Assembly: GCA_951812755.1 (NCBI GenBank)
Contig: OX638329.1
Location: 4,410,522 to 4,474,521 of the forward strand
Length of the DNA: 64,000 nt
Direction of reading: 5' to 3'
Origin: an uncultured Latescibacterota bacterium
GTDB lineage: Bacteria; Latescibacterota; UBA2968
The notes under the pieces were generated by a model. It did no database searches. It was not told where the DNA came from and was given only the letters and a program-made list of their open reading frames with translations. Positions 1-64,000 of this stretch are shown one piece after another; position 1 is the first letter of the stretch, and each line of letters starts with the position of its first letter. The translations under genes were made by a program, and so were the position numbers.

Positions 1-2
1 AA

Positions 3-173
3 AAAATTAACAACGCTTCCTTAAAATATCCTATCATTCTAAATGCAGATGGCTCGCTCATGGATGGTGGCCATCGCCTGTGCAAAGCGATCCTTCAAGG
101 CCGTAAAACGATAAAAGCTGTCCAATTCACATCCATGCCCGAACCAGACGAAATTCATGAGTTGGACCCCTGA
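3..173 (+). CDS. ParB-like domain protein, C-terminal fragment
   Basis: An open frame enters from the left edge and ends at a TGA at 171-173, giving the last 56 residues of a protein. The segment ILNADGSLMDGGHRLCKAIL resembles the ParB/Srx-like pattern in which a conserved DG...DGxHR element precedes an alanine-rich helix. The family includes partition proteins and many plasmid or phage nuclease-like proteins. With only the C-terminal part visible, its role cannot be stated. The following gene starts 137 bases downstream after its own leader, so co-transcription is uncertain. Confidence 0.55.
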   Translation, partial: KINNASLKYPIILNADGSLMDGGHRLCKAILQGRKTIKAVQFTSMPEPDEIHELDP

Positions 174-310
174 CGCGGGTCCTAACGCATTCAAAAAATG
201 ACATCGCTTTGAGCCTTCAAGCGATGATAGGGATTTCGCGCTTGTCCAAACAGCGTAGAAATCGTATAAAACAACAATAAAAGGGTAATCACTAAAGAGA
301 GGACTACCGT

Positions 311-1204
311 ATGGCAATGATTGACATGAAGCAAATCGAGGCGCCGGAGGATGCGACAGCTTTGTTGCAGAATCCTGAGGCGCTTCGAGAACAGGCAAAG
401 GAGAACGGGTATCTGTTCTTTCGCAACCTGCTCAATCCCACACGTGTACTCGAGGTTCGGCACCAGATTCTCGACGTCTGCCGGGATCACGGGTGGCTGG
501 CAGATGGCTCTGAACTGACGGCAGGCATTGCAAATCTCGACATTCAGGTCGTCGAGAGCAGAGATCCGCGCTGGCAAGCGTTTTATGAAGATGTTCTGAA
601 AATTCGAGACTTTCACGCACTGGCACTCGAACCCCCTCTGATTCGGGCGTTTGAAGTTCTATTCGGCGAACAGGTGCTGCCGCACAGCCGAAATATCTGC
701 CGCCTTGTCTTCCCCAATACGAATACCCATTCGACCCCGCCGCATCAGGACAATTACTTCATCGGAGGATCGGACGAGACCTGGACAGCATGGATTCCCT
801 GCGGTGACTGTCCAGAAGGACTCGGTGGACTCGCTGTCGCCAGTAGATCGCACCGGCGCGGTAAACTGGAGACATTCGAAGGCGTGGGACCGGGAGGCCG
901 TCAGGTTCCCGTCGAAGAGGATTCCGTCTGGGTCGGTGGCGACTATATGTGCGGTGACGTCATTATTCTACACAGCCTGACGATTCATCAAGGACGAGAT
1001 AACGAGTCGGCAGACCGTCTGCGACTTTCATCTGATTACCGATATCAACCGCGAAGCCATCCGGTTCGAGATGATTCGCTACAGCCGCACATGAATTGGC
1101 TGACATGGGAAGATGTATATGAAAAATGGGATACGAGCGACCCGGTGAAATATTACTGGCAAAAATGGGACCTGAATATTGTTCCGAGAGAAGTGCATGT
1201 CTAA
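311..1204 (+). CDS. Phytanoyl-CoA dioxygenase (PhyH) family protein
   Basis: A 297-residue protein of the Fe(II)/2-oxoglutarate-dependent PhyH family. The metal-binding H-x-D is at His145 and Asp147 (PPHQDNYF). The distal histidine is probably in the HSLTIHQGRD stretch (His221 or His226), followed by an arginine (RLRLSS) suited to binding 2-oxoglutarate. An AGAGGA ribosome site lies about 8 bases before the ATG. Such enzymes hydroxylate small molecules, but the substrate cannot be read from sequence. It is 17 bases upstream of the phosphoesterase-like gene and probably shares its transcript. Confidence 0.85.
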   Translation: MAMIDMKQIEAPEDATALLQNPEALREQAKENGYLFFRNLLNPTRVLEVRHQILDVCRDHGWLADGSELTAGIANLDIQVVESRDPRWQAFYEDVLKIRDFHALALEPPLIRAFEVLFGEQVLPHSRNICRLVFPNTNTHSTPPHQDNYFIGGSDETWTAWIPCGDCPEGLGGLAVASRSHRRGKLETFEGVGPGGRQVPVEEDSVWVGGDYMCGDVIILHSLTIHQGRDNESADRLRLSSDYRYQPRSHPVRDDSLQPHMNWLTWEDVYEKWDTSDPVKYYWQKWDLNIVPREVHV

Positions 1205-1221
1205 AAGAGGGATAAACACCG

Positions 1222-3066
1222 ATGAGTAAGGAGTGGGTATCTGCTCTGGATATAGTCCGTGTACTGCAATCAGGTACGTGGTGGGAGAGCCAGTTTCGGT
1301 ATGCCGAGACAGCCTGTCTGGAGACGGAGGATAATGGCGCTGCCTTGACGTTTGAATTCACCGGTAAGGGAGTGGCACTTGGTCTGGGGCAACACGCTGT
1401 ATCGGCCTACGGACGACCGTCTTTGGGAAAGCTAATAGCGACAGTGGATGATGGGAGTCCGCGCGTCTTGTATCCGGGTAACGAAGCACGAGAGGTGGTA
1501 CTGGTGAGGGGACTGACACAAGGGAAACATAAGGTACGCGTTGAGCATCGTCAGAACAGGGGCGAGATGGGCTGCCGTATATCTGGATTTCGAGTCCTGG
1601 CGGAACATTCTGGAGATTTGTCATTTGTACTCAACGGCGAAGAAAATGGATTCTTCGTAGATGCACGAGCGGTAATACGCCAGGGTGGTCAAATAGTACG
1701 AAACACGCTGGTGCGGAACTGGCTATCGGGGGCGTGTCGTCTGACTGGCCTACCCGCAGGAAAGGGATATTCGCTGGAATTGGTTGCGTACGGATGGGAG
1801 CCCCAAAGAATTGAAGAAATCGCGATTCAAAAAGAAAAAGAAACGCGCCTGCCACCAGTGTATCTGCACCGAAATCTGGAGACCAGACCACAAGGCGTCC
1901 GATTCCCGGTTCTGGGGCACCCGGCCATCCGTCGGCCCGGTGAATCTTTTCGGGTGCGGTTGGGGGCCTACGATCACACGATTGAGCAAGTGAAGCTGTC
2001 GCGTCGGGTTGGTCCGGCTACGATCTCACGCACGGTGGCGTTTGAGGAAGATCCGAGCGCGAGGTTCTACTACGACCGGGAAGGCACGGTGAAATTACCT
2101 CAAGACATGCCACCGGGTTTATACGATCTATCAATAAGGGTGTCCGGCTCGCGGGGAGATTTCACGCGACAGTCTCCCAGGAGCGTGTACATAGTTCAAA
2201 ACTATCCAAAAGATCCGGTATTTATGACATTTGGACATCTGGATACGCAAGGACAGTATCAGGCGGAATACGAGAGACAGCTGACGGAGATCGCCAACCT
2301 GATTGCACCGGATATGGTCCTGATTAGCAATGCGGTGAACCCGGCGTATATCTCGGGATCACATCTGGTGCTGGAAATGCCCTACGCGATTACATTCGGC
2401 AATCACCAATTTTACGGACACGAGAAGTGGTATGGAGATCAGGTAGGAATCATCGATTATGGGCCAGACCTATGCATCCTGAATTTCGGACATCCCTGGC
2501 ATGTGGATCTATCTCAAGCCAACGCGCTTCTATCCTCGCGGGCGAAGGCTAAGATCAAGATAATCAACGCATTCGAGCACAATGCGCCGGTGGAGACATT
2601 TCTGGATAAGCACCGAGTAAAGCTGATCCACGACGCGCATGGTCCTGGGGAAAAGGTGATGACCATTGGAGCCACACCCACGACGCGGGTGGGCAAAAGC
2701 AATAGCAGCAGTTTTCGGGTGGTGCGTTTTAAAGATGGTCATGTAACATCGGCGACCTATCGAGGAGATGCAGTTGCTCCCATTCCTTTTGATCGAGCGG
2801 GGCCACCGCCACTTAGCGTGACATACGATCCGGGTAACGAAGGGATACACGACAGAGTGACAGCCACAGTGACCAATATACTTGAGGATACATTTCCCGA
2901 TTGCCGGGTGATATTCGTACTACCAGCAGGAGCGTACTCGGTGGATGGCGGACGTCTGGAAACGATGGTCACAAGTGACAATGGGAGATATACCGTGCTG
3001 ACCGTGCGTGTGGATGTGCCAGGGAAAGGGACAGTCCGTACCACAGCTCAAAAATGGTTGACATGA
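1222..3066 (+). CDS. Multidomain protein with degenerate metallophosphoesterase-like C-terminal half
   Basis: A 614-residue protein without a signal peptide. Residues 1-125 look like a beta-sandwich binding domain, and about 130-320 resemble two Ig/FN3-like modules. From residue 330 the order of motifs recalls a calcineurin-like phosphoesterase: TFGHLDT (334-342), GNHQ (393-396), a histidine at 453 and HDAHG (470-474). The first motif has Gly-His where the family has Asp-x-His, and GNHQ replaces GNH(D/E). Catalysis may be lost or changed, and the assignment rests on motif order only. The stop overlaps the start of the next gene (ATGA). Confidence 0.5.
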   Translation: MSKEWVSALDIVRVLQSGTWWESQFRYAETACLETEDNGAALTFEFTGKGVALGLGQHAVSAYGRPSLGKLIATVDDGSPRVLYPGNEAREVVLVRGLTQGKHKVRVEHRQNRGEMGCRISGFRVLAEHSGDLSFVLNGEENGFFVDARAVIRQGGQIVRNTLVRNWLSGACRLTGLPAGKGYSLELVAYGWEPQRIEEIAIQKEKETRLPPVYLHRNLETRPQGVRFPVLGHPAIRRPGESFRVRLGAYDHTIEQVKLSRRVGPATISRTVAFEEDPSARFYYDREGTVKLPQDMPPGLYDLSIRVSGSRGDFTRQSPRSVYIVQNYPKDPVFMTFGHLDTQGQYQAEYERQLTEIANLIAPDMVLISNAVNPAYISGSHLVLEMPYAITFGNHQFYGHEKWYGDQVGIIDYGPDLCILNFGHPWHVDLSQANALLSSRAKAKIKIINAFEHNAPVETFLDKHRVKLIHDAHGPGEKVMTIGATPTTRVGKSNSSSFRVVRFKDGHVTSATYRGDAVAPIPFDRAGPPPLSVTYDPGNEGIHDRVTATVTNILEDTFPDCRVIFVLPAGAYSVDGGRLETMVTSDNGRYTVLTVRVDVPGKGTVRTTAQKWLT

Positions 3067-3461
3067 GTGTTATTACCCCACAGCTTCAGCGATCCTGGAC
3101 ACAAGTGAGTCCTTTACTCAAGATTCAGAATGAGCGGGACTATGATCTGGCGACAGAGCGTCTCAATAGCCTGATAGATGAGGCGGGCACCGATGAACAA
3201 CACCCTCTTTATTCTTTGCTCGATACACTGGGTACCGTTGTCCACGCCTGGGAGGAACAACACCATCCCATACCCAGATCAGAGGGTGTGGATTCACTTC
3301 GCTTCCTCATGGAGGAACATGAACTGACTCAGTCGGATTTGCCAGAGGTGGGTTCGCAAGGGGTGGGTTCAGAGATTTTAGCTGGGAAGCGGAAGCTGAA
3401 CATCCGTCAAATACGTACTTTGTCCGACCGATTCGGTGTCTCACCCTCAGTATTCGTATAG
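3063..3461 (+). CDS. Orphan HigA-type antitoxin / XRE-like protein
   Basis: Starting at the ATG that overlaps the preceding stop (ATGA at 3063-3066) gives 132 residues; an in-frame ATG lies nine bases earlier. The helical N-terminus, the HPIP-x-S segment, LRFLMEEHELTQSDL and a final SEILAGKRKLNIRQIRTLSD match the HigA antitoxin layout: a dimerisation region followed by helix-turn-helix. HigA normally follows a HigB nuclease, but here the upstream gene is unrelated. It may be a solitary regulator or the survivor of a broken toxin-antitoxin pair. Confidence 0.7.
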   Translation: MSVITPQLQRSWTQVSPLLKIQNERDYDLATERLNSLIDEAGTDEQHPLYSLLDTLGTVVHAWEEQHHPIPRSEGVDSLRFLMEEHELTQSDLPEVGSQGVGSEILAGKRKLNIRQIRTLSDRFGVSPSVFV

Positions 3462-3483
3462 GCTCAATTTCTAAGGAGTAAAT

Positions 3484-3873
3484 ATGAAAACCAAAGCTGT
3501 ATTCAAAACTGCCTCGCCCTACTTACAAGACGCCATGAACCTTCCCGTCGAAAATTTAAAAGAAGCCATCCCATTTTATGAAACAATCATGGGATTTCAG
3601 GTCGTATCTCAAAAGGAAGCACCCTGTCAGTCCGCTATACTTGCAAGAGACGATATCCAGATCGGCCTGGCAGAGAATGGTGGTGATCCAACCCAGGATG
3701 GTTGTTTTTTTGAAGTAGATGATGTCGAAGCCGCCTTCAACGAATTAAAGAACAATGGACTGCAAAATGACGATCCAAATTATCGGATTGACCAACACGG
3801 TGATAAATCCTTCCGCATATTCTTCGTCATCGCCCCAGACGGGTTGTGCTATTGCCTTGGTCAACAGGTATGA
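3484..3873 (+). CDS. VOC (glyoxalase/dioxygenase fold) family protein
   Basis: A 129-residue protein with a good AAGGAGT ribosome site. MNLPVENLKEAIPFYETIMG is the usual opening of a VOC module, and FFEVDDVEAAFNEL with FFVIAPDGLCYCL forms the second half. The length is that of a single two-repeat VOC unit. The substrate is unknown, and the usual metal-ligand glutamate near the C-terminus is not obvious. It sits in a same-strand run with an oxidoreductase and a TonB receptor. Confidence 0.75.
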   Translation: MKTKAVFKTASPYLQDAMNLPVENLKEAIPFYETIMGFQVVSQKEAPCQSAILARDDIQIGLAENGGDPTQDGCFFEVDDVEAAFNELKNNGLQNDDPNYRIDQHGDKSFRIFFVIAPDGLCYCLGQQV

Positions 3874-3879
3874 ACGTTA

Positions 3880-4836
3880 ATGAATCATCTGACGTATAAA
3901 AAGCCGCGTATCTGCATCCTGGGGTGTGGGAATATCGGCGCGCTTCATGCGAAAAATTTGCAATGGCGAGCGACGTTGTATTTTTGTAGCCGGTCGCGGG
4001 TAAGCGCGTACAAGTTCAATCTCAAGTTTAAGGGCCAAGGGATTTTTGACGATCTAAACGCCCTATTGGAAAGCGATGTGGATGCCGTGGTGATCGCTTC
4101 CCCACCAGAGCATCACAAAGACCAGGTAATCGCATTATTAGAAGCCGGCAAAGCCGTACTCGTCGAAAAACCGATGTGCATCTCGCCAGAGGAAATTGTC
4201 GAGATCGAGACCGTGTTGGAACGGGTCGAGACCCCCTTATTGATGATCGCCGAGAACTATTATTACAAACCCTCGCTATCGTACATCAGACACATGGTCA
4301 CCCAGGGCGATATCGGCGAAATGCGTTCGGTTTCAGTGAAAAAGCTCACAACACAGCAAGCGCAAGGTTGGAAAAGTGCTCATGGTGCTTTGTTGGAAGG
4401 TGGTATTCATTTTATTGCCCTGATTTCAGATCTATTCGATGCAGTTCCCGAACAAATCGAAGCGATATTCCCTGGCTCTTCCAGCAGTACACCAGAGCGC
4501 GAATCTGTCGTGCGGATGGTCTATGCCACAGGCGCGATTGGCGAACTACATTACTCGTGGCAAACACCCAGTTTGACAAAAGGTGTTTTTCAGCATTCTT
4601 ATATCGAAGGATCACACGGACGCATTGTCTTTGAAAGCAACGGCATCTATATACGCAAACCCCAGAAAGGCTTTCGGATTCTTTGGCCGGGGCTGAAAGA
4701 TTTGATGGGCTATCGCGCGATGACGGATGATTTTTTATCCTGCCTTCGAAACCGCTCGCGTCAGCCATATTCGGATTTTGCACGCGCAAAACGCGATTTA
4801 AAAATTGTATTTGATGCGTATGCGTGCAATGATTAA
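3880..4836 (+). CDS. Gfo/Idh/MocA family NAD(P)-dependent oxidoreductase
   Basis: A 318-residue protein with an N-terminal Rossmann motif (GCGNIGALHA, residues 15-24) and the family EKP signature (VEKPMCIS). These enzymes oxidise or reduce sugars, inositols and related compounds with NAD(P). The substrate cannot be read. The gene starts 6 bases after the VOC gene without a strong ribosome site, so translation is probably coupled. It is slightly shorter than typical members, which fits a compact C-terminal substrate domain. Confidence 0.85.
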   Translation: MNHLTYKKPRICILGCGNIGALHAKNLQWRATLYFCSRSRVSAYKFNLKFKGQGIFDDLNALLESDVDAVVIASPPEHHKDQVIALLEAGKAVLVEKPMCISPEEIVEIETVLERVETPLLMIAENYYYKPSLSYIRHMVTQGDIGEMRSVSVKKLTTQQAQGWKSAHGALLEGGIHFIALISDLFDAVPEQIEAIFPGSSSSTPERESVVRMVYATGAIGELHYSWQTPSLTKGVFQHSYIEGSHGRIVFESNGIYIRKPQKGFRILWPGLKDLMGYRAMTDDFLSCLRNRSRQPYSDFARAKRDLKIVFDAYACND

Positions 4837-4867
4837 AAAATTGTCATTTTCCAATCGCGAGGTATGG

Positions 4868-7669
4868 ATGAGTGTGAAGCACATATTCTGGCAAATAATC
4901 GCCATCGTATTTATTTCACCAGTGCTCGCAGAGGAAGTTAAAGAATCGCCAGACGAGCCGAAAATCTACGAATTTGAAGAGATTGTCGTAACCGGTTCCC
5001 GCATCAAAAGCGCGGAAAGTCTTTCGCCTGCACCAATCGTCGTCCTGTCCAGTGACGAAATCAAAGCGCGGGGATTGACTTCCATTGGAGATGTGCTACA
5101 AACACTCACAGTACAGTCCAACGCGACCAATACACAGTCCAACAACGGCGGCGATGGCTCTACCCGGATTAGTCTGCGCGGTCTCGGCTCTAATCGCACC
5201 CTGGTATTGGTCAATGGACGTCGCTTCGTGCCGGGCGGAACAGGCGCAAATTCATCCGTTGATCTCAATTCTATTCCCACTTCGGTGATCGAACGCGTCG
5301 AAGTACTCAAGGATGGAGCCTCGGCCGTATATGGATCAGACGCTATTGGGGGCGTGGTCAATATCATCACCCGGTCAGATATGGAAGGAATAGAGATAGA
5401 TTACTATGAGGGAATTTCAGGCCATGGCGATGGCGAAGTCCGCGACCTCAGCATAACCACCGGTTTGCAGAGCGAAAAAGGCCACATATTGTTTTCTGCC
5501 GGTTACCACAACCGAAAGCCCGTCTGGACCGGTGACCGCAATTTCAGCGTATCGGACAAAAACTACGACTGGGGAAAAAACGACGGCACCTATAACAAAA
5601 ACGGCAGTTCGGCCACCCCGGAAGGCCACATCATTGACCGCCTAAGCACCGAGGGCAACGAAGCCTGGCAGGCTATCGTTTCGGCGGCTGGCGAGAACGC
5701 CGGTGATTACCACCTCGATCCACACACCGGCTGGCGTCCCTTCAATTGGGCGGGAATCTCCTCAGATGGGAGCGGTGACACGTACAATTATCAACCGGAG
5801 AATTACCTCTACACCCCACAGACACGCTACAGCTCTTTCCTAAGCGGCGCTTACGAATTCACAGAAGATGCGAAAACTTTCTTCGAGGTATCGTACACCA
5901 ATCGCCAATCCGATCAAAAACTGGCCCCGACGCCCTTGTTTACCATCAGCGACGGCATCGTAGTGTCGGCCACCAACCGGTACAACGAATTTGGCCGTGA
6001 TTTTATCGATGTTCGGCGGCGTTTTCTCGAAGCAGGCAATCGCAACTATCTCCAGGATATTGATACCTATCGCCTGGTCCTGGGATTGAACCATCGGCTC
6101 ATGGGCTTTGACGCTGACCTGTCCTTTTCCTACGGACGCAGCGAAGGCACCAGCGTCAACGAGGGCCGATTTATAATCAGTAATCTCGTGCGGGCACTGG
6201 GGCCAGACGAGGATTGTACCGGCGACTGCGTACCACTGGATATACTCCACGGTGCAGGCACAATCACCCAGGAAATGTTAGATTACATCCAATATACTGG
6301 TATCGCCAGAGGCTACTCTCAACAGCAAATCCTGCAGTGGAACCTGACAGGGAAAGTCGCGCAACTCCCGGCCGGTCCGCTGGTCATGGCCGCAGGTCTA
6401 TCTTCGCGCTGGGAAGCGGGAGCCTATCTTCCCGATCCCATAACCGCATCGGGAAATACTACCGGTAGTGACGAGGCTCCCACTGATGGTGCATACTCGG
6501 TCAGGGCTTTGTATGCGGAAGCCCATTTGCCGCTCTACAAATCGGGAGAAGTTGGCTTCGATTTAATAGCCGCTGGGCGCACTTTCCACTACGATTCGTT
6601 CGGCTTTGGCTCTACTTATAAAGCGGGTACTCGTCTCGAATTGCCTCAAGGGGTGGCATTTCGTGCCACATACTCCAATGCTTTTCGCGCCCCCAGCATT
6701 GCCGAAATGTTCCTTGGCAACAGCGATGGTTTCCCACTGGTCAGCGATCCTTGTAGTTCGGTCGATGAAGCGGGCAATGCCCGAGCGTTGACCGCTCAGC
6801 AAATGCGAAATTGTGCAGATCAAGGCATCCCATCCGACTTTGAGGATTCGCGGGCACAACTGCGAGCCCAATTTCGTGGCAGCACAGATCTCGATCCAGA
6901 AAAGGCCACAATGCTCACAGCAGGTTTGGTTTATCAGGCGGGCTTTCTGGAAGGCTTTGATATAACTGTGGATTACTATACCAGCGCGATCACGAATGAA
7001 ATCGGCGCATTACCCGCCAGCCTCATCTTGAGTAACTGCTACTCGCAGGATACGCCATCCAACTGCGATCAAGTCGTGCGCGATCCAAACACCGGACTGA
7101 TTAATTACATCTCATCACCCAATACCAACGTTGGCGAAACCGAAACCAGCGGCCTGGATATCGGACTCCATTACGCTACGGACTCACCCCTGGGTATTGT
7201 CTCGGCGCAAATAGAGAGCAACCTGCTCGTGAATTACGATCAAATCCTGCCTTCAGCCAACGGTCCTGAGTTGATCAAAGGCAAGGACTACTACGATCTG
7301 GGCGTGTTCCCAGGCTGGCGTCACGCCGCTTCAGTTAGCGTAGAGAGTAACCGTTCATCCATTGGACTGACCTGGCGATACATCGGCGGATTCGAAGAAT
7401 GCGAGGATGGCGACTGCAAAGGCAAGTACCGCCCGGATGTGACAGAAATACCACCGAGTCGCAAAGTCAGCCCCAACAGCATCTTTAATATGCATGGATC
7501 ATATCAACTGGGTACAGCCTTTGGTCACTCCGCACTCACAATCGGAATAAACAACATCCTCAATCAGGCACCAGCAGTGATATACAATGGTTTCCTGGGC
7601 ACTTCCGATGCCAATACCTACGACTTCTTGGGCAGGTATTTATACATGCGCCTCTCCCATGCTCTGTAG
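4868..7669 (+). CDS. TonB-dependent outer membrane receptor
   Basis: The ATG at 4868 has GAGGT just upstream and gives a 933-residue protein with a signal peptide (MSVKHIFWQIIAIVFISP then VLAEE). An in-frame ATG at 4805 would overlap the previous gene and hide the signal. The plug domain follows EEIVVTGSRI and includes RISLRGLGSNRTLVLVNGRR and EVLKDGASAVYGSDAIGGVV. The barrel ends in YLYMRLSHAL. It imports a ligand across the outer membrane using TonB energy. Its position after a sugar-type oxidoreductase suggests an organic substrate, which is inference. Confidence 0.92.
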   Translation: MSVKHIFWQIIAIVFISPVLAEEVKESPDEPKIYEFEEIVVTGSRIKSAESLSPAPIVVLSSDEIKARGLTSIGDVLQTLTVQSNATNTQSNNGGDGSTRISLRGLGSNRTLVLVNGRRFVPGGTGANSSVDLNSIPTSVIERVEVLKDGASAVYGSDAIGGVVNIITRSDMEGIEIDYYEGISGHGDGEVRDLSITTGLQSEKGHILFSAGYHNRKPVWTGDRNFSVSDKNYDWGKNDGTYNKNGSSATPEGHIIDRLSTEGNEAWQAIVSAAGENAGDYHLDPHTGWRPFNWAGISSDGSGDTYNYQPENYLYTPQTRYSSFLSGAYEFTEDAKTFFEVSYTNRQSDQKLAPTPLFTISDGIVVSATNRYNEFGRDFIDVRRRFLEAGNRNYLQDIDTYRLVLGLNHRLMGFDADLSFSYGRSEGTSVNEGRFIISNLVRALGPDEDCTGDCVPLDILHGAGTITQEMLDYIQYTGIARGYSQQQILQWNLTGKVAQLPAGPLVMAAGLSSRWEAGAYLPDPITASGNTTGSDEAPTDGAYSVRALYAEAHLPLYKSGEVGFDLIAAGRTFHYDSFGFGSTYKAGTRLELPQGVAFRATYSNAFRAPSIAEMFLGNSDGFPLVSDPCSSVDEAGNARALTAQQMRNCADQGIPSDFEDSRAQLRAQFRGSTDLDPEKATMLTAGLVYQAGFLEGFDITVDYYTSAITNEIGALPASLILSNCYSQDTPSNCDQVVRDPNTGLINYISSPNTNVGETETSGLDIGLHYATDSPLGIVSAQIESNLLVNYDQILPSANGPELIKGKDYYDLGVFPGWRHAASVSVESNRSSIGLTWRYIGGFEECEDGDCKGKYRPDVTEIPPSRKVSPNSIFNMHGSYQLGTAFGHSALTIGINNILNQAPAVIYNGFLGTSDANTYDFLGRYLYMRLSHAL

Positions 7670-7833
7670 TTTTCGGCACTCACCCTCGCACACTGTCAGG
7701 GCATGCACACCTTCTGTTCGCCTCTTTTAAGTTGACCCCTTTTCTTCTTCCAGCTATATTCCTATATCGTATCTTCCCTCTTTCTTTTTTATTTCCTAAC
7801 TCTCTCCCGTTGAAACTCAAAAGCCCTTTCCGC

Positions 7834-10278
7834 ATGATGAATTTTGATCAATTTATCGCGCATGTTCGCCGCGACTATGGGTATGCCGGTCAGGTTGCTC
7901 ATATAGAAACCATACCTGCGCAAGAAGCTAAATTCATCGCTGACGACTACGCGCTGCATCCCGCAATCTCCGATGCCTTGAAACAGCAGGACATTGATCG
8001 GCTCTACACGCATCAGGCCGATGCTTTGACCGCCCTGAGGCGCGGTGAAGGCGTAGTAGTGGTAACGGCAACGGCGAGTGGAAAAACCCTGTGTTATCAG
8101 ATACCCACACTGGAAGCACTGCTATCCGACCCGCAGGCAACCGCGCTCTATCTCTTCCCGACCAAAGCACTGGCACAGGACCAGGCGCGTGGACTGGCGC
8201 GGTTTGGCGAATTAAACGAGAAATTGAAATTTTCCTTGGGCACTTACGACGGGGATACGCCGTCCAACCAGCGCAAAACACTGCGCGAAGAGGGGCGGGT
8301 AATCTTGAGTAATCCCGATATGTTGCATCAGGGCGTGTTGCCCAACCACCCGCGCTGGGCGCGTTTTTTTCAAAATTTGCGCTATGTAGTGCTCGACGAA
8401 ATACACACTTACCGGGGCGTCTTTGGCTCACATGTAGCCAATGTATTGCGCCGCTTGATGCGAATTTGCGCGCACTATGGCACACCCCCACAATTTGTGT
8501 GCTGCTCGGCGACCATAGCAAATCCCAAAGAACACGCCGAAGCATTGATCGGACAGCCGATGTGCCTGATTGATCGGGATGGCTCCCCGAGAGGCAAACG
8601 CCATTTTGCGTTCTGGAATCCGCCTTTTCTGGAAGGCACCACGAGTGATCGCCGCAGTTCAAATACCGAGGCGCGGTGGTTACTCGGGAAGCTCATCCAC
8701 AACAGGGTGCAGACCATTGCCTTTGTCAGGGCGCGCACATCCGCCGAGGTAATCTACCGCTATGTGCAAGAGGATTTATCGCTGGTAAACCAGCGGTTGG
8801 CAGGCGCGATTAGGGCTTATCGCGGCGGATATCTGCCCGCAGAACGGCGAGAAATTGAGCGACAATTATTTGAAGGTGAGTTGCTCGGTGTGGTGAGCAC
8901 CAATGCCCTGGAATTGGGTATTGATATTGGAGACCTGGATGCCGCGTTAATTGTGGGATACCCGGGCAGTATTTCTAGCATGTGGCAGCAAGCGGGACGT
9001 GCGGGGCGGCAGTCTGAAGAGTCGCTGGTGGTCTTTGTGGCGCACAACGCACCCATTGATCAATTTTTGATGCGCGACCCGGCCTACTTTTTCGGACAAT
9101 CGCCCGAACACGCGACCATTGACCCCAACAATCCGCATCTCGTCGTGGGACACCTGCGGTGTGCTTTGCGCGAATTGCCCGTGCGAGGCGAAGAAGGCGA
9201 AGTCATGGGAGAATTTACAGGTGCGCTACTCGAAATTCTATCAGATGAAGGCATGACGCGCCAGCTCAATGGGCAGTGGTTTTACAGCCACTCGGGATAT
9301 CCGGCGGCAGAGGTCGGCCTACGCAATATCAGCGATTCGACCTACACCATTATCGACGAGACAGAAGGCGACCCGCAGGTGATAGGTTCACTGGATGAAA
9401 TCAGCGCGTTTTTTCAGATACATACACACGCTATATATTTGCACAATGGGCAGACGTACTTTGTCGATCAACTCGATACAGAGCGCAAAATTGCACGGGT
9501 AAGTCAAAAAGCTCTGGACTATTATACCCAGGCAGTTGACGAGACGAGTATTGTCGTAAATGATACCGAAATATCGGGCGCGTGGCGCGTCAGTGACGTA
9601 TATTTTGGCGACGTCTCAGTCTCGTCACTGGTAACGATGTTTAAGAAAGTGAAATTCGAAGACCGCGACAGCATTGGGTGGGAAAATCTCGATTTGCCAG
9701 AGCGCAAGCTCGATACAGCCGCCTGCTGGATCGTGCCACCGCAAGAAGGGCTAAACCAGTGTCGCCGACATGGCCGCGTGCCATCTGAAGGACTCAAAGG
9801 CATTGCCAATGTAATGGGAGAAGTGCTACCCCTATTTGCGATGTGCGATGTCATGGATATTGGCACCACCGTAGATAGCTCCAATACGGGGCGACCAACC
9901 GCATTTGTATATGACCGACATCCGGGAGGCATTGGTTTTTCGGAAAAAGCTTATGAGATGATCGAAGACGTCATAACAGCCTGTTGGATGGTCGTGTCAG
10001 AATGCGAATGTGAAGCGGGGTGTCCATCGTGTGTGGGCGCGCCATTGCCCCCCGGCGACGATGGCAATACGAGAGGAACGATTCCCGACAAAGAAGCCGC
10101 CCTTGTTTTACTACATGCCATGTTGGAAAAAGAGCCTTATGTACCCAAACATCCACGGCTTGAAATATCTATCGCAGGTGATGTTGCAACTCACAGCGAT
10201 GCCAAAATTCCGGTTCGACCTCTATCGGCAAATGTCGAGACAAAAATTCGCAAAAAAGTAAAGGAGTTCAAGAAATAA
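7834..10278 (+). CDS. DEAD/DEAH-box helicase with DUF1998 domain, MrfA/YprA-like
   Basis: Helicase motifs are clear: TATASGKT (motif I), LDEIHTYRG (motif II), CSATIANP (motif III) and QQAGRAGRQ (motif VI). The C-terminal domain has the four-cysteine cluster CECEAGCPSC typical of DUF1998 in MrfA, a 3'-5' DNA helicase implicated in mitomycin-type damage repair in Bacillus. The frame extends upstream to 7732, but that leader is a hydrophobic oddity, and homologues begin near MMNFDQFI (ATGs at 7834 and 7837). The polyprenyl synthetase gene starts one base after the stop. Confidence 0.85.
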   Translation: MMNFDQFIAHVRRDYGYAGQVAHIETIPAQEAKFIADDYALHPAISDALKQQDIDRLYTHQADALTALRRGEGVVVVTATASGKTLCYQIPTLEALLSDPQATALYLFPTKALAQDQARGLARFGELNEKLKFSLGTYDGDTPSNQRKTLREEGRVILSNPDMLHQGVLPNHPRWARFFQNLRYVVLDEIHTYRGVFGSHVANVLRRLMRICAHYGTPPQFVCCSATIANPKEHAEALIGQPMCLIDRDGSPRGKRHFAFWNPPFLEGTTSDRRSSNTEARWLLGKLIHNRVQTIAFVRARTSAEVIYRYVQEDLSLVNQRLAGAIRAYRGGYLPAERREIERQLFEGELLGVVSTNALELGIDIGDLDAALIVGYPGSISSMWQQAGRAGRQSEESLVVFVAHNAPIDQFLMRDPAYFFGQSPEHATIDPNNPHLVVGHLRCALRELPVRGEEGEVMGEFTGALLEILSDEGMTRQLNGQWFYSHSGYPAAEVGLRNISDSTYTIIDETEGDPQVIGSLDEISAFFQIHTHAIYLHNGQTYFVDQLDTERKIARVSQKALDYYTQAVDETSIVVNDTEISGAWRVSDVYFGDVSVSSLVTMFKKVKFEDRDSIGWENLDLPERKLDTAACWIVPPQEGLNQCRRHGRVPSEGLKGIANVMGEVLPLFAMCDVMDIGTTVDSSNTGRPTAFVYDRHPGGIGFSEKAYEMIEDVITACWMVVSECECEAGCPSCVGAPLPPGDDGNTRGTIPDKEAALVLLHAMLEKEPYVPKHPRLEISIAGDVATHSDAKIPVRPLSANVETKIRKKVKEFKK

Positions 10279-10279
10279 A

Positions 10280-11326
10280 ATGGAAACGCGATTAAAAAAT
10301 TATTTGGAAACCTGGGTGCCTCGCATTGACGAGGAAATGTATCAGTTCTTACCGAAAAATAAAGACCCGATTGATTTTTTATACGCGCCAATGCGCGATT
10401 ATCCCCAGCGCGGCGGTAAGCGATTCAGGTCGGCACTCGTGCTACTGGGCATTGAAGCATTTGGCGGTGATCCCAATTTGGGGTTGCGAACGGCTGCTGC
10501 TTTTGAGTTATTTCAGTCCTTTGCCCTGGTACACGACGACATAGAAGATGCCTCTTTAATGCGCCGCGGAAAGCCGTGCTTGCATCTGATACACGGAATT
10601 CCACTGAGCATTAACGTGGGCGACGCGCTTTATTCCAAAGTGTTTGAAATATTGTACGCAAATCGCGGAATATTAGGGGAAACAACAACGCTCGATTTGC
10701 TTTGTGAAATGATCCAGGGCGCACAAATAACATTTGAAGGACAGGCTTATGATATCGGTTGGATCGATGCCGAAGTCATTCCCGATGTACGCGATTTTGT
10801 TGACATGCTGCGGCGCAAAACGGGATGGTATAGCGGTCGCGGACCCTGTACTATGGGCGCGATTATTGCGGGTGCCAGCAATGATATGAAACAGACGATC
10901 GGCGATTTTGGCGAAGCCATTGCCGTTGCATTTCAAATTCGCGATGACTTGCTCAATCTCGTCGTTGAAGATGCCGATGCTACATTAGCACCCACGACCA
11001 CATCTGGGGGTTATGGCAAAGAGCGCGGCGGGGACATCGCCGAAGGCAAGCGCACCTTGATGGTCATTGATTTGCTCAACCACTGTACGCCAGGAGAAAA
11101 TAAAAAGGTGCGCGAAATTCTGGATCGAGATCGAGATGCAACATCGCAAGAAGAAGTCGAATGGGTGATTGACTTGATGGGAAGATATGGCGCAATTGAA
11201 AAAGCTCAACGGGCTTGCCAGACACGCGCCGAATCTGCCGAAGCACGCCTCGCCCAGTTGCCCCCATCAGAATCGAGAGAAGTACTCAGAGAAATGTGCT
11301 CATTTTTGGTAGAGCGCGTATTTTAG
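10280..11326 (+). CDS. Polyprenyl (geranylgeranyl-type) diphosphate synthase
   Basis: A 348-residue trans-isoprenyl diphosphate synthase. The first aspartate-rich motif is DDIED at residues 86-90 (LVHDDIEDASLMRRG). The second is in FQIRDDLLNL near residue 220. The region before the first motif has the GGKRFR substrate-binding signature. It condenses isopentenyl diphosphate with allylic diphosphates; product length cannot be set from sequence alone. AAGGAG lies in the end of the upstream helicase gene, so the two genes are probably co-transcribed. Confidence 0.88.
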   Translation: METRLKNYLETWVPRIDEEMYQFLPKNKDPIDFLYAPMRDYPQRGGKRFRSALVLLGIEAFGGDPNLGLRTAAAFELFQSFALVHDDIEDASLMRRGKPCLHLIHGIPLSINVGDALYSKVFEILYANRGILGETTTLDLLCEMIQGAQITFEGQAYDIGWIDAEVIPDVRDFVDMLRRKTGWYSGRGPCTMGAIIAGASNDMKQTIGDFGEAIAVAFQIRDDLLNLVVEDADATLAPTTTSGGYGKERGGDIAEGKRTLMVIDLLNHCTPGENKKVREILDRDRDATSQEEVEWVIDLMGRYGAIEKAQRACQTRAESAEARLAQLPPSESREVLREMCSFLVERVF

Positions 11327-11364
11327 ATCACGGATGATACGGATTACGCGGATTGCGCGGATAA

Positions 11365-11400
11365 GCCGTCCTGAGAGACGGCCGGTTGTACACTGCTCCG
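11365..11400 (-). repeat. Dispersed hairpin repeat, GGAGCRGTGTACAAC family
   Basis: On the minus strand this reads GGAGCAGTGTACAAC followed by a GCCGTC/GACGGC hairpin. Related copies lie at 36861-36915, 49169-49199 and 57881-57918, all intergenic. Just upstream (11330-11362) is a short degenerate run of ACGGAT/GCGGAT units. Confidence 0.6.
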
Positions 11401-11431
11401 TTATTCGTACATTCATAAAAAGGAGGCATAT

Positions 11432-12103
11432 ATGAAGTTCTTTATCGACACAGCCAATTTAGACGAAATCCGCGAAGCCCAGGCCATGGGTGTGCTGGAT
11501 GGCGTGACGACAAATCCTTCTCTTATGTCGCAAGAAGAAGGTGAATTTGAAGACATCATTCGCGCAATCTGCGGAATTGTAGATGGACCAGTAAGCGCAG
11601 AAGTGGTCAGCACCGACACCGAAGGCATGATCGCCGAAGCGCGCCGAAATGCCGCGATTCACGAACAGGTAGTGGTAAAAATTCCGATTACGCCAGATGG
11701 TCTAAAAGCGATCAAAGCGTGTTCAGATGACGGGATCCGCGTGAATGTAACGCTGTGCTTCTCTGCAAACCAGGCACTTATGGCCGCCAAAGCAGGCGCG
11801 ACTTATATCAGCCCATTTATTGGCCGCCTGGATGATTTGGGCCAAGATGGCATGGAATTAATTCAAACAATTCGCCAGATTTACGACAATTACGGATTCG
11901 AAACCCAGGTACTGGCCGCAAGTTTGCGCTCGCCCAAACACGTTGTCGAATGCGCCCTCGCTGGCGCAGATGTTGCGACCCTCCCGCCCGATGTCCTGGG
12001 CAAGTTACTCGCACACCCCTTAACCGACATCGGCCTGGAACGCTTCCTCAATGACTGGCGCGCCTGGCAAGCCACAAAAAATAGCGATCCCGTGGTGGTT
12101 TAA
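11432..12103 (+). CDS. Transaldolase / fructose-6-phosphate aldolase family
   Basis: A 223-residue protein matching the short transaldolase class. It begins [16 protein letters not shown], followed by GVTTNPSL. The Schiff-base lysine is in VVVKIPIT (Lys83). SPFIGRLDD and the [11 protein letters not shown] segment follow. It transfers dihydroxyacetone units in the non-oxidative pentose phosphate pathway or acts as a fructose-6-phosphate aldolase; the two cannot be separated by eye. A strong AAGGAGG site precedes the ATG. It faces the next gene tail to tail, with their stop codons overlapping by 4 bases. Confidence 0.9.
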
Positions 12104-13524
12104 CGCATTCTTTTTCTCCCCTGCACAAACATGGCACTCGGAGAGGGCGCGTTGTCACACACTTCGTTAAACGTGGCGGGCAGGGGTTGGTGAATCACCG
12201 CCTGGATGCGCGATCTTTGCAAAGCCGCCACGTCGGGATGATCTGCGACGACATTGGTATTCTCATCGGGATCGGCTGCAAGGTCAAAGAGTTCTTCATT
12301 GTTCACATCATTCAAACTCACCGTATAATTCCACTGATCATCGCGCACCGATGCCCTGCCTGTAGCTGGTCCGGTTGAAAAAGCAGCCCAGCCAATCACA
12401 ATGTGATCTCGTACAGCATCCACCTCTCCTGTCACCAGTGGCCAGACATCTGTACCATCCACCGCCTGGCAGGGAATATCCAGCAAGCCCAACACAGTGG
12501 GCAACAAATCGTGCGCCTGAACAAAACCCGAGACACGCTTGCACACATCGGGATGTCGCACCATCCAGTTCAATCGCGTGTTGTACGGATGCAGGCGATC
12601 TGCCCCTTTGCCAAATTGTCCGTGATCCAGTACCTGCGTGCCGTGGTCTGACATCAACATCACAATCGTATCGCCTTTTAAACCCAGATCATCGACCCTA
12701 TCCAGCAAGTGCCCCACCCAGCGATCTACCAGCGTGACCTCGCCAAAATAAAGCGCCTTGATCCGTTCTCTCTCCGCATCGCTCACCCCATCACCTTCGT
12801 TTCCAGCCCCCGGAGTAATAAAATCCTTCCCATCCCAATCGGGCATATACCGATCCGCATATTCCCGCGGCGGATCCCAGGGTTCGTGCGGATCAAAAGA
12901 ATCGATCCACAGGAAAAATGGCGCATTGCGTGCATTCTCACTCAGCCAATCCGCCGCCCGCCGAAACACACGCGCACAACTGTAATCCTCTTCGCGCTGT
13001 CGAAACTTCTGATTGAACATGTATTGCATCAGCCCGACATGCCGATCCCAGTTAATCGGCTCCCGCACATGCGGACGCAACAAATCTTCAATCGCTTCCC
13101 GCGCACCAAACCGCCAGTTGTCGCTCTCCTGCCCGCGAATAAAATCATAAGTCACAAATCCGCGCGTATAATTCATCGTCGGCTTAAACATGTGATACGT
13201 ATCGGCAACCAGCCCGGTCATATATCCATTCGCCACCAAAATTTCAGAAAGCGTATCTTGTTCAGGCGGAATTTTGTGCCAACCAGGCGCGTGATGCCAG
13301 TGCCCGCGCCGATCAAAATTGTACCGCCAGGGAAAGGTGCGCCGTCCCGTAAACAAACCCCGCCGCGTCTGCAATGTCGGCTGGCATTCCCCAAAAGCCC
13401 GATCAAACACCACGGACTCTGCCGCAAATGCATCCAGGTTCGGCGTCTCGACAAAACTCAGCTTCTGATTTGGCCCGACAATGTCAGCGCGAAACGTATC
13501 CAGACAAATACAAATCACATTCAT
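12100..13524 (-). CDS. Sulfatase-superfamily hydrolase with threonine at the nucleophile position
   Basis: The start is taken at the ATG at 13524, preceded by GAGGAGGAG, giving 474 residues. The frame continues upstream to 13575 but without this site. The fold signatures are ICLDTFRAD near the start, metal-binding MLMSDHGTQ and a C-terminal [11 protein letters not shown]. Aligned on LFTGR, the nucleophile position is Thr50 (TLQTR, 50-54) rather than the Cys/Ser of formylglycine sulfatases. Cys47 is three residues away. A phosphate or phosphonate ester hydrolase is therefore possible. It lies 14 bases after the membrane-protein gene, probably in the same operon. Confidence 0.85.
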
Positions 13525-13538
13525 CACAAATCTCCTCC

Positions 13539-15506
13539 TCAAAAATACAAACTGTGTCCATGTCCTCGAAACCACAACGCATCGATAATGAACGACACAC
13601 CAGCACCGGAAAAGTGCCCCACGACGAGGCCAATAAAAAAGGGCTTTGCGCCGTTGTACAGCATCAAACCGCCAAAACGAATCAAAAGTGTTTTAATCGC
13701 CCAGGCGACAAATAGCGACAACAGGGTCCATCGTACTTGTCCCACAGAAGCAATTGAAAACCCGATAGGATGCAAGCGCCACCAGGCGAATCGATGGCGC
13801 AAATACGTCAGCAAAACCGTCACGAGCGCACCAATGCCCAAAAACGCAAAATGACCAAACTTGAGCGTCTCTGCCGCCTTAATTTTCGCCACAACCGTAT
13901 CATAAGGCACCTGCCCCCCGCGACGAAAGACCCACTCGCCAAAATTGTACGCGCCCGAAGCATACGCCAGCTTGAGCGAAAAATAAAAAGATACGATCAG
14001 ACTAATACCCAGTGCCAATCCAACCGCAGTGAGATAAACACCTTGAGGAAACCGCCGCTCGCTGTGTACACGCGCAGCATTCGCGCCAAAGGGCATAAAT
14101 GTGGCAATGGGGTCACACGCCCACCCATACGACAGCCCCAGTCCCGTCATCGTTGAACCCGTCAAATCTGCCGGTCCAATGAGATGCATCGCATAAGCCT
14201 GCGGCACGAGAGGTCCCCGCACAAAAACCAGCCCCCCCTCAATGACAATCCGCGTCAGGCCCAGATAAAGCGTAATAACCGCAAAAAGAAGCAGCAAAGC
14301 CACACCGGGATGAATGCCAATACGCGTCAGCCAAAAAAGAATGTACACGACCCCCAGCGCAATACCTATCAGTGCCGAGCGATACCCCATGATCTCATCG
14401 CGGTCTGAAACGCCATTGCCCTTTTCCAATGCGGTTCGCCACACCCCGCGCAAATGTTCGCGCGCAACCCAAATACCGCCCAGCACAATCGCCACAAACG
14501 CCCCAAATCCCTGCCATCCCAACGCCGCTGGACTAACCGAATAAACCTCTGATGTGCCAATAGTAAACCCCGTGCGATTAAACAGTGCGACCTCAGCCAT
14601 ATTAAACAAATTGAAGAACCACACACTGAAAATCACATCCACATTGACAAAATACGTAATCCCCACCAGAGGCAACGAGAAATTTGACGAAATACCCGGC
14701 CAGACCTGCCCGCCCGGAATGCTCAATCGAATAGCGGGAATACTCGGCCAACCCTCAAAAAAATAACCCGGCACATTCCACGCAATTTTGCCAGCGGCAA
14801 TGGCAAAGCCAATCCAGAACAAGCGGCTACGCATAAATTTTGGCAAAATTAGACCATCTTCGGCACCATCCATCATCGCCAAAGGCACATCAACCAGGGG
14901 GAAATTCAGCCTTTCTTTATCTACCCACTGCTTGCGAAATACCGCAATGAGACAAGTGCAAAGCGTCAGTGTTGCGACAATCACCGATCCCCACCAGAAC
15001 AGCGGCATAATCCACACTTCCCACGGGATTTTCGCTCCCGGCGGCAATCCCTCAAAAAACCATGCCACTGCGCGCCCCCCTCCAGGCACAGCCCACAGAG
15101 GCACATAGTCGTGTATAAATTCGCCCCAACCATTTTCAGTTGTCGCAAAATAAAAGGGCGAAGCCGACACAGAAATCACATAACCGGTCACCCCATAAGT
15201 CGGCACTGATACCGCTGCCAAAAGCATCGTATAAACCACGCCCAATTCATCACCCGTCAATCCCCCCTCGCGCTTTGCTGTCTTCAAAACCGGGTTCAAA
15301 ACCACAACCACAAAAATGAACAACGCCGCCAACCCCAGCGGAAAATAATTGGTCGTCAACAGCGTAGATCGCACAATCCACTCGGAAAACGGCGCCAACA
15401 GATTCACCGCAACAACGACCAGCACCCCAATCGCCAATGCTTTTGGCGTCATGATATGCCGCTGTCCGCTAACTTCTATTTCTCGGGAAAAGTCTCTCGT
15501 AGCCAC
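13539..15506 (-). CDS. Polytopic membrane protein, DUF6785/DUF6784-like
   Basis: A 655-residue protein with about a dozen hydrophobic segments, starting with ALAIGVLVVVAVNLLAP. The overall pattern, including MLLAAVSVPTYGVTGY, resembles the DUF6785 family, which is distantly like peptide transporters and common in planctomycete- and Poribacteria-type genomes. The start is a GTG at 15506 with a poor ribosome site; an ATG at 15452 would remove 18 residues. It is immediately upstream of a sulfatase-like gene, so it may import that enzyme's substrate or product. That role is inference. Confidence 0.7.
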   Translation of the reverse strand: MATRDFSREIEVSGQRHIMTPKALAIGVLVVVAVNLLAPFSEWIVRSTLLTTNYFPLGLAALFIFVVVVLNPVLKTAKREGGLTGDELGVVYTMLLAAVSVPTYGVTGYVISVSASPFYFATTENGWGEFIHDYVPLWAVPGGGRAVAWFFEGLPPGAKIPWEVWIMPLFWWGSVIVATLTLCTCLIAVFRKQWVDKERLNFPLVDVPLAMMDGAEDGLILPKFMRSRLFWIGFAIAAGKIAWNVPGYFFEGWPSIPAIRLSIPGGQVWPGISSNFSLPLVGITYFVNVDVIFSVWFFNLFNMAEVALFNRTGFTIGTSEVYSVSPAALGWQGFGAFVAIVLGGIWVAREHLRGVWRTALEKGNGVSDRDEIMGYRSALIGIALGVVYILFWLTRIGIHPGVALLLLFAVITLYLGLTRIVIEGGLVFVRGPLVPQAYAMHLIGPADLTGSTMTGLGLSYGWACDPIATFMPFGANAARVHSERRFPQGVYLTAVGLALGISLIVSFYFSLKLAYASGAYNFGEWVFRRGGQVPYDTVVAKIKAAETLKFGHFAFLGIGALVTVLLTYLRHRFAWWRLHPIGFSIASVGQVRWTLLSLFVAWAIKTLLIRFGGLMLYNGAKPFFIGLVVGHFSGAGVSFIIDALWFRGHGHSLYF

Positions 15507-15643
15507 TGGCGCATTTCTCTGGGCGAGTTCAATAAAATTGTTTCACTTCAATCCCAAAAATCCGAAACTCTTAATACAAGAACGAGTCTAATCCTACACC
15601 TTACCGTTGCGTTTTACAACCCACAGTTATTAAGGAGACTGCC

Positions 15644-16474
15644 ATGACCTCGCGCTTGATTTTTGTTCTTGCTGCGTTATTCACACTCCCGGTCAGTGCC
15701 GCGGAAAAACGCGAAGAAACCGTCGAATACACCCTCGATTTTACCCCTGGAAAAAAGCTCTCTGTACACGCTCGCAATGGCGGAATCACGCTTAAAACCT
15801 GGGCGCGCGACCAGGTCTTTGTCCACGCGGAAAAAAAAGCAGAAGCGAGCGATGAAGAAGGTGCCGAAGAAATGCTCGAAACCACCACCATCGAAATTAA
15901 AGAGACAGATAGCGGTATCGAGATTCGCACCAAACACCCCGACAACAAGTGGAAAATATTTAAGAACTGGAATATAAGCGTAAACTATACAGTCACAGTC
16001 CCCCAAAGCGTGAGCCTGAACCTCGAGGCCGTCAACGGAAGTATCTCTGTCCCCTCAACCACGGGCAATGTGAAAAGCGAAACCGTGAACGGAAGTATCA
16101 AAATCAATGGCACACGCGGCGCAATCGATGCCGAAACCGTGAACGGCAAAATCAATCTCACTGAGATTATCGGTGGTATAAAAGCCGAAACCGTGAACGG
16201 CAGCATTGAAATCGCAATTGCCGAGCAAATACAGGACAACATTCGTGCAGAAGCGGTAAACGGAGGGTTGCAACTATCCCTTCCTTCGGACTTTCAAGGC
16301 CGTATTCAGGCCGAAAGCACGATAGGCCATATTGATACAGAATTTCCAATTGTAGTCAAAGGGCGCGTTAGCGGGCGCATTAGCAAGTCCCTTAAGGGCG
16401 ATCTCAACGGAGGAAAGGGCCCGAATATTAAACTCCAAACTCTCAACGGCGGCATCGACATCAAACAGCTATAA
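15644..16474 (+). CDS. DUF4097-type secreted beta-helix protein
   Basis: A 276-residue protein with a signal peptide (MTSRLIFVLAALFTLPVSAA) and an AAGGAG site. From about residue 120 it repeats a motif near AETVNGSI roughly every 18-20 residues, the pattern of DUF4097/autoadhesin right-handed beta-helices. Such proteins are exported, and their function is poorly known. It is divergent from the DUF6785 gene and converges on the heparinase-like gene with a 2-base gap. Confidence 0.75.
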   Translation: MTSRLIFVLAALFTLPVSAAEKREETVEYTLDFTPGKKLSVHARNGGITLKTWARDQVFVHAEKKAEASDEEGAEEMLETTTIEIKETDSGIEIRTKHPDNKWKIFKNWNISVNYTVTVPQSVSLNLEAVNGSISVPSTTGNVKSETVNGSIKINGTRGAIDAETVNGKINLTEIIGGIKAETVNGSIEIAIAEQIQDNIRAEAVNGGLQLSLPSDFQGRIQAESTIGHIDTEFPIVVKGRVSGRISKSLKGDLNGGKGPNIKLQTLNGGIDIKQL

Positions 16475-16476
16475 AC

Positions 16477-18666
16477 TTACACCTGTTGTCCCTCTCGAAG
16501 CTCTTGCCCATATACCCGCACTGTTTGTCCATTTGCGAGAACTATTTTATTAACCCATCCATCGACCAATTCCAGCGCACCTGCTTCGACATCGGTTTCC
16601 CCATCAGCAACGCGTATCCACCCTTCGCCGGCCTCTGATTGCACAAAATAAATCTCCCTACCATCGCGCAACGCAACCCGGCCGGCAATCGCAGCTCGCC
16701 CATTGTCTCCCACAGCGGGAATGTATTCCACATGAACCACTGGTGATTCTTCACCCGCTTTCACGGGATATAAAACATAAGACATCAGCGTGGGACCATC
16801 GCCCTCTGCTTTGAAAATTGCCGTTGGAATGGGTTCACACTGATAGGGTCCTCCCCGGGGAATCCAACCCTGTACGGTTGGTTCTTCCTGTCCACTTACA
16901 ATCCGCACATCCATCGGCTTTGTCGAAATGGCATAAATGCCCAGATTGCTCTCACCCCCACTGTTTTTTGTCATAACACCGCGTCCATTCGCCAGCACCT
17001 CGGCATCATCCGCATCCAGATGAAACATCGCTTCATACGTGTGAGACGCCTCATCCGAGGGCCTGAGAATATCTGTCACTATCCAGAACTCGGGTTTCAC
17101 AAACAAAATCGACCGCGTATGCGTAACTGTCCGATCCCGCTCAGGCCCATATCCCAAATCGTAACTCGCCGACACATAATCGCATTTCTCATTTGAAATC
17201 CACGTATGCGGCAACGGCTCGGATACCACGTACTCCTCTCGTGACTTTCCGCGTTGATTCTGCTCCATCCCATCCACCATCACCGTATTGTGCGCGCGGG
17301 TTGACAGCACATAAGCGCGCCACTGTGACGAATCATAAGGATAATTTCCCGGATCCACCACATGCACGCGACCGTGTGCGTACAGCATGATATTCAGCTT
17401 ATCTTCGTGCTGATGTCCATAGCCAAACGGACCACCGTCAAAAAAGAGATAGAGATCATCCGGTTCCCATCCTGAACGCATGCCAAAATGTCCCGCATAA
17501 GGAAAAGCGCAAGACAGAGTTTCCGGCTTTGTTCCTTCCGCACGCCCAGAACCCGCCCATTGAAAATCCGTCCGTTCTGGAAAAAACCTGAACCCACCCT
17601 GCATATAGGGCGCAATATCCGTCTGCCCGCCGTCATTGAGCGCGGGCAATCGCAAATTGGGCATAGATAGATACAAATTGTAGTGGTACATCCGCTCCAA
17701 TTTTGCGACATAATCCGCAGGCAAGGGCAAATCATTCAACCGCGCAATTGCCAGCGCCATCACAAAATTTCGCAAACTCACCTGATGATACCCACTCGAT
17801 AACTCAATCTGCGCGCCATCTGGATAAACCTGCTCATCCAATTCCCGATACAGCGACTGCATTGCAATCTCGCGCCAGCTTGCGGCTTCTTTGAACTCGG
17901 GAAACAACGCTCCAACGTGATATTGCCCATTGGCCTGCATCGTCTGCCAGTTGCCACCGCGCGGCCATAGCGTGAGATGCCGCGCGTGTTCGACCATGCT
18001 CTTCACCATCAAACACACATCGTCATCAGCAAATGTTTCAGACGAAAGAAAATAGTAAAACGCTGCGGGCCACGTCTGTCCCATCCGAATCCCACATTCA
18101 ATTGTGCGCCAGCAATTCGTGCGATCCGTACCCATTTCCGCATTGTCTTTCCAGGTATTGCCATCCTCCCCCACCGGCATCAGCACATGTTCAATCCAGT
18201 GCCGCATCTGCCGCCTGAACGCCTCGGCATATTTTTCATCACCCGTTTTCCAATACGCCTGCCCCAGCGCGACCCAAAAGGGATGGCGCGACAACTGCCA
18301 CGTCCATTCCCTGTAATTAATCGGATCCAATTCCCAATTGATCACATCCCCAAACACCTCTTCCACATCGCAGCTCACCAGCGTATTTGCCACAATGCGA
18401 TCCGCCTTTTCGAGATCGATATCTCTTATGGCGCGATCTCCCACGCGCACCAGTTCGACCTCTGCATCCCGGTCTTGTGGCTCTGATCGATTTCGCCAGT
18501 CCGAAAACCACTTCGGATTTTCCCGCGTGCGAACGTGTTCTGCAAATGCACGCCGCGCACCCGTCCAATCTCGCGCCTCTACTGCCCTTTTCACAGTCCT
18601 CATATCCGCACGCGACAAATCGAGCGCTTCAAAGAACGCTTCATCACTCAACCGTGGTCCAAGCAT
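16477..18666 (-). CDS. Heparinase II/III-like polysaccharide lyase
   Basis: The start at 18666 follows GGAGGA at good spacing and gives 729 residues; the frame opens further to 18699. An alpha-toroid N-terminal half (LSRHPFWVALGQAYWKTGD, RTNCWRTIECGIRMGQTW) is followed by the beta-sheet half with FGYGHQHEDKLNIMLYAHGR and TRAHNTVMVDG, the usual Hepar_II_III signatures. The family cleaves uronic-acid polysaccharides by beta-elimination. No signal peptide is visible, which is unusual for an enzyme acting on polymers and favours oligosaccharides inside the cell. Confidence 0.8.
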   Translation of the reverse strand: MLGPRLSDEAFFEALDLSRADMRTVKRAVEARDWTGARRAFAEHVRTRENPKWFSDWRNRSEPQDRDAEVELVRVGDRAIRDIDLEKADRIVANTLVSCDVEEVFGDVINWELDPINYREWTWQLSRHPFWVALGQAYWKTGDEKYAEAFRRQMRHWIEHVLMPVGEDGNTWKDNAEMGTDRTNCWRTIECGIRMGQTWPAAFYYFLSSETFADDDVCLMVKSMVEHARHLTLWPRGGNWQTMQANGQYHVGALFPEFKEAASWREIAMQSLYRELDEQVYPDGAQIELSSGYHQVSLRNFVMALAIARLNDLPLPADYVAKLERMYHYNLYLSMPNLRLPALNDGGQTDIAPYMQGGFRFFPERTDFQWAGSGRAEGTKPETLSCAFPYAGHFGMRSGWEPDDLYLFFDGGPFGYGHQHEDKLNIMLYAHGRVHVVDPGNYPYDSSQWRAYVLSTRAHNTVMVDGMEQNQRGKSREEYVVSEPLPHTWISNEKCDYVSASYDLGYGPERDRTVTHTRSILFVKPEFWIVTDILRPSDEASHTYEAMFHLDADDAEVLANGRGVMTKNSGGESNLGIYAISTKPMDVRIVSGQEEPTVQGWIPRGGPYQCEPIPTAIFKAEGDGPTLMSYVLYPVKAGEESPVVHVEYIPAVGDNGRAAIAGRVALRDGREIYFVQSEAGEGWIRVADGETDVEAGALELVDGWVNKIVLANGQTVRVYGQELREGQQV

Positions 18667-18837
18667 GTCTTCCTCCATTTCTATCGCTTGCCTCCACAAT
18701 ACTTTGTATCCTCTCTTAAAATATCACAATGACACTGGCCTGCCACTGTTTTCTGAGCAGGACAAAACCCCCGCGCTTTTTTTTTGTATTTGCCGCGCGA
18801 CACACCTATATTGCGCCGCACATAAAAGGAGGCGGTC

Positions 18838-19635
18838 ATGTTTTGCGACACCGAGAAACGGCAGTACAGGAAGCAGGGGTTTTTTATTGTGGATGACGCC
18901 GTAGATCCCGATATGCTAAAATCCCTATTGGAAGCCGCGATTCGCGCCAAGAAAAAGGTGCGTTCAGGCGACGTGGATTTGTACACCCACCGCTCGGAGG
19001 ACGGAGAACCCTGGGCGATTCGCGGGTTATTTGCCCCCGAAATGAACGAGCCGATTTTTGCCGAATATCTGATGTCAGATCCCATAATGAAATACACGCG
19101 CGCCTTTTTAGGCACGCAGTTGCAATTGGGAGGCGCGCTCATCTTCACAAATCCATATCAAGCGGATTACGGTTTTGGCTGGCACCGGGATTTTGGAAGT
19201 AAAGAACGCGACGGATCGTATCAGGTAGAAATGGAAATTTTGCATCGCCCCCAAAGGGGTTTGAGGTGGCATCTCGCACTGGTGGATGATTATTGTTTGC
19301 AAATTGTGCCCGGCAGCCACAAGAGGTACCGCACCGCCCACGAGCGCAGGTGCTTATTAGAAGAACGCCACGACAATATCCCGGGACAATATGCCGTGCC
19401 TCTCAAAGCCGGACAAACCGTATTTTGGACTGGCAATTTAATTCACCGCGGAGTAATGAAAAAGGACGTGGAGCGATTGACCCTGTCTGGAAGTTGGAGT
19501 ATGTACTCAAAGAATGGCAAACCCGGCGAGACAGACCCGCGCCTGAAGTGGATGCTCGCGGACAATGTGCGCGGATTTTTGCCAAAAGAAATGCGCCCAT
19601 TGTACGATCGGTGGCGTGTATTGCAAGAGGGGTAA
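18838..19635 (+). CDS. PhyH family dioxygenase
   Basis: A 265-residue protein with a strong AGGAGG site. It has the H-x-D in FGWHRDFG and the distal histidine in GNLIHRGVMKKD. QIVPGSHKRYRT is the common PhyH loop. It is the second of four PhyH proteins in the window. It lies 18 bases before an enolase-superfamily gene and probably shares its transcript. The substrate is unknown. Confidence 0.87.
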   Translation: MFCDTEKRQYRKQGFFIVDDAVDPDMLKSLLEAAIRAKKKVRSGDVDLYTHRSEDGEPWAIRGLFAPEMNEPIFAEYLMSDPIMKYTRAFLGTQLQLGGALIFTNPYQADYGFGWHRDFGSKERDGSYQVEMEILHRPQRGLRWHLALVDDYCLQIVPGSHKRYRTAHERRCLLEERHDNIPGQYAVPLKAGQTVFWTGNLIHRGVMKKDVERLTLSGSWSMYSKNGKPGETDPRLKWMLADNVRGFLPKEMRPLYDRWRVLQEG

Positions 19636-19653
19636 AGCTGCAAAAGGTAAGAT

Positions 19654-20772
19654 ATGAAAATTACTCATATTGAAGCCATTCACCTGCGACTGCCAAAAGT
19701 CGTAGAGGCGGCCGATGGAACTCAGGACTGCCTGATCGTGCGGGTGCATACCGATGATGCGGGCATAACGGGATTGGGTGAAGTCGTATCGTGTTCCTAT
19801 GTAGCCAAAGCCGTAATTGAAGCACCGCGCTCTGCGCCATTTCGCCATGGCCTATCAACGATTATAACCGGCATGGACGCGCTGGATTTTGACGCAATTC
19901 ACAACGCCATGATCGAAGGCGTATCCTGGTATGGTCCAGGCGGCGTGGCGCGACAGGCCATGAGTGGCATTGACATGGCACTGTGGGATATATGGGGCAA
20001 AGCCGAAGGCAAACCCGTGCGCCATCTATTGCGAGAAGATGCAGCAGATGCAGTGCCTGCTTATGCGAGCGTACTGTGGCCCGAGCGTCCAGAATTGGTA
20101 CAAGAATCCGCGAGCGCATTTTTGGCGCAGGGCTATCAGTCTGTAAAATACGGCTGGGCACCAATGGGACCAGACGCAGATTTAGACGAGGCATTGGTCG
20201 CAGCGGCACGAGAGGCTTTGGGGCCAGATGTAAATTTGATGGTAGATGCCGGTCGGGCGTGGGATGCAGAAACCGCGTTGAAGCGCGTTGCGCGATTTGA
20301 AAAATACAATGTGTTCTGGCTCGAGGAGCCATTGCACCCATTTGATGTACAGGGGTATGGCGAACTCTCAACTCAGTCATCCATCCCAATTGCAGGTGGC
20401 GAAGCGATGACTCTGGTAAGCGAATACGCCGACTTGTTGCACAATGGCAAACTCCATTTTGTACAACCCGATCTGGGGCGCGTAGGCGGAATTACCGGCG
20501 GCCTGGCAATTGAAAAATTGGCAAAAAAGACGGGAGCGCGTGCCGTGCCTCACGCATTTGGCACCGGAGTCTTGTTGGCAGCATCTGCTCAATGGGCCGC
20601 AGCGAGCGAACAACCGCTGACAGAATACACGCGAGCACCATCACCCCTTGCCCAAAAACTGGCCCAACACGAGATGGTGTTTCGAAACGGCGCGCTACAT
20701 CTGACACATCAACCCGGGCTGGGCGTGGATCTGGACGAAAACGTGGTGGCGGAGTTCAGGGTGAAAAAGTAA
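19654..20772 (+). CDS. Mandelate racemase/muconate lactonizing enzyme family protein
   Basis: A 372-residue enolase-superfamily protein. Metal ligands are Asp198, Glu224 and Glu250, and a catalytic histidine is likely in VPHAFGTG. The KxK pair of the barrel's second strand is Lys165 followed by Gly167, so one of the usual general bases is missing. Dehydration using the histidine is more plausible than racemisation. The substrate is probably an acid sugar, by family only. A DUF2807 gene follows within 11 bases. Confidence 0.85.
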   Translation: MKITHIEAIHLRLPKVVEAADGTQDCLIVRVHTDDAGITGLGEVVSCSYVAKAVIEAPRSAPFRHGLSTIITGMDALDFDAIHNAMIEGVSWYGPGGVARQAMSGIDMALWDIWGKAEGKPVRHLLREDAADAVPAYASVLWPERPELVQESASAFLAQGYQSVKYGWAPMGPDADLDEALVAAAREALGPDVNLMVDAGRAWDAETALKRVARFEKYNVFWLEEPLHPFDVQGYGELSTQSSIPIAGGEAMTLVSEYADLLHNGKLHFVQPDLGRVGGITGGLAIEKLAKKTGARAVPHAFGTGVLLAASAQWAAASEQPLTEYTRAPSPLAQKLAQHEMVFRNGALHLTHQPGLGVDLDENVVAEFRVKK

Positions 20773-20783
20773 GGAGGGTTAAA

Positions 20784-21758
20784 ATGCAATTTGGGCTATA
20801 CCTTACCGTTTTGACGATGGTAGTACTTGTTGGCTGGCTCACGAGTCACGCTGGTGAGAGCAAGACGTACAATCTCAGCGGATTTACCGGTGTATATGCC
20901 AGTGCCGCCGTTGATGTCGAACTCACACAGGGCGATGCCTTCAGTGTAGTGGCCTATACCGAGAGTGGCGATTTCAGCGGCCTGGATCTACGGGTAGAGG
21001 ATGGCGTACTTATTGCCAAACGCCCCGAAGAGATATGGAAGGATAAAAACACATCGAACTGGCAGCGGTTCTTCAGTATAGGATCAGGCAACAGGAACAT
21101 ATCGATCAAGAGCGTTGATGGGCGGCGCGTAATAAAAATAAATGGCGAGCGCGTACCCACCTACACATTGCGCGTTACCGCCCCAGGTATTGACCGTCTT
21201 GATGCGTCTTCCAGCAGCATCGTAACAGCAAAGGAAATCAAAACCCGTGATCTTGCCATCAAAGCTTCCTCTTCTGGAGACATCAACGCCGAAGTCGCGG
21301 GTGGCGATGTATCCGTAGAGGCGAGCAGTAGTGGAGATGTAATCCTATCCGGAACTTGTGAGAATTTGGACATCAAAGCGAGTAGCAGTGCAGATGTGAA
21401 GGCGAGCGATTTCACTGCCCAGCATCTCAATTTGCGATCCACCTCCTCCAGTAATATCTGCGCCAAAGTCTCTGGCGGCGATGTATCCGTAGAGGCGAGC
21501 AGTAGTGGAGATGTAATCCTATCCGGAACTTGTGAGAATTTGGACATCAAAGCGACCAGTGGTGCCGATGTGAAGGCGAGCGATCTCTCTTGCCAGCATG
21601 GCAATCTGCGGGCTTCCAGTGGTGCCGATATCACCGTTATTGTAACAGAAACTGTAAACGCCCATGCCAACTCTGGCGGCGACATCCTGGTGCGTGGCGG
21701 AGCAAAACCAGTTAAAGTGACAGAATCGAGTGGCGGCGACGTGTCGATCCGAAATTGA
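20784..21758 (+). CDS. DUF2807-type secreted autoadhesin-like protein
   Basis: The start is placed at 20784, after AAGGAGG, giving 324 residues with a signal-like N-terminus (LYLTVLTMVVLVGWLTSHA). A frame opening at 20592 overlaps the enolase gene and is not favoured. The N-terminal SGFTGVYASAAVDVELTQGD is typical of DUF2807. The rest is a Ser/Gly/Asp-rich beta-helix with repeated VSVEASSSGDVILSG and KASSSADVKAS. A 79-base stretch is repeated exactly (21303-21381 and 21477-21555), a recent 58-residue duplication. Confidence 0.8.
   Translation: MQFGLYLTVLTMVVLVGWLTSHAGESKTYNLSGFTGVYASAAVDVELTQGDAFSVVAYTESGDFSGLDLRVEDGVLIAKRPEEIWKDKNTSNWQRFFSIGSGNRNISIKSVDGRRVIKINGERVPTYTLRVTAPGIDRLDASSSSIVTAKEIKTRDLAIKASSSGDINAEVAGGDVSVEASSSGDVILSGTCENLDIKASSSADVKASDFTAQHLNLRSTSSSNICAKVSGGDVSVEASSSGDVILSGTCENLDIKATSGADVKASDLSCQHGNLRASSGADITVIVTETVNAHANSGGDILVRGGAKPVKVTESSGGDVSIRN
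21303..21555 (+). repeat. Exact 79-base direct repeat inside DUF2807 gene
   Basis: Copies at 21303-21381 and 21477-21555 are identical and 174 bases (58 codons) apart. Flanking sequence is similar but diverged. This looks like repeat-unit expansion of the beta-helix. Confidence 0.9.
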
Positions 21759-21778
21759 CCACTTAGAAAGGTAAGAAA

Positions 21779-22642
21779 ATGGCCTCTGTAAAAGATATAT
21801 ACAAATTTGATGAACTGACCTGGCCCGAAGTGAACGAAGCGGTGGAAATGGGAAAAATTCCGATTATTCCAACCGGCGCAGTCGAACAACACGGGCATCA
21901 CTTGCCCTTGAAAGTCGATCATCTATGTGCCAATGCCGTGGCGACCGAAGGCGCGCGCTTAAAACCGGAATACAGCCTGGTGCTACCGCCTGTCAGTTAT
22001 GGTTACGTGCATCACGTCATGGACTTCCCCGGCTCGCTGAATATACACTACGAACACTTTATTCAGTATCTGCTGGACATCTGCAAAAGCCTTGCCTATC
22101 ACGGCTTTAAAAAAATGATCCTCGTCAACGGACACGGTTCCAACCACAACCTGGTCGAAATGGTCGCCCGACGCACAATCGTAGAAACAGACGCGAGTTG
22201 CGCTTTCTGCTCGTGGTGGCAATTGCTCAAGGTCGATCCGGATTTTGACAAAGAATGGCGCGAGAGCGTATTTCCCGGCGGGTGTTCGCATGCGGGCGAA
22301 TTGGAAACGTCCATGTTGCTCTATTTATCTCCAGAAAGCGTGCGCAAGGATAAAATCAAGAGCGAAATTGCCAGGACCAATAAACGGGGATCCAAATTTG
22401 TCTGGACCGATCTGTTCAGCAGAGGACCTGTGGGAATCATTGAATGGACGAGTCAATATACGGATTCGGGCGTGATGGGAGAGGCGGAAAAGGCAACCGC
22501 AGAAAAGGGCAAAATTGTGTTTGAAGAAGCGAGCAAAAATCTGGCGCAATTCGTCGAAGAATATTATCATCAAAAGATCGAATCCCCCACGCAAAAGCAG
22601 GCACAAGAACCGACATTTCCATTGTCGTTTACCAGTCAGTGA
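21779..22642 (+). CDS. Creatininase/creatinine amidohydrolase family protein
   Basis: A 287-residue protein with the family's metal-site motifs: PTGAVEQHGHHLPL, NGHGSNHN and SHAGELETSM. Members hydrolyse creatinine, N-formyl or lactam-type amide bonds. The substrate here is unknown. It lies 20 bases after the DUF2807 gene and 22 before an FAH-family gene, so it is probably in a catabolic operon with both and with the upstream enolase. Confidence 0.87.
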   Translation: MASVKDIYKFDELTWPEVNEAVEMGKIPIIPTGAVEQHGHHLPLKVDHLCANAVATEGARLKPEYSLVLPPVSYGYVHHVMDFPGSLNIHYEHFIQYLLDICKSLAYHGFKKMILVNGHGSNHNLVEMVARRTIVETDASCAFCSWWQLLKVDPDFDKEWRESVFPGGCSHAGELETSMLLYLSPESVRKDKIKSEIARTNKRGSKFVWTDLFSRGPVGIIEWTSQYTDSGVMGEAEKATAEKGKIVFEEASKNLAQFVEEYYHQKIESPTQKQAQEPTFPLSFTSQ

Positions 22643-22664
22643 GCATTCGCACAAGGAGAAAAAC

Positions 22665-23636
22665 ATGAAACTCGCAACTTATTCAGTCGGCGGTCAAGAA
22701 TCCATTGGCGCAGTCGTCGCAGATGATGCGATTATCGTCAATCTCGCTGCCGCAGACAGAGCATTAGCCCAATCAGAAAAACGCGAAACACATCCCTTTT
22801 TTACGGATATGCTGACCCTTCTCGAAGCAGGAACAGAGGGCCGGGCTGCGGCACAAGAGGCGGCGGCTGATGCCGAAGATCGTTTGAATGGCACACCGGA
22901 TGGCGAGACCAGCTTTGCCGTCAGCGAGGTTAAATTAAACGCGCCAGTGCCCAACCCCCGCAAATTATTCTGCCTGGCGGGCAATTATCAGGATCACATT
23001 GAAGAAGGCGGCACGGCCAAGATGCAAATTCAGGACAAGGAAACGCCGCGCGTGTTTATGAAGCCCCCAACATCGACTGTAATCGGACCAGGCGATCAAA
23101 TTTTGATACCCCCCATCGCAAGAAGCGTAGATTGGGAAGGTGAATTGGCCGTCGTAATAGGCCGAGAGGCAAAGGGTGTACAGGCAGAAGATGCCCTGGA
23201 CTATGTCGCGGGTTATACGGTCATGAATGATGTTTCCGAGCGCACGTTGGAAATCAAAAAACGCACAGACAGCCGCCCAAGAGATGAATGGTTTGACTGG
23301 TTAAACGGCAAATGGCTGGATACCTTTGCACCCCAGGGACCGTGGATTGTAACCTCGGATGAAATCACAGATCCACACACCCTCGACATCAGCACGTATG
23401 TGAATGGCGACCGCAAACAGCACAATAACACGGGGCAAATGTTGTATCCCGTGGATAAAATTATCGAATACATCTCGGCGATTATCACACTCGAGCCTGG
23501 CGACCTGATCAGCACAGGTACAATTTCAGGCGTGGGCAATACAACGGGAACCTATATGCAACCAGGTGACACTGTAGAAATTGAGATCTCGGGTATTGGG
23601 CGATTGGTAAATACAGTCGCTGCGAGTGAAAAATAA
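22665..23636 (+). CDS. Fumarylacetoacetate hydrolase (FAH) family protein
   Basis: The start at 22665 follows AAGGAGAAA and gives 323 residues. KLFCLAGNYQDHIEE, SVDWEGELAVVIGREAKGV and YTVMNDVSERTLE form the metal site of the FAH fold, which hydrolyses or decarboxylates beta-keto acids. LISTGTISGVGNTTG is the usual C-terminal loop. It probably acts on a ring-cleavage or keto-acid product in the same pathway as the neighbouring enolase and amidohydrolase. The exact substrate is not readable. Confidence 0.88.
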   Translation: MKLATYSVGGQESIGAVVADDAIIVNLAAADRALAQSEKRETHPFFTDMLTLLEAGTEGRAAAQEAAADAEDRLNGTPDGETSFAVSEVKLNAPVPNPRKLFCLAGNYQDHIEEGGTAKMQIQDKETPRVFMKPPTSTVIGPGDQILIPPIARSVDWEGELAVVIGREAKGVQAEDALDYVAGYTVMNDVSERTLEIKKRTDSRPRDEWFDWLNGKWLDTFAPQGPWIVTSDEITDPHTLDISTYVNGDRKQHNNTGQMLYPVDKIIEYISAIITLEPGDLISTGTISGVGNTTGTYMQPGDTVEIEISGIGRLVNTVAASEK

Positions 23637-23704
23637 ACCTGTGTATCCCCGCCGCGACTCTGTAAGAGAGGCATCCTTGCCTCGACCTTGATTGACAAAA
23701 TAAT

Positions 23705-23731
23705 GGCAGGCACGGGCAACCGCTGCCTGCC
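23705..23731. other. Intergenic hairpin GGCAGGCA/TGCCTGCC
   Basis: A perfect 8-base-pair stem with an 11-base loop lies between the FAH and sulfatase genes, with no following T run. A second smaller hairpin (GAGGC/GCCTC) lies just upstream. It could be an RNA-processing or attenuating structure. Confidence 0.45.
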
Positions 23732-23760
23732 TTCTGTGTACCGGTAAAAAGGACTCAAAC

Positions 23761-25188
23761 ATGAACCGACCAAACTTGCTCTACATCCACTCAGACCAGC
23801 ACAGCCCAAAAGTACTCGGCTGTTATGGCGACCCACTCGTTCAAACACCCCATCTGGATACATTGGCTGCACAGGGCGTGAGATTTAACAATGCCTATTG
23901 CCCATCGCCTGTATGCACGCCATCGCGGATGTCGATGTTAACCGGACGGTACCCGTATGAGAATGAAGCGTGGACAAATCATCACATCCTGGATTCGGGA
24001 CGGCCAACAATCGCGCATGCAATGGGCGCGGCTGGCTACCATCCCGTCCTCACAGGCCGCATGCACGCCCTGGGCACAGATCAGTTGCACGGATATGTGG
24101 AGCGTCCCATTGGAGATCATTCTTCAAATTACCCGGGCAAAGGCGATGCCCCCAGCAACTTAATCCACTCAGTTCAAAAATCAGGTGCGGGCCAGAGCAG
24201 TTACGAAGTACACGATGAAGATGTGACAGCAGCAGCAATTGATTTTATCAATCGAGAGGGCATAAAAAAACGCAGCGGACAAACGGATATCCCCTTTTGT
24301 TTGCATGTGGGATATATACTTCCACACTCGCCTTATATTGCGCGAAAAGCAGACTACGATCAGTACATCGATGTGATTACGCCTCCAAAACATCCCAAAC
24401 CAATGGGAGATGAGTCGCATCCTTTTTTTCAGTGGTGGCGAGAACGGAACCGTTTCCTGGAAATTGAAGATACCGATACCACACGCGCCCGCGCAGCTTA
24501 CTGGGCACTGGTAACAGCGATGGATCGCATGATTGGACAGATTTTGGAGGCATTGGAACGGAATGGATTTGCACAGGATACAATGATCGTATATTCATCA
24601 GACCACGGCGAACAGGTGGGAGAAAAAGCACTGTGGATGAAACGAACATTTTACGAAGAATCTGTTCGAGTACCGGCAATTATTTCATGGCCCGATGCGC
24701 TGCCCAAAGGACAAATCAATGACCGCGTCATCAGCGCATTGGACTTAAATGCCACCATGCTCGACGCATTGGGCGCACCCGAATTGCCCCATTCGCGCGG
24801 GCGCAGCCTGTTGCCATTGCTGCGCGGTGAAGTGGATACGTGGGAAGATATTGCCTTTTCAGAATACTGTATCTACGAAGGCCATTACCAGCGCATGATT
24901 CGGCAAGGCGATTGGAAACTGATTTACTATCACGGCTATGATCCGCAATTATTCAATCTATCCGAAGATCCAGAGGAATTGCACAATCGAGCAGACGACA
25001 GAGAATGTCAGGCGATTCGAGAAGAACTGACAGCAAAAGTGCTGGATGACTGGGACCCCGAGTGGGTTGCAGAAAAGATGCTGGAAAAAAGAAGGGATCT
25101 GGAAGTCATTCGTGAATGGGCAAGCGCGACAAATGCACCCGAACAATGCAAATGGCCTCAAACACCAGGGATGACATATCTGGATTAA
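23761..25188 (+). CDS. Type I (formylglycine) sulfatase
   Basis: A 475-residue sulfatase with the canonical nucleophile motif CTPSR at 52-56 (SPVCTPSRMSMLTGR); Cys52 would be converted to formylglycine. Metal and sulfate-site residues include LLYIHSDQHS near the start and SSDHGEQVGEKALWMK. No signal peptide is seen, so it probably acts in the cytoplasm on an imported sulfate ester. The window holds no sulfatase-maturating enzyme. Confidence 0.92.
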   Translation: MNRPNLLYIHSDQHSPKVLGCYGDPLVQTPHLDTLAAQGVRFNNAYCPSPVCTPSRMSMLTGRYPYENEAWTNHHILDSGRPTIAHAMGAAGYHPVLTGRMHALGTDQLHGYVERPIGDHSSNYPGKGDAPSNLIHSVQKSGAGQSSYEVHDEDVTAAAIDFINREGIKKRSGQTDIPFCLHVGYILPHSPYIARKADYDQYIDVITPPKHPKPMGDESHPFFQWWRERNRFLEIEDTDTTRARAAYWALVTAMDRMIGQILEALERNGFAQDTMIVYSSDHGEQVGEKALWMKRTFYEESVRVPAIISWPDALPKGQINDRVISALDLNATMLDALGAPELPHSRGRSLLPLLRGEVDTWEDIAFSEYCIYEGHYQRMIRQGDWKLIYYHGYDPQLFNLSEDPEELHNRADDRECQAIREELTAKVLDDWDPEWVAEKMLEKRRDLEVIREWASATNAPEQCKWPQTPGMTYLD

Positions 25189-25327
25189 AAGTGAAATTTA
25201 ATCCTTGATCAACAATCGCATTTCCGATATTTTCAACCCATCAAAAAATATCCACAGGGGTTTTGATGAGGGATGATGCGTTTTGTCTTTGTCGGCAAAA
25301 TGCCTCCTTCACCAGAAAGCGGATACC

Positions 25328-25552
25328 ATGGAAAATATTACCATTGCCCTCGATGAGGAAGTGATAAAAGCAGGACGAACCTATGCACAAGAGCACAATA
25401 CGTCTCTGAATGGCCTAATCCACTCCTTACTAAAACAAACGGTTATGCCTGCCTCAAATCACTGGCTCGATGAATGCTTCGAATTGATGGATCAGGCACA
25501 AGCACACTCCCGAGGTGTCAGGTGGAAACGGGAAGACCTCTATCGTGTCTAA
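25328..25552 (+). CDS. VapB-type antitoxin (ribbon-helix-helix-like)
   Basis: Starting at ATG 25328 gives 74 residues. MENITIALDEEVIKAGRTYA with EHNTSLNGLIHSLL matches ribbon-helix-helix antitoxins: one beta strand and two helices. The C-terminal part would wrap the toxin. Its stop overlaps the start of the PIN gene, the usual VapB-VapC arrangement. The upstream frame to 25283 is less likely. Confidence 0.75.
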   Translation: MENITIALDEEVIKAGRTYAQEHNTSLNGLIHSLLKQTVMPASNHWLDECFELMDQAQAHSRGVRWKREDLYRV

Positions 25553-25994
25553 AGTCTTTCTCGATACGAATATCCTGATTTACGCCACAGATCAGGATGA
25601 GCCAGAAAAACAAAATGCGTGTCGCGCGATCCTCAAACAATTGCAAGAAGCAAATAGATATGTTATCTCTACTCAGGTCATGCAGGAGTTCTTCGTAGTA
25701 GCAACTCGAAAACTGGGAGTTGATCCTTTAAAGGCCAAGCGCATATTGCAGGCTTTTGGAAATCTTGAAGTGGTTTCAGTATCGCCACCCTTGATCTATG
25801 AGGCCATTGACTGTAGCCAGCATAACCAGATTTCTTTTTGGGATGCTCTGGTGCTGGTTTGTGCCGAAAGTGCCCAGTGTGATATGATTCTGAGCGAAGA
25901 CTTGAATGATGGCCAGATCATCAGAGGAGTTAAGATTCAGAATCCATTTACCTGGCGTGAATCACTGGATAATACAGAATCAATGGAGGAATGA
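25545..25994 (+). CDS. PIN-domain toxin (VapC)
   Basis: The preferred start is the GTG at 25545, inside the antitoxin's last codons, giving 149 residues beginning MSKVFLDTNILIYATDQ. Acidic residues typical of the PIN RNase site are in FLDTNILIY, EFFVVAT, SFWDALVL and ILSEDLNDG. It likely cleaves RNA when free of VapB. The pair overlaps by 8 bases. Confidence 0.82.
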   Translation: MSKVFLDTNILIYATDQDEPEKQNACRAILKQLQEANRYVISTQVMQEFFVVATRKLGVDPLKAKRILQAFGNLEVVSVSPPLIYEAIDCSQHNQISFWDALVLVCAESAQCDMILSEDLNDGQIIRGVKIQNPFTWRESLDNTESMEE

Positions 25995-25997
25995 TTG

Positions 25998-26834
25998 ATG
26001 GTGAGGTCGAAATTTTTGGCCGACCGATTTTTTGTCGGCCTTTTTTGTGTACTCATGTCGAGTTTAAGCGGTTGCGATTTTCTATTACCGAAAGAAACAG
26101 TCTATGTCACCGTTCCCATTCTGAATTTACGCGAGAAGCCGACAACAAAATCGCAGGTAGTTGAGCGCTTGCAGCGCGGTCGCGAACTGAAGATTTTTGA
26201 AAAAGCCAATCCCTGGTTACGCGTGCGCGCAGATGGTAAAACTGAGGGATGGGTACACGGCAATTATGTCGGAGACGCCGCAGCCGTACGCGCGGCTTTG
26301 CAAAAAGACCTCGCGCGTCGTTCTTCAAGCACGCGGAAAAAGCGCCCCACACCCACAACGCGCCCAACTCAGCCTGCAACTGAACCGCAAGCGACACAAG
26401 AAACCCAGGTAACGCCACCGTCTCCCGGCGCCCTATCCATTGATGGCATGATCGCGGGAATGCCCGATGATCTGATACTGGAAGAAGTGGATCCTCTCGA
26501 GGGACAGCCACGGCATTTCGGCGCAACGGGCAGCGGACAAGTCGTACTGGAGTTCTGGGGGCCAGAAGCCGATCTGTTGCGATCCGAAATTATGGTAACC
26601 GCGCTCAATATATCCGATGCCGACTTGAATCGCAATGCAGCCCTCGTGCGCTTGTTTATCCAAAATGCCGTACCACAATGGCAACGAGACACAACCTGGG
26701 TCGCAAATTTTTTGCGGGAATTGTCGAGCCAAGATGTTGGCACAGGCGGGTTTGACACGCGCAACAAAACCGTCAGATTCCGCTTTATCAAACCCCTGAG
26801 TGCAATTCGCGTAACCATTGAAAAAGCATCTTAA
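25998..26834 (+). CDS. SH3-domain lipoprotein
   Basis: The ATG at 25998 follows GGAGGA at good spacing; a TTG in frame lies just before it. The signal ends in LSGC, a lipobox, so the mature protein is lipid-anchored at about Cys24. Residues 35-90 form a bacterial SH3 module (LNLREKPTTKSQVVERLQRG, GWVHGNYVGD). A Thr/Pro/Gln-rich linker and a C-terminal domain of unknown type follow. SH3 modules of this kind usually bind peptidoglycan. Confidence 0.8.
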   Translation: MVRSKFLADRFFVGLFCVLMSSLSGCDFLLPKETVYVTVPILNLREKPTTKSQVVERLQRGRELKIFEKANPWLRVRADGKTEGWVHGNYVGDAAAVRAALQKDLARRSSSTRKKRPTPTTRPTQPATEPQATQETQVTPPSPGALSIDGMIAGMPDDLILEEVDPLEGQPRHFGATGSGQVVLEFWGPEADLLRSEIMVTALNISDADLNRNAALVRLFIQNAVPQWQRDTTWVANFLRELSSQDVGTGGFDTRNKTVRFRFIKPLSAIRVTIEKAS

Positions 26835-26856
26835 TTAGCGCTCCCCTACCCAAACA

Positions 26857-26888
26857 AAAACGCCGAGAGTTTTCACCCTCGGCGTTTT
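26857..26888. terminator. Bidirectional intrinsic terminator
   Basis: A perfect 11-base-pair stem (AAAACGCCGAG/CTCGGCGTTTT) with a 10-base loop lies between the convergent lipoprotein and dnaK genes. Runs of A before and T after let it serve both strands. Confidence 0.9.
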
Positions 26889-26905
26889 GTTGTCGTATTC
26901 AACCT

Positions 26906-28834
26906 TTACTTCTTCTTATCATCCACAACTTCATATTCAGCATCAACAGTCCCATCGTCGCTTTGTTTGGGACCTCCTGCACCACCACCTGGTGGTGGTT
27001 CTCCTGGCGCACCCTGAGGCGGCGCCTCATCTGCTGAAGCTTGTTGATAGAGTTCACTCGCAACCTGATGCCAGACCTGGGTGAGATTCTCATTGGCCGC
27101 TTTGATCGCGTCAATATTGTCCCCCTTGAGGGCATCTTTGACCTTGTCAACAGCCTCTGTCACTTTGGCCTTTGTTTCATCACTGACCTTGTCGCCCATC
27201 TCTTCCATCTGTTTTTCAGTCTGATGCACCTGCTGCTCGGCCGCATTTTTGATTTCCACAGCCTCGCGTTTCTTCTTGTCTTCGGCAGCATTGGACTGGG
27301 CGTCGTTGACCATTTTATCAATTTCTGCGTCTGACAATCCCGACGAGGCTTCGATGCGAATATTCTGCTCTTTGCCAGTGCCCTTGTCTTTTGCCGAAAC
27401 ATTGAGAATGCCATTTGCATCAATATCAAATGTGACCTCAATTTGCGGCACACCGCGCGGCGCAGGCGGAATGCCATCGAGATGAAACTTGCCAATGGTG
27501 CGGTTATCTAACGCCATATCGCGCTCGCCCTGCAAGACGTGAATCTCTACCGAGGGCTGGCTGTCAGCAGCGGTTGAAAACACTTCGGTCTTCTTTGACG
27601 GAATCGTAGTATTGCGATCAATAAGCCGCGTCATCACGCCGCCGAGCGTTTCGATACCCAGCGAGAGCGGGGTCACGTCGAGCAGCAACACATCGGTCAC
27701 ATCGCCCGAAAGCACACCCGCCTGAATAGCCGCGCCAATAGCGACGACTTCATCGGGATTTACGCCCCTGTTAGGCTCTTTGCCAAAAACTTCCTGCACA
27801 GTTTCCTGTACTTTGGGGATGCGCGTTGAACCGCCCACCAGAATCACCTCATCAATATCAGAAGCCGAAAGACCGGCATCCCGAATAGCCTGCTCACAGG
27901 GCTGCTTGGTGCGCTGGACGAGATCGTCAACCAGTTGCTCAAATCGCGCGCGCGACAAATTGACATTGAGATGCTTGGGACCAGATGCATCGGCCGTGAT
28001 AAACGGCAGATTGATGTCCGTAGATGCGGAAGTCGATAGTTCGCACTTCGCTTTTTCCGCCGCTTCTTTCAGGCGTTGCAAGGCCATGGGGTCCTGGCGC
28101 AAATCCACGCTATTTTCTTTCAAAAATTCCTCAGCCAGAAAGTCAATGACGCGCTGATCAAAATCATCGCCGCCCAAATGGGTATCGCCATTGGTCGATT
28201 TGACTTCAAAGACGCCATCGCCCAGTTCGAGAATAGAAATATCAAACGTACCACCGCCGAGGTCGTAAACCGCGATTTTCTCATCGCTTTTTTTATCCAT
28301 ACCATAAGCCAGTGATGCAGCCGTTGGTTCATTGACGATACGCAACACATCGAGGCCAGCAATTTTGCCAGCATCTTTGGTAGCCTGCCGCTGTGCATCG
28401 TTAAAATATGCAGGAACCGTGACCACAGCCTGAGTAACGGTTTCGCCGAGATAATCTTCAGCGGTTTGCTTCATCTTTTGAAGCACCATCGCCGAAATCT
28501 CGGGCGGAGTATATGTCTTGTCGTCGAGTTGTACAGATGCCAGCCCATTGGCGTCACTCACGATAGTATAGGGCACTTCAGAAATTTCAGTGCTCACCTC
28601 TTCGCGGCGACGCCCCATAAACCGCTTGATAGAATAAATGGTTTTGCCCGGATTGGTCACAGCCTGCCGTTTGGCAACCTGGCCAACGAGGCGCTCCCCA
28701 TCTTGCGCGAATGCAACTACAGAGGGCGTCGTGCGCCCGCCTTCTGAATTTGGAACAACAACCGGGTCGCCGCCTTCCATCACAGCGACACACGAGTTGG
28801 TCGTTCCCAGATCAATGCCTATTACGCTACTCAT
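26906..28834 (-). CDS. dnaK: Molecular chaperone DnaK (Hsp70)
   Basis: A 642-residue Hsp70. It opens [16 protein letters not shown], with [16 protein letters not shown] and [13 protein letters not shown] in the ATPase domain and [20 protein letters not shown] in the substrate domain. The C-terminal tail is Gly/Pro-rich and ends in an acidic [10 protein letters not shown]. It refolds proteins with DnaJ and GrpE, neither of which is in the window. An fmdB-type gene lies 64 bases upstream on the same strand. No CIRCE operator was recognised. Confidence 0.97.
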
Positions 28835-28898
28835 GTAGATTCTCCTTGTTTGGCTCCCGTGTCAGAGCACGGGACATGATAGAATATAATTTCCATTT

Positions 28899-29204
28899 TT
28901 ATGCTGCTTTGGTATCCGAACTTTTCGACTCAGAGGTCTTTTTGGTCTCTGATTTCTTCCCATCAGATTTCTTTTCTTTAGATGCTTCTTTGTCCTTCTT
29001 AGCCGCTTCTTTGTATCCATCACTTCGATAATCAGTGATATAAAAACCCGATCCCTTAAAGATCAGGCCTGCACCACCGCTGATAAGACGCTCGACCTTT
29101 TGCTCACCGCATTCGGGACACAGGCGAATGGGATCGGCGGTGATAGAGTGAAAGGCTTCAAATTCGTGTTCGCATGAAGTACAAGCATATTCATAAGTCG
29201 GCAT
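28899..29204 (-). CDS. FmdB-family zinc-ribbon protein
   Basis: A 101-residue protein with an N-terminal zinc ribbon: MPTYEYACTSCEHEFEAF and later CPECGEQ supply four cysteines. ISGGAGLIFKGSGFYITDYR is the conserved second half. The Lys/Ser/Glu-rich tail is low-complexity. Family members are annotated as putative regulators, with no settled function. It may share a transcript with dnaK. Confidence 0.85.
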   Translation of the reverse strand: MPTYEYACTSCEHEFEAFHSITADPIRLCPECGEQKVERLISGGAGLIFKGSGFYITDYRSDGYKEAAKKDKEASKEKKSDGKKSETKKTSESKSSDTKAA

Positions 29205-29512
29205 AACAGATCCTCTGATTTGTATTGGTGGAATTAACAGGTATTCTATAAAGCAATATACATACCATAAAACCCAAAAATTTGTAATTTTATAAAAAAT
29301 AAATATTTATTTTCATTTTGAGATTTGTGCAATTTTGAAAAACTTGCCATACTGTCTGCAATGTTGCCATATTGTCAATACAAGACACAAAAAATAAGGA
29401 GCGCACTGTCATCATGCGCCCCTGTTATTTTTTGTTTTCGGCAGTGGTTACATTGATTCGGGGAGTTTGCAGCAACTGCTCTGAGTAATTCGCGTCTATT
29501 AGTGTAATGCGT
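29205..29512. other. Intergenic AT-rich region
   Basis: This 308-base stretch has no credible gene. It holds the likely fmdB-dnaK promoter region on the minus strand, a short TTGCCATA(C/T)TGTC direct repeat (29345-29376), and the terminator listed separately. Confidence 0.5.
29389..29433 (-). terminator. Terminator downstream of the TPR gene
   Basis: AAAAAATAA and GGAGCGCA pair with TGCGCCCCTG and TTATTTTTT, with minor mismatches, around a short loop. On the minus strand it lies beyond the end of the TPR gene and is followed by a T run. Confidence 0.65.
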
Positions 29513-30103
29513 TCAATTGGACGCACCACTTGCGAGTCCCATACTATCGCAATTGAGATTCAGTCCTATTGCTTTCGCAAAATCTGCCATGGCATGATCG
29601 AGTTCGCGTTTGTCGCCATAAGTCGAATCGCGATTGTAAGAGACGTTTTTTTCTTTTATCAACCGTTCTTCGACTCGTTGTTTGTTGTCGTAAATCAGAT
29701 CGCAATTGTAAGAAATATCGGCATAACTGGGATTGAGTTGTATCGCCCTGTTATGATCTGCGATGGCACGGTCAACCTCGCCTTTGTGGTGGTAAGCCAT
29801 ACCACGATTGTAATAGGCATCGGCATAATCGGGATTCAGTTCTATCACTTTGGTATAGTTTTCAATAGCGAGGTCATGCTCCTTCTGTGAGTGATAAACC
29901 AGGCCGCGCAATAAATAGACACAGAGAGCGAGTTCGCTTCGCTCCCCCTGTGCTTCGACGACGCTTTGGAGTGCCATCAAAAATACGAACCTGTCACCGT
30001 CCTTCTGGTATTCTTCCATGGCGATTTGGAGATGGGCGATTGCCTCCTCGGGATCGGAAAGTTCTTCGATTAAGTAATCGCGGTATTTTCTCATTTTTCT
30101 CAT
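29513..30103 (-). CDS. TPR-repeat protein with antitoxin-like N-terminus
   Basis: The ATG at 30103 lies one base after the sucC stop and gives 196 residues. A longer frame to 30319 overlaps sucC and is rejected. Residues 5-50 (YRDYLIEELSDPEEAIAHLQ, then IAMEEYQKDG) resemble the N-terminus of the HigA2-like addiction-module antidote family. At VVEAQG the protein leaves that family, and TPR units begin (AIENYTKVIELNPDYADAYY). A third and fourth TPR are degenerate (ISYNCDLIYDNK). The chimera is inferred from pattern only. Confidence 0.65.
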   Translation of the reverse strand: MRKMRKYRDYLIEELSDPEEAIAHLQIAMEEYQKDGDRFVFLMALQSVVEAQGERSELALCVYLLRGLVYHSQKEHDLAIENYTKVIELNPDYADAYYNRGMAYHHKGEVDRAIADHNRAIQLNPSYADISYNCDLIYDNKQRVEERLIKEKNVSYNRDSTYGDKRELDHAMADFAKAIGLNLNCDSMGLASGASN

Positions 30104-30104
30104 T

Positions 30105-31271
30105 TTACGCGGCATTTTGAACCGCGTCAACAACAGCCTCGGCGGCTTCCCGAAGCTTGCGAGCAACGGTAAATTCAAGACCCGAATTTTCGAGAATTTG
30201 CGCGCCTTCTTCGGCGTTGGTCCCCTGCAGACGCACCACAAGCGGCACATTGATTTCGATATCTTCAAGCGCGGCAACAACGCCTTCTGCCACGCGGTCA
30301 CAGCGGACAATACCGCCAAAAATATTGATCAGCACAGCTTTGACCGATTCGTCGGACGTGAGAATACGCATCGCATTTTTGACGCGCTCGACATTGGTTC
30401 CCCCGCCAACATCGAGAAAGTTTGCCGGTGACGACCCCGCGTATTTGACAATATCCATCGTAGCCATCGCCAGACCTGCGCCATTGACCATACAGCCGAC
30501 TTCGCCATCGAGTTTGATATAATTGAGATCGTATTTTGAAGCTTCGACTTCGAGCGGGTCTTCCTCGTCAACATCGCGCAATTCATGGATATCCGAATGG
30601 CGATACATCGCACTATCATCAAAGTTCATCTTGGCATCCAAAGCCAGAACCTCACCACTTTTGGACACAACGAGAGGATTGATTTCTGCGAGCGAACAAT
30701 CGGTCTCTTCATAAGCTTTGTAAAGGGCGGAAATAAATGAAACTCCCTGTTTGATTTGATCGCCTTCAAGCCCCAGACCGAGTGCGAGACGCCGCGCCTG
30801 AAAGGGCTGAAGCCCCACGCCTGGATGAACAACCTCTTTGAGAATTTTTTCCGGGGTCGTCGCAGCAACCTCCTCAATGTCCATGCCACCCGCACGGGAA
30901 GCCATAACAACCAGACGCGACTGCGCGCGGTCCAGCACAATACCCAAATATAATTCGCGGTCAATATCCGTCGCATTTTCCACCCAAACGGATTTGACCT
31001 TTTGACCTTCAGAACCCGTTTGCGGGGTAACGAGTTGCATGCCAATAATTTCGGATGCCATTTCTCTGGCTTCGGCAGGATCGGCTGCGAGTTTAATACC
31101 GCCCCCCTTGCCGCGACCACCTGCGTGGATTTGCGCTTTGACAACCACCGCACCACCGAGGTCTTTGGCAATAGCTTCGGCCTCGTCGGGCGTACGAGCA
31201 ACCGCGCCATTGGGCACGGGCACGCCAAAAGATCTGAGAACTTCTTTGGCTTGATATTCGTGAATTTTCAT
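30105..31271 (-). CDS. sucC: Succinate-CoA ligase (ADP-forming) beta subunit
   Basis: A 388-residue ATP-grasp protein. It opens MKIHEYQAKEVLRSFGVPVP, with KAQIHAGGRGKGGGIKLA and the C-terminal ILINIFGGIVRCDRVAEGVV. It makes succinyl-CoA, or ATP from it, in the citric acid cycle as a complex with SucD. SucD is usually the next gene, but here the downstream neighbour is a TPR protein and no sucD is in the window. An AAGGAAC site precedes the ATG. Confidence 0.95.
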   Translation of the reverse strand: MKIHEYQAKEVLRSFGVPVPNGAVARTPDEAEAIAKDLGGAVVVKAQIHAGGRGKGGGIKLAADPAEAREMASEIIGMQLVTPQTGSEGQKVKSVWVENATDIDRELYLGIVLDRAQSRLVVMASRAGGMDIEEVAATTPEKILKEVVHPGVGLQPFQARRLALGLGLEGDQIKQGVSFISALYKAYEETDCSLAEINPLVVSKSGEVLALDAKMNFDDSAMYRHSDIHELRDVDEEDPLEVEASKYDLNYIKLDGEVGCMVNGAGLAMATMDIVKYAGSSPANFLDVGGGTNVERVKNAMRILTSDESVKAVLINIFGGIVRCDRVAEGVVAALEDIEINVPLVVRLQGTNAEEGAQILENSGLEFTVARKLREAAEAVVDAVQNAA

Positions 31272-31306
31272 CTTAGTTCCTTATGTTTATGTTATCCAAT
31301 GCCAAC

Positions 31307-32398
31307 TCAAACAGCGTATTTTTCCAAGACATCTCGATCAATCTCAATGCCCAATCCCGGTGCATCGGGCACGGGCAATTCGCCATCCACAGCCTGGATC
31401 GGATTCACGGCCAACTCCGTTCGCAATCCATTCTCCGTCATATCGTATTCAAACAGAGACGGAATCGGGTTCAACGCATCCGGCGCATCGGGAATAGTAG
31501 CCTGCCAGTGGACAGTCGCCGCCAACCGAATATGACTGCCCCACATATGCGGCAAAACCCGCACATAATTTGCACTCGCCATCACCGCAATATTGCGACA
31601 TTCGCTAAACCCTCCTGCAATGCTGATATCGGGCTGCACAATATCCAGTGCCCGCTGCTGAATCAACTCGCGAAACGCCCAACGCCCGGCCAGCCCTTCT
31701 GCGCCTGCAATGCGTATAGGCAACGCGCCTTTAACCTGCAAATACCCGCGCACATCATCAGTTGGTATCGGCTCTTCATACCAGAACAAATCATTGTGCG
31801 CGATCTTGTGCCCCACATCGATGGCAGTACCCACATCATATCCGCAATTGGCATCCACGGCAAACAACACATCATCGCCTATTGCCTGCCGAACTGCCGC
31901 TACATTTTTCACATCGTAATCCGCGCCAAATCCGATTTTCATTTTCATCGCCGGAAAACCCATATCGACATACCCCTTTGCCTCATCGACAAGTGCCTGT
32001 GTCACATCCGGACGATCTATGCAAAATAACCCGGTAGCATACGCGGGAATCTTATCTCGCACCTTCCCACCCAACAATTGATGCACAGGCATATCGAGAG
32101 CCTTGCCCATCAAATCCCACAGCGCAATATCTATCCCACTGATCGCCTTCGGGCTCACCCCATCATCGGACAACGCCTGATAGATCGCGCCACAATCAAA
32201 CGGACTGCGCCCCACAATATGTGCGTCAATCGCAGATCGATGGACTGCACTTGTCCCCTCACCCCACCCAATCAAGCCATTATCCGTAGCGATCTCCACG
32301 ACTTGCGCCTGTCGGCTCGTGGACCATCCTCTCGAAATCGCAAACTTCTCTCGCAATGGATAGCGCAAATGATATGTTTTTACCTCAGTAATCTTCAT
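31307..32398 (-). CDS. Mandelate racemase/muconate lactonizing enzyme family protein
   Basis: A 363-residue enolase-superfamily protein with both barrel lysines (Lys152 and Lys154 in MKMKIGFG). Metal ligands are Asp182, Glu208 and Glu234, and there is PHMWGSHIR near the C-terminus. Unlike the paralogue at 19654, it keeps the full KxK set, so racemisation or epimerisation is possible. It starts MKITEVKTYHLRYPL. It lies 8 bases upstream of an unrelated sucC promoter region. Confidence 0.85.
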   Translation of the reverse strand: MKITEVKTYHLRYPLREKFAISRGWSTSRQAQVVEIATDNGLIGWGEGTSAVHRSAIDAHIVGRSPFDCGAIYQALSDDGVSPKAISGIDIALWDLMGKALDMPVHQLLGGKVRDKIPAYATGLFCIDRPDVTQALVDEAKGYVDMGFPAMKMKIGFGADYDVKNVAAVRQAIGDDVLFAVDANCGYDVGTAIDVGHKIAHNDLFWYEEPIPTDDVRGYLQVKGALPIRIAGAEGLAGRWAFRELIQQRALDIVQPDISIAGGFSECRNIAVMASANYVRVLPHMWGSHIRLAATVHWQATIPDAPDALNPIPSLFEYDMTENGLRTELAVNPIQAVDGELPVPDAPGLGIEIDRDVLEKYAV

Positions 32399-32408
32399 CT
32401 GACCACTC

Positions 32409-35306
32409 CTACTTCACAAACAAATCATCCAGTGTTACGGGCGTAACCGCGCCGAGGGTCCTCAGACTGTTGAGATCAAATTTGGTTGTATCGCCCATAA
32501 TAGAAATGAGTTTGGGACGTTTAGTAATATGCTGCTTGTGGAAATCGAGCATAATCGGCATCTCAGCCTGGAGAATATGATCAAACCGCTCTTTTCGCGG
32601 ATCGGGCGTCTGGTTGCGATGTTCCCAAATACGCAACACGCCTGGTAACTCGCGATATTTGATCTTGGCGACGCGATAGCGATTGACCACAGAATTTTTG
32701 GCCTCGGCAAAACGCTCGGGCGACTCGGGCAAATCGTCAATCAACTCGGCCAGTGCAGTAACAGCTTCGGAGGTTTTATCGGCCTGGCAGCCAATATATC
32801 CCCACATAACATTCTGATCATTGCTGCGCCTGCCGAGATCATACCGCGCAAACGTAGAATAAGCCAGCGCTCGGGCTTCGCGCAATTCCTGAAACACAAT
32901 GCCCGACATACCCCCGGCAAAATAATCGTTGTAGAGATCGATAGCTGGACGGAGTGCAGTATCGAACGCAACGCCTCCAAACTCGACAAAGACCTGCGAC
33001 TGAGCTGTCTCTTTGTGAAAGAATCGGATTTCGGTTTTGGCCGGCGCGTGAACTGCGAGATGCTCATAACCGGGGGGCGTCTTCCGTTCGCCACTATCAG
33101 AGAGATGTTTTTGCAGTGTCGCAAGAACCTCGTCCAGCGACCTGGAGCCACCGTAAATCAGAGCATGTTCATAGGTCGGCAGGCTGGATATCAAACCGTG
33201 TAATTCTGCAACCGTAAGCTTTTGCAATGCCTCAGAAGAAATGCGGCGTTTGTACGACGAATTGTCGCCATAGCGACTGTAGAAACGCAGGGCATTGCGC
33301 AGAGATCGAGGATCTTTCTTTTGATCTTCGCGTTGCGCGAGGGTGATTTTGACAAGTTCATCGAGCGTGGCCTGATCCGCAGTCGGAGTCTGGACGTATT
33401 TCATCATCAGCGAAAGAGATGCGTCAAAATTTTCATCTAAACCTGAAATACTGATATTGGTCTCATTATCTGATACGCCAATATTGAAATCCGTGCCCAG
33501 TTTGTACCATTCTTTCTTCAGCGCGTCGGGAGACAAATCGCCAGCACCAGATTTATCCATGAGCGATCTGGCCGTGCTGAGTCGATTATCCTGATACGTC
33601 CCCATATCTACGCTCAGCGTAAAAGTGAAGAGGTCGTTGACCGGATTTTTCACATAGTAGAGTTTTACACCATCCCGCACTTGAGCGATGGTGTAGTCTT
33701 TGTCGGTAACAAACACGGGAGAAAGCTCATCAGCAGACATAGCCAATACATCTTTTGCAAATTTGGATTGACGAGTCGGATCAATATCAATTTTGTCGAT
33801 TTTGGGCTTATCGATTTTCGGCAATTCGTGTTGTTCGTCAATGCGATAGCCCGCAACATAGCCCTCGCCAAAATAATGATTGGCTACGCGCATAATATCT
33901 TCTCGCGTGATTTTCTCCATGCGGGCAATTTCAGCCACCTCGTGATCCCATTTGGAAAATCCCAAAAACGCACTGGTCATTTGTCTGACCCGGCTGGGAT
34001 TGGATTCCAAACCCCGTTTTTGATTCTTTTTAAAATCCGTGACAATTGCAGACAGCAGGCTTTCGTCAAATTCCCCGCGTTTGATCATGGCAATTTGATC
34101 CAGCAGAAGTTGCTCAACATCTGCGAGTGTTTGATCTTTTTTTGGGATACCCCACAGATATTGCGCGCCATAGTCGTTGTTTAAATAGGGATAACTACCA
34201 GCGCGTCTCACTGCCTGCTGTTGCACGAGATTGAGATTGATAAGCCCCGCTGTGCGATTGTCCAGGATCATATCAATCAGCTTCAGTGCCTCGGCATCTT
34301 TGTGGCTGCGATGGTTTGTGCGAAAAGCCAGGAGTACGTATTCTTCACCCTGAAATTTGACCGTGACGCGCTCGGCACCTTTGATGGGCGGTTCTTTCCA
34401 TGTTTTGAGCACGGGAATATCTTTGGCTTTCCAAGCTGAGAAATGTTCGTCAATCAGTTGAATTGTCGCGTCGATGTCAATATCGCCAGAAATACTAATC
34501 GCCATATTATTGGGCACGTAATAAGTGTCGTAGAATTGATACATATTTTTGAGCGAGGGATTTTTGAGATGCTCTACCTCGCCAATCGTAGTTTGCTGCC
34601 CGTAGGGATGACTTTTGTACAGGCGTTTGTTCACAGCCTCGCTGATGAGCCAGCCTTTGTTATCCAAAGTGCGGTTCTTTTCCTCATATACCACTTCCAA
34701 TTCGGGTTGGAACAGGCGAAACACGGGATTTTGAAACCGTTCGGACTCAATTTTTGCCCAGTGTTTGAGATAATTGCTGGGCAACCCCACTTTGTACACG
34801 GTTTCTTCGTGCCATGTGTGTGCATTCAAACCACTCTCGCCCATAGCTTTGTAGAGCTTGTCGAGTTCGTTGGGTATAGCGTATTGTGCGGCCCGTTGAG
34901 ACGCTTTGTTGATCTCTGCGTAAATGGCCTTGCGTTTTTCGGGATCGGTTTCTCGGAAGTGATCTTCGTAGAGCGCGATAATGCGATCAATGTGATTTTT
35001 TTCTTTTTTATAATCCAATGTCCCAATATTTTGCGTGCCCTTAAAAAGCATGTGTTCCAAATAATGCGCCAGACCCGTAGATTCGGCGGGGTCGTGTTTG
35101 CTTCCCGCACGCACGGCGATTTCGGCATAAAAACGCGGTTCTTCGTGGTTTTCAGTGAGATAAACTGTAAGGCCATTGTCGAGTTTGTAGATGTGTACAT
35201 CCATCGGATCGTCGGGATTGGGCGCATTAACGCGCGTAATCCCGGCGAAGACAGGTGAAGCGACCAGCGTAAGGGTGAAAAGTGTACAGGCGAATAATTT
35301 GCGCAT
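32409..35306 (-). CDS. M16 family zinc metalloprotease
   Basis: The start at 35306 has AAGGAG and a signal peptide (MRKLFACTLFTLTLVASPVF). The frame's opening at 35405 is not favoured. The mature protein, about 945 residues, has the inverted zinc motif HxxEH at His81-Glu84-His85 and the distal glutamate in ELEVVYEEKN. Two M16 repeats make one clam-like enzyme; the second lacks HxxEH, as in pitrilysin-type proteins. It degrades peptides in the periplasm. Confidence 0.92.
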   Translation of the reverse strand: MRKLFACTLFTLTLVASPVFAGITRVNAPNPDDPMDVHIYKLDNGLTVYLTENHEEPRFYAEIAVRAGSKHDPAESTGLAHYLEHMLFKGTQNIGTLDYKKEKNHIDRIIALYEDHFRETDPEKRKAIYAEINKASQRAAQYAIPNELDKLYKAMGESGLNAHTWHEETVYKVGLPSNYLKHWAKIESERFQNPVFRLFQPELEVVYEEKNRTLDNKGWLISEAVNKRLYKSHPYGQQTTIGEVEHLKNPSLKNMYQFYDTYYVPNNMAISISGDIDIDATIQLIDEHFSAWKAKDIPVLKTWKEPPIKGAERVTVKFQGEEYVLLAFRTNHRSHKDAEALKLIDMILDNRTAGLINLNLVQQQAVRRAGSYPYLNNDYGAQYLWGIPKKDQTLADVEQLLLDQIAMIKRGEFDESLLSAIVTDFKKNQKRGLESNPSRVRQMTSAFLGFSKWDHEVAEIARMEKITREDIMRVANHYFGEGYVAGYRIDEQHELPKIDKPKIDKIDIDPTRQSKFAKDVLAMSADELSPVFVTDKDYTIAQVRDGVKLYYVKNPVNDLFTFTLSVDMGTYQDNRLSTARSLMDKSGAGDLSPDALKKEWYKLGTDFNIGVSDNETNISISGLDENFDASLSLMMKYVQTPTADQATLDELVKITLAQREDQKKDPRSLRNALRFYSRYGDNSSYKRRISSEALQKLTVAELHGLISSLPTYEHALIYGGSRSLDEVLATLQKHLSDSGERKTPPGYEHLAVHAPAKTEIRFFHKETAQSQVFVEFGGVAFDTALRPAIDLYNDYFAGGMSGIVFQELREARALAYSTFARYDLGRRSNDQNVMWGYIGCQADKTSEAVTALAELIDDLPESPERFAEAKNSVVNRYRVAKIKYRELPGVLRIWEHRNQTPDPRKERFDHILQAEMPIMLDFHKQHITKRPKLISIMGDTTKFDLNSLRTLGAVTPVTLDDLFVK

Positions 35307-35408
35307 AATGCACTCCTTTGAAAGTGGATCGCGTTGTGAATTTTGCAGGTCAGATAATTTATCTATTTTTCGATGCCGTGAAAAGCATAAAGGTTTCATT
35401 ATCAATAT

Positions 35409-36641
35409 TTAATCATTTACGCAATCTTCTGGGCGAATTTTATCGAGGCGTTGAACGACATCCTGAGGCTGGATTCGGGTTTTAAAAAAGAAAACATGCC
35501 CGGGCACATCCTCGAAATCTTCTTCCTCCACATTGAGATCGCGGGAGACCGCGACGACGAGATCTTTGCGGTTGGCGCGGCGGAGCTTGTCGAGTTTGCG
35601 CCTCAGATAATCGGGATGCCAGAACCCGACGATCTCGAGCAGCGCCGTGCGACCATCGGGATGGCGAAATGCAAAATCGGGAATAAAAACCGTGTTTTTG
35701 AGATTCACAATTTCGGTTTCGCGTTCGAGATCCCAGTCAGTCCTGGCTTTTTCAAAGCGAGTGGCAAAAGTCTCTTCGAGGAGAGAATCATACATGGTCT
35801 GATCTTTGTAGTGCGAAAGCAAGTTGTGATTGTCGTCCAGGATAAAATCGCCTTCGCGACCGTCTTTGAGCTTGACCCTGGCTTCCATTTTCCAGCGGGT
35901 ACACAAGAGCAACGCAGGCAGAAAAACAGCCATCTGAATGCCGTATTTTTGCGAGAGGCGAAATAGGCTTACAGGTCCGTCGAGGACAATTTCGTATCCC
36001 GCATCCCGGTCGCCGCGAATATCGTGTATCAAACGATAAAATTTGATGAACTTGAAAAGCTGTTTGTAGCGCACGGGCAAGTTGCGATGCACCGAGAGTC
36101 GCATGCGAGTGCAGCGATAAAACATAGCCTGCGCGAGTGCAACATTGTAGCGGTTGAGCAACCACGCGGGATCGGGCGCGTCAAAGCTATCGAGATAGTG
36201 ATTGATGGGAAGGTCTGCGTAGAGGCTATGCGCGATATTTTTCGACGAGGTCTGATATTTGAGTGCGACCTGGTCGAGAATGTGTTCTCGCGTGACGGGA
36301 TAGAGGAGATCGGGTTCTCGGACAATCGGGTGATTCTCTCGGCTGAGGCCAAAAACCTGTGTGCGAATTTCTTCGGGTTCGACAATGCAGTCAATGCGAA
36401 ACTCACAGCGGTCGTCTTCGAGCAATTTCGTCAGGCCGCGCTGAACGCGATAATCCGTTGCCTCGGCCGCACGCATGTCCAGAGCACTGTGTAATTCACC
36501 GCGCGACTTGCCCTGGTGATCGGTAAAAATATCGATAATTTCCTCTGCCAATGCGATGATATTGGGTGCAGTCGTATCCACATAGCGAGGCTCGATATAA
36601 GGCCCGCGACGGCGCACGAGCAAAAGGTCGGAAGTGAGCAT
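35409..36641 (-). CDS. DUF790 protein, Bax1-like nuclease
   Basis: The start at 36641 gives 410 residues beginning MLTSDLLLVRRRGPYIEPRY, as in homologues; the frame extends to 36680. DUF790 proteins (Bax1) bind the XPB helicase in archaea and supply nuclease activity. The conserved catalytic-looking region is NTVFIPDFAFRHPDGRTALL followed by EIVGFWHPDYLRRK. An XPB-like helicase lies about 11 kb away at 47729-49129 in the same orientation, with an accessory island between. Confidence 0.85.
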   Translation of the reverse strand: MLTSDLLLVRRRGPYIEPRYVDTTAPNIIALAEEIIDIFTDHQGKSRGELHSALDMRAAEATDYRVQRGLTKLLEDDRCEFRIDCIVEPEEIRTQVFGLSRENHPIVREPDLLYPVTREHILDQVALKYQTSSKNIAHSLYADLPINHYLDSFDAPDPAWLLNRYNVALAQAMFYRCTRMRLSVHRNLPVRYKQLFKFIKFYRLIHDIRGDRDAGYEIVLDGPVSLFRLSQKYGIQMAVFLPALLLCTRWKMEARVKLKDGREGDFILDDNHNLLSHYKDQTMYDSLLEETFATRFEKARTDWDLERETEIVNLKNTVFIPDFAFRHPDGRTALLEIVGFWHPDYLRRKLDKLRRANRKDLVVAVSRDLNVEEEDFEDVPGHVFFFKTRIQPQDVVQRLDKIRPEDCVND

Positions 36642-36680
36642 AAAAAAGAGGTGAAATCCACTAAGGACACGAAGAAACAC

Positions 36681-36950
36681 GAAGATATCGTAGGGGCGAT
36701 CCCTCGTGGTCGCCCAGGTGCATCAAGTTAAGAGTTGAACAAGAGGTAGTCTGAGACCTATCACGCTCAGAAAGACTGTCATGCTGAGAAAGCCGGAGGC
36801 TGACGAAGCATCTTTTACCCACAAACACCGTTCAGACAACAGATGAACTGACCTGAGGATGGTGTACAACGAGCCGCTTTTCAGGCTCGTTCACCGGCCA
36901 GTTGTACCCCGCTCCTTCGACTCCGCTGCGCTCCGCTCAGAATGACAGGG
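36681..36950. repeat. Repeat-rich intergenic region
   Basis: No gene is seen. The region contains a GGGGCGA/TCGCCC hairpin (36693-36716), a TGTCATGCTGAG..GAAGCATCTT element (36779-36815), a copy of the GGTGTACAAC hairpin repeat (36861-36915), and half of a 37-base inverted repeat shared with 38938-38974. Such short elements are probably non-autonomous mobile or REP-like sequences. Confidence 0.7.
36861..36915. repeat. Dispersed hairpin repeat, GGTGTACAAC family
   Basis: The unit carries GTACAAC at both ends in opposite orientation, around a GAGCC/GGCTC hairpin. It matches the copies at 11365, 49169 and 57881. Confidence 0.6.
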
Positions 36951-36951
36951 C
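36915..36951 (-). repeat. 37-base inverted repeat, left copy
   Basis: The reverse complement is identical to 38938-38974 (CCCTGTCATTCTGAGCGGAG and onward). It lies just beyond and slightly into the sirtuin stop region. Confidence 0.85.
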
Positions 36952-37715
36952 TACTGAACAGGCTGAAGTGCCTCTTCTACAGCCAATGGAAAAATTTCTG
37001 TTACATCGCCTTCAAGGCGCAATGCGAGATCTGCATAACTGTCGTGATCAGTTTTCCCCTTATTGATAATAACATAGGGCGCACCGCGTTCTGCCGCCAT
37101 CAATGGAAAGCTCGCGGCGGGATAGACGGATAGAGTAGAACCGAGTGAGATCGCCAGGTCGGCATTGGCCGCAGCTTTTGCTGCCCGGTGTAAGTCCGCT
37201 TCAATGAGCAGTTGGCCAAAGCTGATGGTAGCAGATTTGAGATAACCTCCGCATTCGCACAGAGGAGGTTTTTTTGTGCGGCGAAAAGCAGCGTAGTGGC
37301 GTTCGGGATCGCTGCGTTTGCCGCAGGTTTGACATTCGACCTCTGCATTGGTACCGTGCAATTCGATCAAGCGTTCGGGAGAGGTGCCAGCCCGGGTATG
37401 CAGGCCATCGATATTTTGCGTGATAACACATTCGACTTTGTCTGCTCGCTCGAGCTTCACAACAGCCTTGTGAACGGCATTGGGACGGGCGTTTTCAAAG
37501 GCAGCCCAGCCTTCGAGTTTTTGGTCCCATGATTCGATACGCGCCTCTTCAGAGGTCATAAAATCCCGGTAATAAACCGGTCGCCGGGTTTTCCACACGC
37601 CATCGGGCCCGCGAAAGTCGGGTATGCCACTGGCGGTGGAAACACCTGCACCCGTGAAGATGAGGATACGCTCGGCGTTTTGGATATATTCGACGAGTTC
37701 TAAATTGGGCGTCAC
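36951..37715 (-). CDS. Sir2-family NAD-dependent protein deacylase
   Basis: The GTG at 37715 overlaps the upstream Smr stop by four bases (GTGA) and gives 254 residues. The longer frame to 37886 lies inside the Smr gene. GAGVSTASGIPDFRGP is the NAD site, TQNIDGLHTRAG carries the catalytic histidine (LHGTNAEVECQTCG follows), and CxxC plus CxC bind zinc. It removes acyl groups from lysines. The neighbours offer no specific target. Confidence 0.92.
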   Translation of the reverse strand: MTPNLELVEYIQNAERILIFTGAGVSTASGIPDFRGPDGVWKTRRPVYYRDFMTSEEARIESWDQKLEGWAAFENARPNAVHKAVVKLERADKVECVITQNIDGLHTRAGTSPERLIELHGTNAEVECQTCGKRSDPERHYAAFRRTKKPPLCECGGYLKSATISFGQLLIEADLHRAAKAAANADLAISLGSTLSVYPAASFPLMAAERGAPYVIINKGKTDHDSYADLALRLEGDVTEIFPLAVEEALQPVQ

Positions 37716-37984
37716 GATTTTGTCTTCAGGTTGAGTACAACAGAGGTCGAACCCCAGTTGTGATCGGTGAGATGATATGCGATAACATCGGGCCGGCGTT
37801 TTAAGATGGTGTGGACGATTTCGCGCAGAACACCCGTGCCCTTGCCGTGAATAATACGCACATCGGAAATACCGCGCAGTTTGCATTCATCGAGATAATC
37901 GGGCACGAGAGCCTTGACATCATCCGGATGAAAGTGGTGCAGATCGAGTTCGCCATCAATCGGAAGTTCGATTGGTTCGGGCAT
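37712..37984 (-). CDS. Smr-domain protein
   Basis: The ATG at 37984 gives 90 residues. LDLHHFHPDDVKALVPDYLD, then RIIHGKGTGVLREIV and GSTSVVLNL, make a complete Smr domain, a nucleic-acid endonuclease or binding module related to the MutS2 C-terminus. As a stand-alone Smr it may act on mRNA or collided ribosomes, by analogy. It is coupled to sir2 downstream and follows the DUF5069 gene by 10 bases. Confidence 0.88.
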   Translation of the reverse strand: MPEPIELPIDGELDLHHFHPDDVKALVPDYLDECKLRGISDVRIIHGKGTGVLREIVHTILKRRPDVIAYHLTDHNWGSTSVVLNLKTKS

Positions 37985-37994
37985 ATAGCCTCTC

Positions 37995-38849
37995 TTATCC
38001 CAGATTGTAGGCGTGTGCGTCGTCCAGATCGAGAAGGTCAAACCATGTGGTGACATCGGTGCGACCAGGTGCCACGCGCTCGAGCGTTGAGTTAAAAATC
38101 TCCATCTGCTGTTCACCTTCGGGACCTTTTTGAGAGAGAGCCGCGTTCAGGCCCGAGATTTCATCCTGAGTGCGATCAGTATGTTCGAGCACCCAAGCAC
38201 CGAGTTCGATATCGTTGGCATTGTGATAAGCCGCGTCCTGAAAATCTTCGGCGGATATATTGAGAAAATCGAGAATGACCTTATCAATGGGACAATCGTA
38301 GATATAGTCGTTGAGCTTGCCCGCCTTTGCTGCGCGTGCTTTATCACCCATGCGCGATCCGCCGTAAATACCGGCAACATCGCTGTTGTACGGCGAGCGC
38401 GGTGGCCGCTGGTTCAGATCGGTATCCCGGTAACAACCCCAATCGTCGAGTTCCATCGATTGGAGCATCGTTTTCACTTTATCGGGATCTGCATTGAACT
38501 TTTCAAGGCGATCTTTTAAGCGCTGGCGACTCGCATCATCAAAAGGTTTCCAGGTGAGAAGCTCGTTATTGTACGCCTGGATTTCCTCTTCGGTCTTAGG
38601 GTACGTTTCGCGCAACCAATCACACAATTCCGCGTCATTCATGCGCTGCGCCGCATCCGCAAATTCATCGTGCGAGACGCCGAGAAAATCGAGTACTATC
38701 TTATCCAATCCCGAGTTCTCGCCATAGAGATGTTCGCCAATCGTATTTGCCCGGTGCGCCCGCGCCTTATCGGTCAAACGAGCAAGTGAAACAATACCGA
38801 GCATAGAAGTATTGGTCGGTCGGCGAGGGGGTTGTTTCGTCATATCCAT
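37995..38849 (-). CDS. Tandem DUF5069 protein
   Basis: A 284-residue protein made of two copies of a module of about 135 residues. Copy 1 starts MTKQPPRRPTNTSMLGIVSL with LDKIVLDFLGVS. Copy 2 starts LNQRPPRSPYNSDVAGIYGG with IDKVILDFLNIS. Both match the DUF5069 pattern; most members have one copy. No function is known. It begins an operon with Smr and sirtuin genes (gaps of 10 and -4 bases). Confidence 0.8.
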   Translation of the reverse strand: MDMTKQPPRRPTNTSMLGIVSLARLTDKARAHRANTIGEHLYGENSGLDKIVLDFLGVSHDEFADAAQRMNDAELCDWLRETYPKTEEEIQAYNNELLTWKPFDDASRQRLKDRLEKFNADPDKVKTMLQSMELDDWGCYRDTDLNQRPPRSPYNSDVAGIYGGSRMGDKARAAKAGKLNDYIYDCPIDKVILDFLNISAEDFQDAAYHNANDIELGAWVLEHTDRTQDEISGLNAALSQKGPEGEQQMEIFNSTLERVAPGRTDVTTWFDLLDLDDAHAYNLG

Positions 38850-38886
38850 GATGTTCCTTTCTATTTTTTGTTTTGGGTTATATCAG

Positions 38887-39078
38887 CTAAGAGACTGTTT
38901 TAAAACTCATTTTGCCCCTTCTCAGCTATGCGCTATTGCCCTGTCATTCTGAGCGGAGCGCAGCGGAGTCGAAGAATCTCTTACCAACTCAGGTGGAAAA
39001 GATGCTTCGGCTACGCTCAGCATGACAAAACGCCTGACATGCATAACATCAGGTATTAATTTTAAAACAGCTTCTAAA
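38887..39078. mobile_element. MITE-like element with terminal inverted repeats
   Basis: CTGTTTTAAAA at 38895-38905 is matched by its reverse complement at 39060-39070; adjoining bases are similar, giving about 18-base imperfect ends around 192 bases. Inside are the TGTCATTCTGAGC repeat and a TGTCATGCTGAGC-type repeat in the opposite orientation. There is no coding capacity. It lies between the DUF5069 operon and the nucleotidyltransferase operon, at the edge of the accessory island. Confidence 0.6.
38938..38974 (+). repeat. 37-base inverted repeat, right copy
   Basis: Identical to the reverse complement of 36915-36951. Together the copies bracket the DUF5069-Smr-sirtuin operon. Confidence 0.85.
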
Positions 39079-39115
39079 AGTTGCTGAAGGTGTGGTTTGG
39101 CGTTGAGCATTGTCT

Positions 39116-39406
39116 TCATAACACTATCATTTCTTTTAGAACAGCGTCGCGAATTTCCTCACGGAGCGACTTTTTTGGGACGACATCTACCTTGCGATGA
39201 AGCTTTGTCTCCAGAAAATCTCCGACCCTGACCAGATCAAATAGACTTGCTTCATCGTCAAAATCTATCAAGACATCTATATCACTGGTATTTCGCTGTT
39301 CATCTCGCGCAAAAGAGCCAAATAAGCCAATTTCTCGCACTTTGTGTTGCAAAAGATCGGATTTTAATGCCTTTAGCGTGTTCACTATTTCTGTTTTGTC
39401 CATCAT
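39116..39406 (-). CDS. MNT-type minimal nucleotidyltransferase
   Basis: The ATG at 39406 overlaps the upstream stop (ATGA) and gives 96 residues. GLFGSFARDEQRNTSDIDVL is the GSFARG...SDIDL nucleotidyltransferase signature. VDVVPKKSLREEIRDAVLKE forms the C-terminal helix. In MNT-HEPN systems such an enzyme AMPylates and neutralises a HEPN RNase. No HEPN gene is adjacent; instead DUF4160 and DUF2442 precede it. Confidence 0.85.
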   Translation of the reverse strand: MMDKTEIVNTLKALKSDLLQHKVREIGLFGSFARDEQRNTSDIDVLIDFDDEASLFDLVRVGDFLETKLHRKVDVVPKKSLREEIRDAVLKEMIVL

Positions 39407-39663
39407 TCCAATGGAGCTATTTTGCCGGGATTCTCTAAATCTTGTGCCCGTTCCCAAGCTGTTCTCAATTCCGCTTGATGCAAAGACGCCCAGCGAAGCA
39501 CAAGTCGTTGTTCTCTTGTCGGCAAAAATCCTTTTAATACTTCAAGAGTTTCAATTCCAATAACTGCCTGGTTATCACCATACAGTGCGTGAAAATGCGC
39601 TGGCGGATGTTCTCTAAAATGAATTTGGATGATAATTCCGTAAAAGCGACAAAGTTCAGGCAT
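39403..39663 (-). CDS. DUF4160 protein
   Basis: The ATG at 39663 (a TTG lies at 39669) overlaps the DUF2442 stop by eight bases and gives 86 residues. FYGIIIQIHFREHPPAHFHA followed by LYGDNQAVIGIETLEVLKG is the DUF4160 pattern. DUF4160 and DUF2442 commonly form a two-gene pair thought to be a toxin-antitoxin-like unit. The His-rich PPAHFH could be functional. The activity is unknown. Confidence 0.82.
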   Translation of the reverse strand: MPELCRFYGIIIQIHFREHPPAHFHALYGDNQAVIGIETLEVLKGFLPTREQRLVLRWASLHQAELRTAWERAQDLENPGKIAPLE

Positions 39664-39940
39664 TCTCAATCGCCATTTGTGCGCCCGGCATCACTTCCGC
39701 CACAGACTTACCTGTGAGTTCCATATAAAGCGCGTCCGGACAAATATCCAAATCATCGCCCCAGGCTATTGCGCCCCCATCTGCCACGCGCACAGTCTCA
39801 AAGAATGTGCGGTCATTCCAGGCTGCAAACACACCGCGTCCAGCCATATCTGATAAGTCTATCTCACCCTCGATTCCGTCCGAATAGCGAACCCAGATGC
39901 AGTAACCATCACGCGGTTCCACTGCTATTGGTCGTATCAT
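39656..39940 (-). CDS. DUF2442 protein
   Basis: A 94-residue protein with a strong AAGGAG site. MIRPIAVEPRDGYCIWVRYS, GEIDLSDMAGRGVFAAW and GDDLDICPDALYMELTG match DUF2442. It is the first gene of the operon continuing with DUF4160 and MNT. A promoter-like repeat lies just upstream (39976-40024). Confidence 0.82.
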   Translation of the reverse strand: MIRPIAVEPRDGYCIWVRYSDGIEGEIDLSDMAGRGVFAAWNDRTFFETVRVADGGAIAWGDDLDICPDALYMELTGKSVAEVMPGAQMAIENA

Positions 39941-39974
39941 TGCAGTTCTCCTTTTGCTACAGTCTCAATTATCT

Positions 39975-40073
39975 TCACAAACAAAAAGTGTAGCAACAAC
40001 GCCATTTTGTCAACCGCATTTCAATTTGACCAGCGTATAACCACACCGCAACATGGGTATCAAAGTAGATCAA
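39975..40073 (-). pseudogene. Truncated PIN-domain toxin remnant
   Basis: Beginning with a TTG at 40073 inside the antitoxin's last codons, the minus strand encodes IYFDTHVAVWLYAGQIE, the standard start of a PIN toxin paired with Phd antitoxins. It then runs into the 49-base repeat, reads an unrelated tail (MRLTKWRCCYTFCL) and stops at 39975. Only the first 17 or so residues of a toxin of about 125 are left. The break coincides with the repeat boundary near 40024. Confidence 0.75.
39976..40024 (-). promoter_or_regulatory. Promoter-bearing repeat, copy A
   Basis: On the minus strand the 49-base unit includes GGTTGACAAAATGG and TACACT fifteen bases after TTGACA, facing the DUF2442 operon. It is identical to 45484-45532. 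It also forms the point where the PIN toxin is cut. Confidence 0.6.
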
Positions 40074-40296
40074 TATTCACCGCTTTATCCCAGTTTATAT
40101 GAACCAGATCCTCGGGATCGCCTTTAATCACATGCTTCCTTTTACACAAGTTCTGAAGTTTGTCTATACTCTCGATCGGTGCGATAATGAGTTTTCGATC
40201 TCCTTTATTGATTTTGACGGGCACACCCGTATTCAAGATATCATCCAATATCTGGTAGATATTCCCCCGCAATTCGGTCGGCGTAATTGTTTTCAT
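40060..40296 (-). CDS. Phd/YefM-family antitoxin
   Basis: A 78-residue protein. MKTITPTELRGNIYQILDDI and NTGVPVKINKGDRKLIIAPI are typical of Phd/YefM antitoxins, which bind DNA through the N-terminus and the toxin through the C-terminus. The toxin gene that should follow is reduced to a fragment (39975-40073), so this is a solitary antitoxin. It may survive as a regulator or anti-toxin of related modules. Confidence 0.85.
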   Translation of the reverse strand: MKTITPTELRGNIYQILDDILNTGVPVKINKGDRKLIIAPIESIDKLQNLCKRKHVIKGDPEDLVHINWDKAVNIDLL

Positions 40297-40355
40297 GTCA
40301 CACTCCTGGGCAAATAGACCATTTCACGACAGGCTGTGAAAGCAAAAGTAAATAA

Positions 40356-40392
40356 AAAAGCGTACGTCTCAATATTTATTACGTACGCTTTT
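40356..40392 (-). terminator. Intrinsic terminator with conserved loop, copy 1
   Basis: Twelve-base perfect arms (AAAAGCGTACGT/ACGTACGCTTTT) flank a 13-base loop. On the minus strand a T-rich tail follows, so it likely ends the RES transcript. The arms and TCAATATTTA loop recur at 46911-46944. Confidence 0.8.
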
Positions 40393-40419
40393 GCCCTATT
40401 GTTCGGTTGCCCCGTATTT

Positions 40420-40446
40420 CAAAACATCTCTCTTGCTTGCCAATCC
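40420..40446 (-). repeat. Promoter-type repeat, degenerate copy D
   Basis: GAGATGTTTTGAAATACGG on the minus strand matches the left half of copies A-C, but the TTGACA part has diverged to GGCAACCG. It lies just downstream of the RES gene. Confidence 0.5.
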
Positions 40447-40502
40447 CCCCTTTGTCAGAATCAGGATGGGCAGGATTTGAGGATATACAGGATACCCACC
40501 GC

Positions 40503-41951
40503 TCAAACACTTTGTTTCTTGACGATACGGTGTCGGGAAACTTCGCGGGAGCGATAGTCATATCGGACAGACTGGATGTCCAATACAAAGATGCTTTTCA
40601 TATCTATTTGTAGGGTTGGTTCAATGTATATGGGCAATTCCCCGCCTTCATTATCATCCTCATCCCATCTGGGTAGGGACAGGTAGGCATTCACAAAAGT
40701 TGTATCGTCATTATAAAGCGACTTTGCAGGAGTCGGAGGTACGGTCTCAAACACTCCGATATAGCTGTCATCATCTTCGTTATAGTTGCTATGGGAGATA
40801 TAAACTTCCACTTCTGCCCCTTTGGGTAAGTCGTCGGGGTCCACGCTACAAGCGTGGTTGAACAGCACCACATTGTGGCCATCGTCGGTCTGCGATGAGC
40901 GGAAGATGATTCCGTCCAACGGCGTATCCAGCTTGTTGGCCAAATATTCGGCCACGACTTGGGAAGGCAGATATTCGAACGCTTCGTCCTGGGGCATTAC
41001 TGGTCGGCAGATCTCGTGCGCCAGTGATCGGAGGGACGCCACACGGCCTCCGAGTTTGTAGTAATCAGGATCGAAGTGACTGGCGTCAATGTTCCAGATT
41101 TCCATTAATGCCTCAAGGTCCAACAGTCTCACGGGACGCAGTAGTTCAAATTTGGCTACTACCACTTGACTACCTACCGGGGCGCGAAGTTCAGCTATAC
41201 AGGTGTCTTCCTCCATTGCGCCGTAAAAGACTGGAATCCCCAACGCATTCATCCGCCCGCCCTTGGCAAGATGCGGAGGAGGAGGACCAATCTCGCGGGC
41301 AGGTGATTTCAAGATGGCTTCAAGCTCTTTGCGCGACTGTGCCGTGCGGCCCCGCCAGATATAGCCGCTTTCGCTGTCTGGACTGATTTCGTGGATCACT
41401 GATTTGCCATGGAATGACTTATGCATGCCTAAATCGCCAAAGATGTACGTCAATGCCTCTTCAGCATACGTGTTGAAGAACCGACCATGGGAGCGTATTT
41501 GGTCGCAGAATGTCTTCCAAGCACAGTCCTCCATCTCTCGCTCTTCGTAGTAGGCATCGATATCATAAGGATTTTCCTCGCCATCTTTGATGGCCCGATA
41601 GCCGTAGCGATCCGACAGTAGCTTGATCACATCGGTGACAATATCTTCGCTTAACTCTGTGATGTCGGTAATAACATCCGTCACCGGATAACCGGATCGT
41701 TCCCACCATGATAAGCCCTCTCTGACTAACATGTATTCGAAATCAATGGCTTGGTTAGGGGTAAGTTTAAAATGATCTTGTAGAACTTCGTGGATGCGTT
41801 GAGCCAGATCACCCAGTGGTAATGCCTCACCAACTGCATTACAATAGCTACATGCAACGCGAGTGCCTTCCTCACGCACAACTTTGGCCAAAAACGGATC
41901 GCTGACGCAATCATGACAGACGTAGTTCATGTCTATATCCTCTGTTGTCAT
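40503..41951 (-). CDS. RES-domain toxin with zinc-ribbon N-terminal extension
   Basis: A 482-residue protein. The N-terminus has two CxxC pairs (Cys12/15 and Cys34/37), then a helical HEPN/RES-NTD1-like region. From about residue 205 it shows the RES domain: PPPPHLAKGGRMNALGIPVF, EDTCIAELRAPVG and a later DGIIFRSSQTDDGHNVVLFN. RES toxins degrade NAD+ like ADP-ribosyltransferases. Typical RES toxins are about 150-180 residues and pair with Xre antitoxins; none is adjacent. The long N-terminus may sense or restrain the toxin. Confidence 0.82.
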   Translation of the reverse strand: MTTEDIDMNYVCHDCVSDPFLAKVVREEGTRVACSYCNAVGEALPLGDLAQRIHEVLQDHFKLTPNQAIDFEYMLVREGLSWWERSGYPVTDVITDITELSEDIVTDVIKLLSDRYGYRAIKDGEENPYDIDAYYEEREMEDCAWKTFCDQIRSHGRFFNTYAEEALTYIFGDLGMHKSFHGKSVIHEISPDSESGYIWRGRTAQSRKELEAILKSPAREIGPPPPHLAKGGRMNALGIPVFYGAMEEDTCIAELRAPVGSQVVVAKFELLRPVRLLDLEALMEIWNIDASHFDPDYYKLGGRVASLRSLAHEICRPVMPQDEAFEYLPSQVVAEYLANKLDTPLDGIIFRSSQTDDGHNVVLFNHACSVDPDDLPKGAEVEVYISHSNYNEDDDSYIGVFETVPPTPAKSLYNDDTTFVNAYLSLPRWDEDDNEGGELPIYIEPTLQIDMKSIFVLDIQSVRYDYRSREVSRHRIVKKQSV

Positions 41952-42153
41952 CCGATATCTCCTATGCCAATACTGTAAACAATTTTAGATTCTGCTAATC
42001 ACGTAGAAACACAAAATCGAAGTTGGGTGTTTCTTTCCAAATCCATATATTTTGTGCATCTTCGCTTTGATATTCTCGCCTATCTTAGAGGTCTTTTCTT
42101 CAGCTTTCACATTACCCTCGAGGTTGCGAATCGGTAATTTTTTTGGTATAAAT

Positions 42154-42187
42154 ATAGTAAGAGCATATAACTATATGCTCTTACTAT
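42154..42187. repeat. 34-base palindrome
   Basis: Perfect 16-base arms (ATAGTAAGAGCATATA and its complement) surround a two-base spacer. It lies 17 bases beyond the end of the 58-residue ORF. It has no T run on either side, so it is more like an operator, cruciform or recombination site than a terminator. Confidence 0.85.
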
Positions 42188-42203
42188 TGCGAGAGTGACA
42201 TGA

Positions 42204-42380
42204 TTATTTACGACGTTTCGGGCTGCTGCTCCCAAGATCGCTTTGTCGGTTTTCCGCATCTCTCTGGCGTTGGACTATCTCCGTGGCTTCATCCTTTGCT
42301 GCTTCCCACGCATAGTCTCCATCACCATGATCAGATCGGTAATCGTCATAGAGCTCTTCTGCAAGTTTGAATATGTCCAT
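42204..42380 (-). CDS. Small acidic protein, 58 residues
   Basis: An ORF with an ideal AAGGAG site seven to eight bases before the ATG. It begins MDIFKLAEELYDDYRSDHGD and continues with DYAWEAAKDEATEIVQRQRD. The first half is acidic and helical, the end basic (SPKRRK). No family is recognised. It is the last of several tiny ORFs on this strand and lies between a strong hairpin and a 34-base palindrome. Confidence 0.6.
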   Translation of the reverse strand: MDIFKLAEELYDDYRSDHGDGDYAWEAAKDEATEIVQRQRDAENRQSDLGSSSPKRRK

Positions 42381-42465
42381 GATCGGTCTCCTTGCAAATC
42401 ATCCGACAGGATGGTCTTGGCTATATACGATACGTGCCTGTATTAGCTCCGTGGCTTCAGGCCGC

Positions 42466-42486
42466 TTATCGTATAATGGCTATCAT
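42466..42486 (-). other. Six-codon ORF with strong ribosome site
   Basis: AAAGGAGGT precedes ATG-ATA-GCC-ATT-ATA-CGA-TAA (MIAIIR). In the +1 frame the reading continues KRPEATELIQARIVYSQDHP to a TGA at 42399-42401, resembling DEATEIVQRQRD of the next ORF. It may be a leader peptide, a frameshifted gene or a decayed copy. Confidence 0.35.
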
Positions 42487-42509
42487 GTTTACTACCTCCT
42501 TTCGGGTTC

Positions 42510-42541
42510 GCCCAATGCTGGGGCGTATCCCAGCATTGGGC
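42510..42541. other. Strong hairpin before a ribosome site
   Basis: Thirteen perfect base pairs (GCCCAATGCTGGG/CCCAGCATTGGGC) with a six-base loop. On the minus strand it lies about 10 bases upstream of AAAGGAGGT. There is no T run. It could stabilise the message or control translation of what follows. Confidence 0.8.
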
Positions 42542-42604
42542 ACGAAAATAAAAGCCCCGTGAATAACAAATACTTGTCCGCTAAGGCTCATCACAAAAAA
42601 GCCA

Positions 42605-42727
42605 TTAAGCAGTACTCCACCTGCGTTCTGCCCAGTTGCTAGCATATACAGTCGCCACTGTGACGACAACGGCTTGCAGAGCCGGTTTAATCCATTCCCG
42701 CCAAATCGATTTTAGCCATTCCCGCAT
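42605..42727 (-). CDS. Trp-rich membrane microprotein, 40 residues
   Basis: Preceded by AAAGGAGGTGAG, one of the best ribosome sites in the window. It reads MREWLKSIWREWIKPALQAV followed by a hydrophobic VVTVATVYASNWAERRW. It has a Trp/Arg amphipathic start, one probable membrane helix and a basic tail. This resembles membrane-active peptides such as type I toxins or small holins, but no family is recognised. Confidence 0.6.
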   Translation of the reverse strand: MREWLKSIWREWIKPALQAVVVTVATVYASNWAERRWSTA

Positions 42728-42755
42728 TTCGCTCACCTCCTTTCCTTTATCGAGT

Positions 42756-42905
42756 TTACTTCTTACTTCCCCAATCCTTCCGCAGACTACCCAACTTTTT
42801 ATCTGATCGGGCGTTCCGCCCAGACGGATTTGTCAGGCTGTTGCCTATGCCCAACTTTCTCTCCACCGTTTTTACTCTTGCGTCACTCCGGATCCTCCGA
42901 GCCAT
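42756..42905 (-). CDS. Small basic protein, 49 residues
   Basis: The ATG at 42905 follows AAGGGGGTGAG; the frame opens at 43037 but the leader there is the promoter region. It starts MARRIRSDARVKTVERKLGI and ends LRKDWGSKK. It is strongly basic, as in nucleic-acid- or membrane-binding peptides. It is the first gene after a promoter-like region shared with the XRE regulator upstream. Confidence 0.55.
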   Translation of the reverse strand: MARRIRSDARVKTVERKLGIGNSLTNPSGRNARSDKKLGSLRKDWGSKK

Positions 42906-42949
42906 TCTCTCACCCCCTTTCTTCAAAGAGATTTTGCAAATCTTGCTAA

Positions 42950-42977
42950 AACATATCCAAAATTTGATGCTTGTCAA
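42950..42977 (-). promoter_or_regulatory. Promoter of the microprotein cluster
   Basis: On the minus strand: TTGACA (42977-42972), 16 bases, TATGTT (42955-42950). ATGTCC lies just before the -35. The same arrangement stands before the XRE regulator (44544-44572). Confidence 0.65.
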
Positions 42978-43020
42978 TCGGACATTTAAGAGTATTTTGG
43001 GGTTTTTAGGTGTAAAAAAA

Positions 43021-43101
43021 CAGACAAATTCAGACATTAGATTTAGCGTAACCCCCGGGATTCTGTGGGGTATGGTTCCTGAATGCGCGAAAAAATAAGT
43101 C
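43021..43101. repeat. Duplicated control region, copy L
   Basis: This segment aligns, imperfectly, with 44690-44767. It has a GACAAAT..GACATTA pair ten bases apart, then TTCTGTGG.GTA and AAAAAATAAG.CGC. The two copies bracket the XRE regulator gene and lie upstream of both transcription starts. Confidence 0.6.
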
Positions 43102-43178
43102 GCTCAGACTATCCTTTCTCTTACCACATTGGTCTGTTTGTTAAGACTCATCACCGTGCTTCATCGCATCAGACCCCT

Positions 43179-44480
43179 TCAACCTTTTTTTCTTGCTTTC
43201 TCCCAGTCTTTCCACCAATTCTCATAAACCCATTTTTCCCTTTCCACCTTATCCAAAACATCGCACCTCGGATCTTCCATTAATTCCTGCAATTTGTCGG
43301 GCGGCAATTTTTCTTTGAGCCACTTCTCGCGCTCCTCACCAGCATCTTCAGCCCAGAGCACATCTGGTATCTCCGAGAGCCGAGCATGACCGAATTCAAG
43401 AGCTATCTGTGCCACCAGAGAATTATTAGCAGCCTGCCCGTATAAATCGTGCAGTCCTCCCCAAAATTTCTCTTTGAGCCACTTCTCACGCTCCTCACCA
43501 GCATCATTCTCAGCCCGGAGCCGGAGCGCATCCGGTATCTCCGAGAGCCGAGCATGACCGAATTCAAGAGCCATCCGCGCCACCGGCGAATTATTCGCGA
43601 CCTCATTGAGGACTTTAGGATAAACATCGTAATTAGGGAACCTTGACCACAGATCGCCATCTCCCACACTCACAACATCAGCGTTTTCGCGCGCTAACAT
43701 TTTCAAATATTGCGCAAAAGGACTGGCTGACCGTAAAAACTCCTCTCTCCATTCATCAGATAATAAAAAATCCTCTATTTCATCTATTTCATCCTGTGAC
43801 GGCATTTGCTCTGCCAACTGTCCATCGCCAACCATATGGCTCGCAGTCATAACTAACGCTGGCCCACCATCCCTCACTAAAATCATTAGCTCACGAAAAT
43901 AAGCGAATAAGCCCTTCCCAAATATATCCTCCTCGCTGATAGACTTACCTTCCATCTTTGCCATATTTTCTTGTGGCAGCGTAATCCCGGCAAACATGTT
44001 CCATTCATTATCACCATCACCTTTCAGGCACTTGATTGCCTCCTTCACCCCCTTCAGTTTTTCTTTTCGCCACGCGAGACTGCCCGAAGCCAAAAGTGCA
44101 AAAAACAGCGGGGCTATACTGATGAGATTAGTCGCAGTGACGTCATATTGCTCCCGGATTAAATCATAAGCCAGCCGGGTCTTTGGCCCGATCTGTGCAT
44201 TGATCCGTACGTGTCCGGAATCATCGGTAAACAGGTCCTCGACATCCGGCAAAGGTAACTCACCTGTCAAAACACCAGCTTCGACGTCCAGAGCCTTCGC
44301 TAGACATTCTACTGTATGTTCACGGGCCGTTTGGTTCGGCGAGGACTGTCTCTCTAACCGTTGGATTGTCTTTTCCGTTATTCCCGGCGGATTTACAACC
44401 CCGGTCTTTTCCGCCAGCTTAGCAATGGATAGATTTTGCTTTTTACGCAGAGATCGGAGGCGATCAGGATTAATGCGCAT
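43179..44480 (-). CDS. XRE-family regulator with duplicated C-terminal repeat
   Basis: A 433-residue protein. The N-terminus is a Cro/C1-type helix-turn-helix: LRSLRKKQNLSIAKLAEKTG with ITEKTIQRLER. Residues 130-290 form a domain of unknown type with a hydrophobic segment (NLISIAPLFFALLASGSL). Residues about 300-410 hold two copies of NNS-x-VA-xx-ALEFGHARLSEIPD ... DAGEEREKWLKEK. Their DNA is nearly identical with a 159-base period, a recent duplication. It may control itself and the downstream microprotein cluster. Confidence 0.75.
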   Translation of the reverse strand: MRINPDRLRSLRKKQNLSIAKLAEKTGVVNPPGITEKTIQRLERQSSPNQTAREHTVECLAKALDVEAGVLTGELPLPDVEDLFTDDSGHVRINAQIGPKTRLAYDLIREQYDVTATNLISIAPLFFALLASGSLAWRKEKLKGVKEAIKCLKGDGDNEWNMFAGITLPQENMAKMEGKSISEEDIFGKGLFAYFRELMILVRDGGPALVMTASHMVGDGQLAEQMPSQDEIDEIEDFLLSDEWREEFLRSASPFAQYLKMLARENADVVSVGDGDLWSRFPNYDVYPKVLNEVANNSPVARMALEFGHARLSEIPDALRLRAENDAGEEREKWLKEKFWGGLHDLYGQAANNSLVAQIALEFGHARLSEIPDVLWAEDAGEEREKWLKEKLPPDKLQELMEDPRCDVLDKVEREKWVYENWWKDWEKARKKG

Positions 44481-44543
44481 ATTTTAACTCCTCTCTTCGA
44501 GAGAAACAGCCAGTAATAAGCAATTTTTCACATTGGTGACAAA

Positions 44544-44572
44544 AAGATACCCCAAAAAATGATTCTTATCAA
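44544..44572 (-). promoter_or_regulatory. Promoter of the XRE regulator
   Basis: On the minus strand: TTGATA (44572-44567), 17 bases, TATCTT (44549-44544), with ATGTCC just upstream. The leader to the ATG at 44480 would be near 57 bases. Confidence 0.6.
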
Positions 44573-44689
44573 GGGACATGTTAAGATATTTTTGAATGTC
44601 TATATGTAAGAAAATGGGATATAAGTAAAACAAATGTTTATATTACGTCCTCAAAATAATTTTCGATACTTCATTGACGTGCGCTAAAA

Positions 44690-44767
44690 TGGACAAATGT
44701 GGACATTATATTCATCGTAGTCCCTGGCCTTCTGTGGCGTAGATTTCAACGTACAAAAAAATAAGCC
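44690..44767. repeat. Duplicated control region, copy R
   Basis: GGACAAATGTGGACAT shows two GGACA boxes ten bases apart, one DNA turn. The rest aligns with 43021-43101. Confidence 0.6.
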
Positions 44768-44839
44768 GCCCATCCGACATTCGGAGAGCAGCACAGTTGC
44801 ATTAAAACGCCCTTAGTATGATAGAAATTTAAAAGCTTC

Positions 44840-45208
44840 TCATATTGGCAAAATCCGCACTCGAGTCCTGATCTCATCTACAACAACCAGAGACCCAGAA
44901 GCCAGATCAGCATCGTGCTGTCTGAGAGCAGCGATTACGATATTCTCCAGATGATCCGGCAATATATCTTTAGCGCGAACCTGAAGCACACTTGGACCAA
45001 TCGCGTGGGACAGAGCCAGCAGGGTGCCAAAATCCAGATCGTGGGTAAACACGACATATTCATGCCTCACCGCCCAATCCATAATTATCCGGTCACTTTC
45101 CTGCGGGTCACCTATTGTGGACCAATGGACTGCCGACCATCCGTGGCTCTTCAGCACAGGCACCCAATCGGGCGACAGATTCATGTCCACCAAAAGCTTC
45201 ACACTCAT
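44840..45208 (-). CDS. DUF5615 PIN-like toxin
   Basis: The ATG at 45208 overlaps the DUF433 stop (ATGA) and gives 122 residues. KLLVDMNLSPDWVPVLKSHG, then FTHDLDFGTLLALS, carry the acidic residues of the PIN-like Mut7-C/DUF5615 fold. It is the presumed RNase toxin of the DUF433-DUF5615 pair, a common toxin-antitoxin arrangement. Confidence 0.85.
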   Translation of the reverse strand: MSVKLLVDMNLSPDWVPVLKSHGWSAVHWSTIGDPQESDRIIMDWAVRHEYVVFTHDLDFGTLLALSHAIGPSVLQVRAKDILPDHLENIVIAALRQHDADLASGSLVVVDEIRTRVRILPI

Positions 45209-45435
45209 AGGGTGACCAGTGCAACTTCCCGTTCTTCGACCCGCCACGCGGCATAAGCCAGAGCTTGATCGATATCTTCCCTTTCCAGATAAGGATAGGC
45301 TTTCAGAATTTCCTCATGTGATCGTCCGGCTGCCAAAAGTCCCACAACAGTTCCAACCGTCACCCGTAGTCCTCGAACACATGCCTTGCCGCCCATAACT
45401 GCGGGATCGAAAGTAATCCGTGTCAATTTTTCCAC
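45205..45435 (-). CDS. DUF433 antitoxin
   Basis: A 76-residue protein from a GTG with GGGAGA upstream. ITFDPAVMGGKACVRGLRVT and LEREDIDQALAYAAW match DUF433, a winged-helix antitoxin. It is coupled to DUF5615 downstream. The promoter-bearing repeat copy B lies 49 bases upstream. Confidence 0.87.
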   Translation of the reverse strand: MEKLTRITFDPAVMGGKACVRGLRVTVGTVVGLLAAGRSHEEILKAYPYLEREDIDQALAYAAWRVEEREVALVTL

Positions 45436-45483
45436 GCGCTATCTCCCATCATATCCGTATTATCGGGTATAAAAACGATTCTC

Positions 45484-45532
45484 CACAAACAAAAAGTGTA
45501 GCAACAACGCCATTTTGTCAACCGCATTTCAA
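45484..45532 (-). promoter_or_regulatory. Promoter-bearing repeat, copy B
   Basis: Identical over 49 bases to copy A (39976-40024) in the same orientation. TTGACA and TACACT face the DUF433-DUF5615 operon. Similarity with copy C extends to 45540. Confidence 0.65.
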
Positions 45533-45554
45533 AATATATCATGGCAGGTTGGAC

Positions 45555-45583
45555 TTGATTCATACGTCATTTTGACGTATAAT
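45555..45583 (+). promoter_or_regulatory. higBA promoter with operator palindrome
   Basis: TTGATT, 17 bases, TATAAT. The perfect palindrome ATACGTCA-TTT-TGACGTAT (45562-45580) fills the spacer and overlaps the -10, as expected of an autorepressor site. The toxin ATG is only 7 bases after the -10, so the message would be leaderless. Confidence 0.75.
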
Positions 45584-45589
45584 TTAAAA

Positions 45590-45871
45590 ATGGAAAGAGT
45601 CCTATTTGATAGGGTCAGAAAAAATCTGAATCGGTTGCCCATTCATATTGTAAGAAACCTTCAGCGCTGGGCACTTCAAGTAGAATCTCTGGGTATTCGG
45701 GAAGTTAGAAAAATCCCCGGATATCATGATGAACCTCTTCGAGGTGACCGAACCGGGCAAAGATCCATCAGGCTATCCAGATCCTATCGCGCCTTCTATA
45801 CTGAAATAGAAGATGAAGGTGATGAGGTTAATTTGATTCAAGTTGAGGAGATCAATAAACATGACTATTAA
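45590..45871 (+). CDS. HigB/RelE-type toxin
   Basis: Starting at 45590 gives 93 residues; the frame to 45515 lies in the promoter. RNLQRWALQVESLGIREVRK, GYHDEPLRGDR and SIRLSRSYRAFYTE are typical of HigB RNases that cleave mRNA on the ribosome. No ribosome site is present, in line with a leaderless start. The antitoxin gene overlaps its end by 11 bases; toxin-first order is the hig signature. Confidence 0.85.
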   Translation: MERVLFDRVRKNLNRLPIHIVRNLQRWALQVESLGIREVRKIPGYHDEPLRGDRTGQRSIRLSRSYRAFYTEIEDEGDEVNLIQVEEINKHDY

Positions 45872-46163
45872 AGAACAATATGGGACTTCTGAACTGGAGA
45901 GAGACTTTGGATGTCTCACATTCGGAAATGCCCTATCCAGCTATCGCACAGGAGAAGAAAAGAGCCAGAGAGCGTTTGCTGATTTGTTGGGCATTTCTCC
46001 TCAAAGCCTTTGTGATATAGAAAAAGAAAGAAGAATTCCAAGCCCCAGCAGAGCAGCCAAAATTGCCAGGCAACTCGGCGAGCCAGAAAGCTTCTGGGTT
46101 CAGCTTGCACTACAAGATATGCTTCAAAAAGAAAACTTGAACCTCGTTGTTTCCATCGATTGA
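45861..46163 (+). CDS. HigA-type XRE antitoxin
   Basis: The ATG at 45861 gives 100 residues. FGNALSSYRTGEEKSQRAFA, DLLGISPQSLCDIEKERRIP and ARQLGEPESFWVQLALQDML form a helix-turn-helix antitoxin. It would bind HigB and the ATACGTCA palindrome upstream of the operon. The proposed operator link is inference. Confidence 0.87.
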   Translation: MTIKEQYGTSELERDFGCLTFGNALSSYRTGEEKSQRAFADLLGISPQSLCDIEKERRIPSPSRAAKIARQLGEPESFWVQLALQDMLQKENLNLVVSID

Positions 46164-46197
46164 TCTATTGCGTATGCGATAGCAATACGCAGAAAAA

Positions 46198-46236
46198 GCC
46201 CGGTTCCTTTCCGGAATCGGGCCATTTTTATTTTTT
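46198..46236. terminator. Bidirectional terminator
   Basis: GCCCGGTTCC pairs with GGAATCGGGC (one G-U) around TTTCC, followed by a T-rich tract, with an A run before. It ends higA on the plus strand and the methyltransferase on the minus strand. Confidence 0.85.
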
Positions 46237-46852
46237 AGGACAGCTTAACGACAATGAGATGCGACTTTTGCAGGGGCAGGATACACGTCAGATAATCGGG
46301 CACCTCATCCAAGCGGCTCTTAAAAGCTGCCCAGTCCGGATCCATGTACCATTGTTCGACCGCAGACCAGCCATCGACAAAAATGAAAGCCCCTGGTGCC
46401 AGGCGGCTTTCCAACATGTCGAACATCTGTGCGAAAGCGTGCAGGCCAAAGTCAACAAAGACGAAATCCACGCGATCGGGAAGGGCCGCGATAAAGGCAT
46501 CACCGGTACTCGTATGGCATTCCACCAGATGATCCAGACCCGCGGCTCGCAAATTTCCCTGAGCCGCCGCAGTTTTCTCAGGCATCTGATCCAGGGTAAA
46601 AACGCGACCTCCCGTGTGCTGTGCTGCCGCGGCCAGATGCAAAGTGGAATAGCCGTGCGAAGTGCCAAATTCAACCAGCGTCCTCGCCTGTTGATGAACC
46701 GCGGTGAGACACAGATAATGAGCCACCTCTGGACTGGCGGCCTTGAGGCGTAGCGGGTCTGTAGAGCACGCGCGGCGCTCCTGCTGGTCACAGCTATGCA
46801 GGTGGGCGACAAGCACTCGTTGAGCCGGGGTAAAGAGATCTTCGATATGCAC
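46235..46852 (-). CDS. SAM-dependent O-methyltransferase-like protein
   Basis: A 205-residue class I methyltransferase. The SAM site is LVEFGTSHGYSTLHLAAAAQ, with FTLDQMPEKTAAAQGNL and DFVFVDFGLHAF following. It resembles the family-3 O-methyltransferases that act on catechol-type substrates. The substrate is unknown. It stands alone among toxin-antitoxin genes. Confidence 0.8.
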   Translation of the reverse strand: MHIEDLFTPAQRVLVAHLHSCDQQERRACSTDPLRLKAASPEVAHYLCLTAVHQQARTLVEFGTSHGYSTLHLAAAAQHTGGRVFTLDQMPEKTAAAQGNLRAAGLDHLVECHTSTGDAFIAALPDRVDFVFVDFGLHAFAQMFDMLESRLAPGAFIFVDGWSAVEQWYMDPDWAAFKSRLDEVPDYLTCILPLQKSHLIVVKLS

Positions 46853-46910
46853 AGAGAATCCTTTCGCGGGCGAGGTACAAATCCGCTCCTGCGAGCGGCA
46901 AAAAATAAGA

Positions 46911-46944
46911 AAGCGTACGTATCAATATTTAACACGTACGCCTT
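46911..46944 (-). terminator. Intrinsic terminator with conserved loop, copy 2
   Basis: GCGTACGT/ACGTACGC arms and a 13-base loop with TCAATATTTA repeat those of 40356-40392. A T-rich tail follows on the minus strand. It likely ends the AbrB-PIN transcript. Confidence 0.7.
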
Positions 46945-47010
46945 CGTAATAACGATTAAAAAACGCGAGTGATTAGAGCCGGATGCCTCAGTTTCACAAT
47001 GAAGATAAAA

Positions 47011-47427
47011 TCAGGGCTCGACTCTTTTGACATGTTCAACGCGGTCAAATTCCTTATCAAAGGTATATAATTCACTTGAGCCAGCACGTTTCATTTGTGT
47101 GGCAATATAGGCATCTGTAAAACTGATATTCTTTTCAGCATAAAGAGAAAGTGCTTCAAGAAAGATATTTTTATCCGATATTTTGAGACTTTTGAGTTTG
47201 AGAATGGACGACACTTTGGAGGCGACATTGCTTTTCGAAAGTTTGTAGAACCGTTCTAATGTCCATACAATTTCGGCAGCCGCCAGAATTGACAATTCTA
47301 CTGTTTCTCGACCACTTTGAATGCGCTGCATAAGCATTGAGGCTTTATCGGCCTGTTCAGGTAGATCGTTGGTAAGAAAGCGAAGTAAGATATTTGTATC
47401 GACAAATCTATGACTTGAGGGCGACAT
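47011..47427 (-). CDS. PIN-domain toxin (VapC)
   Basis: The ATG at 47427 lies 20 bases inside the antitoxin gene and gives 138 residues. FVDTNILLRFLTNDLPEQAD, EIVWTLERFY and FTDAYIATQM with YTFDKEFDRV give the four acidic PIN positions. It is the toxin partner of the AbrB-type antitoxin upstream. A long frame to 47562 is only overlap. Confidence 0.87.
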   Translation of the reverse strand: MSPSSHRFVDTNILLRFLTNDLPEQADKASMLMQRIQSGRETVELSILAAAEIVWTLERFYKLSKSNVASKVSSILKLKSLKISDKNIFLEALSLYAEKNISFTDAYIATQMKRAGSSELYTFDKEFDRVEHVKRVEP

Positions 47428-47653
47428 GTTCGGCGACCCTCTTTTCAACTTCAATTTCAATCGCATCGAAGTCCTGCGGGCCATCAACCGGAACGCTGCC
47501 TCTAAGTGCCATAACATCATCTTCAACCGGAATGAGTTCCGCGCGGCCATTTTTGACGACAACAGAGACGATGGAACCTTTATCCAGATTGAGTTGGTTT
47601 CTCACTTCACGGGGAATTGTGATTCGTCCTTTTGATGTCACACGTACATACAT
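47408..47653 (-). CDS. AbrB-type (SpoVT) antitoxin
   Basis: An 81-residue protein with MYVRVTSKGRITIPREVRNQ and LNLDKGSIVSVVVKNGRAEL, the swapped-hairpin AbrB DNA-binding fold. The C-terminal half (DFDAIEIEVEKRVAEHVA) would bind the PIN toxin. An AGGAGAAC site precedes the ATG. Promoter-type repeat copy C lies 60 bases upstream. Confidence 0.88.
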   Translation of the reverse strand: MYVRVTSKGRITIPREVRNQLNLDKGSIVSVVVKNGRAELIPVEDDVMALRGSVPVDGPQDFDAIEIEVEKRVAEHVALKS

Positions 47654-47712
47654 GATCGTTCTCCTATGTTTTTAAGTTACTCTAAGAACCAAAAGATGTC
47701 GTAATGATGAGA

Positions 47713-47743
47713 TTTTGTCAACCGTATTTCAAAATATCTCTCG
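47713..47743 (-). promoter_or_regulatory. Promoter-bearing repeat, copy C
   Basis: GATATTTTGAAATACGGTTGACAAAAT on the minus strand, in two parts: the GATATTTTGAAATACGG core and TTGACAAAAT. It overlaps the last codons of the XPB gene and faces the AbrB-PIN operon. The part after TTGACAAAAT differs from A and B. Confidence 0.6.
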
Positions 47744-49129
47744 TTGCTTCCCATCGTACGCGTCGTGTTGTCTGCGGCGGCGGGAAATGCGGTCTTCAAC
47801 CGTATTGCGGGAGATCACTTCGTAGAGAATGGCGTGTTTGCCTTCGCGGCGGCGCAAAATGCGCCCCAATCGCTGGACGTGCTCGCGGATAGTGCTCGTC
47901 CCCGAAAGCACAACCGCGACATTGGCCTCGGGTACATTGACCCCTTCGTTGAGCACGCGAGAAGTGACAAGCGCGAGAATGTCCCCCTCATTAAAAGCTT
48001 TGAGAATTTCCCGGCGCTCCTTTGTGCGGGTCTGGTGCGTAATGGCGGGAATGAGAAATTGCTCTGAAATATTATAAACAGTTTCGTTGTCATTAGTAAA
48101 AATGAGCATGCGATCGCGCGGGTGTTTTTTCAACAAGTCTTCCAGCACGCGCAACTTAGCGGTCGTGCCCAGAGCGACTTTTCGATAGCGGCGATAGGCG
48201 AGCATCGCCCTTCGTCCATCGCTGGAACGAGCCGAGAGACGCACAAAATTTTGCCATCCAGAAGCACTGCCCAACCGCAGATTCTTGGACTCCAGAAAAG
48301 CACTGAATTGCGAACGCGCAGTTTCGTATTCGGCGCGCTCTTCAGCCACCATATCGACTTCAATGCGCTGCGTATTATACTCAGAGAGATAATCGCCCGA
48401 CAAATCGCGAATACCCTTTTCATAAACGGTGGGTCCCACGAGATCGCGCAGCATAAGATGGCGCCCATCGGGACGTTCGAGCGTGGCTGTAAGCCCCAGA
48501 CGATAAGGAGCAATAGAAAGTTCCGCACCGTGAGAATAGGATTCGCCGGGCAGGTGATGGACTTCGTCAAAAACCAGAAAACCAAAGCGATTGCCATAGC
48601 GATCCATGTGCATATACGCACTGTCGTAAGTCGTTACAGTAAGATCTTCAAGCTCGTGATATCCCCCACCCAGAATGCCGATATCGCATGCAAAAGCATC
48701 TTTGAGCAAGTCATACCACTGATTCATAAGATCAATCGTAGGCGCGACAACAAGAGTACTGCGGGCAACTTCTGCAATACCCATCAGCGCGAGAAGCGAC
48801 TTACCCGACCCCGTGGGCAACACAACCACGCCGCGATATTGGTTTGATTGCCAGGCGTCAAAGGCTTCAGCCTGGTGCGGATGTGGGGTGTGTTCTCGGT
48901 TGAAATCGAGTTTGAGGCGGTTGTAGCGCGGGACGACATTTTTTATTTTAACATCCTGAGCCTGTAATACCTCGACAACATCGCGATACCGATGCGCCTG
49001 AGCGCGCCAGCGTCCCACGCGGCTATCCCATATAAATGGAGATGGCGGTTCATAGTCCGCTGGCGCATCCAGAAGGACGAGCGTGCCATCGTCGAACGCA
49101 AGGCGCATGTCGGGAGATGGGGATGGCAA
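47729..49129 (-). CDS. XPB-like superfamily 2 DNA helicase
   Basis: A 466-residue helicase. An N-terminal damage-recognition-like region is followed by LPTGSGKS (104-111), VFDEVHHLPG, GLTATLERPDGRH and the C-terminal QRLGRILRRREGKHAILYEV. This is the XPB/Rad25 layout. In archaea XPB works with Bax1, whose DUF790 homologue is encoded at 35409. They would open and cut damaged DNA. Its stop region merges with repeat copy C. Confidence 0.87.
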   Translation of the reverse strand: MPSPSPDMRLAFDDGTLVLLDAPADYEPPSPFIWDSRVGRWRAQAHRYRDVVEVLQAQDVKIKNVVPRYNRLKLDFNREHTPHPHQAEAFDAWQSNQYRGVVVLPTGSGKSLLALMGIAEVARSTLVVAPTIDLMNQWYDLLKDAFACDIGILGGGYHELEDLTVTTYDSAYMHMDRYGNRFGFLVFDEVHHLPGESYSHGAELSIAPYRLGLTATLERPDGRHLMLRDLVGPTVYEKGIRDLSGDYLSEYNTQRIEVDMVAEERAEYETARSQFSAFLESKNLRLGSASGWQNFVRLSARSSDGRRAMLAYRRYRKVALGTTAKLRVLEDLLKKHPRDRMLIFTNDNETVYNISEQFLIPAITHQTRTKERREILKAFNEGDILALVTSRVLNEGVNVPEANVAVVLSGTSTIREHVQRLGRILRRREGKHAILYEVISRNTVEDRISRRRRQHDAYDGKQREIF

Positions 49130-49168
49130 GGTTAGTACCTACTGATAACATTACTCACACAAAGACAC

Positions 49169-49199
49169 GAGCGGGATACAACTGGTCGCAGTCCAGACG
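49169..49199 (+). repeat. Dispersed repeat, GAGCGGGATACAACTGG copy
   Basis: Matches GGAGCGGTGTACAACTGG at 57881 and the copies at 11365 and 36861. It is followed by a GGAGGC/GCCTCC hairpin (49224-49243). Confidence 0.55.
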
Positions 49200-49263
49200 A
49201 GTTCACGCTCAAAGGGGCTGGTTGGAGGCAAGAATAAGCCTCCAGCCTTGCTTGACTTTCTTA

Positions 49264-49301
49264 TACCTGTTCATCTGCGTTCATCTGCGTTCATCTGCGG
49301 A
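49264..49301 (+). repeat. Short tandem repeat of TTCATCTGCG
   Basis: Three and a half direct units of about 11 bases lie at the end of the P-loop gene's downstream region. They are too short and too uniform for a CRISPR array. Confidence 0.7.
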
Positions 49302-49314
49302 TGCTTTTCGCCTT

Positions 49315-49944
49315 TCACCCAACTGCCAACCGAATAGCATGGTCGGCGGCGGTGAGATAGGGAAACGATTGATCGAGAAAAGCTTTGAGCAAGGTATCTG
49401 CATTCAGATCTGATGTATCAATCTGAAATTTTTGTTTAAAAAATGATTTGCGAAATTCTTCGTGGAATGCCTCCTGCACTTCTTCGATATCCGATTCGGG
49501 CACAATGGGAAAATCGTGTGGATCGTCTTTCATGCGCTGTTTGATAACATCGGGACTGGCCGTGAGATGCACCAGAATGATATCAGAGGGCATGTTTTTC
49601 TCCCACGCCTGGGGATTTTCGACCGGCCGCGCCAGATCGGGATAATAATAGCGTTGGCCGTACACCATCTCCTCAATGTGGAAACCCGTGAGCAAAACGT
49701 GCTGGTAATTGTGTACCAGGCGCACATGATAGGCAATCTGAAACCGCTGAAAACGCTCTTTGATGGGCGATGGCAATTCATTCATAGCCTTTTGATCTGC
49801 GGGATTTGTAAGAGTTTGCTGATCGGGAATGGAAAAGTGATCGTCCATGTGATGGCGAATACCGCGCTCCATGCCCCATTGTTGAATCGCTTGAACCAGC
49901 GTGGTTTTGCCCGTGTATTCTGTACCAATTGCAATGACGCGCAT
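49315..49944 (-). CDS. Small P-loop kinase-like ATPase
   Basis: The ATG at 49944 follows CAAGGAG and gives 209 residues. IAIGTEYTGKTTLVQAIQQW is a Walker A motif, and DIILVHLTASPDVIKQRMKD resembles the LID region of nucleoside or thymidylate-type kinases. Substrate and partner are not known. It is divergent from the nucleotidyltransferase pair. Confidence 0.7.
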   Translation of the reverse strand: MRVIAIGTEYTGKTTLVQAIQQWGMERGIRHHMDDHFSIPDQQTLTNPADQKAMNELPSPIKERFQRFQIAYHVRLVHNYQHVLLTGFHIEEMVYGQRYYYPDLARPVENPQAWEKNMPSDIILVHLTASPDVIKQRMKDDPHDFPIVPESDIEEVQEAFHEEFRKSFFKQKFQIDTSDLNADTLLKAFLDQSFPYLTAADHAIRLAVG

Positions 49945-49992
49945 GTGAAGCTCCTTGTTGAAAAGTCGGTTTAGATAGACTATATTTAGCCT

Positions 49993-50193
49993 ATGGAAAC
50001 GACAAAAAAAATACAGAAGGTTGTGACAAAATGTAAGGTCGGCGCTCAAAAGAGCGACTTCGCCTTCTGGCAAACGCAGTCTTATCAAGCTCGCATAGAT
50101 GCGTTAGAAGAGATAAGACGAGAATACAACAGTTGGAAATATGGCACTGACCCAGGATTTCAAAGAGTTTATCGCGTTATTAAACGAAAATAA
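49993..50193 (+). CDS. Small helical partner of nucleotidyltransferase, 66 residues
   Basis: A basic helical protein with ARIDALEEIRREYNSWKYGT and FQRVYRVIKRK. This short family recurs upstream of stand-alone nucleotidyltransferases. It overlaps the next gene by 53 bases, so the two are produced together. A toxin-antitoxin-like pair is inferred from context. Confidence 0.7.
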   Translation: METTKKIQKVVTKCKVGAQKSDFAFWQTQSYQARIDALEEIRREYNSWKYGTDPGFQRVYRVIKRK

Positions 50194-50581
50194 TGTCCGA
50201 TATCTCATTGTTGGTGGATATGCCGTTGCATTTCACGGTCATCCGCGTTATACCAAAGATCTGGATGTGTGGATAGACCCTGCGATTGAGAATATAGATA
50301 AGTTGCTTGAAACACTCAAGCAATTCGGTTTTGGATCGCTCAGTTTGAAGGCCGAAGATTTTGAAGACCCGGAAAATATGATCCAACTGGGGTTGCCACC
50401 CAATCGCATTGATCTTTTCACTGGTTTAAAGGGTGTGACATTTGATTCGTGTTATGAGACCAAAATTGACATCGAAATCAATGAAATGATAGCCCATGTT
50501 ATTGATTTGCAAAATTTAAAGCAAAATAAAAAAGCGACTGGGCGACCTCAGGACATAGCAGACTTATCGAATCTATCGTAA
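50141..50581 (+). CDS. Nucleotidyltransferase-fold protein (AbiEii/MNT-like)
   Basis: A 146-residue protein. VRYLIVGGYAVAFHGHPRYT with KDLDVWID is the GG...hDhDh nucleotidyltransferase core, and NRIDLFTGLKG follows. Many such proteins sit in toxin-antitoxin or phage-defence pairs. The C-terminal NLKQNKKATGRPQDIADL is the common KxxxxRxKDxxD type tail. Confidence 0.82.
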   Translation: MALTQDFKEFIALLNENNVRYLIVGGYAVAFHGHPRYTKDLDVWIDPAIENIDKLLETLKQFGFGSLSLKAEDFEDPENMIQLGLPPNRIDLFTGLKGVTFDSCYETKIDIEINEMIAHVIDLQNLKQNKKATGRPQDIADLSNLS

Positions 50582-50591
50582 AAGGCACACC

Positions 50592-51203
50592 ATGGGACGC
50601 ACGAGCGATGCAAAAGAACGGCTGATACAGGCTGCGATGGATTTGTTTTTTACGCGCAGTTATACCGATGTGGGCGTGCAGGAATTGTGCAAAGCTGCTG
50701 GGGTAAAAAAAGGGAGCTTTTACCACTTTTTTGAGACCAAGCAAGACCTGGTGCTCGCTTCATTAGATCGATGGTGGGAGATTACGCGGGAGACTGCCTG
50801 GGAGCGGGCTTTTTCATCAGAACGCCCCCCCCTGGAGCGGATTTCGCATTTTTTTGAACTGGTCTATGAGCAAAATTGCCAATTTTACGAGCAGCACAAA
50901 CAGCTTTGCGGATGTCCGTTTGGCAACCTCGCCGTGGAAATGAGCGCGCACGAGCCGCTGATCCGTCATAAAATTGACCGCATTTTTGAGGATGTAATCG
51001 GTCGGTTGCAAAGAACACTCAATGAAGCAGTAGAAGCCAGTGATCTGTCTCCCATGGATACGCGAGAAACAGCCCTGGCATTGTGGGCATATTACGAAGG
51101 CATTTTGATACTGGCAAAAGCGCGGCAAGATCTGGATCTGTTAAAACGGCTGGGACAGCGCGCCGTGCGTTTTTTACAAGTATCGCGGCGACACATGGCG
51201 TGA
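50592..51203 (+). CDS. TetR-family transcriptional regulator
   Basis: A 203-residue repressor. The N-terminal helix-turn-helix is AKERLIQAAMDLFFTRSYTD, then VQELCKAAGVKKGSFYHFF. The C-terminal ligand domain contains QLCGCPFGNLAVEMSAHEP, the TetR_C_6/AcrR-like pattern. It is followed within 7 bases by a PhyH gene, which it may control. Confidence 0.9.
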   Translation: MGRTSDAKERLIQAAMDLFFTRSYTDVGVQELCKAAGVKKGSFYHFFETKQDLVLASLDRWWEITRETAWERAFSSERPPLERISHFFELVYEQNCQFYEQHKQLCGCPFGNLAVEMSAHEPLIRHKIDRIFEDVIGRLQRTLNEAVEASDLSPMDTRETALALWAYYEGILILAKARQDLDLLKRLGQRAVRFLQVSRRHMA

Positions 51204-51210
51204 GGATCTC

Positions 51211-51996
51211 ATGACCCTTTCGAAACAATATCAAAAAGATGGTTTTTGCGTTATTTCTGACCCGGTTTTTCCAACCAACGTCGTCGATGCCGCAATTGAA
51301 GGCATGGATGCTATACGCGTAGGGAAGTACGATACCGGACATCCGCCGGAAAACTCCCGATGGAACCCCGGCGACGATCCCAAAGCACTTTGCAAAATTG
51401 AAATGCCGCAATTTGCCAGTCACGCCATCATGGACCTGGTATCGCATCCCGCCCTCGGCAAACTCGCCGCCGAAGTCACAGGAGCAAAAATGGTGCAGGT
51501 CTGGTGGGTGCAACTACTCCACAAACCCGTGGGCGAACCCACGGATCAACGCGTTACCAACATCGGCTGGCATCAGGACCGCTACTACTGGCGAATATGG
51601 GAAGACGGCAGCGAACTCTTCACAGCGTGGGTCGCCCTCAGCCACATCACACCCGATGCAGGACCCATGCGCTTTGTCCCCGGCTCACATCGCTGGGGTC
51701 TTTTGGACATCGACTTCGGCTTTCAACAACAAGACCTCGACACATTGCGACGCGGCATATCAATACCCGAACAAGCCACCTGGCGCGAAGTTCCCATGCT
51801 CCTGCCACCCGGCGCATTGAGCCTGCACGACTGCTTCACGCTCCACGGCAGCGGACCCAACCGATCCAGTGGACCTCGCCGCAGCTTTGCCATTCACATG
51901 CGCACCGAAAACTCGCGCCCCGTCAACGATGAGCGACAGGGCCTCTCCCGACACATTGACGATCTATCCAAATGCCCGGTTATTTATGAATCTTAA
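51211..51996 (+). CDS. PhyH family dioxygenase
   Basis: A 261-residue protein. The H-x-D is in IGWHQDRYYW and the distal histidine in HDCFTLHGSGPNRSSGPRRS. GPMRFVPGSHRWG is the conserved loop. It lies between a TetR regulator and an FGGY kinase, 9 bases before the latter, suggesting a regulated small operon. Substrate unknown. Confidence 0.88.
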   Translation: MTLSKQYQKDGFCVISDPVFPTNVVDAAIEGMDAIRVGKYDTGHPPENSRWNPGDDPKALCKIEMPQFASHAIMDLVSHPALGKLAAEVTGAKMVQVWWVQLLHKPVGEPTDQRVTNIGWHQDRYYWRIWEDGSELFTAWVALSHITPDAGPMRFVPGSHRWGLLDIDFGFQQQDLDTLRRGISIPEQATWREVPMLLPPGALSLHDCFTLHGSGPNRSSGPRRSFAIHMRTENSRPVNDERQGLSRHIDDLSKCPVIYES

Positions 51997-52005
51997 GGAG
52001 TATCC

Positions 52006-53568
52006 ATGAGCGACCTCTATCTCGGGCTTGACGCCAGCACACAGAGCTTGAGTGCCATTATCATAGACATCGACACCCGCAAAGTCGTGTACGATATTTC
52101 TTTGAACTACGACGAAACACTACCGCACTATGGCACTCAAAATGGCGTCCTCGACCATCCCGACCCCCAAATTGTTCACTCGCCACCTCTCATGTGGGCC
52201 GAAGCTCTCGATGTGCTTTTCGAAAAAATGAAAACCGGGGGCATACCCCTCGGCGATATCCGCGCCATCTCTGGCTCGGGGCAACAACACGGCTCTGTCT
52301 ATCTCAAAAATGCGGATATCTTATCCGATCTCAATCCATCAAAAACCCTCGTAGAAAATCTCGACGGTATATTCTCCCGCGACACATCGCCCATCTGGAT
52401 GGATTCCTCTACCCGCGCCGAATGCGATGAAATTTGCGACGCCCTCGGCGGTCTTCAAACCACAGCCGGCGCCACGGGATCTACCACCTTTGAACGCTTC
52501 ACGGGGCCACAGATTCGCAAATTCTACAAAACACAACCCGATGCTTATAACAACACCGCACACATCATGCTCGTATCTTCCTTCATGGCCTCTCTGATCG
52601 CGGGCAAAGTTGCCCCCATTGATCACGGCGATGGTGCGGGCATGAACCTGATGGACATTCAGACCCGAACTTGGCATGCTGCCGCACTCGACGCCACAGC
52701 ACCCCATATATCCCATCGCCTGCCCTCGCTCGCAGAATCCCGCGCGATTATCGGCACTGTGAACCCCTACTTTGTAGATAAATACGGCGTCAATCCCAAT
52801 GCACAGGCACTCGTCTGGTCGGGCGACAATCCCAACAGCGTCATCGGCCTCGGTCTTATCCGCGAGGGCCTCGTCGCCATCTCACTCGGCACCAGCGACA
52901 CCTACTTTGGCACGATGAAAAATTGCCAGACCGACCCGCGCGGCGAAGGCCACGTCTTCGTCTCGCCCACTGGTGACTATATGACCCTGATATGTTTCAA
53001 AAACGGCTCCCTCGCCCGCGAAGCCGTTCGCAAATTTCATAGTCTGGATTGGGACGGTTTTTCCCATGCGCTCCAATTCACTCCCCCTGGCAATAATGGC
53101 AAAATCCTGCTCCCCTATTTTGAACCCGAAATCGTGCCCAATGTCCTCAAACCCGGCGTACACCGCTTTGACCTCGACGAACAGGACGCCGCTGGCAATT
53201 GCCGCGCGGTTGTTGAGGCACAAATGATGTCCATGCGCATTCACTCAGAATGGATGGGCGTGCGTCCCTCAGCCATCTACGTCACAGGCGGTGCATCGGT
53301 CAATCCCGAAATCCTTCAGATCATGGCCGATGTACAAAACTGTCCCGTTTACCAATTTGAAGTCACCAATAGCGCGGCACTCGGCGCAGCCCTCCGCGCA
53401 GCGCATGCGCACCTCAATACCTCTGGACAAAAAACCACCTGGGAAGACATCAGCAAGGGCATCGCCGAACCCATATCCGGCTCTGTCGTCACCCCAACCA
53501 ACACCGCAGTGTACAACGAACTGGTCAAAAAATATGCCGAATGCGAACAAATCGCGCTCGGCAAATAA
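52006..53568 (+). CDS. FGGY-family carbohydrate kinase (xylulokinase-like)
   Basis: A 520-residue kinase beginning MSDLYLGLDASTQSLSAIII. ISGSGQQHGSVYLK, TSPIWMDSST and ISLGTSDTYFG are phosphate- and sugar-binding elements of xylulokinase-type FGGY enzymes. IYVTGGASVNPEILQIMADV is the C-terminal signature. A ketose such as xylulose is the likely substrate by family. AAGGAG precedes the ATG. Confidence 0.9.
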   Translation: MSDLYLGLDASTQSLSAIIIDIDTRKVVYDISLNYDETLPHYGTQNGVLDHPDPQIVHSPPLMWAEALDVLFEKMKTGGIPLGDIRAISGSGQQHGSVYLKNADILSDLNPSKTLVENLDGIFSRDTSPIWMDSSTRAECDEICDALGGLQTTAGATGSTTFERFTGPQIRKFYKTQPDAYNNTAHIMLVSSFMASLIAGKVAPIDHGDGAGMNLMDIQTRTWHAAALDATAPHISHRLPSLAESRAIIGTVNPYFVDKYGVNPNAQALVWSGDNPNSVIGLGLIREGLVAISLGTSDTYFGTMKNCQTDPRGEGHVFVSPTGDYMTLICFKNGSLAREAVRKFHSLDWDGFSHALQFTPPGNNGKILLPYFEPEIVPNVLKPGVHRFDLDEQDAAGNCRAVVEAQMMSMRIHSEWMGVRPSAIYVTGGASVNPEILQIMADVQNCPVYQFEVTNSAALGAALRAAHAHLNTSGQKTTWEDISKGIAEPISGSVVTPTNTAVYNELVKKYAECEQIALGK

Positions 53569-53571
53569 TTC

Positions 53572-54894
53572 TCAATACACCTCAGCCTTCAAGGTCCCCG
53601 CGTTCTTTTCATCGACAAAAGCGCGATAGGTATGTGGTCGTCGCTGCATCCAGTTAATCCCGCGAAAGCACCCGCGACTTTTTGGTCTGAAGCCATCCAC
53701 GAGATTCACCTCGGCGGTCACAAACCGTTCACTGCCATCATTCCATGCCAGCACATGCCCGGTGCGATCAATAATACAACTGCCCTCCGCGCGATTTACC
53801 GCCACCACCATACACAACTGATTGTCCAGCGCCCGCGTCTGCATAATCCCGCGAAAGCGCTCGGGGTCCCACGTATGATCTTCCGGATGCCACGCGCGGT
53901 GATCGCCCATAATGGGCAACAACAAAAAGTCCGCGCCATTTAACCCGATCATCCGCGACGACTCAGCTGCCGAAGAATCCATACAAATATTGCACCCAAT
54001 CCGTCCGATCTCTGTATCAAATACAGGAAAATCATCACCCGGCAAAATACCCGAATCCATCTCTCCCCCCACTGCCAGATGCACCTTGCGATATCTGCCA
54101 TCCACGCCGCCATCGGGCGCAAACAACACGGCTGTATTGTGAACAGCATCGCCATCTCGCTCAATCACACCCAACAGCACATATACGCCATAGTCACGCG
54201 CAATATCCGCAAACGGCTCCGCCTCGGGTCCCGGCACGGGCACTGCCAGTTCCAATGGGCTCCCTTTAATCCCGTATTGCAATGCGATCTCGGGCAACAC
54301 AATCAAATCGGGTTTTTCTTTTTCACATATCTCTCGGCACAAAGGCAAATAAAGATCGACATTGTCCTGAATCGACTCAAACCGCCGGTCGCGATCTTCT
54401 CGCCGTCCCGTCGCAACACAAATTTTCACGGGTTTGTATGATTCTGCCACATCTGTCGCGATCACATGGGGCAATTGCCATTCAGACGATCCCACAACCG
54501 ACCAGCGAAACGTATAGCGCACGGTCAGGTGTTCGACATCTTCCGGCGCAGTGAGCCGCCGTGAAAATTGCACGGTATCGCCGTTCCATTCGGGGAGGAG
54601 ATAATCCCAGGACAAAACTTCGCCGCGCCGCCCACTGTCCCGATCCAGATGGCCCCAATACGCCTCACAGCGCAGTACATCGCGTGCCGCATCCACATCT
54701 TGAAACTGCGTCTGAGCAACGATCTCATACATCTTGCCAGCCTCAACACCCGAATACGCGATCTGCCATCCGCCAATACAGGTGCGCGTGCCATTTGCGG
54801 CTATTGCCAGCGTATCCCCACTGCGTTCTGTCAACGGTGCAGCGGTTGGATGCGGCGCCCAGGTTTCAATAGACTCAAGCTGTAAATCTGACAT
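53572..54894 (-). CDS. Carbon-nitrogen hydrolase with N-terminal beta domain
   Basis: A 440-residue protein. Residues from about 145 form the nitrilase fold: glutamate in VLPEIALQYG, lysine in YRKVHLAVGG, and cysteine in GCNICMDSSAAE. The first 140 residues (SGDTLAIAANGTRTCIGGWQ, YTFRWSVVGSSEWQ) look like a separate beta-sandwich, not usual for the family. It hydrolyses an amide or nitrile of unknown identity. It converges on the FGGY gene. Confidence 0.85.
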   Translation of the reverse strand: MSDLQLESIETWAPHPTAAPLTERSGDTLAIAANGTRTCIGGWQIAYSGVEAGKMYEIVAQTQFQDVDAARDVLRCEAYWGHLDRDSGRRGEVLSWDYLLPEWNGDTVQFSRRLTAPEDVEHLTVRYTFRWSVVGSSEWQLPHVIATDVAESYKPVKICVATGRREDRDRRFESIQDNVDLYLPLCREICEKEKPDLIVLPEIALQYGIKGSPLELAVPVPGPEAEPFADIARDYGVYVLLGVIERDGDAVHNTAVLFAPDGGVDGRYRKVHLAVGGEMDSGILPGDDFPVFDTEIGRIGCNICMDSSAAESSRMIGLNGADFLLLPIMGDHRAWHPEDHTWDPERFRGIMQTRALDNQLCMVVAVNRAEGSCIIDRTGHVLAWNDGSERFVTAEVNLVDGFRPKSRGCFRGINWMQRRPHTYRAFVDEKNAGTLKAEVY

Positions 54895-54931
54895 GGTATG
54901 CCTCCTTTTTTAATTTATCGCAAATCTCAGA

Positions 54932-55780
54932 CTATTGTTCGACCCAGTGGCGGTACAAAGGCTTCACATCTTCCGGCAACCCATCGTAAACCTTCTTTTG
55001 CAATGGCATAGATTCGTAATTCTTACCGCCTGTCTCTACCACCATCATCTCGTGCTCGGGTTTGCCAATATGAGACGGATTCAAATTCAACCACCACGGG
55101 GCATAGCGCACAATCAATGCCACACGCGGTTGATCGCTCTGATTTGATGCCACTGCATGCCACAATCGACTATCGTAAATCAGCACACTGCCCGCTGTGC
55201 CCTTCACCTGCATCTCGGTGGGATACGGTGCATCCTGATCCACATCTTCCATCCCACCTGCGGCCGGATTATCGAGCCATCGATGGCTGCCCGGCACGAG
55301 CAATGTCCCGCCGTTTTTTTTATTAAACGCCGTCAACATCCAGATTGACGATAAATGTAATAACGCATCGGGATACGGCGAGAAAATATGCGACGCATTG
55401 GTTGCATTATACGGCCAATCCGCGTGCCAATACCCCCTTTCATTGCCCGGATAATTGATCACACAATCCGTACAGGAAACGCGTGCGTAAGGCCCGAACA
55501 GCGCATCCACTATATCCATCATCTTGCGACTTGCCAGATAAGGTACGAAAATCTGTGTCTCATTAATCACCTGCCGCAAACTCGCTACGCCTTCTGCACC
55601 AACGCGATGTCCCTTCGCCCGGGTTGCGGCCAGCGCCGCCTCTGACTCTGCGTGTTTTCGCGCCTGTGCTGCCACTATGGCTTGCCGCACGGCATCCACC
55701 TCATCTTCGGGAATCACGTTTTCAACCACGTAAAACCCATCGCGTTTGAGTTTTTCGAGGATATGAGAAATCGGCATCAT
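54932..55780 (-). CDS. PhyH family dioxygenase
   Basis: The ATG at 55780 follows GGAGGGTG; the frame extends to 56053 without a site. The 282-residue protein has H-x-D in GYWHADWPYN and the distal histidine in DSRLWHAVASNQSDQPRVAL. It is the fourth PhyH in the window. NGGTLLVPGSHRWLDNPAAG is the family loop. The substrate is unknown. Confidence 0.87.
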   Translation of the reverse strand: MMPISHILEKLKRDGFYVVENVIPEDEVDAVRQAIVAAQARKHAESEAALAATRAKGHRVGAEGVASLRQVINETQIFVPYLASRKMMDIVDALFGPYARVSCTDCVINYPGNERGYWHADWPYNATNASHIFSPYPDALLHLSSIWMLTAFNKKNGGTLLVPGSHRWLDNPAAGGMEDVDQDAPYPTEMQVKGTAGSVLIYDSRLWHAVASNQSDQPRVALIVRYAPWWLNLNPSHIGKPEHEMMVVETGGKNYESMPLQKKVYDGLPEDVKPLYRHWVEQ

Positions 55781-55990
55781 TTGCACCCTCCCGTGATGAT
55801 ATTCTGCAATCCTGTTGCAAAAAATATACACATGTCGTATTGTTTCACAGAACGCATACTTAATTTTAAGTATTAGATATACGCACAACTCCTTATTTTT
55901 CCAAATTTTATTTCTATCTGAAAAAGACCCACAAGACACGGGCACGGATTTTGCATAATTGTATCTAAAAACCACAAGAGTGTTGTCATC

Positions 55991-57259
55991 ATGTACAAAT
56001 ATCTCATCTTGCTCTGCCTGTTTGCCACCCCTGCCCTGGGGCAAATCGGACATGAAATAGAAAATATTGAAGTGCGCGGCAATGAAAAAACCCGTGCTGA
56101 AATCATTCGCCAGGTCTTACCCATAAAAGTGGGGGATAACCTCCGCGAAGGGGATATTGACCGCTGCCGTGTGGTCCTCGAGCGTCTGCGACTTTTCCGA
56201 ACTGCATTTGTCAATGTCAAGCCCGGTGCGGAAAAAGGCAAAGCCATTCTCGTGGTCTATGTGCAGGAGAAGCGTTTTGGCGACCTGGGTTTGAGTTTTG
56301 AATATTCCGAACTCGATGGCTTTGGCGCAGATGCAAATGCCCATTATGCCAACCTCCGTGGCGAGGGAAAATTAGTCGGCGTGGAATACGGTTTGGGAGA
56401 ACGCTTTAAATACTGGGGATTCCACTACAGCGATCCGCTCTTTCTCAAAACCAATCAGGCATTTCACATTCGGGTAACGGGGTCTTCCGCAGACCGCGAC
56501 ATCTTTCGCGATCCAGACCCCAATATCAGGGGACGCTACGATCTCGAACGCATCGGATTTGCCATGGGCATTGGTCAGCCCTCTCCTTTGCGCGCCTATC
56601 ATTTTGTCTTAAAATACGCTTTCGAAGCCATACAAATCGGCGATTTTCAACACCCCTCCATCCCCACGAGCGGTGGGGTCTTCGCCAATGAAATTAAAGC
56701 TGCCGAAGGACGGGAAACCCTCTCCACACTTTCTTTTAACCTGTTCAAACATCCCGTGAGCGCGGTCTGGGGGCAAGGTACGGATTTTAACGCCCGACTC
56801 ACACTGTCGTCCAAACTTCTGGGATCGGTAGCAAATTATATCAAACTTCGCACAAAACTCTATCGGCACCAGCAACTTATCTCAGGACATATCCTCTCAC
56901 TCGGCATCAAAACAGGGGGTGTCTGGGGAAATCCACCCTTTTACGAACGCTTTTATCTCGATGGGGATAATCAACTCAGGGGCATAGAACGCCGCGTTAT
57001 TGGGCCAGAAGGCGGCACCCTATTTTTTGCGGCTGAAGCCCTCTATGCCATCGATCTCAAAACCCTGGGGCGGGTATATGCCTTTGCCGAAAGTGGCGGT
57101 GTACATCGCTCTGTAAACGACAAAGATCGGCGAGATGCCGACTTTGCCTTTGGCGTAGGTCTGCTGCTCTTTAACCGCGTCGATATCAGCTTTGGAATCA
57201 GCACGGGAACACTCATCGTAAAATCACATCGCTTTGCCGGCGTCAAGATTGGTCTGTGA
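55991..57259 (+). CDS. One-POTRA Omp85-type outer membrane barrel protein
   Basis: A 422-residue protein with a signal peptide (MYKYLILLCLFATPALG) and one POTRA domain (IENIEVRGNEKTRAEIIRQV, DRCRVVLERLRLF). The rest is a surface-antigen barrel; DGDNQLRGIERRVIGPEGGT carries the L6-loop RGxERR-like motif. BamA has five POTRAs, so this is more like TamA-type or short Omp85 relatives. It is eight bases upstream of DUF4390. Confidence 0.82.
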   Translation: MYKYLILLCLFATPALGQIGHEIENIEVRGNEKTRAEIIRQVLPIKVGDNLREGDIDRCRVVLERLRLFRTAFVNVKPGAEKGKAILVVYVQEKRFGDLGLSFEYSELDGFGADANAHYANLRGEGKLVGVEYGLGERFKYWGFHYSDPLFLKTNQAFHIRVTGSSADRDIFRDPDPNIRGRYDLERIGFAMGIGQPSPLRAYHFVLKYAFEAIQIGDFQHPSIPTSGGVFANEIKAAEGRETLSTLSFNLFKHPVSAVWGQGTDFNARLTLSSKLLGSVANYIKLRTKLYRHQQLISGHILSLGIKTGGVWGNPPFYERFYLDGDNQLRGIERRVIGPEGGTLFFAAEALYAIDLKTLGRVYAFAESGGVHRSVNDKDRRDADFAFGVGLLLFNRVDISFGISTGTLIVKSHRFAGVKIGL

Positions 57260-57266
57260 GGACGAG

Positions 57267-57881
57267 ATGACTCGGTTCTTCACCATCAAGACGCTCGCAT
57301 TTTACTTGCTTGTCAGCGTGCACCCCTTACTTGCACAGCACATACCGCAAGACAGTCTTTATATTTATGTACAATCCGATACTCTACGTCTTGATGCAAC
57401 CATCGATTCTCTCTTTTCCAAACGGGCTATTGATGCCATTGAAACGGGTATGACAACATCTATCGCCGTGCAATTTCGCCTGCGGACAGGTCGTGGAGAT
57501 AATCTGGGCCTGCGCAGCCTGTTCAGGCGTTTGGAACACGACATCTGGGAGGGGCAATATCGCCTCATCCGGCAATCCGCACGACCAGACACACAGATCA
57601 CGTCTCATTTTGAAGATATTCGACGCGCGTGTTCTGAACTACAGGGAATCTCACTGGCACAGCTTCCCCTGCCCGATGAGCCTATCACCTTGCAGGTGCG
57701 GATAGACGTAAACCCGATCTCGTCCGAGCAACGAGAACGCACGCGACAATGGCTTAAGATAATCGAAAAAGGCAGCTATCTCGAATTTTTCTTCACGCTG
57801 GACAGATCTACATTTCCCGAATGGATTGACCTGTTCAGATTTCGCCCCAGCGCACTCCCACACCTTCTTGATGGGAATTAG
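57267..57881 (+). CDS. DUF4390 protein
   Basis: The ATG at 57267 gives 204 residues with a signal-like start (FFTIKTLAFYLLVSVHPLLA). AIETGMTTSIAVQFRLRTGR and RQWLKIIEKGSYLEFFFTLD follow the DUF4390 pattern. In several proteobacteria DUF4390 lies immediately before NtrY-NtrX, the same order as here. The function is unknown; a role linked to the membrane kinase is likely. Confidence 0.75.
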   Translation: MTRFFTIKTLAFYLLVSVHPLLAQHIPQDSLYIYVQSDTLRLDATIDSLFSKRAIDAIETGMTTSIAVQFRLRTGRGDNLGLRSLFRRLEHDIWEGQYRLIRQSARPDTQITSHFEDIRRACSELQGISLAQLPLPDEPITLQVRIDVNPISSEQRERTRQWLKIIEKGSYLEFFFTLDRSTFPEWIDLFRFRPSALPHLLDGN

Positions 57882-57918
57882 GGAGCGGTGTACAACTGGT
57901 CGCAGTTCAGACCAGTTC
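57881..57918 (+). repeat. Dispersed hairpin repeat, GGAGCGGTGTACAACTGG copy
   Basis: The full unit carries an ACTGGTC/GACCAGT stem. It is followed by tandem TTCCTAATTTTTAA units (57938-57975). The elements lie between DUF4390 and the kinase gene. Confidence 0.6.
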
Positions 57919-57990
57919 ATTAAGAATTAGCCTCACCACCCCAATTCCTAATTTTTAATTCCTAATTTTTAATTCTTAGGAGACATAACT

Positions 57991-59433
57991 ATGAGAGCTA
58001 TTCCCCTGCGCTGGCGCATCATCGCCGCCTTGATTGGTCTGGCATTAGGCACAACACTCATACTCGCGCTGCTCGCACGACACTTTTTGGCACTGAGCCT
58101 GCAGACCAACGTCAATGTCGAGATGGGTAGTGCGCTGACCAGTGCGCTTTCTTTGGCAAAAGAGAACTACGACGCCAAAAAACGGCAGCTTCAAGGTATA
58201 GGACAGCTTTTATCTGCGCCGCCTCACCGCGACGAGAATGCCTTACACGCCGCATTTGCAGATGCCGGCCTCAACGACCTGACCCTGCGTGTTTCGCCTA
58301 TCGAACAGATCGACATAGACCTTTCGCGAGGTCCCGTAGTCTCCAAAGTAGAGACCGATCAGCTTCAACTCGTGCTCGCACTTCCCGATTCGCAACGAGC
58401 ACTAACTGCCCTGCTTTCACTCAAGGCGCTCATCGATGTTGGAAATGCCGTACAGACGTACAAACATATTGAAATGGCGGAAGACGATCTGCGCACTGCA
58501 TTTCTACTCGCCTTTCTCGTCGCCGCCGCAGGCGTTGTCCTTCTGGCATCTGTGATTGGCGTTCGCATTGGCTTTGAGATAACGCGCCCGCTTAATGCAC
58601 TACTTAAAGGCACGCGAGAAATGGCACGTGATAACCTGCAATACCGCATTCCCAGAGGCAGAGATGACGAGATCGGCTTACTTATCGAATCCTTTAACCA
58701 GATGGCGCAAGACCTCGTAGAAAACAGACGCAAACGACTCGAAGCCGAGCAAATTGCAGCCTGGCGAGAAATTGCGCGGCGCCTGGCTCACGAAATAAAA
58801 AATCCGTTAACGCCCATTCAACTTGCCGTGCAGCAAATGCGCGATAAATATTCTGGCAATGATCCCGCGTATCAACAATTTGTGACCAACTGCACGGAAA
58901 TCGTCACAGAAGAGGTCGAAAATCTCAGATCTCTGGTTCAAGAATTTGCCAACTTTGCTCGCATGCCCTCTCTCTCTCTGTCTCCCAGCGACCTCAATGA
59001 ATGTGTACACAATGTCGTTCGTCTCTACCCGGATGCCCACATTCATCTCGACCTGGAAAAAAATCATCCAACGCTCGAACTCGACGCCGAGCAGATGCGT
59101 CGGGTGCTGATTAATCTGATAGAAAATAGTCTTGATGCCTCTGGCAAAAACGGCCAGATCGAGATTCGCACGCGCACGTCTGACGACACGGCTATACTGT
59201 CCGTAATTGACAGCGGGCCGGGCGTGCCCCTGAAAGATCGCGTGCGCATCTTCCAACCTTATGTCTCCACAAAAGAAAGCGGTATGGGCCTGGGCCTTGC
59301 CGTAGTACACAACATCATTGAAGATCACGGGGGGCACATTTCGGTCAAAGATGCCCCTAAAGGAGGCGCGCAATTCGACCTTCAACTCCCCATTCCCGAC
59401 CGAACGGTAGCACAACCGGAGGAACAGCGATGA
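57991..59433 (+). CDS. NtrY-type sensor histidine kinase
   Basis: A 480-residue membrane kinase. There are two hydrophobic segments (residues about 9-30 and 167-190), a HAMP domain, then HisKA with His267 in RLAHEIKNPLTPIQLAV. NLIENSLDASG, DSGPGVPL and ESGMGLGLAVVHNI are the ATP-binding boxes. It phosphorylates the NtrC-family regulator whose gene overlaps its end by 4 bases. The periplasmic sensor is short and of unknown ligand. Confidence 0.92.
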   Translation: MRAIPLRWRIIAALIGLALGTTLILALLARHFLALSLQTNVNVEMGSALTSALSLAKENYDAKKRQLQGIGQLLSAPPHRDENALHAAFADAGLNDLTLRVSPIEQIDIDLSRGPVVSKVETDQLQLVLALPDSQRALTALLSLKALIDVGNAVQTYKHIEMAEDDLRTAFLLAFLVAAAGVVLLASVIGVRIGFEITRPLNALLKGTREMARDNLQYRIPRGRDDEIGLLIESFNQMAQDLVENRRKRLEAEQIAAWREIARRLAHEIKNPLTPIQLAVQQMRDKYSGNDPAYQQFVTNCTEIVTEEVENLRSLVQEFANFARMPSLSLSPSDLNECVHNVVRLYPDAHIHLDLEKNHPTLELDAEQMRRVLINLIENSLDASGKNGQIEIRTRTSDDTAILSVIDSGPGVPLKDRVRIFQPYVSTKESGMGLGLAVVHNIIEDHGGHISVKDAPKGGAQFDLQLPIPDRTVAQPEEQR

Positions 59434-60791
59434 GCCAAAATATTCTCATTATTGACGACGAAAGAAATATCCGCCGAACCTTAGACATGATCTTATCGGG
59501 TGAAGGCTATCAGGTTTTCACCTGTGCCTCGGCACAGGCGGGTCTTGACGTAATCAAAAAAGAACGCATTCATCTGGTCTTGCTCGACATTGTTATGCCA
59601 GAAATCAACGGCCTCAACCTGTTGCCCAAACTCCTCAAAGTGCGTCCCGATCTGGCAGTCATCATGATTTCGGGACACGGCAATGTGCAAAACGCCGTTC
59701 TCGCCATCAAACGGGGAGCTTATGATTTCCTGGAAAAACCCCTTGATCGCGACAAAGTGCTACTGGCGATTTCTCGTGCCCTCCAGACCCGGGAACTCAC
59801 CGAGGAAAATCGCCACCTCAAGCAACAAATTGAAGGACGCTACGAAATGTTGGGGCAAAGTCCCGCCCTAACAGAAATTCGCGACCAGATAGCGCGCGTT
59901 GCCCCCACCAATGGACGCGTCCTCATCCTCGGCGAAAGTGGCACGGGCAAAGAACTCATTGCCCGCGCTGTTCACAAAATGAGCCATAGAGCGAACAATT
60001 CCTTTATCAAAGTAAACTGTGCTGCCATTCCCGAAGAGCTCATTGAAAGCGAATTATTTGGAAGTGACCGGGGCGCATTTACCGGCGCGGTCAAAACGCG
60101 CGACGGCAAGTTCCTTCAAGCCGATGGGGGGACGTTATTTCTCGATGAAATTGGCGACATGAGCCTATCAGTACAGGCCAAGGTTTTGCGCGCGCTCGAG
60201 CAGGGTGAATTTGAACGGGTAGGCGGAGCCAAAACCTTTCACGTAGATGTGCGCGTCATCGCGGCGACAAACAAAAATTTGCACGCCGAAGTCGAGGGTG
60301 GCAAATTTCGAGAAGACCTCTACTTTCGCCTGAATGTGGTGCCATTGACAGCGCCGCCCTTGCGGGAGCACCGCGAAGACGTCCCCGAGTTGGCCGAACA
60401 CTTCCTCAATACTTATGCCGAGGAAAATGGATTTTTACCCAAAGTGCTATCGGCAGAAGCGCGGGACCTGCTCTTGCAATACGACTGGCCCGGCAACATT
60501 CGCGAACTGAAAAACCTGGTTGAACGCCTCTCAATTATGGTTTCAGGAGATACCATATATCCTGAAGATTTACCAACTTTAGATGGCATGACCATTCCAA
60601 AACAACCCGGTTCTTTTCCCGATCTCGGCGTGGGGAAAACACTTCGTCAAGTGCGCGAGGCCGTTGAGCGACACTACATTGCCGAAGCACTGGAGCGGTA
60701 CAGTGGAAATGTCACACGCGCATCCAATGCCCTGGGCATTGAACGCACCAACTTGCACAAAAAAATAAAACAATACGATCTCGAAAGATGA
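59430..60791 (+). CDS. Sigma-54-dependent response regulator (NtrX/NtrC family)
   Basis: A 453-residue protein. The receiver's phospho-acceptor is Asp53 ([13 protein letters not shown]), the AAA+ domain has [12 protein letters not shown] and an intact GAFTGA, and the C-terminus is a Fis-type helix-turn-helix ([20 protein letters not shown]). It activates sigma-54 promoters when phosphorylated by the upstream kinase. The start overlaps the kinase stop (ATGA). Confidence 0.95.
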
Positions 60792-60814
60792 GCACGTCTC
60801 GATAATTAAAAAAA

Positions 60815-60837
60815 AGCGCGGAAGTGGCTTCCGCGCT
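60815..60837 (-). terminator. Intrinsic terminator of the metK operon
   Basis: A perfect ten-base stem (AGCGCGGAAG/CTTCCGCGCT) with a three-base loop. On the minus strand a run of T follows, ending metK. Confidence 0.88.
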
Positions 60838-60866
60838 AAAGAATTGGCAAGGTGATATTGAAAATA

Positions 60867-62000
60867 TTACAGCCCAGCGGCTTCTTTTAAGACACTGGCT
60901 TTACCCGTCTGTTCCCATGTAAATTCTCCGCGTCCAAAATGACCATAAGCGGCTGTGGAACGATACACGGGGCTGTTCAATTTCAGTGCTACAATGATGC
61001 CAGACGGCGTCAGATCGAAGTGATCGTCAATCAGAGCGACGATCTTTGACTCCTCAATTTTGCTCGTACCAAACGTATCTACGGCGACCGAAACGGGTTT
61101 TGGCACCCCGATAGCGTAGGCCAATTGTACCTCGCATCGAGACGCAAGGCCCGCTGCAACGACATTTTTGGCGACCCAGCGCGCCGCATAATGCCCGCTG
61201 CGATCCACCTTGCTCGGATCTTTGCCGGAAAACGCCCCGCCGCCGTGACGTCCCATTCCGCCGTACGTATCCACAATAATTTTTCGCCCGGTCAATCCGC
61301 AATCGCCGTGTGGTCCCCCCACTACAAATTTGCCGGTTGGGTTGACGTGATAAATCGTATCCCCATCCAAAAAATGTGTGGGCACCACTTCGCGGATCAC
61401 TTTCTCTTTCACATCCCGTACAATCTGCTTGTGCGATACGTCTTCATCGTGCTGTGTAGAAACCACCACCGTGTGTACGCGAATCGGCGCGTCCCCATCG
61501 TATTCCACCGTCACCTGTGCTTTGCTATCGGGACGCAAATACGAAAGCCCTTTTTCCTTGCGAATTTGCGCGAGTTCTGCCACCAATTTATGAGACAGGG
61601 TAATGGGCAACGGCATCAGCTCTGGCGTTTCTCGACACGCATATCCAAACATCATCCCCTGATCGCCTGCTCCACCCGTATCCACCCCCAGCGCAATATC
61701 GGACGATTGCTGGTCCAATTTCACCATAATCTCACAACTTTTGTAATCAAATCCGTAGCTCGAATCCGTATAGCCAATATCTTTAATCACGTCGCGCACC
61801 AGCGACTGAAGATCCACGCTGGCCTTGCTCGTCACTTCCCCGGCGACCACCACAAGCCCGGTTGTCACCAGCGTTTCGCAAGCTACCCTTGATTTGGGAT
61901 CTCTCTCCAACATGGCATCGAGCACGGCATCCGAAATTTGATCCGCCACCTTATCTGGATGCCCTTCAGAAACTGATTCCGACGTAAACAAACGGCCCAT
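60867..62000 (-). CDS. metK: S-adenosylmethionine synthetase
   Basis: A 377-residue protein opening [35 protein letters not shown] and [20 protein letters not shown] are MetK signatures. It makes SAM from methionine and ATP as a tetramer. It lies 20 bases after ptsI and is probably the last gene of a ptsH-ptsI-metK transcript, an unusual coupling. Confidence 0.97.
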
Positions 62001-62020
62001 AAACCTGCTCCCATAAAAAA

Positions 62021-63805
62021 TTAAAACAACGACAATCTCATTTGTCCTGTAGTCTCGCCACTTTCCCCGCCAACGAACATCTCGTCATCCTCATCGGATA
62101 AAGTGGCGTTTACACGCGCTCGAATATCTGCGATCTCCTGCATATTGAGTACATCTTCACCAAGTGCCTGAAGCTGATTAAAAGATGTATTGCGAATTGC
62201 GCGTTTGACCTCGGGCAATGCCGAAGGCGTCATCGACAGCTTATCAACCCCCAGGCCCAACAACAACAATCCAGAATGCGGATCTCCCGCCATCTCGCCG
62301 CAAACAGTCACCGGTATATTTTGTGCTTGCGCGGCATCGACCACGCACTTGATCAATCGCAAGACCGCAGGGTGAAACGGATCGAATAAATACGAGACGA
62401 GATCATTGCCGCGATCAACTGCAAGCGTGTATTGGATCAGATCATTGGTGCCAATACTAAAAAAATCGACTTCCCGCGCCAATTGATCGGCTATTAGCGC
62501 AGCAGAAGGGACTTCGATCATGACCCCAACAGGACACTGAAGGTCAAAAGGCACACCTTCTCGCGTCAATTCTTCGCGCACATCATCGAGCACGGCAAGA
62601 GCCTCGCGCAATTCGTCAATTCCCGAAATCAGGGGCAACATCAACTTCACATTGCCAACAGCACTCGCTTTTAAGATCGCCCGAAGCTGTACTTTAAAAA
62701 GATCGCGGTGCCTCAGCGTCAGCCGAATGGATCGCAACCCCAAAAAGGGATTCATTTCTGTCTGTGTATTGAGTACATGCGACATTTTATCGCCCCCCAG
62801 GTCCAGGGTGCGAATCACGAGAGGATGCGGCGCAATGCGCCTGGCCATTTGCGAATAAGCGGCAACCTGCGAGGCCTCATCGGGCAAAATATCGCTGGAG
62901 AGATAGAGATATTCCGTGCGGTACAACCCGACGCCTTCAGCACCGTAGTCCATCGCAGAATGCACCTCGCTGGGCAATTCTACATTGGCCTGTAACGCGA
63001 CGCGGACACCGTCCTCAGTCTGGGAGGGCAAATCTCGGGAATCGACCAACCCGGCCTTTCGCTTTCTCAATCTTTCGGCCAGACCCTGATACTGTGCGAG
63101 TGTTTCACTATCCGGGTTGAGAATAAAATTCCCGCGATGACCATCTACTATCGCCACATCGCCAATACGCGCATCTGATAGCGCATTGGCAACGCTGACA
63201 ACAGCGGGAATCTCTAACCCGCGCGCCAGAATAATCGCGTGAGACGTGGGGCCACCGACCTCTGTCACAAGCCCCAAAACCCGATCGGGTTGCAGGTGCG
63301 CCATATCGTCGGGCATTAAATCGCGTGCAACGACAATCGCTTTGTCGGGCAATCGATCTAACCCTGCCTTTTCCCAATTCCCCAATTTGGCTAATACCCG
63401 CTTTGCAATGCCCAATAAATCAGCACCGCGTTCTCTCAAATAATCATCTTGAAACGCTTCAAATTGACGACGCAAATTCTGGAAGGTCGTCCAAAAAGCG
63501 TATTCGGCATTATATTTTTCTATATGTGGATATGTAAGCTCGAGAAGCATGGGATCTTGCAATATGAGCAAATGTGCGTCGAATATCTGCGCGTGTTCTT
63601 TGCCCAGTATATCCTCGACATGCGCCCGCGTGGCCGCGAAATCCTCGGACACGGCTCTGATTGCCTCTTGCAATCTCGCTTTCTCTACGGGAATATCGCT
63701 GGGATCTATCCGGCGTTGATCCACGGGAAACTCTTCTGGATCGTATAAATACACCGGTGCAATTGCAATACCCGGAGACGCCTGTATGCCTTTGAGATAT
63801 TTCAT
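62021..63805 (-). CDS. ptsI: PTS enzyme I (phosphoenolpyruvate-protein phosphotransferase)
   Basis: A 594-residue enzyme I. The phospho-acceptor is His189 in [18 protein letters not shown], and the PEP domain has [12 protein letters not shown] and [14 protein letters not shown]. It moves phosphate from PEP to HPr. HPr is encoded three bases upstream. No sugar-specific EII genes are in the window, so the system may be regulatory. Confidence 0.95.
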
Positions 63806-63808
63806 AGC

Positions 63809-64000
63809 TCAGTCAAATTTTAATTCAATCATTGCGACGATATGATCCAGTGCGGTGCAGGCATCTTTACCTTCAACTCGCACCGTGATCACAGACCCCA
63901 CTTCCGCAGCCAACATCATCACACCCATAATGCTCTTGCCATTAATTGCCAGACCATCTTTTTCCAGTGTAATTTCAGAAGTAAACTTAGCCGCCGCCTG
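63809..64000 (-). CDS. ptsH: HPr phosphocarrier protein, C-terminal part
   Basis: The right edge cuts this gene; 63 residues are visible. NGKSIMGVMMLAAEVGS is the regulatory-serine region, and VEGKDACTALDHIVAMIELK is the C-terminal helix. The active-site histidine lies outside the window. Its stop is three bases before the ptsI ATG. Confidence 0.9.
   Translation of the reverse strand, partial: QAAAKFTSEITLEKDGLAINGKSIMGVMMLAAEVGSVITVRVEGKDACTALDHIVAMIELKFD

What the first reader, a model, noticed from the sequence alone, without database searches (positions are those of the whole stretch)
42154..44480. Cryptic microprotein cluster under a large XRE regulator
Three very short ORFs (49, 40 and 58 residues) lie in series on the minus strand, each with a strong Shine-Dalgarno site (AAGGGGGTGAG, AAAGGAGGTGAG, AAGGAG). 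They begin just after a TTGACA-16-TATGTT promoter and lie downstream of a 433-residue XRE protein. One is basic, one a Trp-rich single-helix membrane peptide, one acidic. No recognised family fits. The cluster also holds a 13-bp hairpin, a six-codon ORF and a 34-bp palindrome. Seeing the ORFs is direct; calling this one system, perhaps a membrane-toxin or phage-response module, is inference.
Basis: partly seen in the sequence, partly recalled or inferred. Interest (0 to 1): 0.75.

Follow-up and report, generated by a model that had tools for sequence, protein, structure and literature searches.

The report
XRE-controlled operon of conserved microproteins
In a Latescibacterota bacterium, a DNA-binding regulator whose close relatives sit beside a toxin-like gene instead sits beside three tiny genes that carry a copy of its own control site, and one of the three belongs to a widespread family of about 48-residue proteins that none of the four profile libraries searched here covers.

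Summary
ORFs A (49 aa), B (40 aa) and C (58 aa) lie in series below a 433-aa XRE gene. They are real genes: in the same genus the order XRE-A-B-C recurs in one genome and XRE-B-C in a second. A has 6 synonymous and 0 non-synonymous changes, B has dN/dS 0.02-0.07, C about 0.27. The XRE gene and ORF A have homologous upstream regions that share the motif AATGTCYRNRTWTGTCY. In 15 related genomes this motif occurs 10 times, 9 of them at this XRE family; its reversed control occurs 0 times. XRE, A and B are therefore most likely one regulatory unit. First, related XRE genes overlap a DUF4258-like ORF (RelE/ParE toxin superfamily); the three window-type loci lack it and have microproteins instead. 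Second, ORF A belongs to a cross-phylum microprotein family (74 loci in GTDB genomes, plus phages and plasmids; 6 invariant residues) with no Pfam, NCBIfam, PHROG or PADLOC match and no solved relative. Toxicity, phage response and what the three proteins do are not shown. Best reading: a toxin-antitoxin-type regulator rewired to repress a microprotein operon.

The parts
43179..44480 (-). XRE regulator, 433 aa; N-terminal HTH, tandem C-terminal repeat of about 70 aa
   Evidence: HTH_3 E=3e-5; orthologues G005:C376 and G003:C210, paralogues in 6 genomes
44691..44707 (-). XRE-family operator motif upstream of the XRE gene (AATGTCCACATTTGTCC)
43022..43038 (-). second copy of the operator motif, upstream of ORF A (AATGTCTGAATTTGTCT)
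   Evidence: about 90 bp around it is homologous to the XRE upstream region, 72%, E=6e-12
42950..42989 (-). promoter-like TTGACA-16-TATGTT with an abutting half-site pair (AAATGTCCGATTGACA)
   Evidence: sequence; conserved in G005
42756..42905 (-). ORF A, 49 aa basic microprotein (pI 11.8), member of the cross-phylum RSD family
   Evidence: dN 0, dS 0.20
42605..42727 (-). ORF B, 40 aa Trp-rich, weakly hydrophobic single-helix peptide (alternative GTG start at 42736, 43 aa)
   Evidence: 93-95% identical in G005 and G003; dN/dS 0.07 and 0.02
42510..42541 (-). 13-bp hairpin between B and C
   Evidence: arms kept, loop changed in G005; no T-run after it, so not a standard terminator
42204..42380 (-). 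ORF C, 58 aa acidic microprotein (pI 4.7)
   Evidence: 51% identical in G005, a 70-aa relative in G003 at the same place; dN/dS about 0.27 with G005

Best explanation
This is an XRE-controlled microprotein operon that evolved from a toxin-antitoxin-type module. The XRE protein comes from a family whose other members overlap a DUF4258 toxin-like gene (shown). In the window lineage the toxin-like gene is gone, and the XRE promoter and operator region has been duplicated in front of ORF A (shown). The XRE protein most likely binds TGTC-type sites at both promoters and represses its own gene and A-B, and perhaps C by read-through (inferred). When repression is lifted the cell makes three small proteins: A, a folded basic protein of the RSD family; B, a Trp-rich membrane-associating helix; and C, an acidic partner (properties predicted from sequence). 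A distant C relative in the same genome is fused to a transmembrane helix and a basic tail, which hints that C works with a membrane partner such as B (weak inference). What the proteins finally do is open; a stress or dormancy-type response is the most likely role (guess from the toxin-antitoxin ancestry and the contexts of A).
For: Protein-level selection on A, B and C. Order kept in G005 and, without A, in G003. Operator motif found 10 times in 15 genomes, reversed control 0; 9 of 10 lie upstream of an XRE-family gene or of ORF A, and exactly two in the window genome, both here. XRE and ORF A upstream regions are homologous; in G003 the region upstream of B also matches the window's XRE upstream region, 78%, and carries the motif with one mismatch. 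Seven of nine paralogues have an intact DUF4258-like ORF overlapping the XRE stop (ATGA), one has a degenerate one, one has none; the three window-type loci have none. The same XRE-DUF4258-like order is seen in the alphaproteobacterial plasmid relatives read. DUF4258 is listed in the RelE/ParE (BECR) toxin superfamily (PMC11980606). ORF A: confident AlphaFold model, pLDDT 90. C relative fused to a TM segment.
Against: XRE binding, repression and transcription of A-B-C as one unit are not measured. Only three loci carry the arrangement, and A is missing from one. The operator lies about 200-240 bp upstream of the XRE start, far for a simple repressor site. C has its own SD and a 220-bp gap from B. 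ORF A relatives elsewhere lie in unrelated contexts, so A does not need this XRE protein.
Confidence: 0.6

Rival explanations
1. A true toxin-antitoxin or abortive module: B is a membrane-active toxin that has replaced DUF4258, held in check by XRE repression and by A or C as antidote.
For: XRE relatives sit in TA-like pairs; the neighbourhood is rich in TA genes; B is short, Trp-rich, amphipathic and strongly conserved.
Against: No toxicity data; B is only borderline as a TM helix; A relatives mostly lie in non-TA contexts; B has no relative outside three loci.
Confidence: 0.2
2. The three small genes are passengers: A is a general, mobile microprotein with its own function, and the operator copy in front of it is a by-product of a promoter duplication with little regulatory meaning.
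For: A relatives occur beside dnaK/dnaJ, phoU, nrdB, phage terminase-portal and many other genes; G003 lacks A.
Against: The operator copy is kept in all three loci, with one mismatch in G003; B and C are restricted to these XRE loci apart from one C relative.
Confidence: 0.13
3. Remnant of a phage or other mobile element: XRE is a lysogeny-type repressor and the small ORFs are early genes.
For: XRE matches PHROG regulators (HTH only); A relatives occur in phages between terminase and portal genes; G003 carries the locus with different flanks.
Against: The full XRE has no relative in the phage or viral collections searched; neighbours are TA and housekeeping-type genes; in window and G005 the surrounding flanks are orthologous at about 93%.
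Confidence: 0.05
4. The ORFs are not genes; the region is a leader RNA or chance.
For: Hairpin, short ORF and palindrome in the spacer.
Against: dN/dS far below 1 for A and B; cross-phylum homologues of A; no Rfam match.
Confidence: 0.02

Closest known systems
Type II toxin-antitoxin modules with an XRE/HTH antitoxin and a DUF4258 (RelE/ParE superfamily) toxin-like gene
   Same: The XRE family, the operator upstream of the XRE gene and the position of the cargo gene downstream
   Different: No DUF4258 here; the cargo is three microproteins with their own operator copy and promoter
Type I toxin-antitoxin peptides (small hydrophobic membrane toxins)
   Same: B is a short helix that may insert in membranes
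   Different: Weak hydrophobicity; no antisense RNA found by the Rfam search; protein regulator instead
Clostridial clusters with a 170-aa XRE protein, a 40-50 aa protein, a ~50 aa DUF1232-like membrane protein and an ORF A relative (e.g. L107, L114, L136)
   Same: XRE gene plus several microproteins including an A relative and a membrane helix
   Different: XRE and membrane peptide not recognisably homologous to those here beyond the HTH; gene order and strand vary; only a minority of A loci

Membership tests
XRE-DUF4258 type II toxin-antitoxin module | HTH regulator of the same family | tested here: met
   46-59% identity over the N-terminal ~190 residues to paralogues paired with DUF4258
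XRE-DUF4258 type II toxin-antitoxin module | adjacent or overlapping DUF4258/BECR-fold gene | tested here: not met
   none within 200 bp of the XRE stop in window, G005 and G003; A, B and C have no Pfam match above cut-off
XRE-DUF4258 type II toxin-antitoxin module | shared operator upstream of the regulator gene | tested here: met
   (motif match, binding not shown)
XRE-DUF4258 type II toxin-antitoxin module | cargo toxic, regulator neutralises | not testable with these tools
   needs expression assays
Type I toxin-antitoxin | short hydrophobic membrane toxin | tested here: inconclusive
   B best 19-residue hydropathy 1.2
Type I toxin-antitoxin | antisense RNA antitoxin | tested here: inconclusive
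   no Rfam family at gathering threshold in the window; new antisense RNAs would be missed
RSD microprotein family (defined here, consensus MxRKxRSDCTVGTFEKKxGLPPGTIRNPDGRDTRSDKKIGTIRKE) | the six invariant residues D8, E15, N26, R33, D35, K36 in a 45-55 aa frame | tested here: met
   ORF A has all six in a 61-sequence alignment
RSD microprotein family (defined here, consensus MxRKxRSDCTVGTFEKKxGLPPGTIRNPDGRDTRSDKKIGTIRKE) | match independent of a profile that contains ORF A | tested here: met
   plain tblastn of ORF A alone: Paenibacillus plasmid E=4e-5 over all 49 residues, phage record E=3e-4

The most novel reading that the evidence does not exclude
A toxin-antitoxin regulator lineage has changed its cargo: by duplicating its own promoter-operator it took control of a microprotein operon, whose first member belongs to an undescribed, cross-phylum (possibly also archaeal) family of ~48-aa basic proteins that also occurs beside chaperone, phosphate-signalling and ribonucleotide-reductase genes and in phage packaging modules.
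Probability: 0.45. Interest if true: 0.78.

Novelty: new variant of a known kind. Interest (0 to 1): 0.6.

Why it matters
It turns a sequence-only guess into a testable unit: a defined operator, a defined regulator and three selected microproteins. It suggests that toxin-antitoxin-type regulators can be rewired to non-toxin cargo, and it brings out a microprotein family present in culturable bacteria (Exiguobacterium, Halomonas relatives, Lachnospiraceae), plasmids and phages that has no model in the profile libraries searched, so its function can be studied outside uncultured Latescibacterota.

Tried and rejected
Weak ORF B matches in relatives: those inspected (L040, L041, L042, L049) overlap a 530-aa ORF, and L050 lies among other long ORFs, so rejected; the phylum-wide B search gave only the three XRE loci as strong hits. 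Six-codon ORF and 34-bp palindrome as conserved parts: not kept in relatives. Known RNA elements: none in Rfam. XRE structure: AlphaFold with two sequences gave pLDDT 34, unusable; PDB by sequence gave nothing significant. ORF A fold: Foldseek hits are mostly ubiquitin-like but none significant (best E 0.64 in PDB, 0.35 in viral models), so no fold is claimed. ORF A as an obligate XRE partner: rejected, contexts are too varied. The tenth operator hit, in G008, lies where no XRE-family gene was found and is taken as chance. Paper searches for the peptide motifs found nothing.

Full report
Setting. The window is G000:C1:4410522-4474521 of a 6.53-Mb single-contig genome. The surroundings are rich in toxin-antitoxin-type genes.

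Are the ORFs real? A is identical in protein between window and G005, with 6 synonymous changes in 147 bases (dN 0, dS 0.20). B gives dN/dS 0.07 with G005 and 0.02 with G003, where a four-residue insertion lengthens the helix. C gives about 0.27 with G005. The XRE gene itself gives 0.37 and 0.51. So A and B are under stronger constraint than the regulator. These are short sequences, so the ratios are rough. In G003, A is absent and C is represented by a 70-aa ORF with a strong SD at the same place.

The regulator. XRE orthologues occur in G005 and G003; more distant relatives occur in G004, G005, G006, G015, G016 and G017. In seven of nine of those paralogue loci the XRE stop overlaps the start of a ~100-aa ORF; of three such proteins tested, two match DUF4258 above its cut-off (E=2e-8 and 5e-8) and one is recognised only by its similarity to them. 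One further locus has a broken copy and one has none. Relatives at about 27% identity on alphaproteobacterial plasmids also have a similar ORF directly downstream, recognised by eye in four loci and not by Pfam in the two tested. A 2025 survey lists DUF4258 within the RelE/ParE superfamily, activity unknown (PMC11980606). The window-type loci have no such ORF.

The operator. A motif AATGTCYRNRTWTGTCY lies about 205-240 bp upstream of most family XRE genes. In 15 genomes it occurs 10 times against 0 for the reversed pattern; nine are at XRE-family loci, of which two are upstream of ORF A (window and G005). The 90 bp containing it upstream of the XRE gene and upstream of ORF A are homologous (E=6e-12). 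G003 carries AACGTCTGCGTTTGTCC upstream of B, and that region matches the window's XRE upstream region. Binding is inferred, not shown.

ORF A family. tblastn of ORF A alone finds relatives on Paenibacillus and Spirosoma plasmids and in a phage record. A pattern scan of GTDB genomes gives 74 loci in Bacillota, Pseudomonadota, Chloroflexota, Bacteroidota, Acidobacteriota, Spirochaetota, an archaeal MAG and Latescibacterota/Gemmatimonadota-labelled MAGs; IMG/VR gives seven more. Many records are MAGs, so some assignments may be contamination. Sixty-one members share D8, E15, N26, R33, D35 and K36. No significant match was found in Pfam, NCBIfam or PHROGs with ORF A and three further members, nor in PADLOC with ORF A, and none in the PDB. 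Contexts include DnaK-A-DnaJ, PhoU-A, NrdB-A, terminase-A-portal and clostridial XRE clusters. Twelve of 84 loci have a 171-aa-type XRE gene within 3.5 kb; no background rate was computed for this.

ORFs B and C. B is confined to the three XRE loci. C is confined to them except for a 128-aa relative at G000:964568, in which the C-like part is followed by a transmembrane segment and a basic tail. This is the only, weak, hint that B and C act together.

Location. Window and G005 share orthologous flanks at about 93% identity; the G003 locus has no flank match to this window, so the unit may move.

Mechanism and limits. The most economical reading is a toxin-antitoxin-type regulator whose promoter-operator was duplicated in front of a microprotein operon, so that XRE autorepression and repression of A-B are coupled. 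Shown: conservation, order, operator duplication, absence of DUF4258 where relatives have it. Inferred: binding, repression, co-transcription with C, membrane role of B. Unknown: the biological output.

Noticed in passing
43179-44480 (residues about 294-391): The XRE C-terminal part is a tandem repeat of about 70 aa whose copy number differs: about two in window and G005, three in G003, one in paralogues.
   Followed up: partly
about 43180-43195: Relative to G005 and G003 the window XRE gene has a one-base difference near its 3' end that changes the frame, so the protein ends earlier (KKG instead of KKRLEESDAM...).
   Followed up: no
38900-47700: Dense cluster of toxin-antitoxin-type genes: HEPN/RES (40503-41951), Phd-like (40060-40296), DUF433/DUF5615 (45205-45435, 44840-45247), and by eye an MNT-like ORF, a HigBA-like pair and a VapC/AbrB-like pair.
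   Followed up: no
39975-40073, 45423-45563, 47677-47799: Short dispersed repeat giving similar peptides (LTKWRCCYTFCL...); copies also match elsewhere in the G005 contig.
   Followed up: no
L107, L114, L136, L071-L073: Clostridial clusters with a 170-aa XRE gene, 40-50 aa proteins, a DUF1232-like membrane peptide and an ORF A relative: a possible parallel architecture with different parts.
   Followed up: partly
L148-L152: ORF A relatives lie between terminase large subunit and portal genes in IMG/VR contigs (both Pfam-confirmed in L149, portal in L151).
   Followed up: partly
L065 (G000:C1:964568-964765): Distant ORF C relative fused to a transmembrane segment, with SD AAGGAG, downstream of a 227-aa ORF without Pfam match.
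   Followed up: partly
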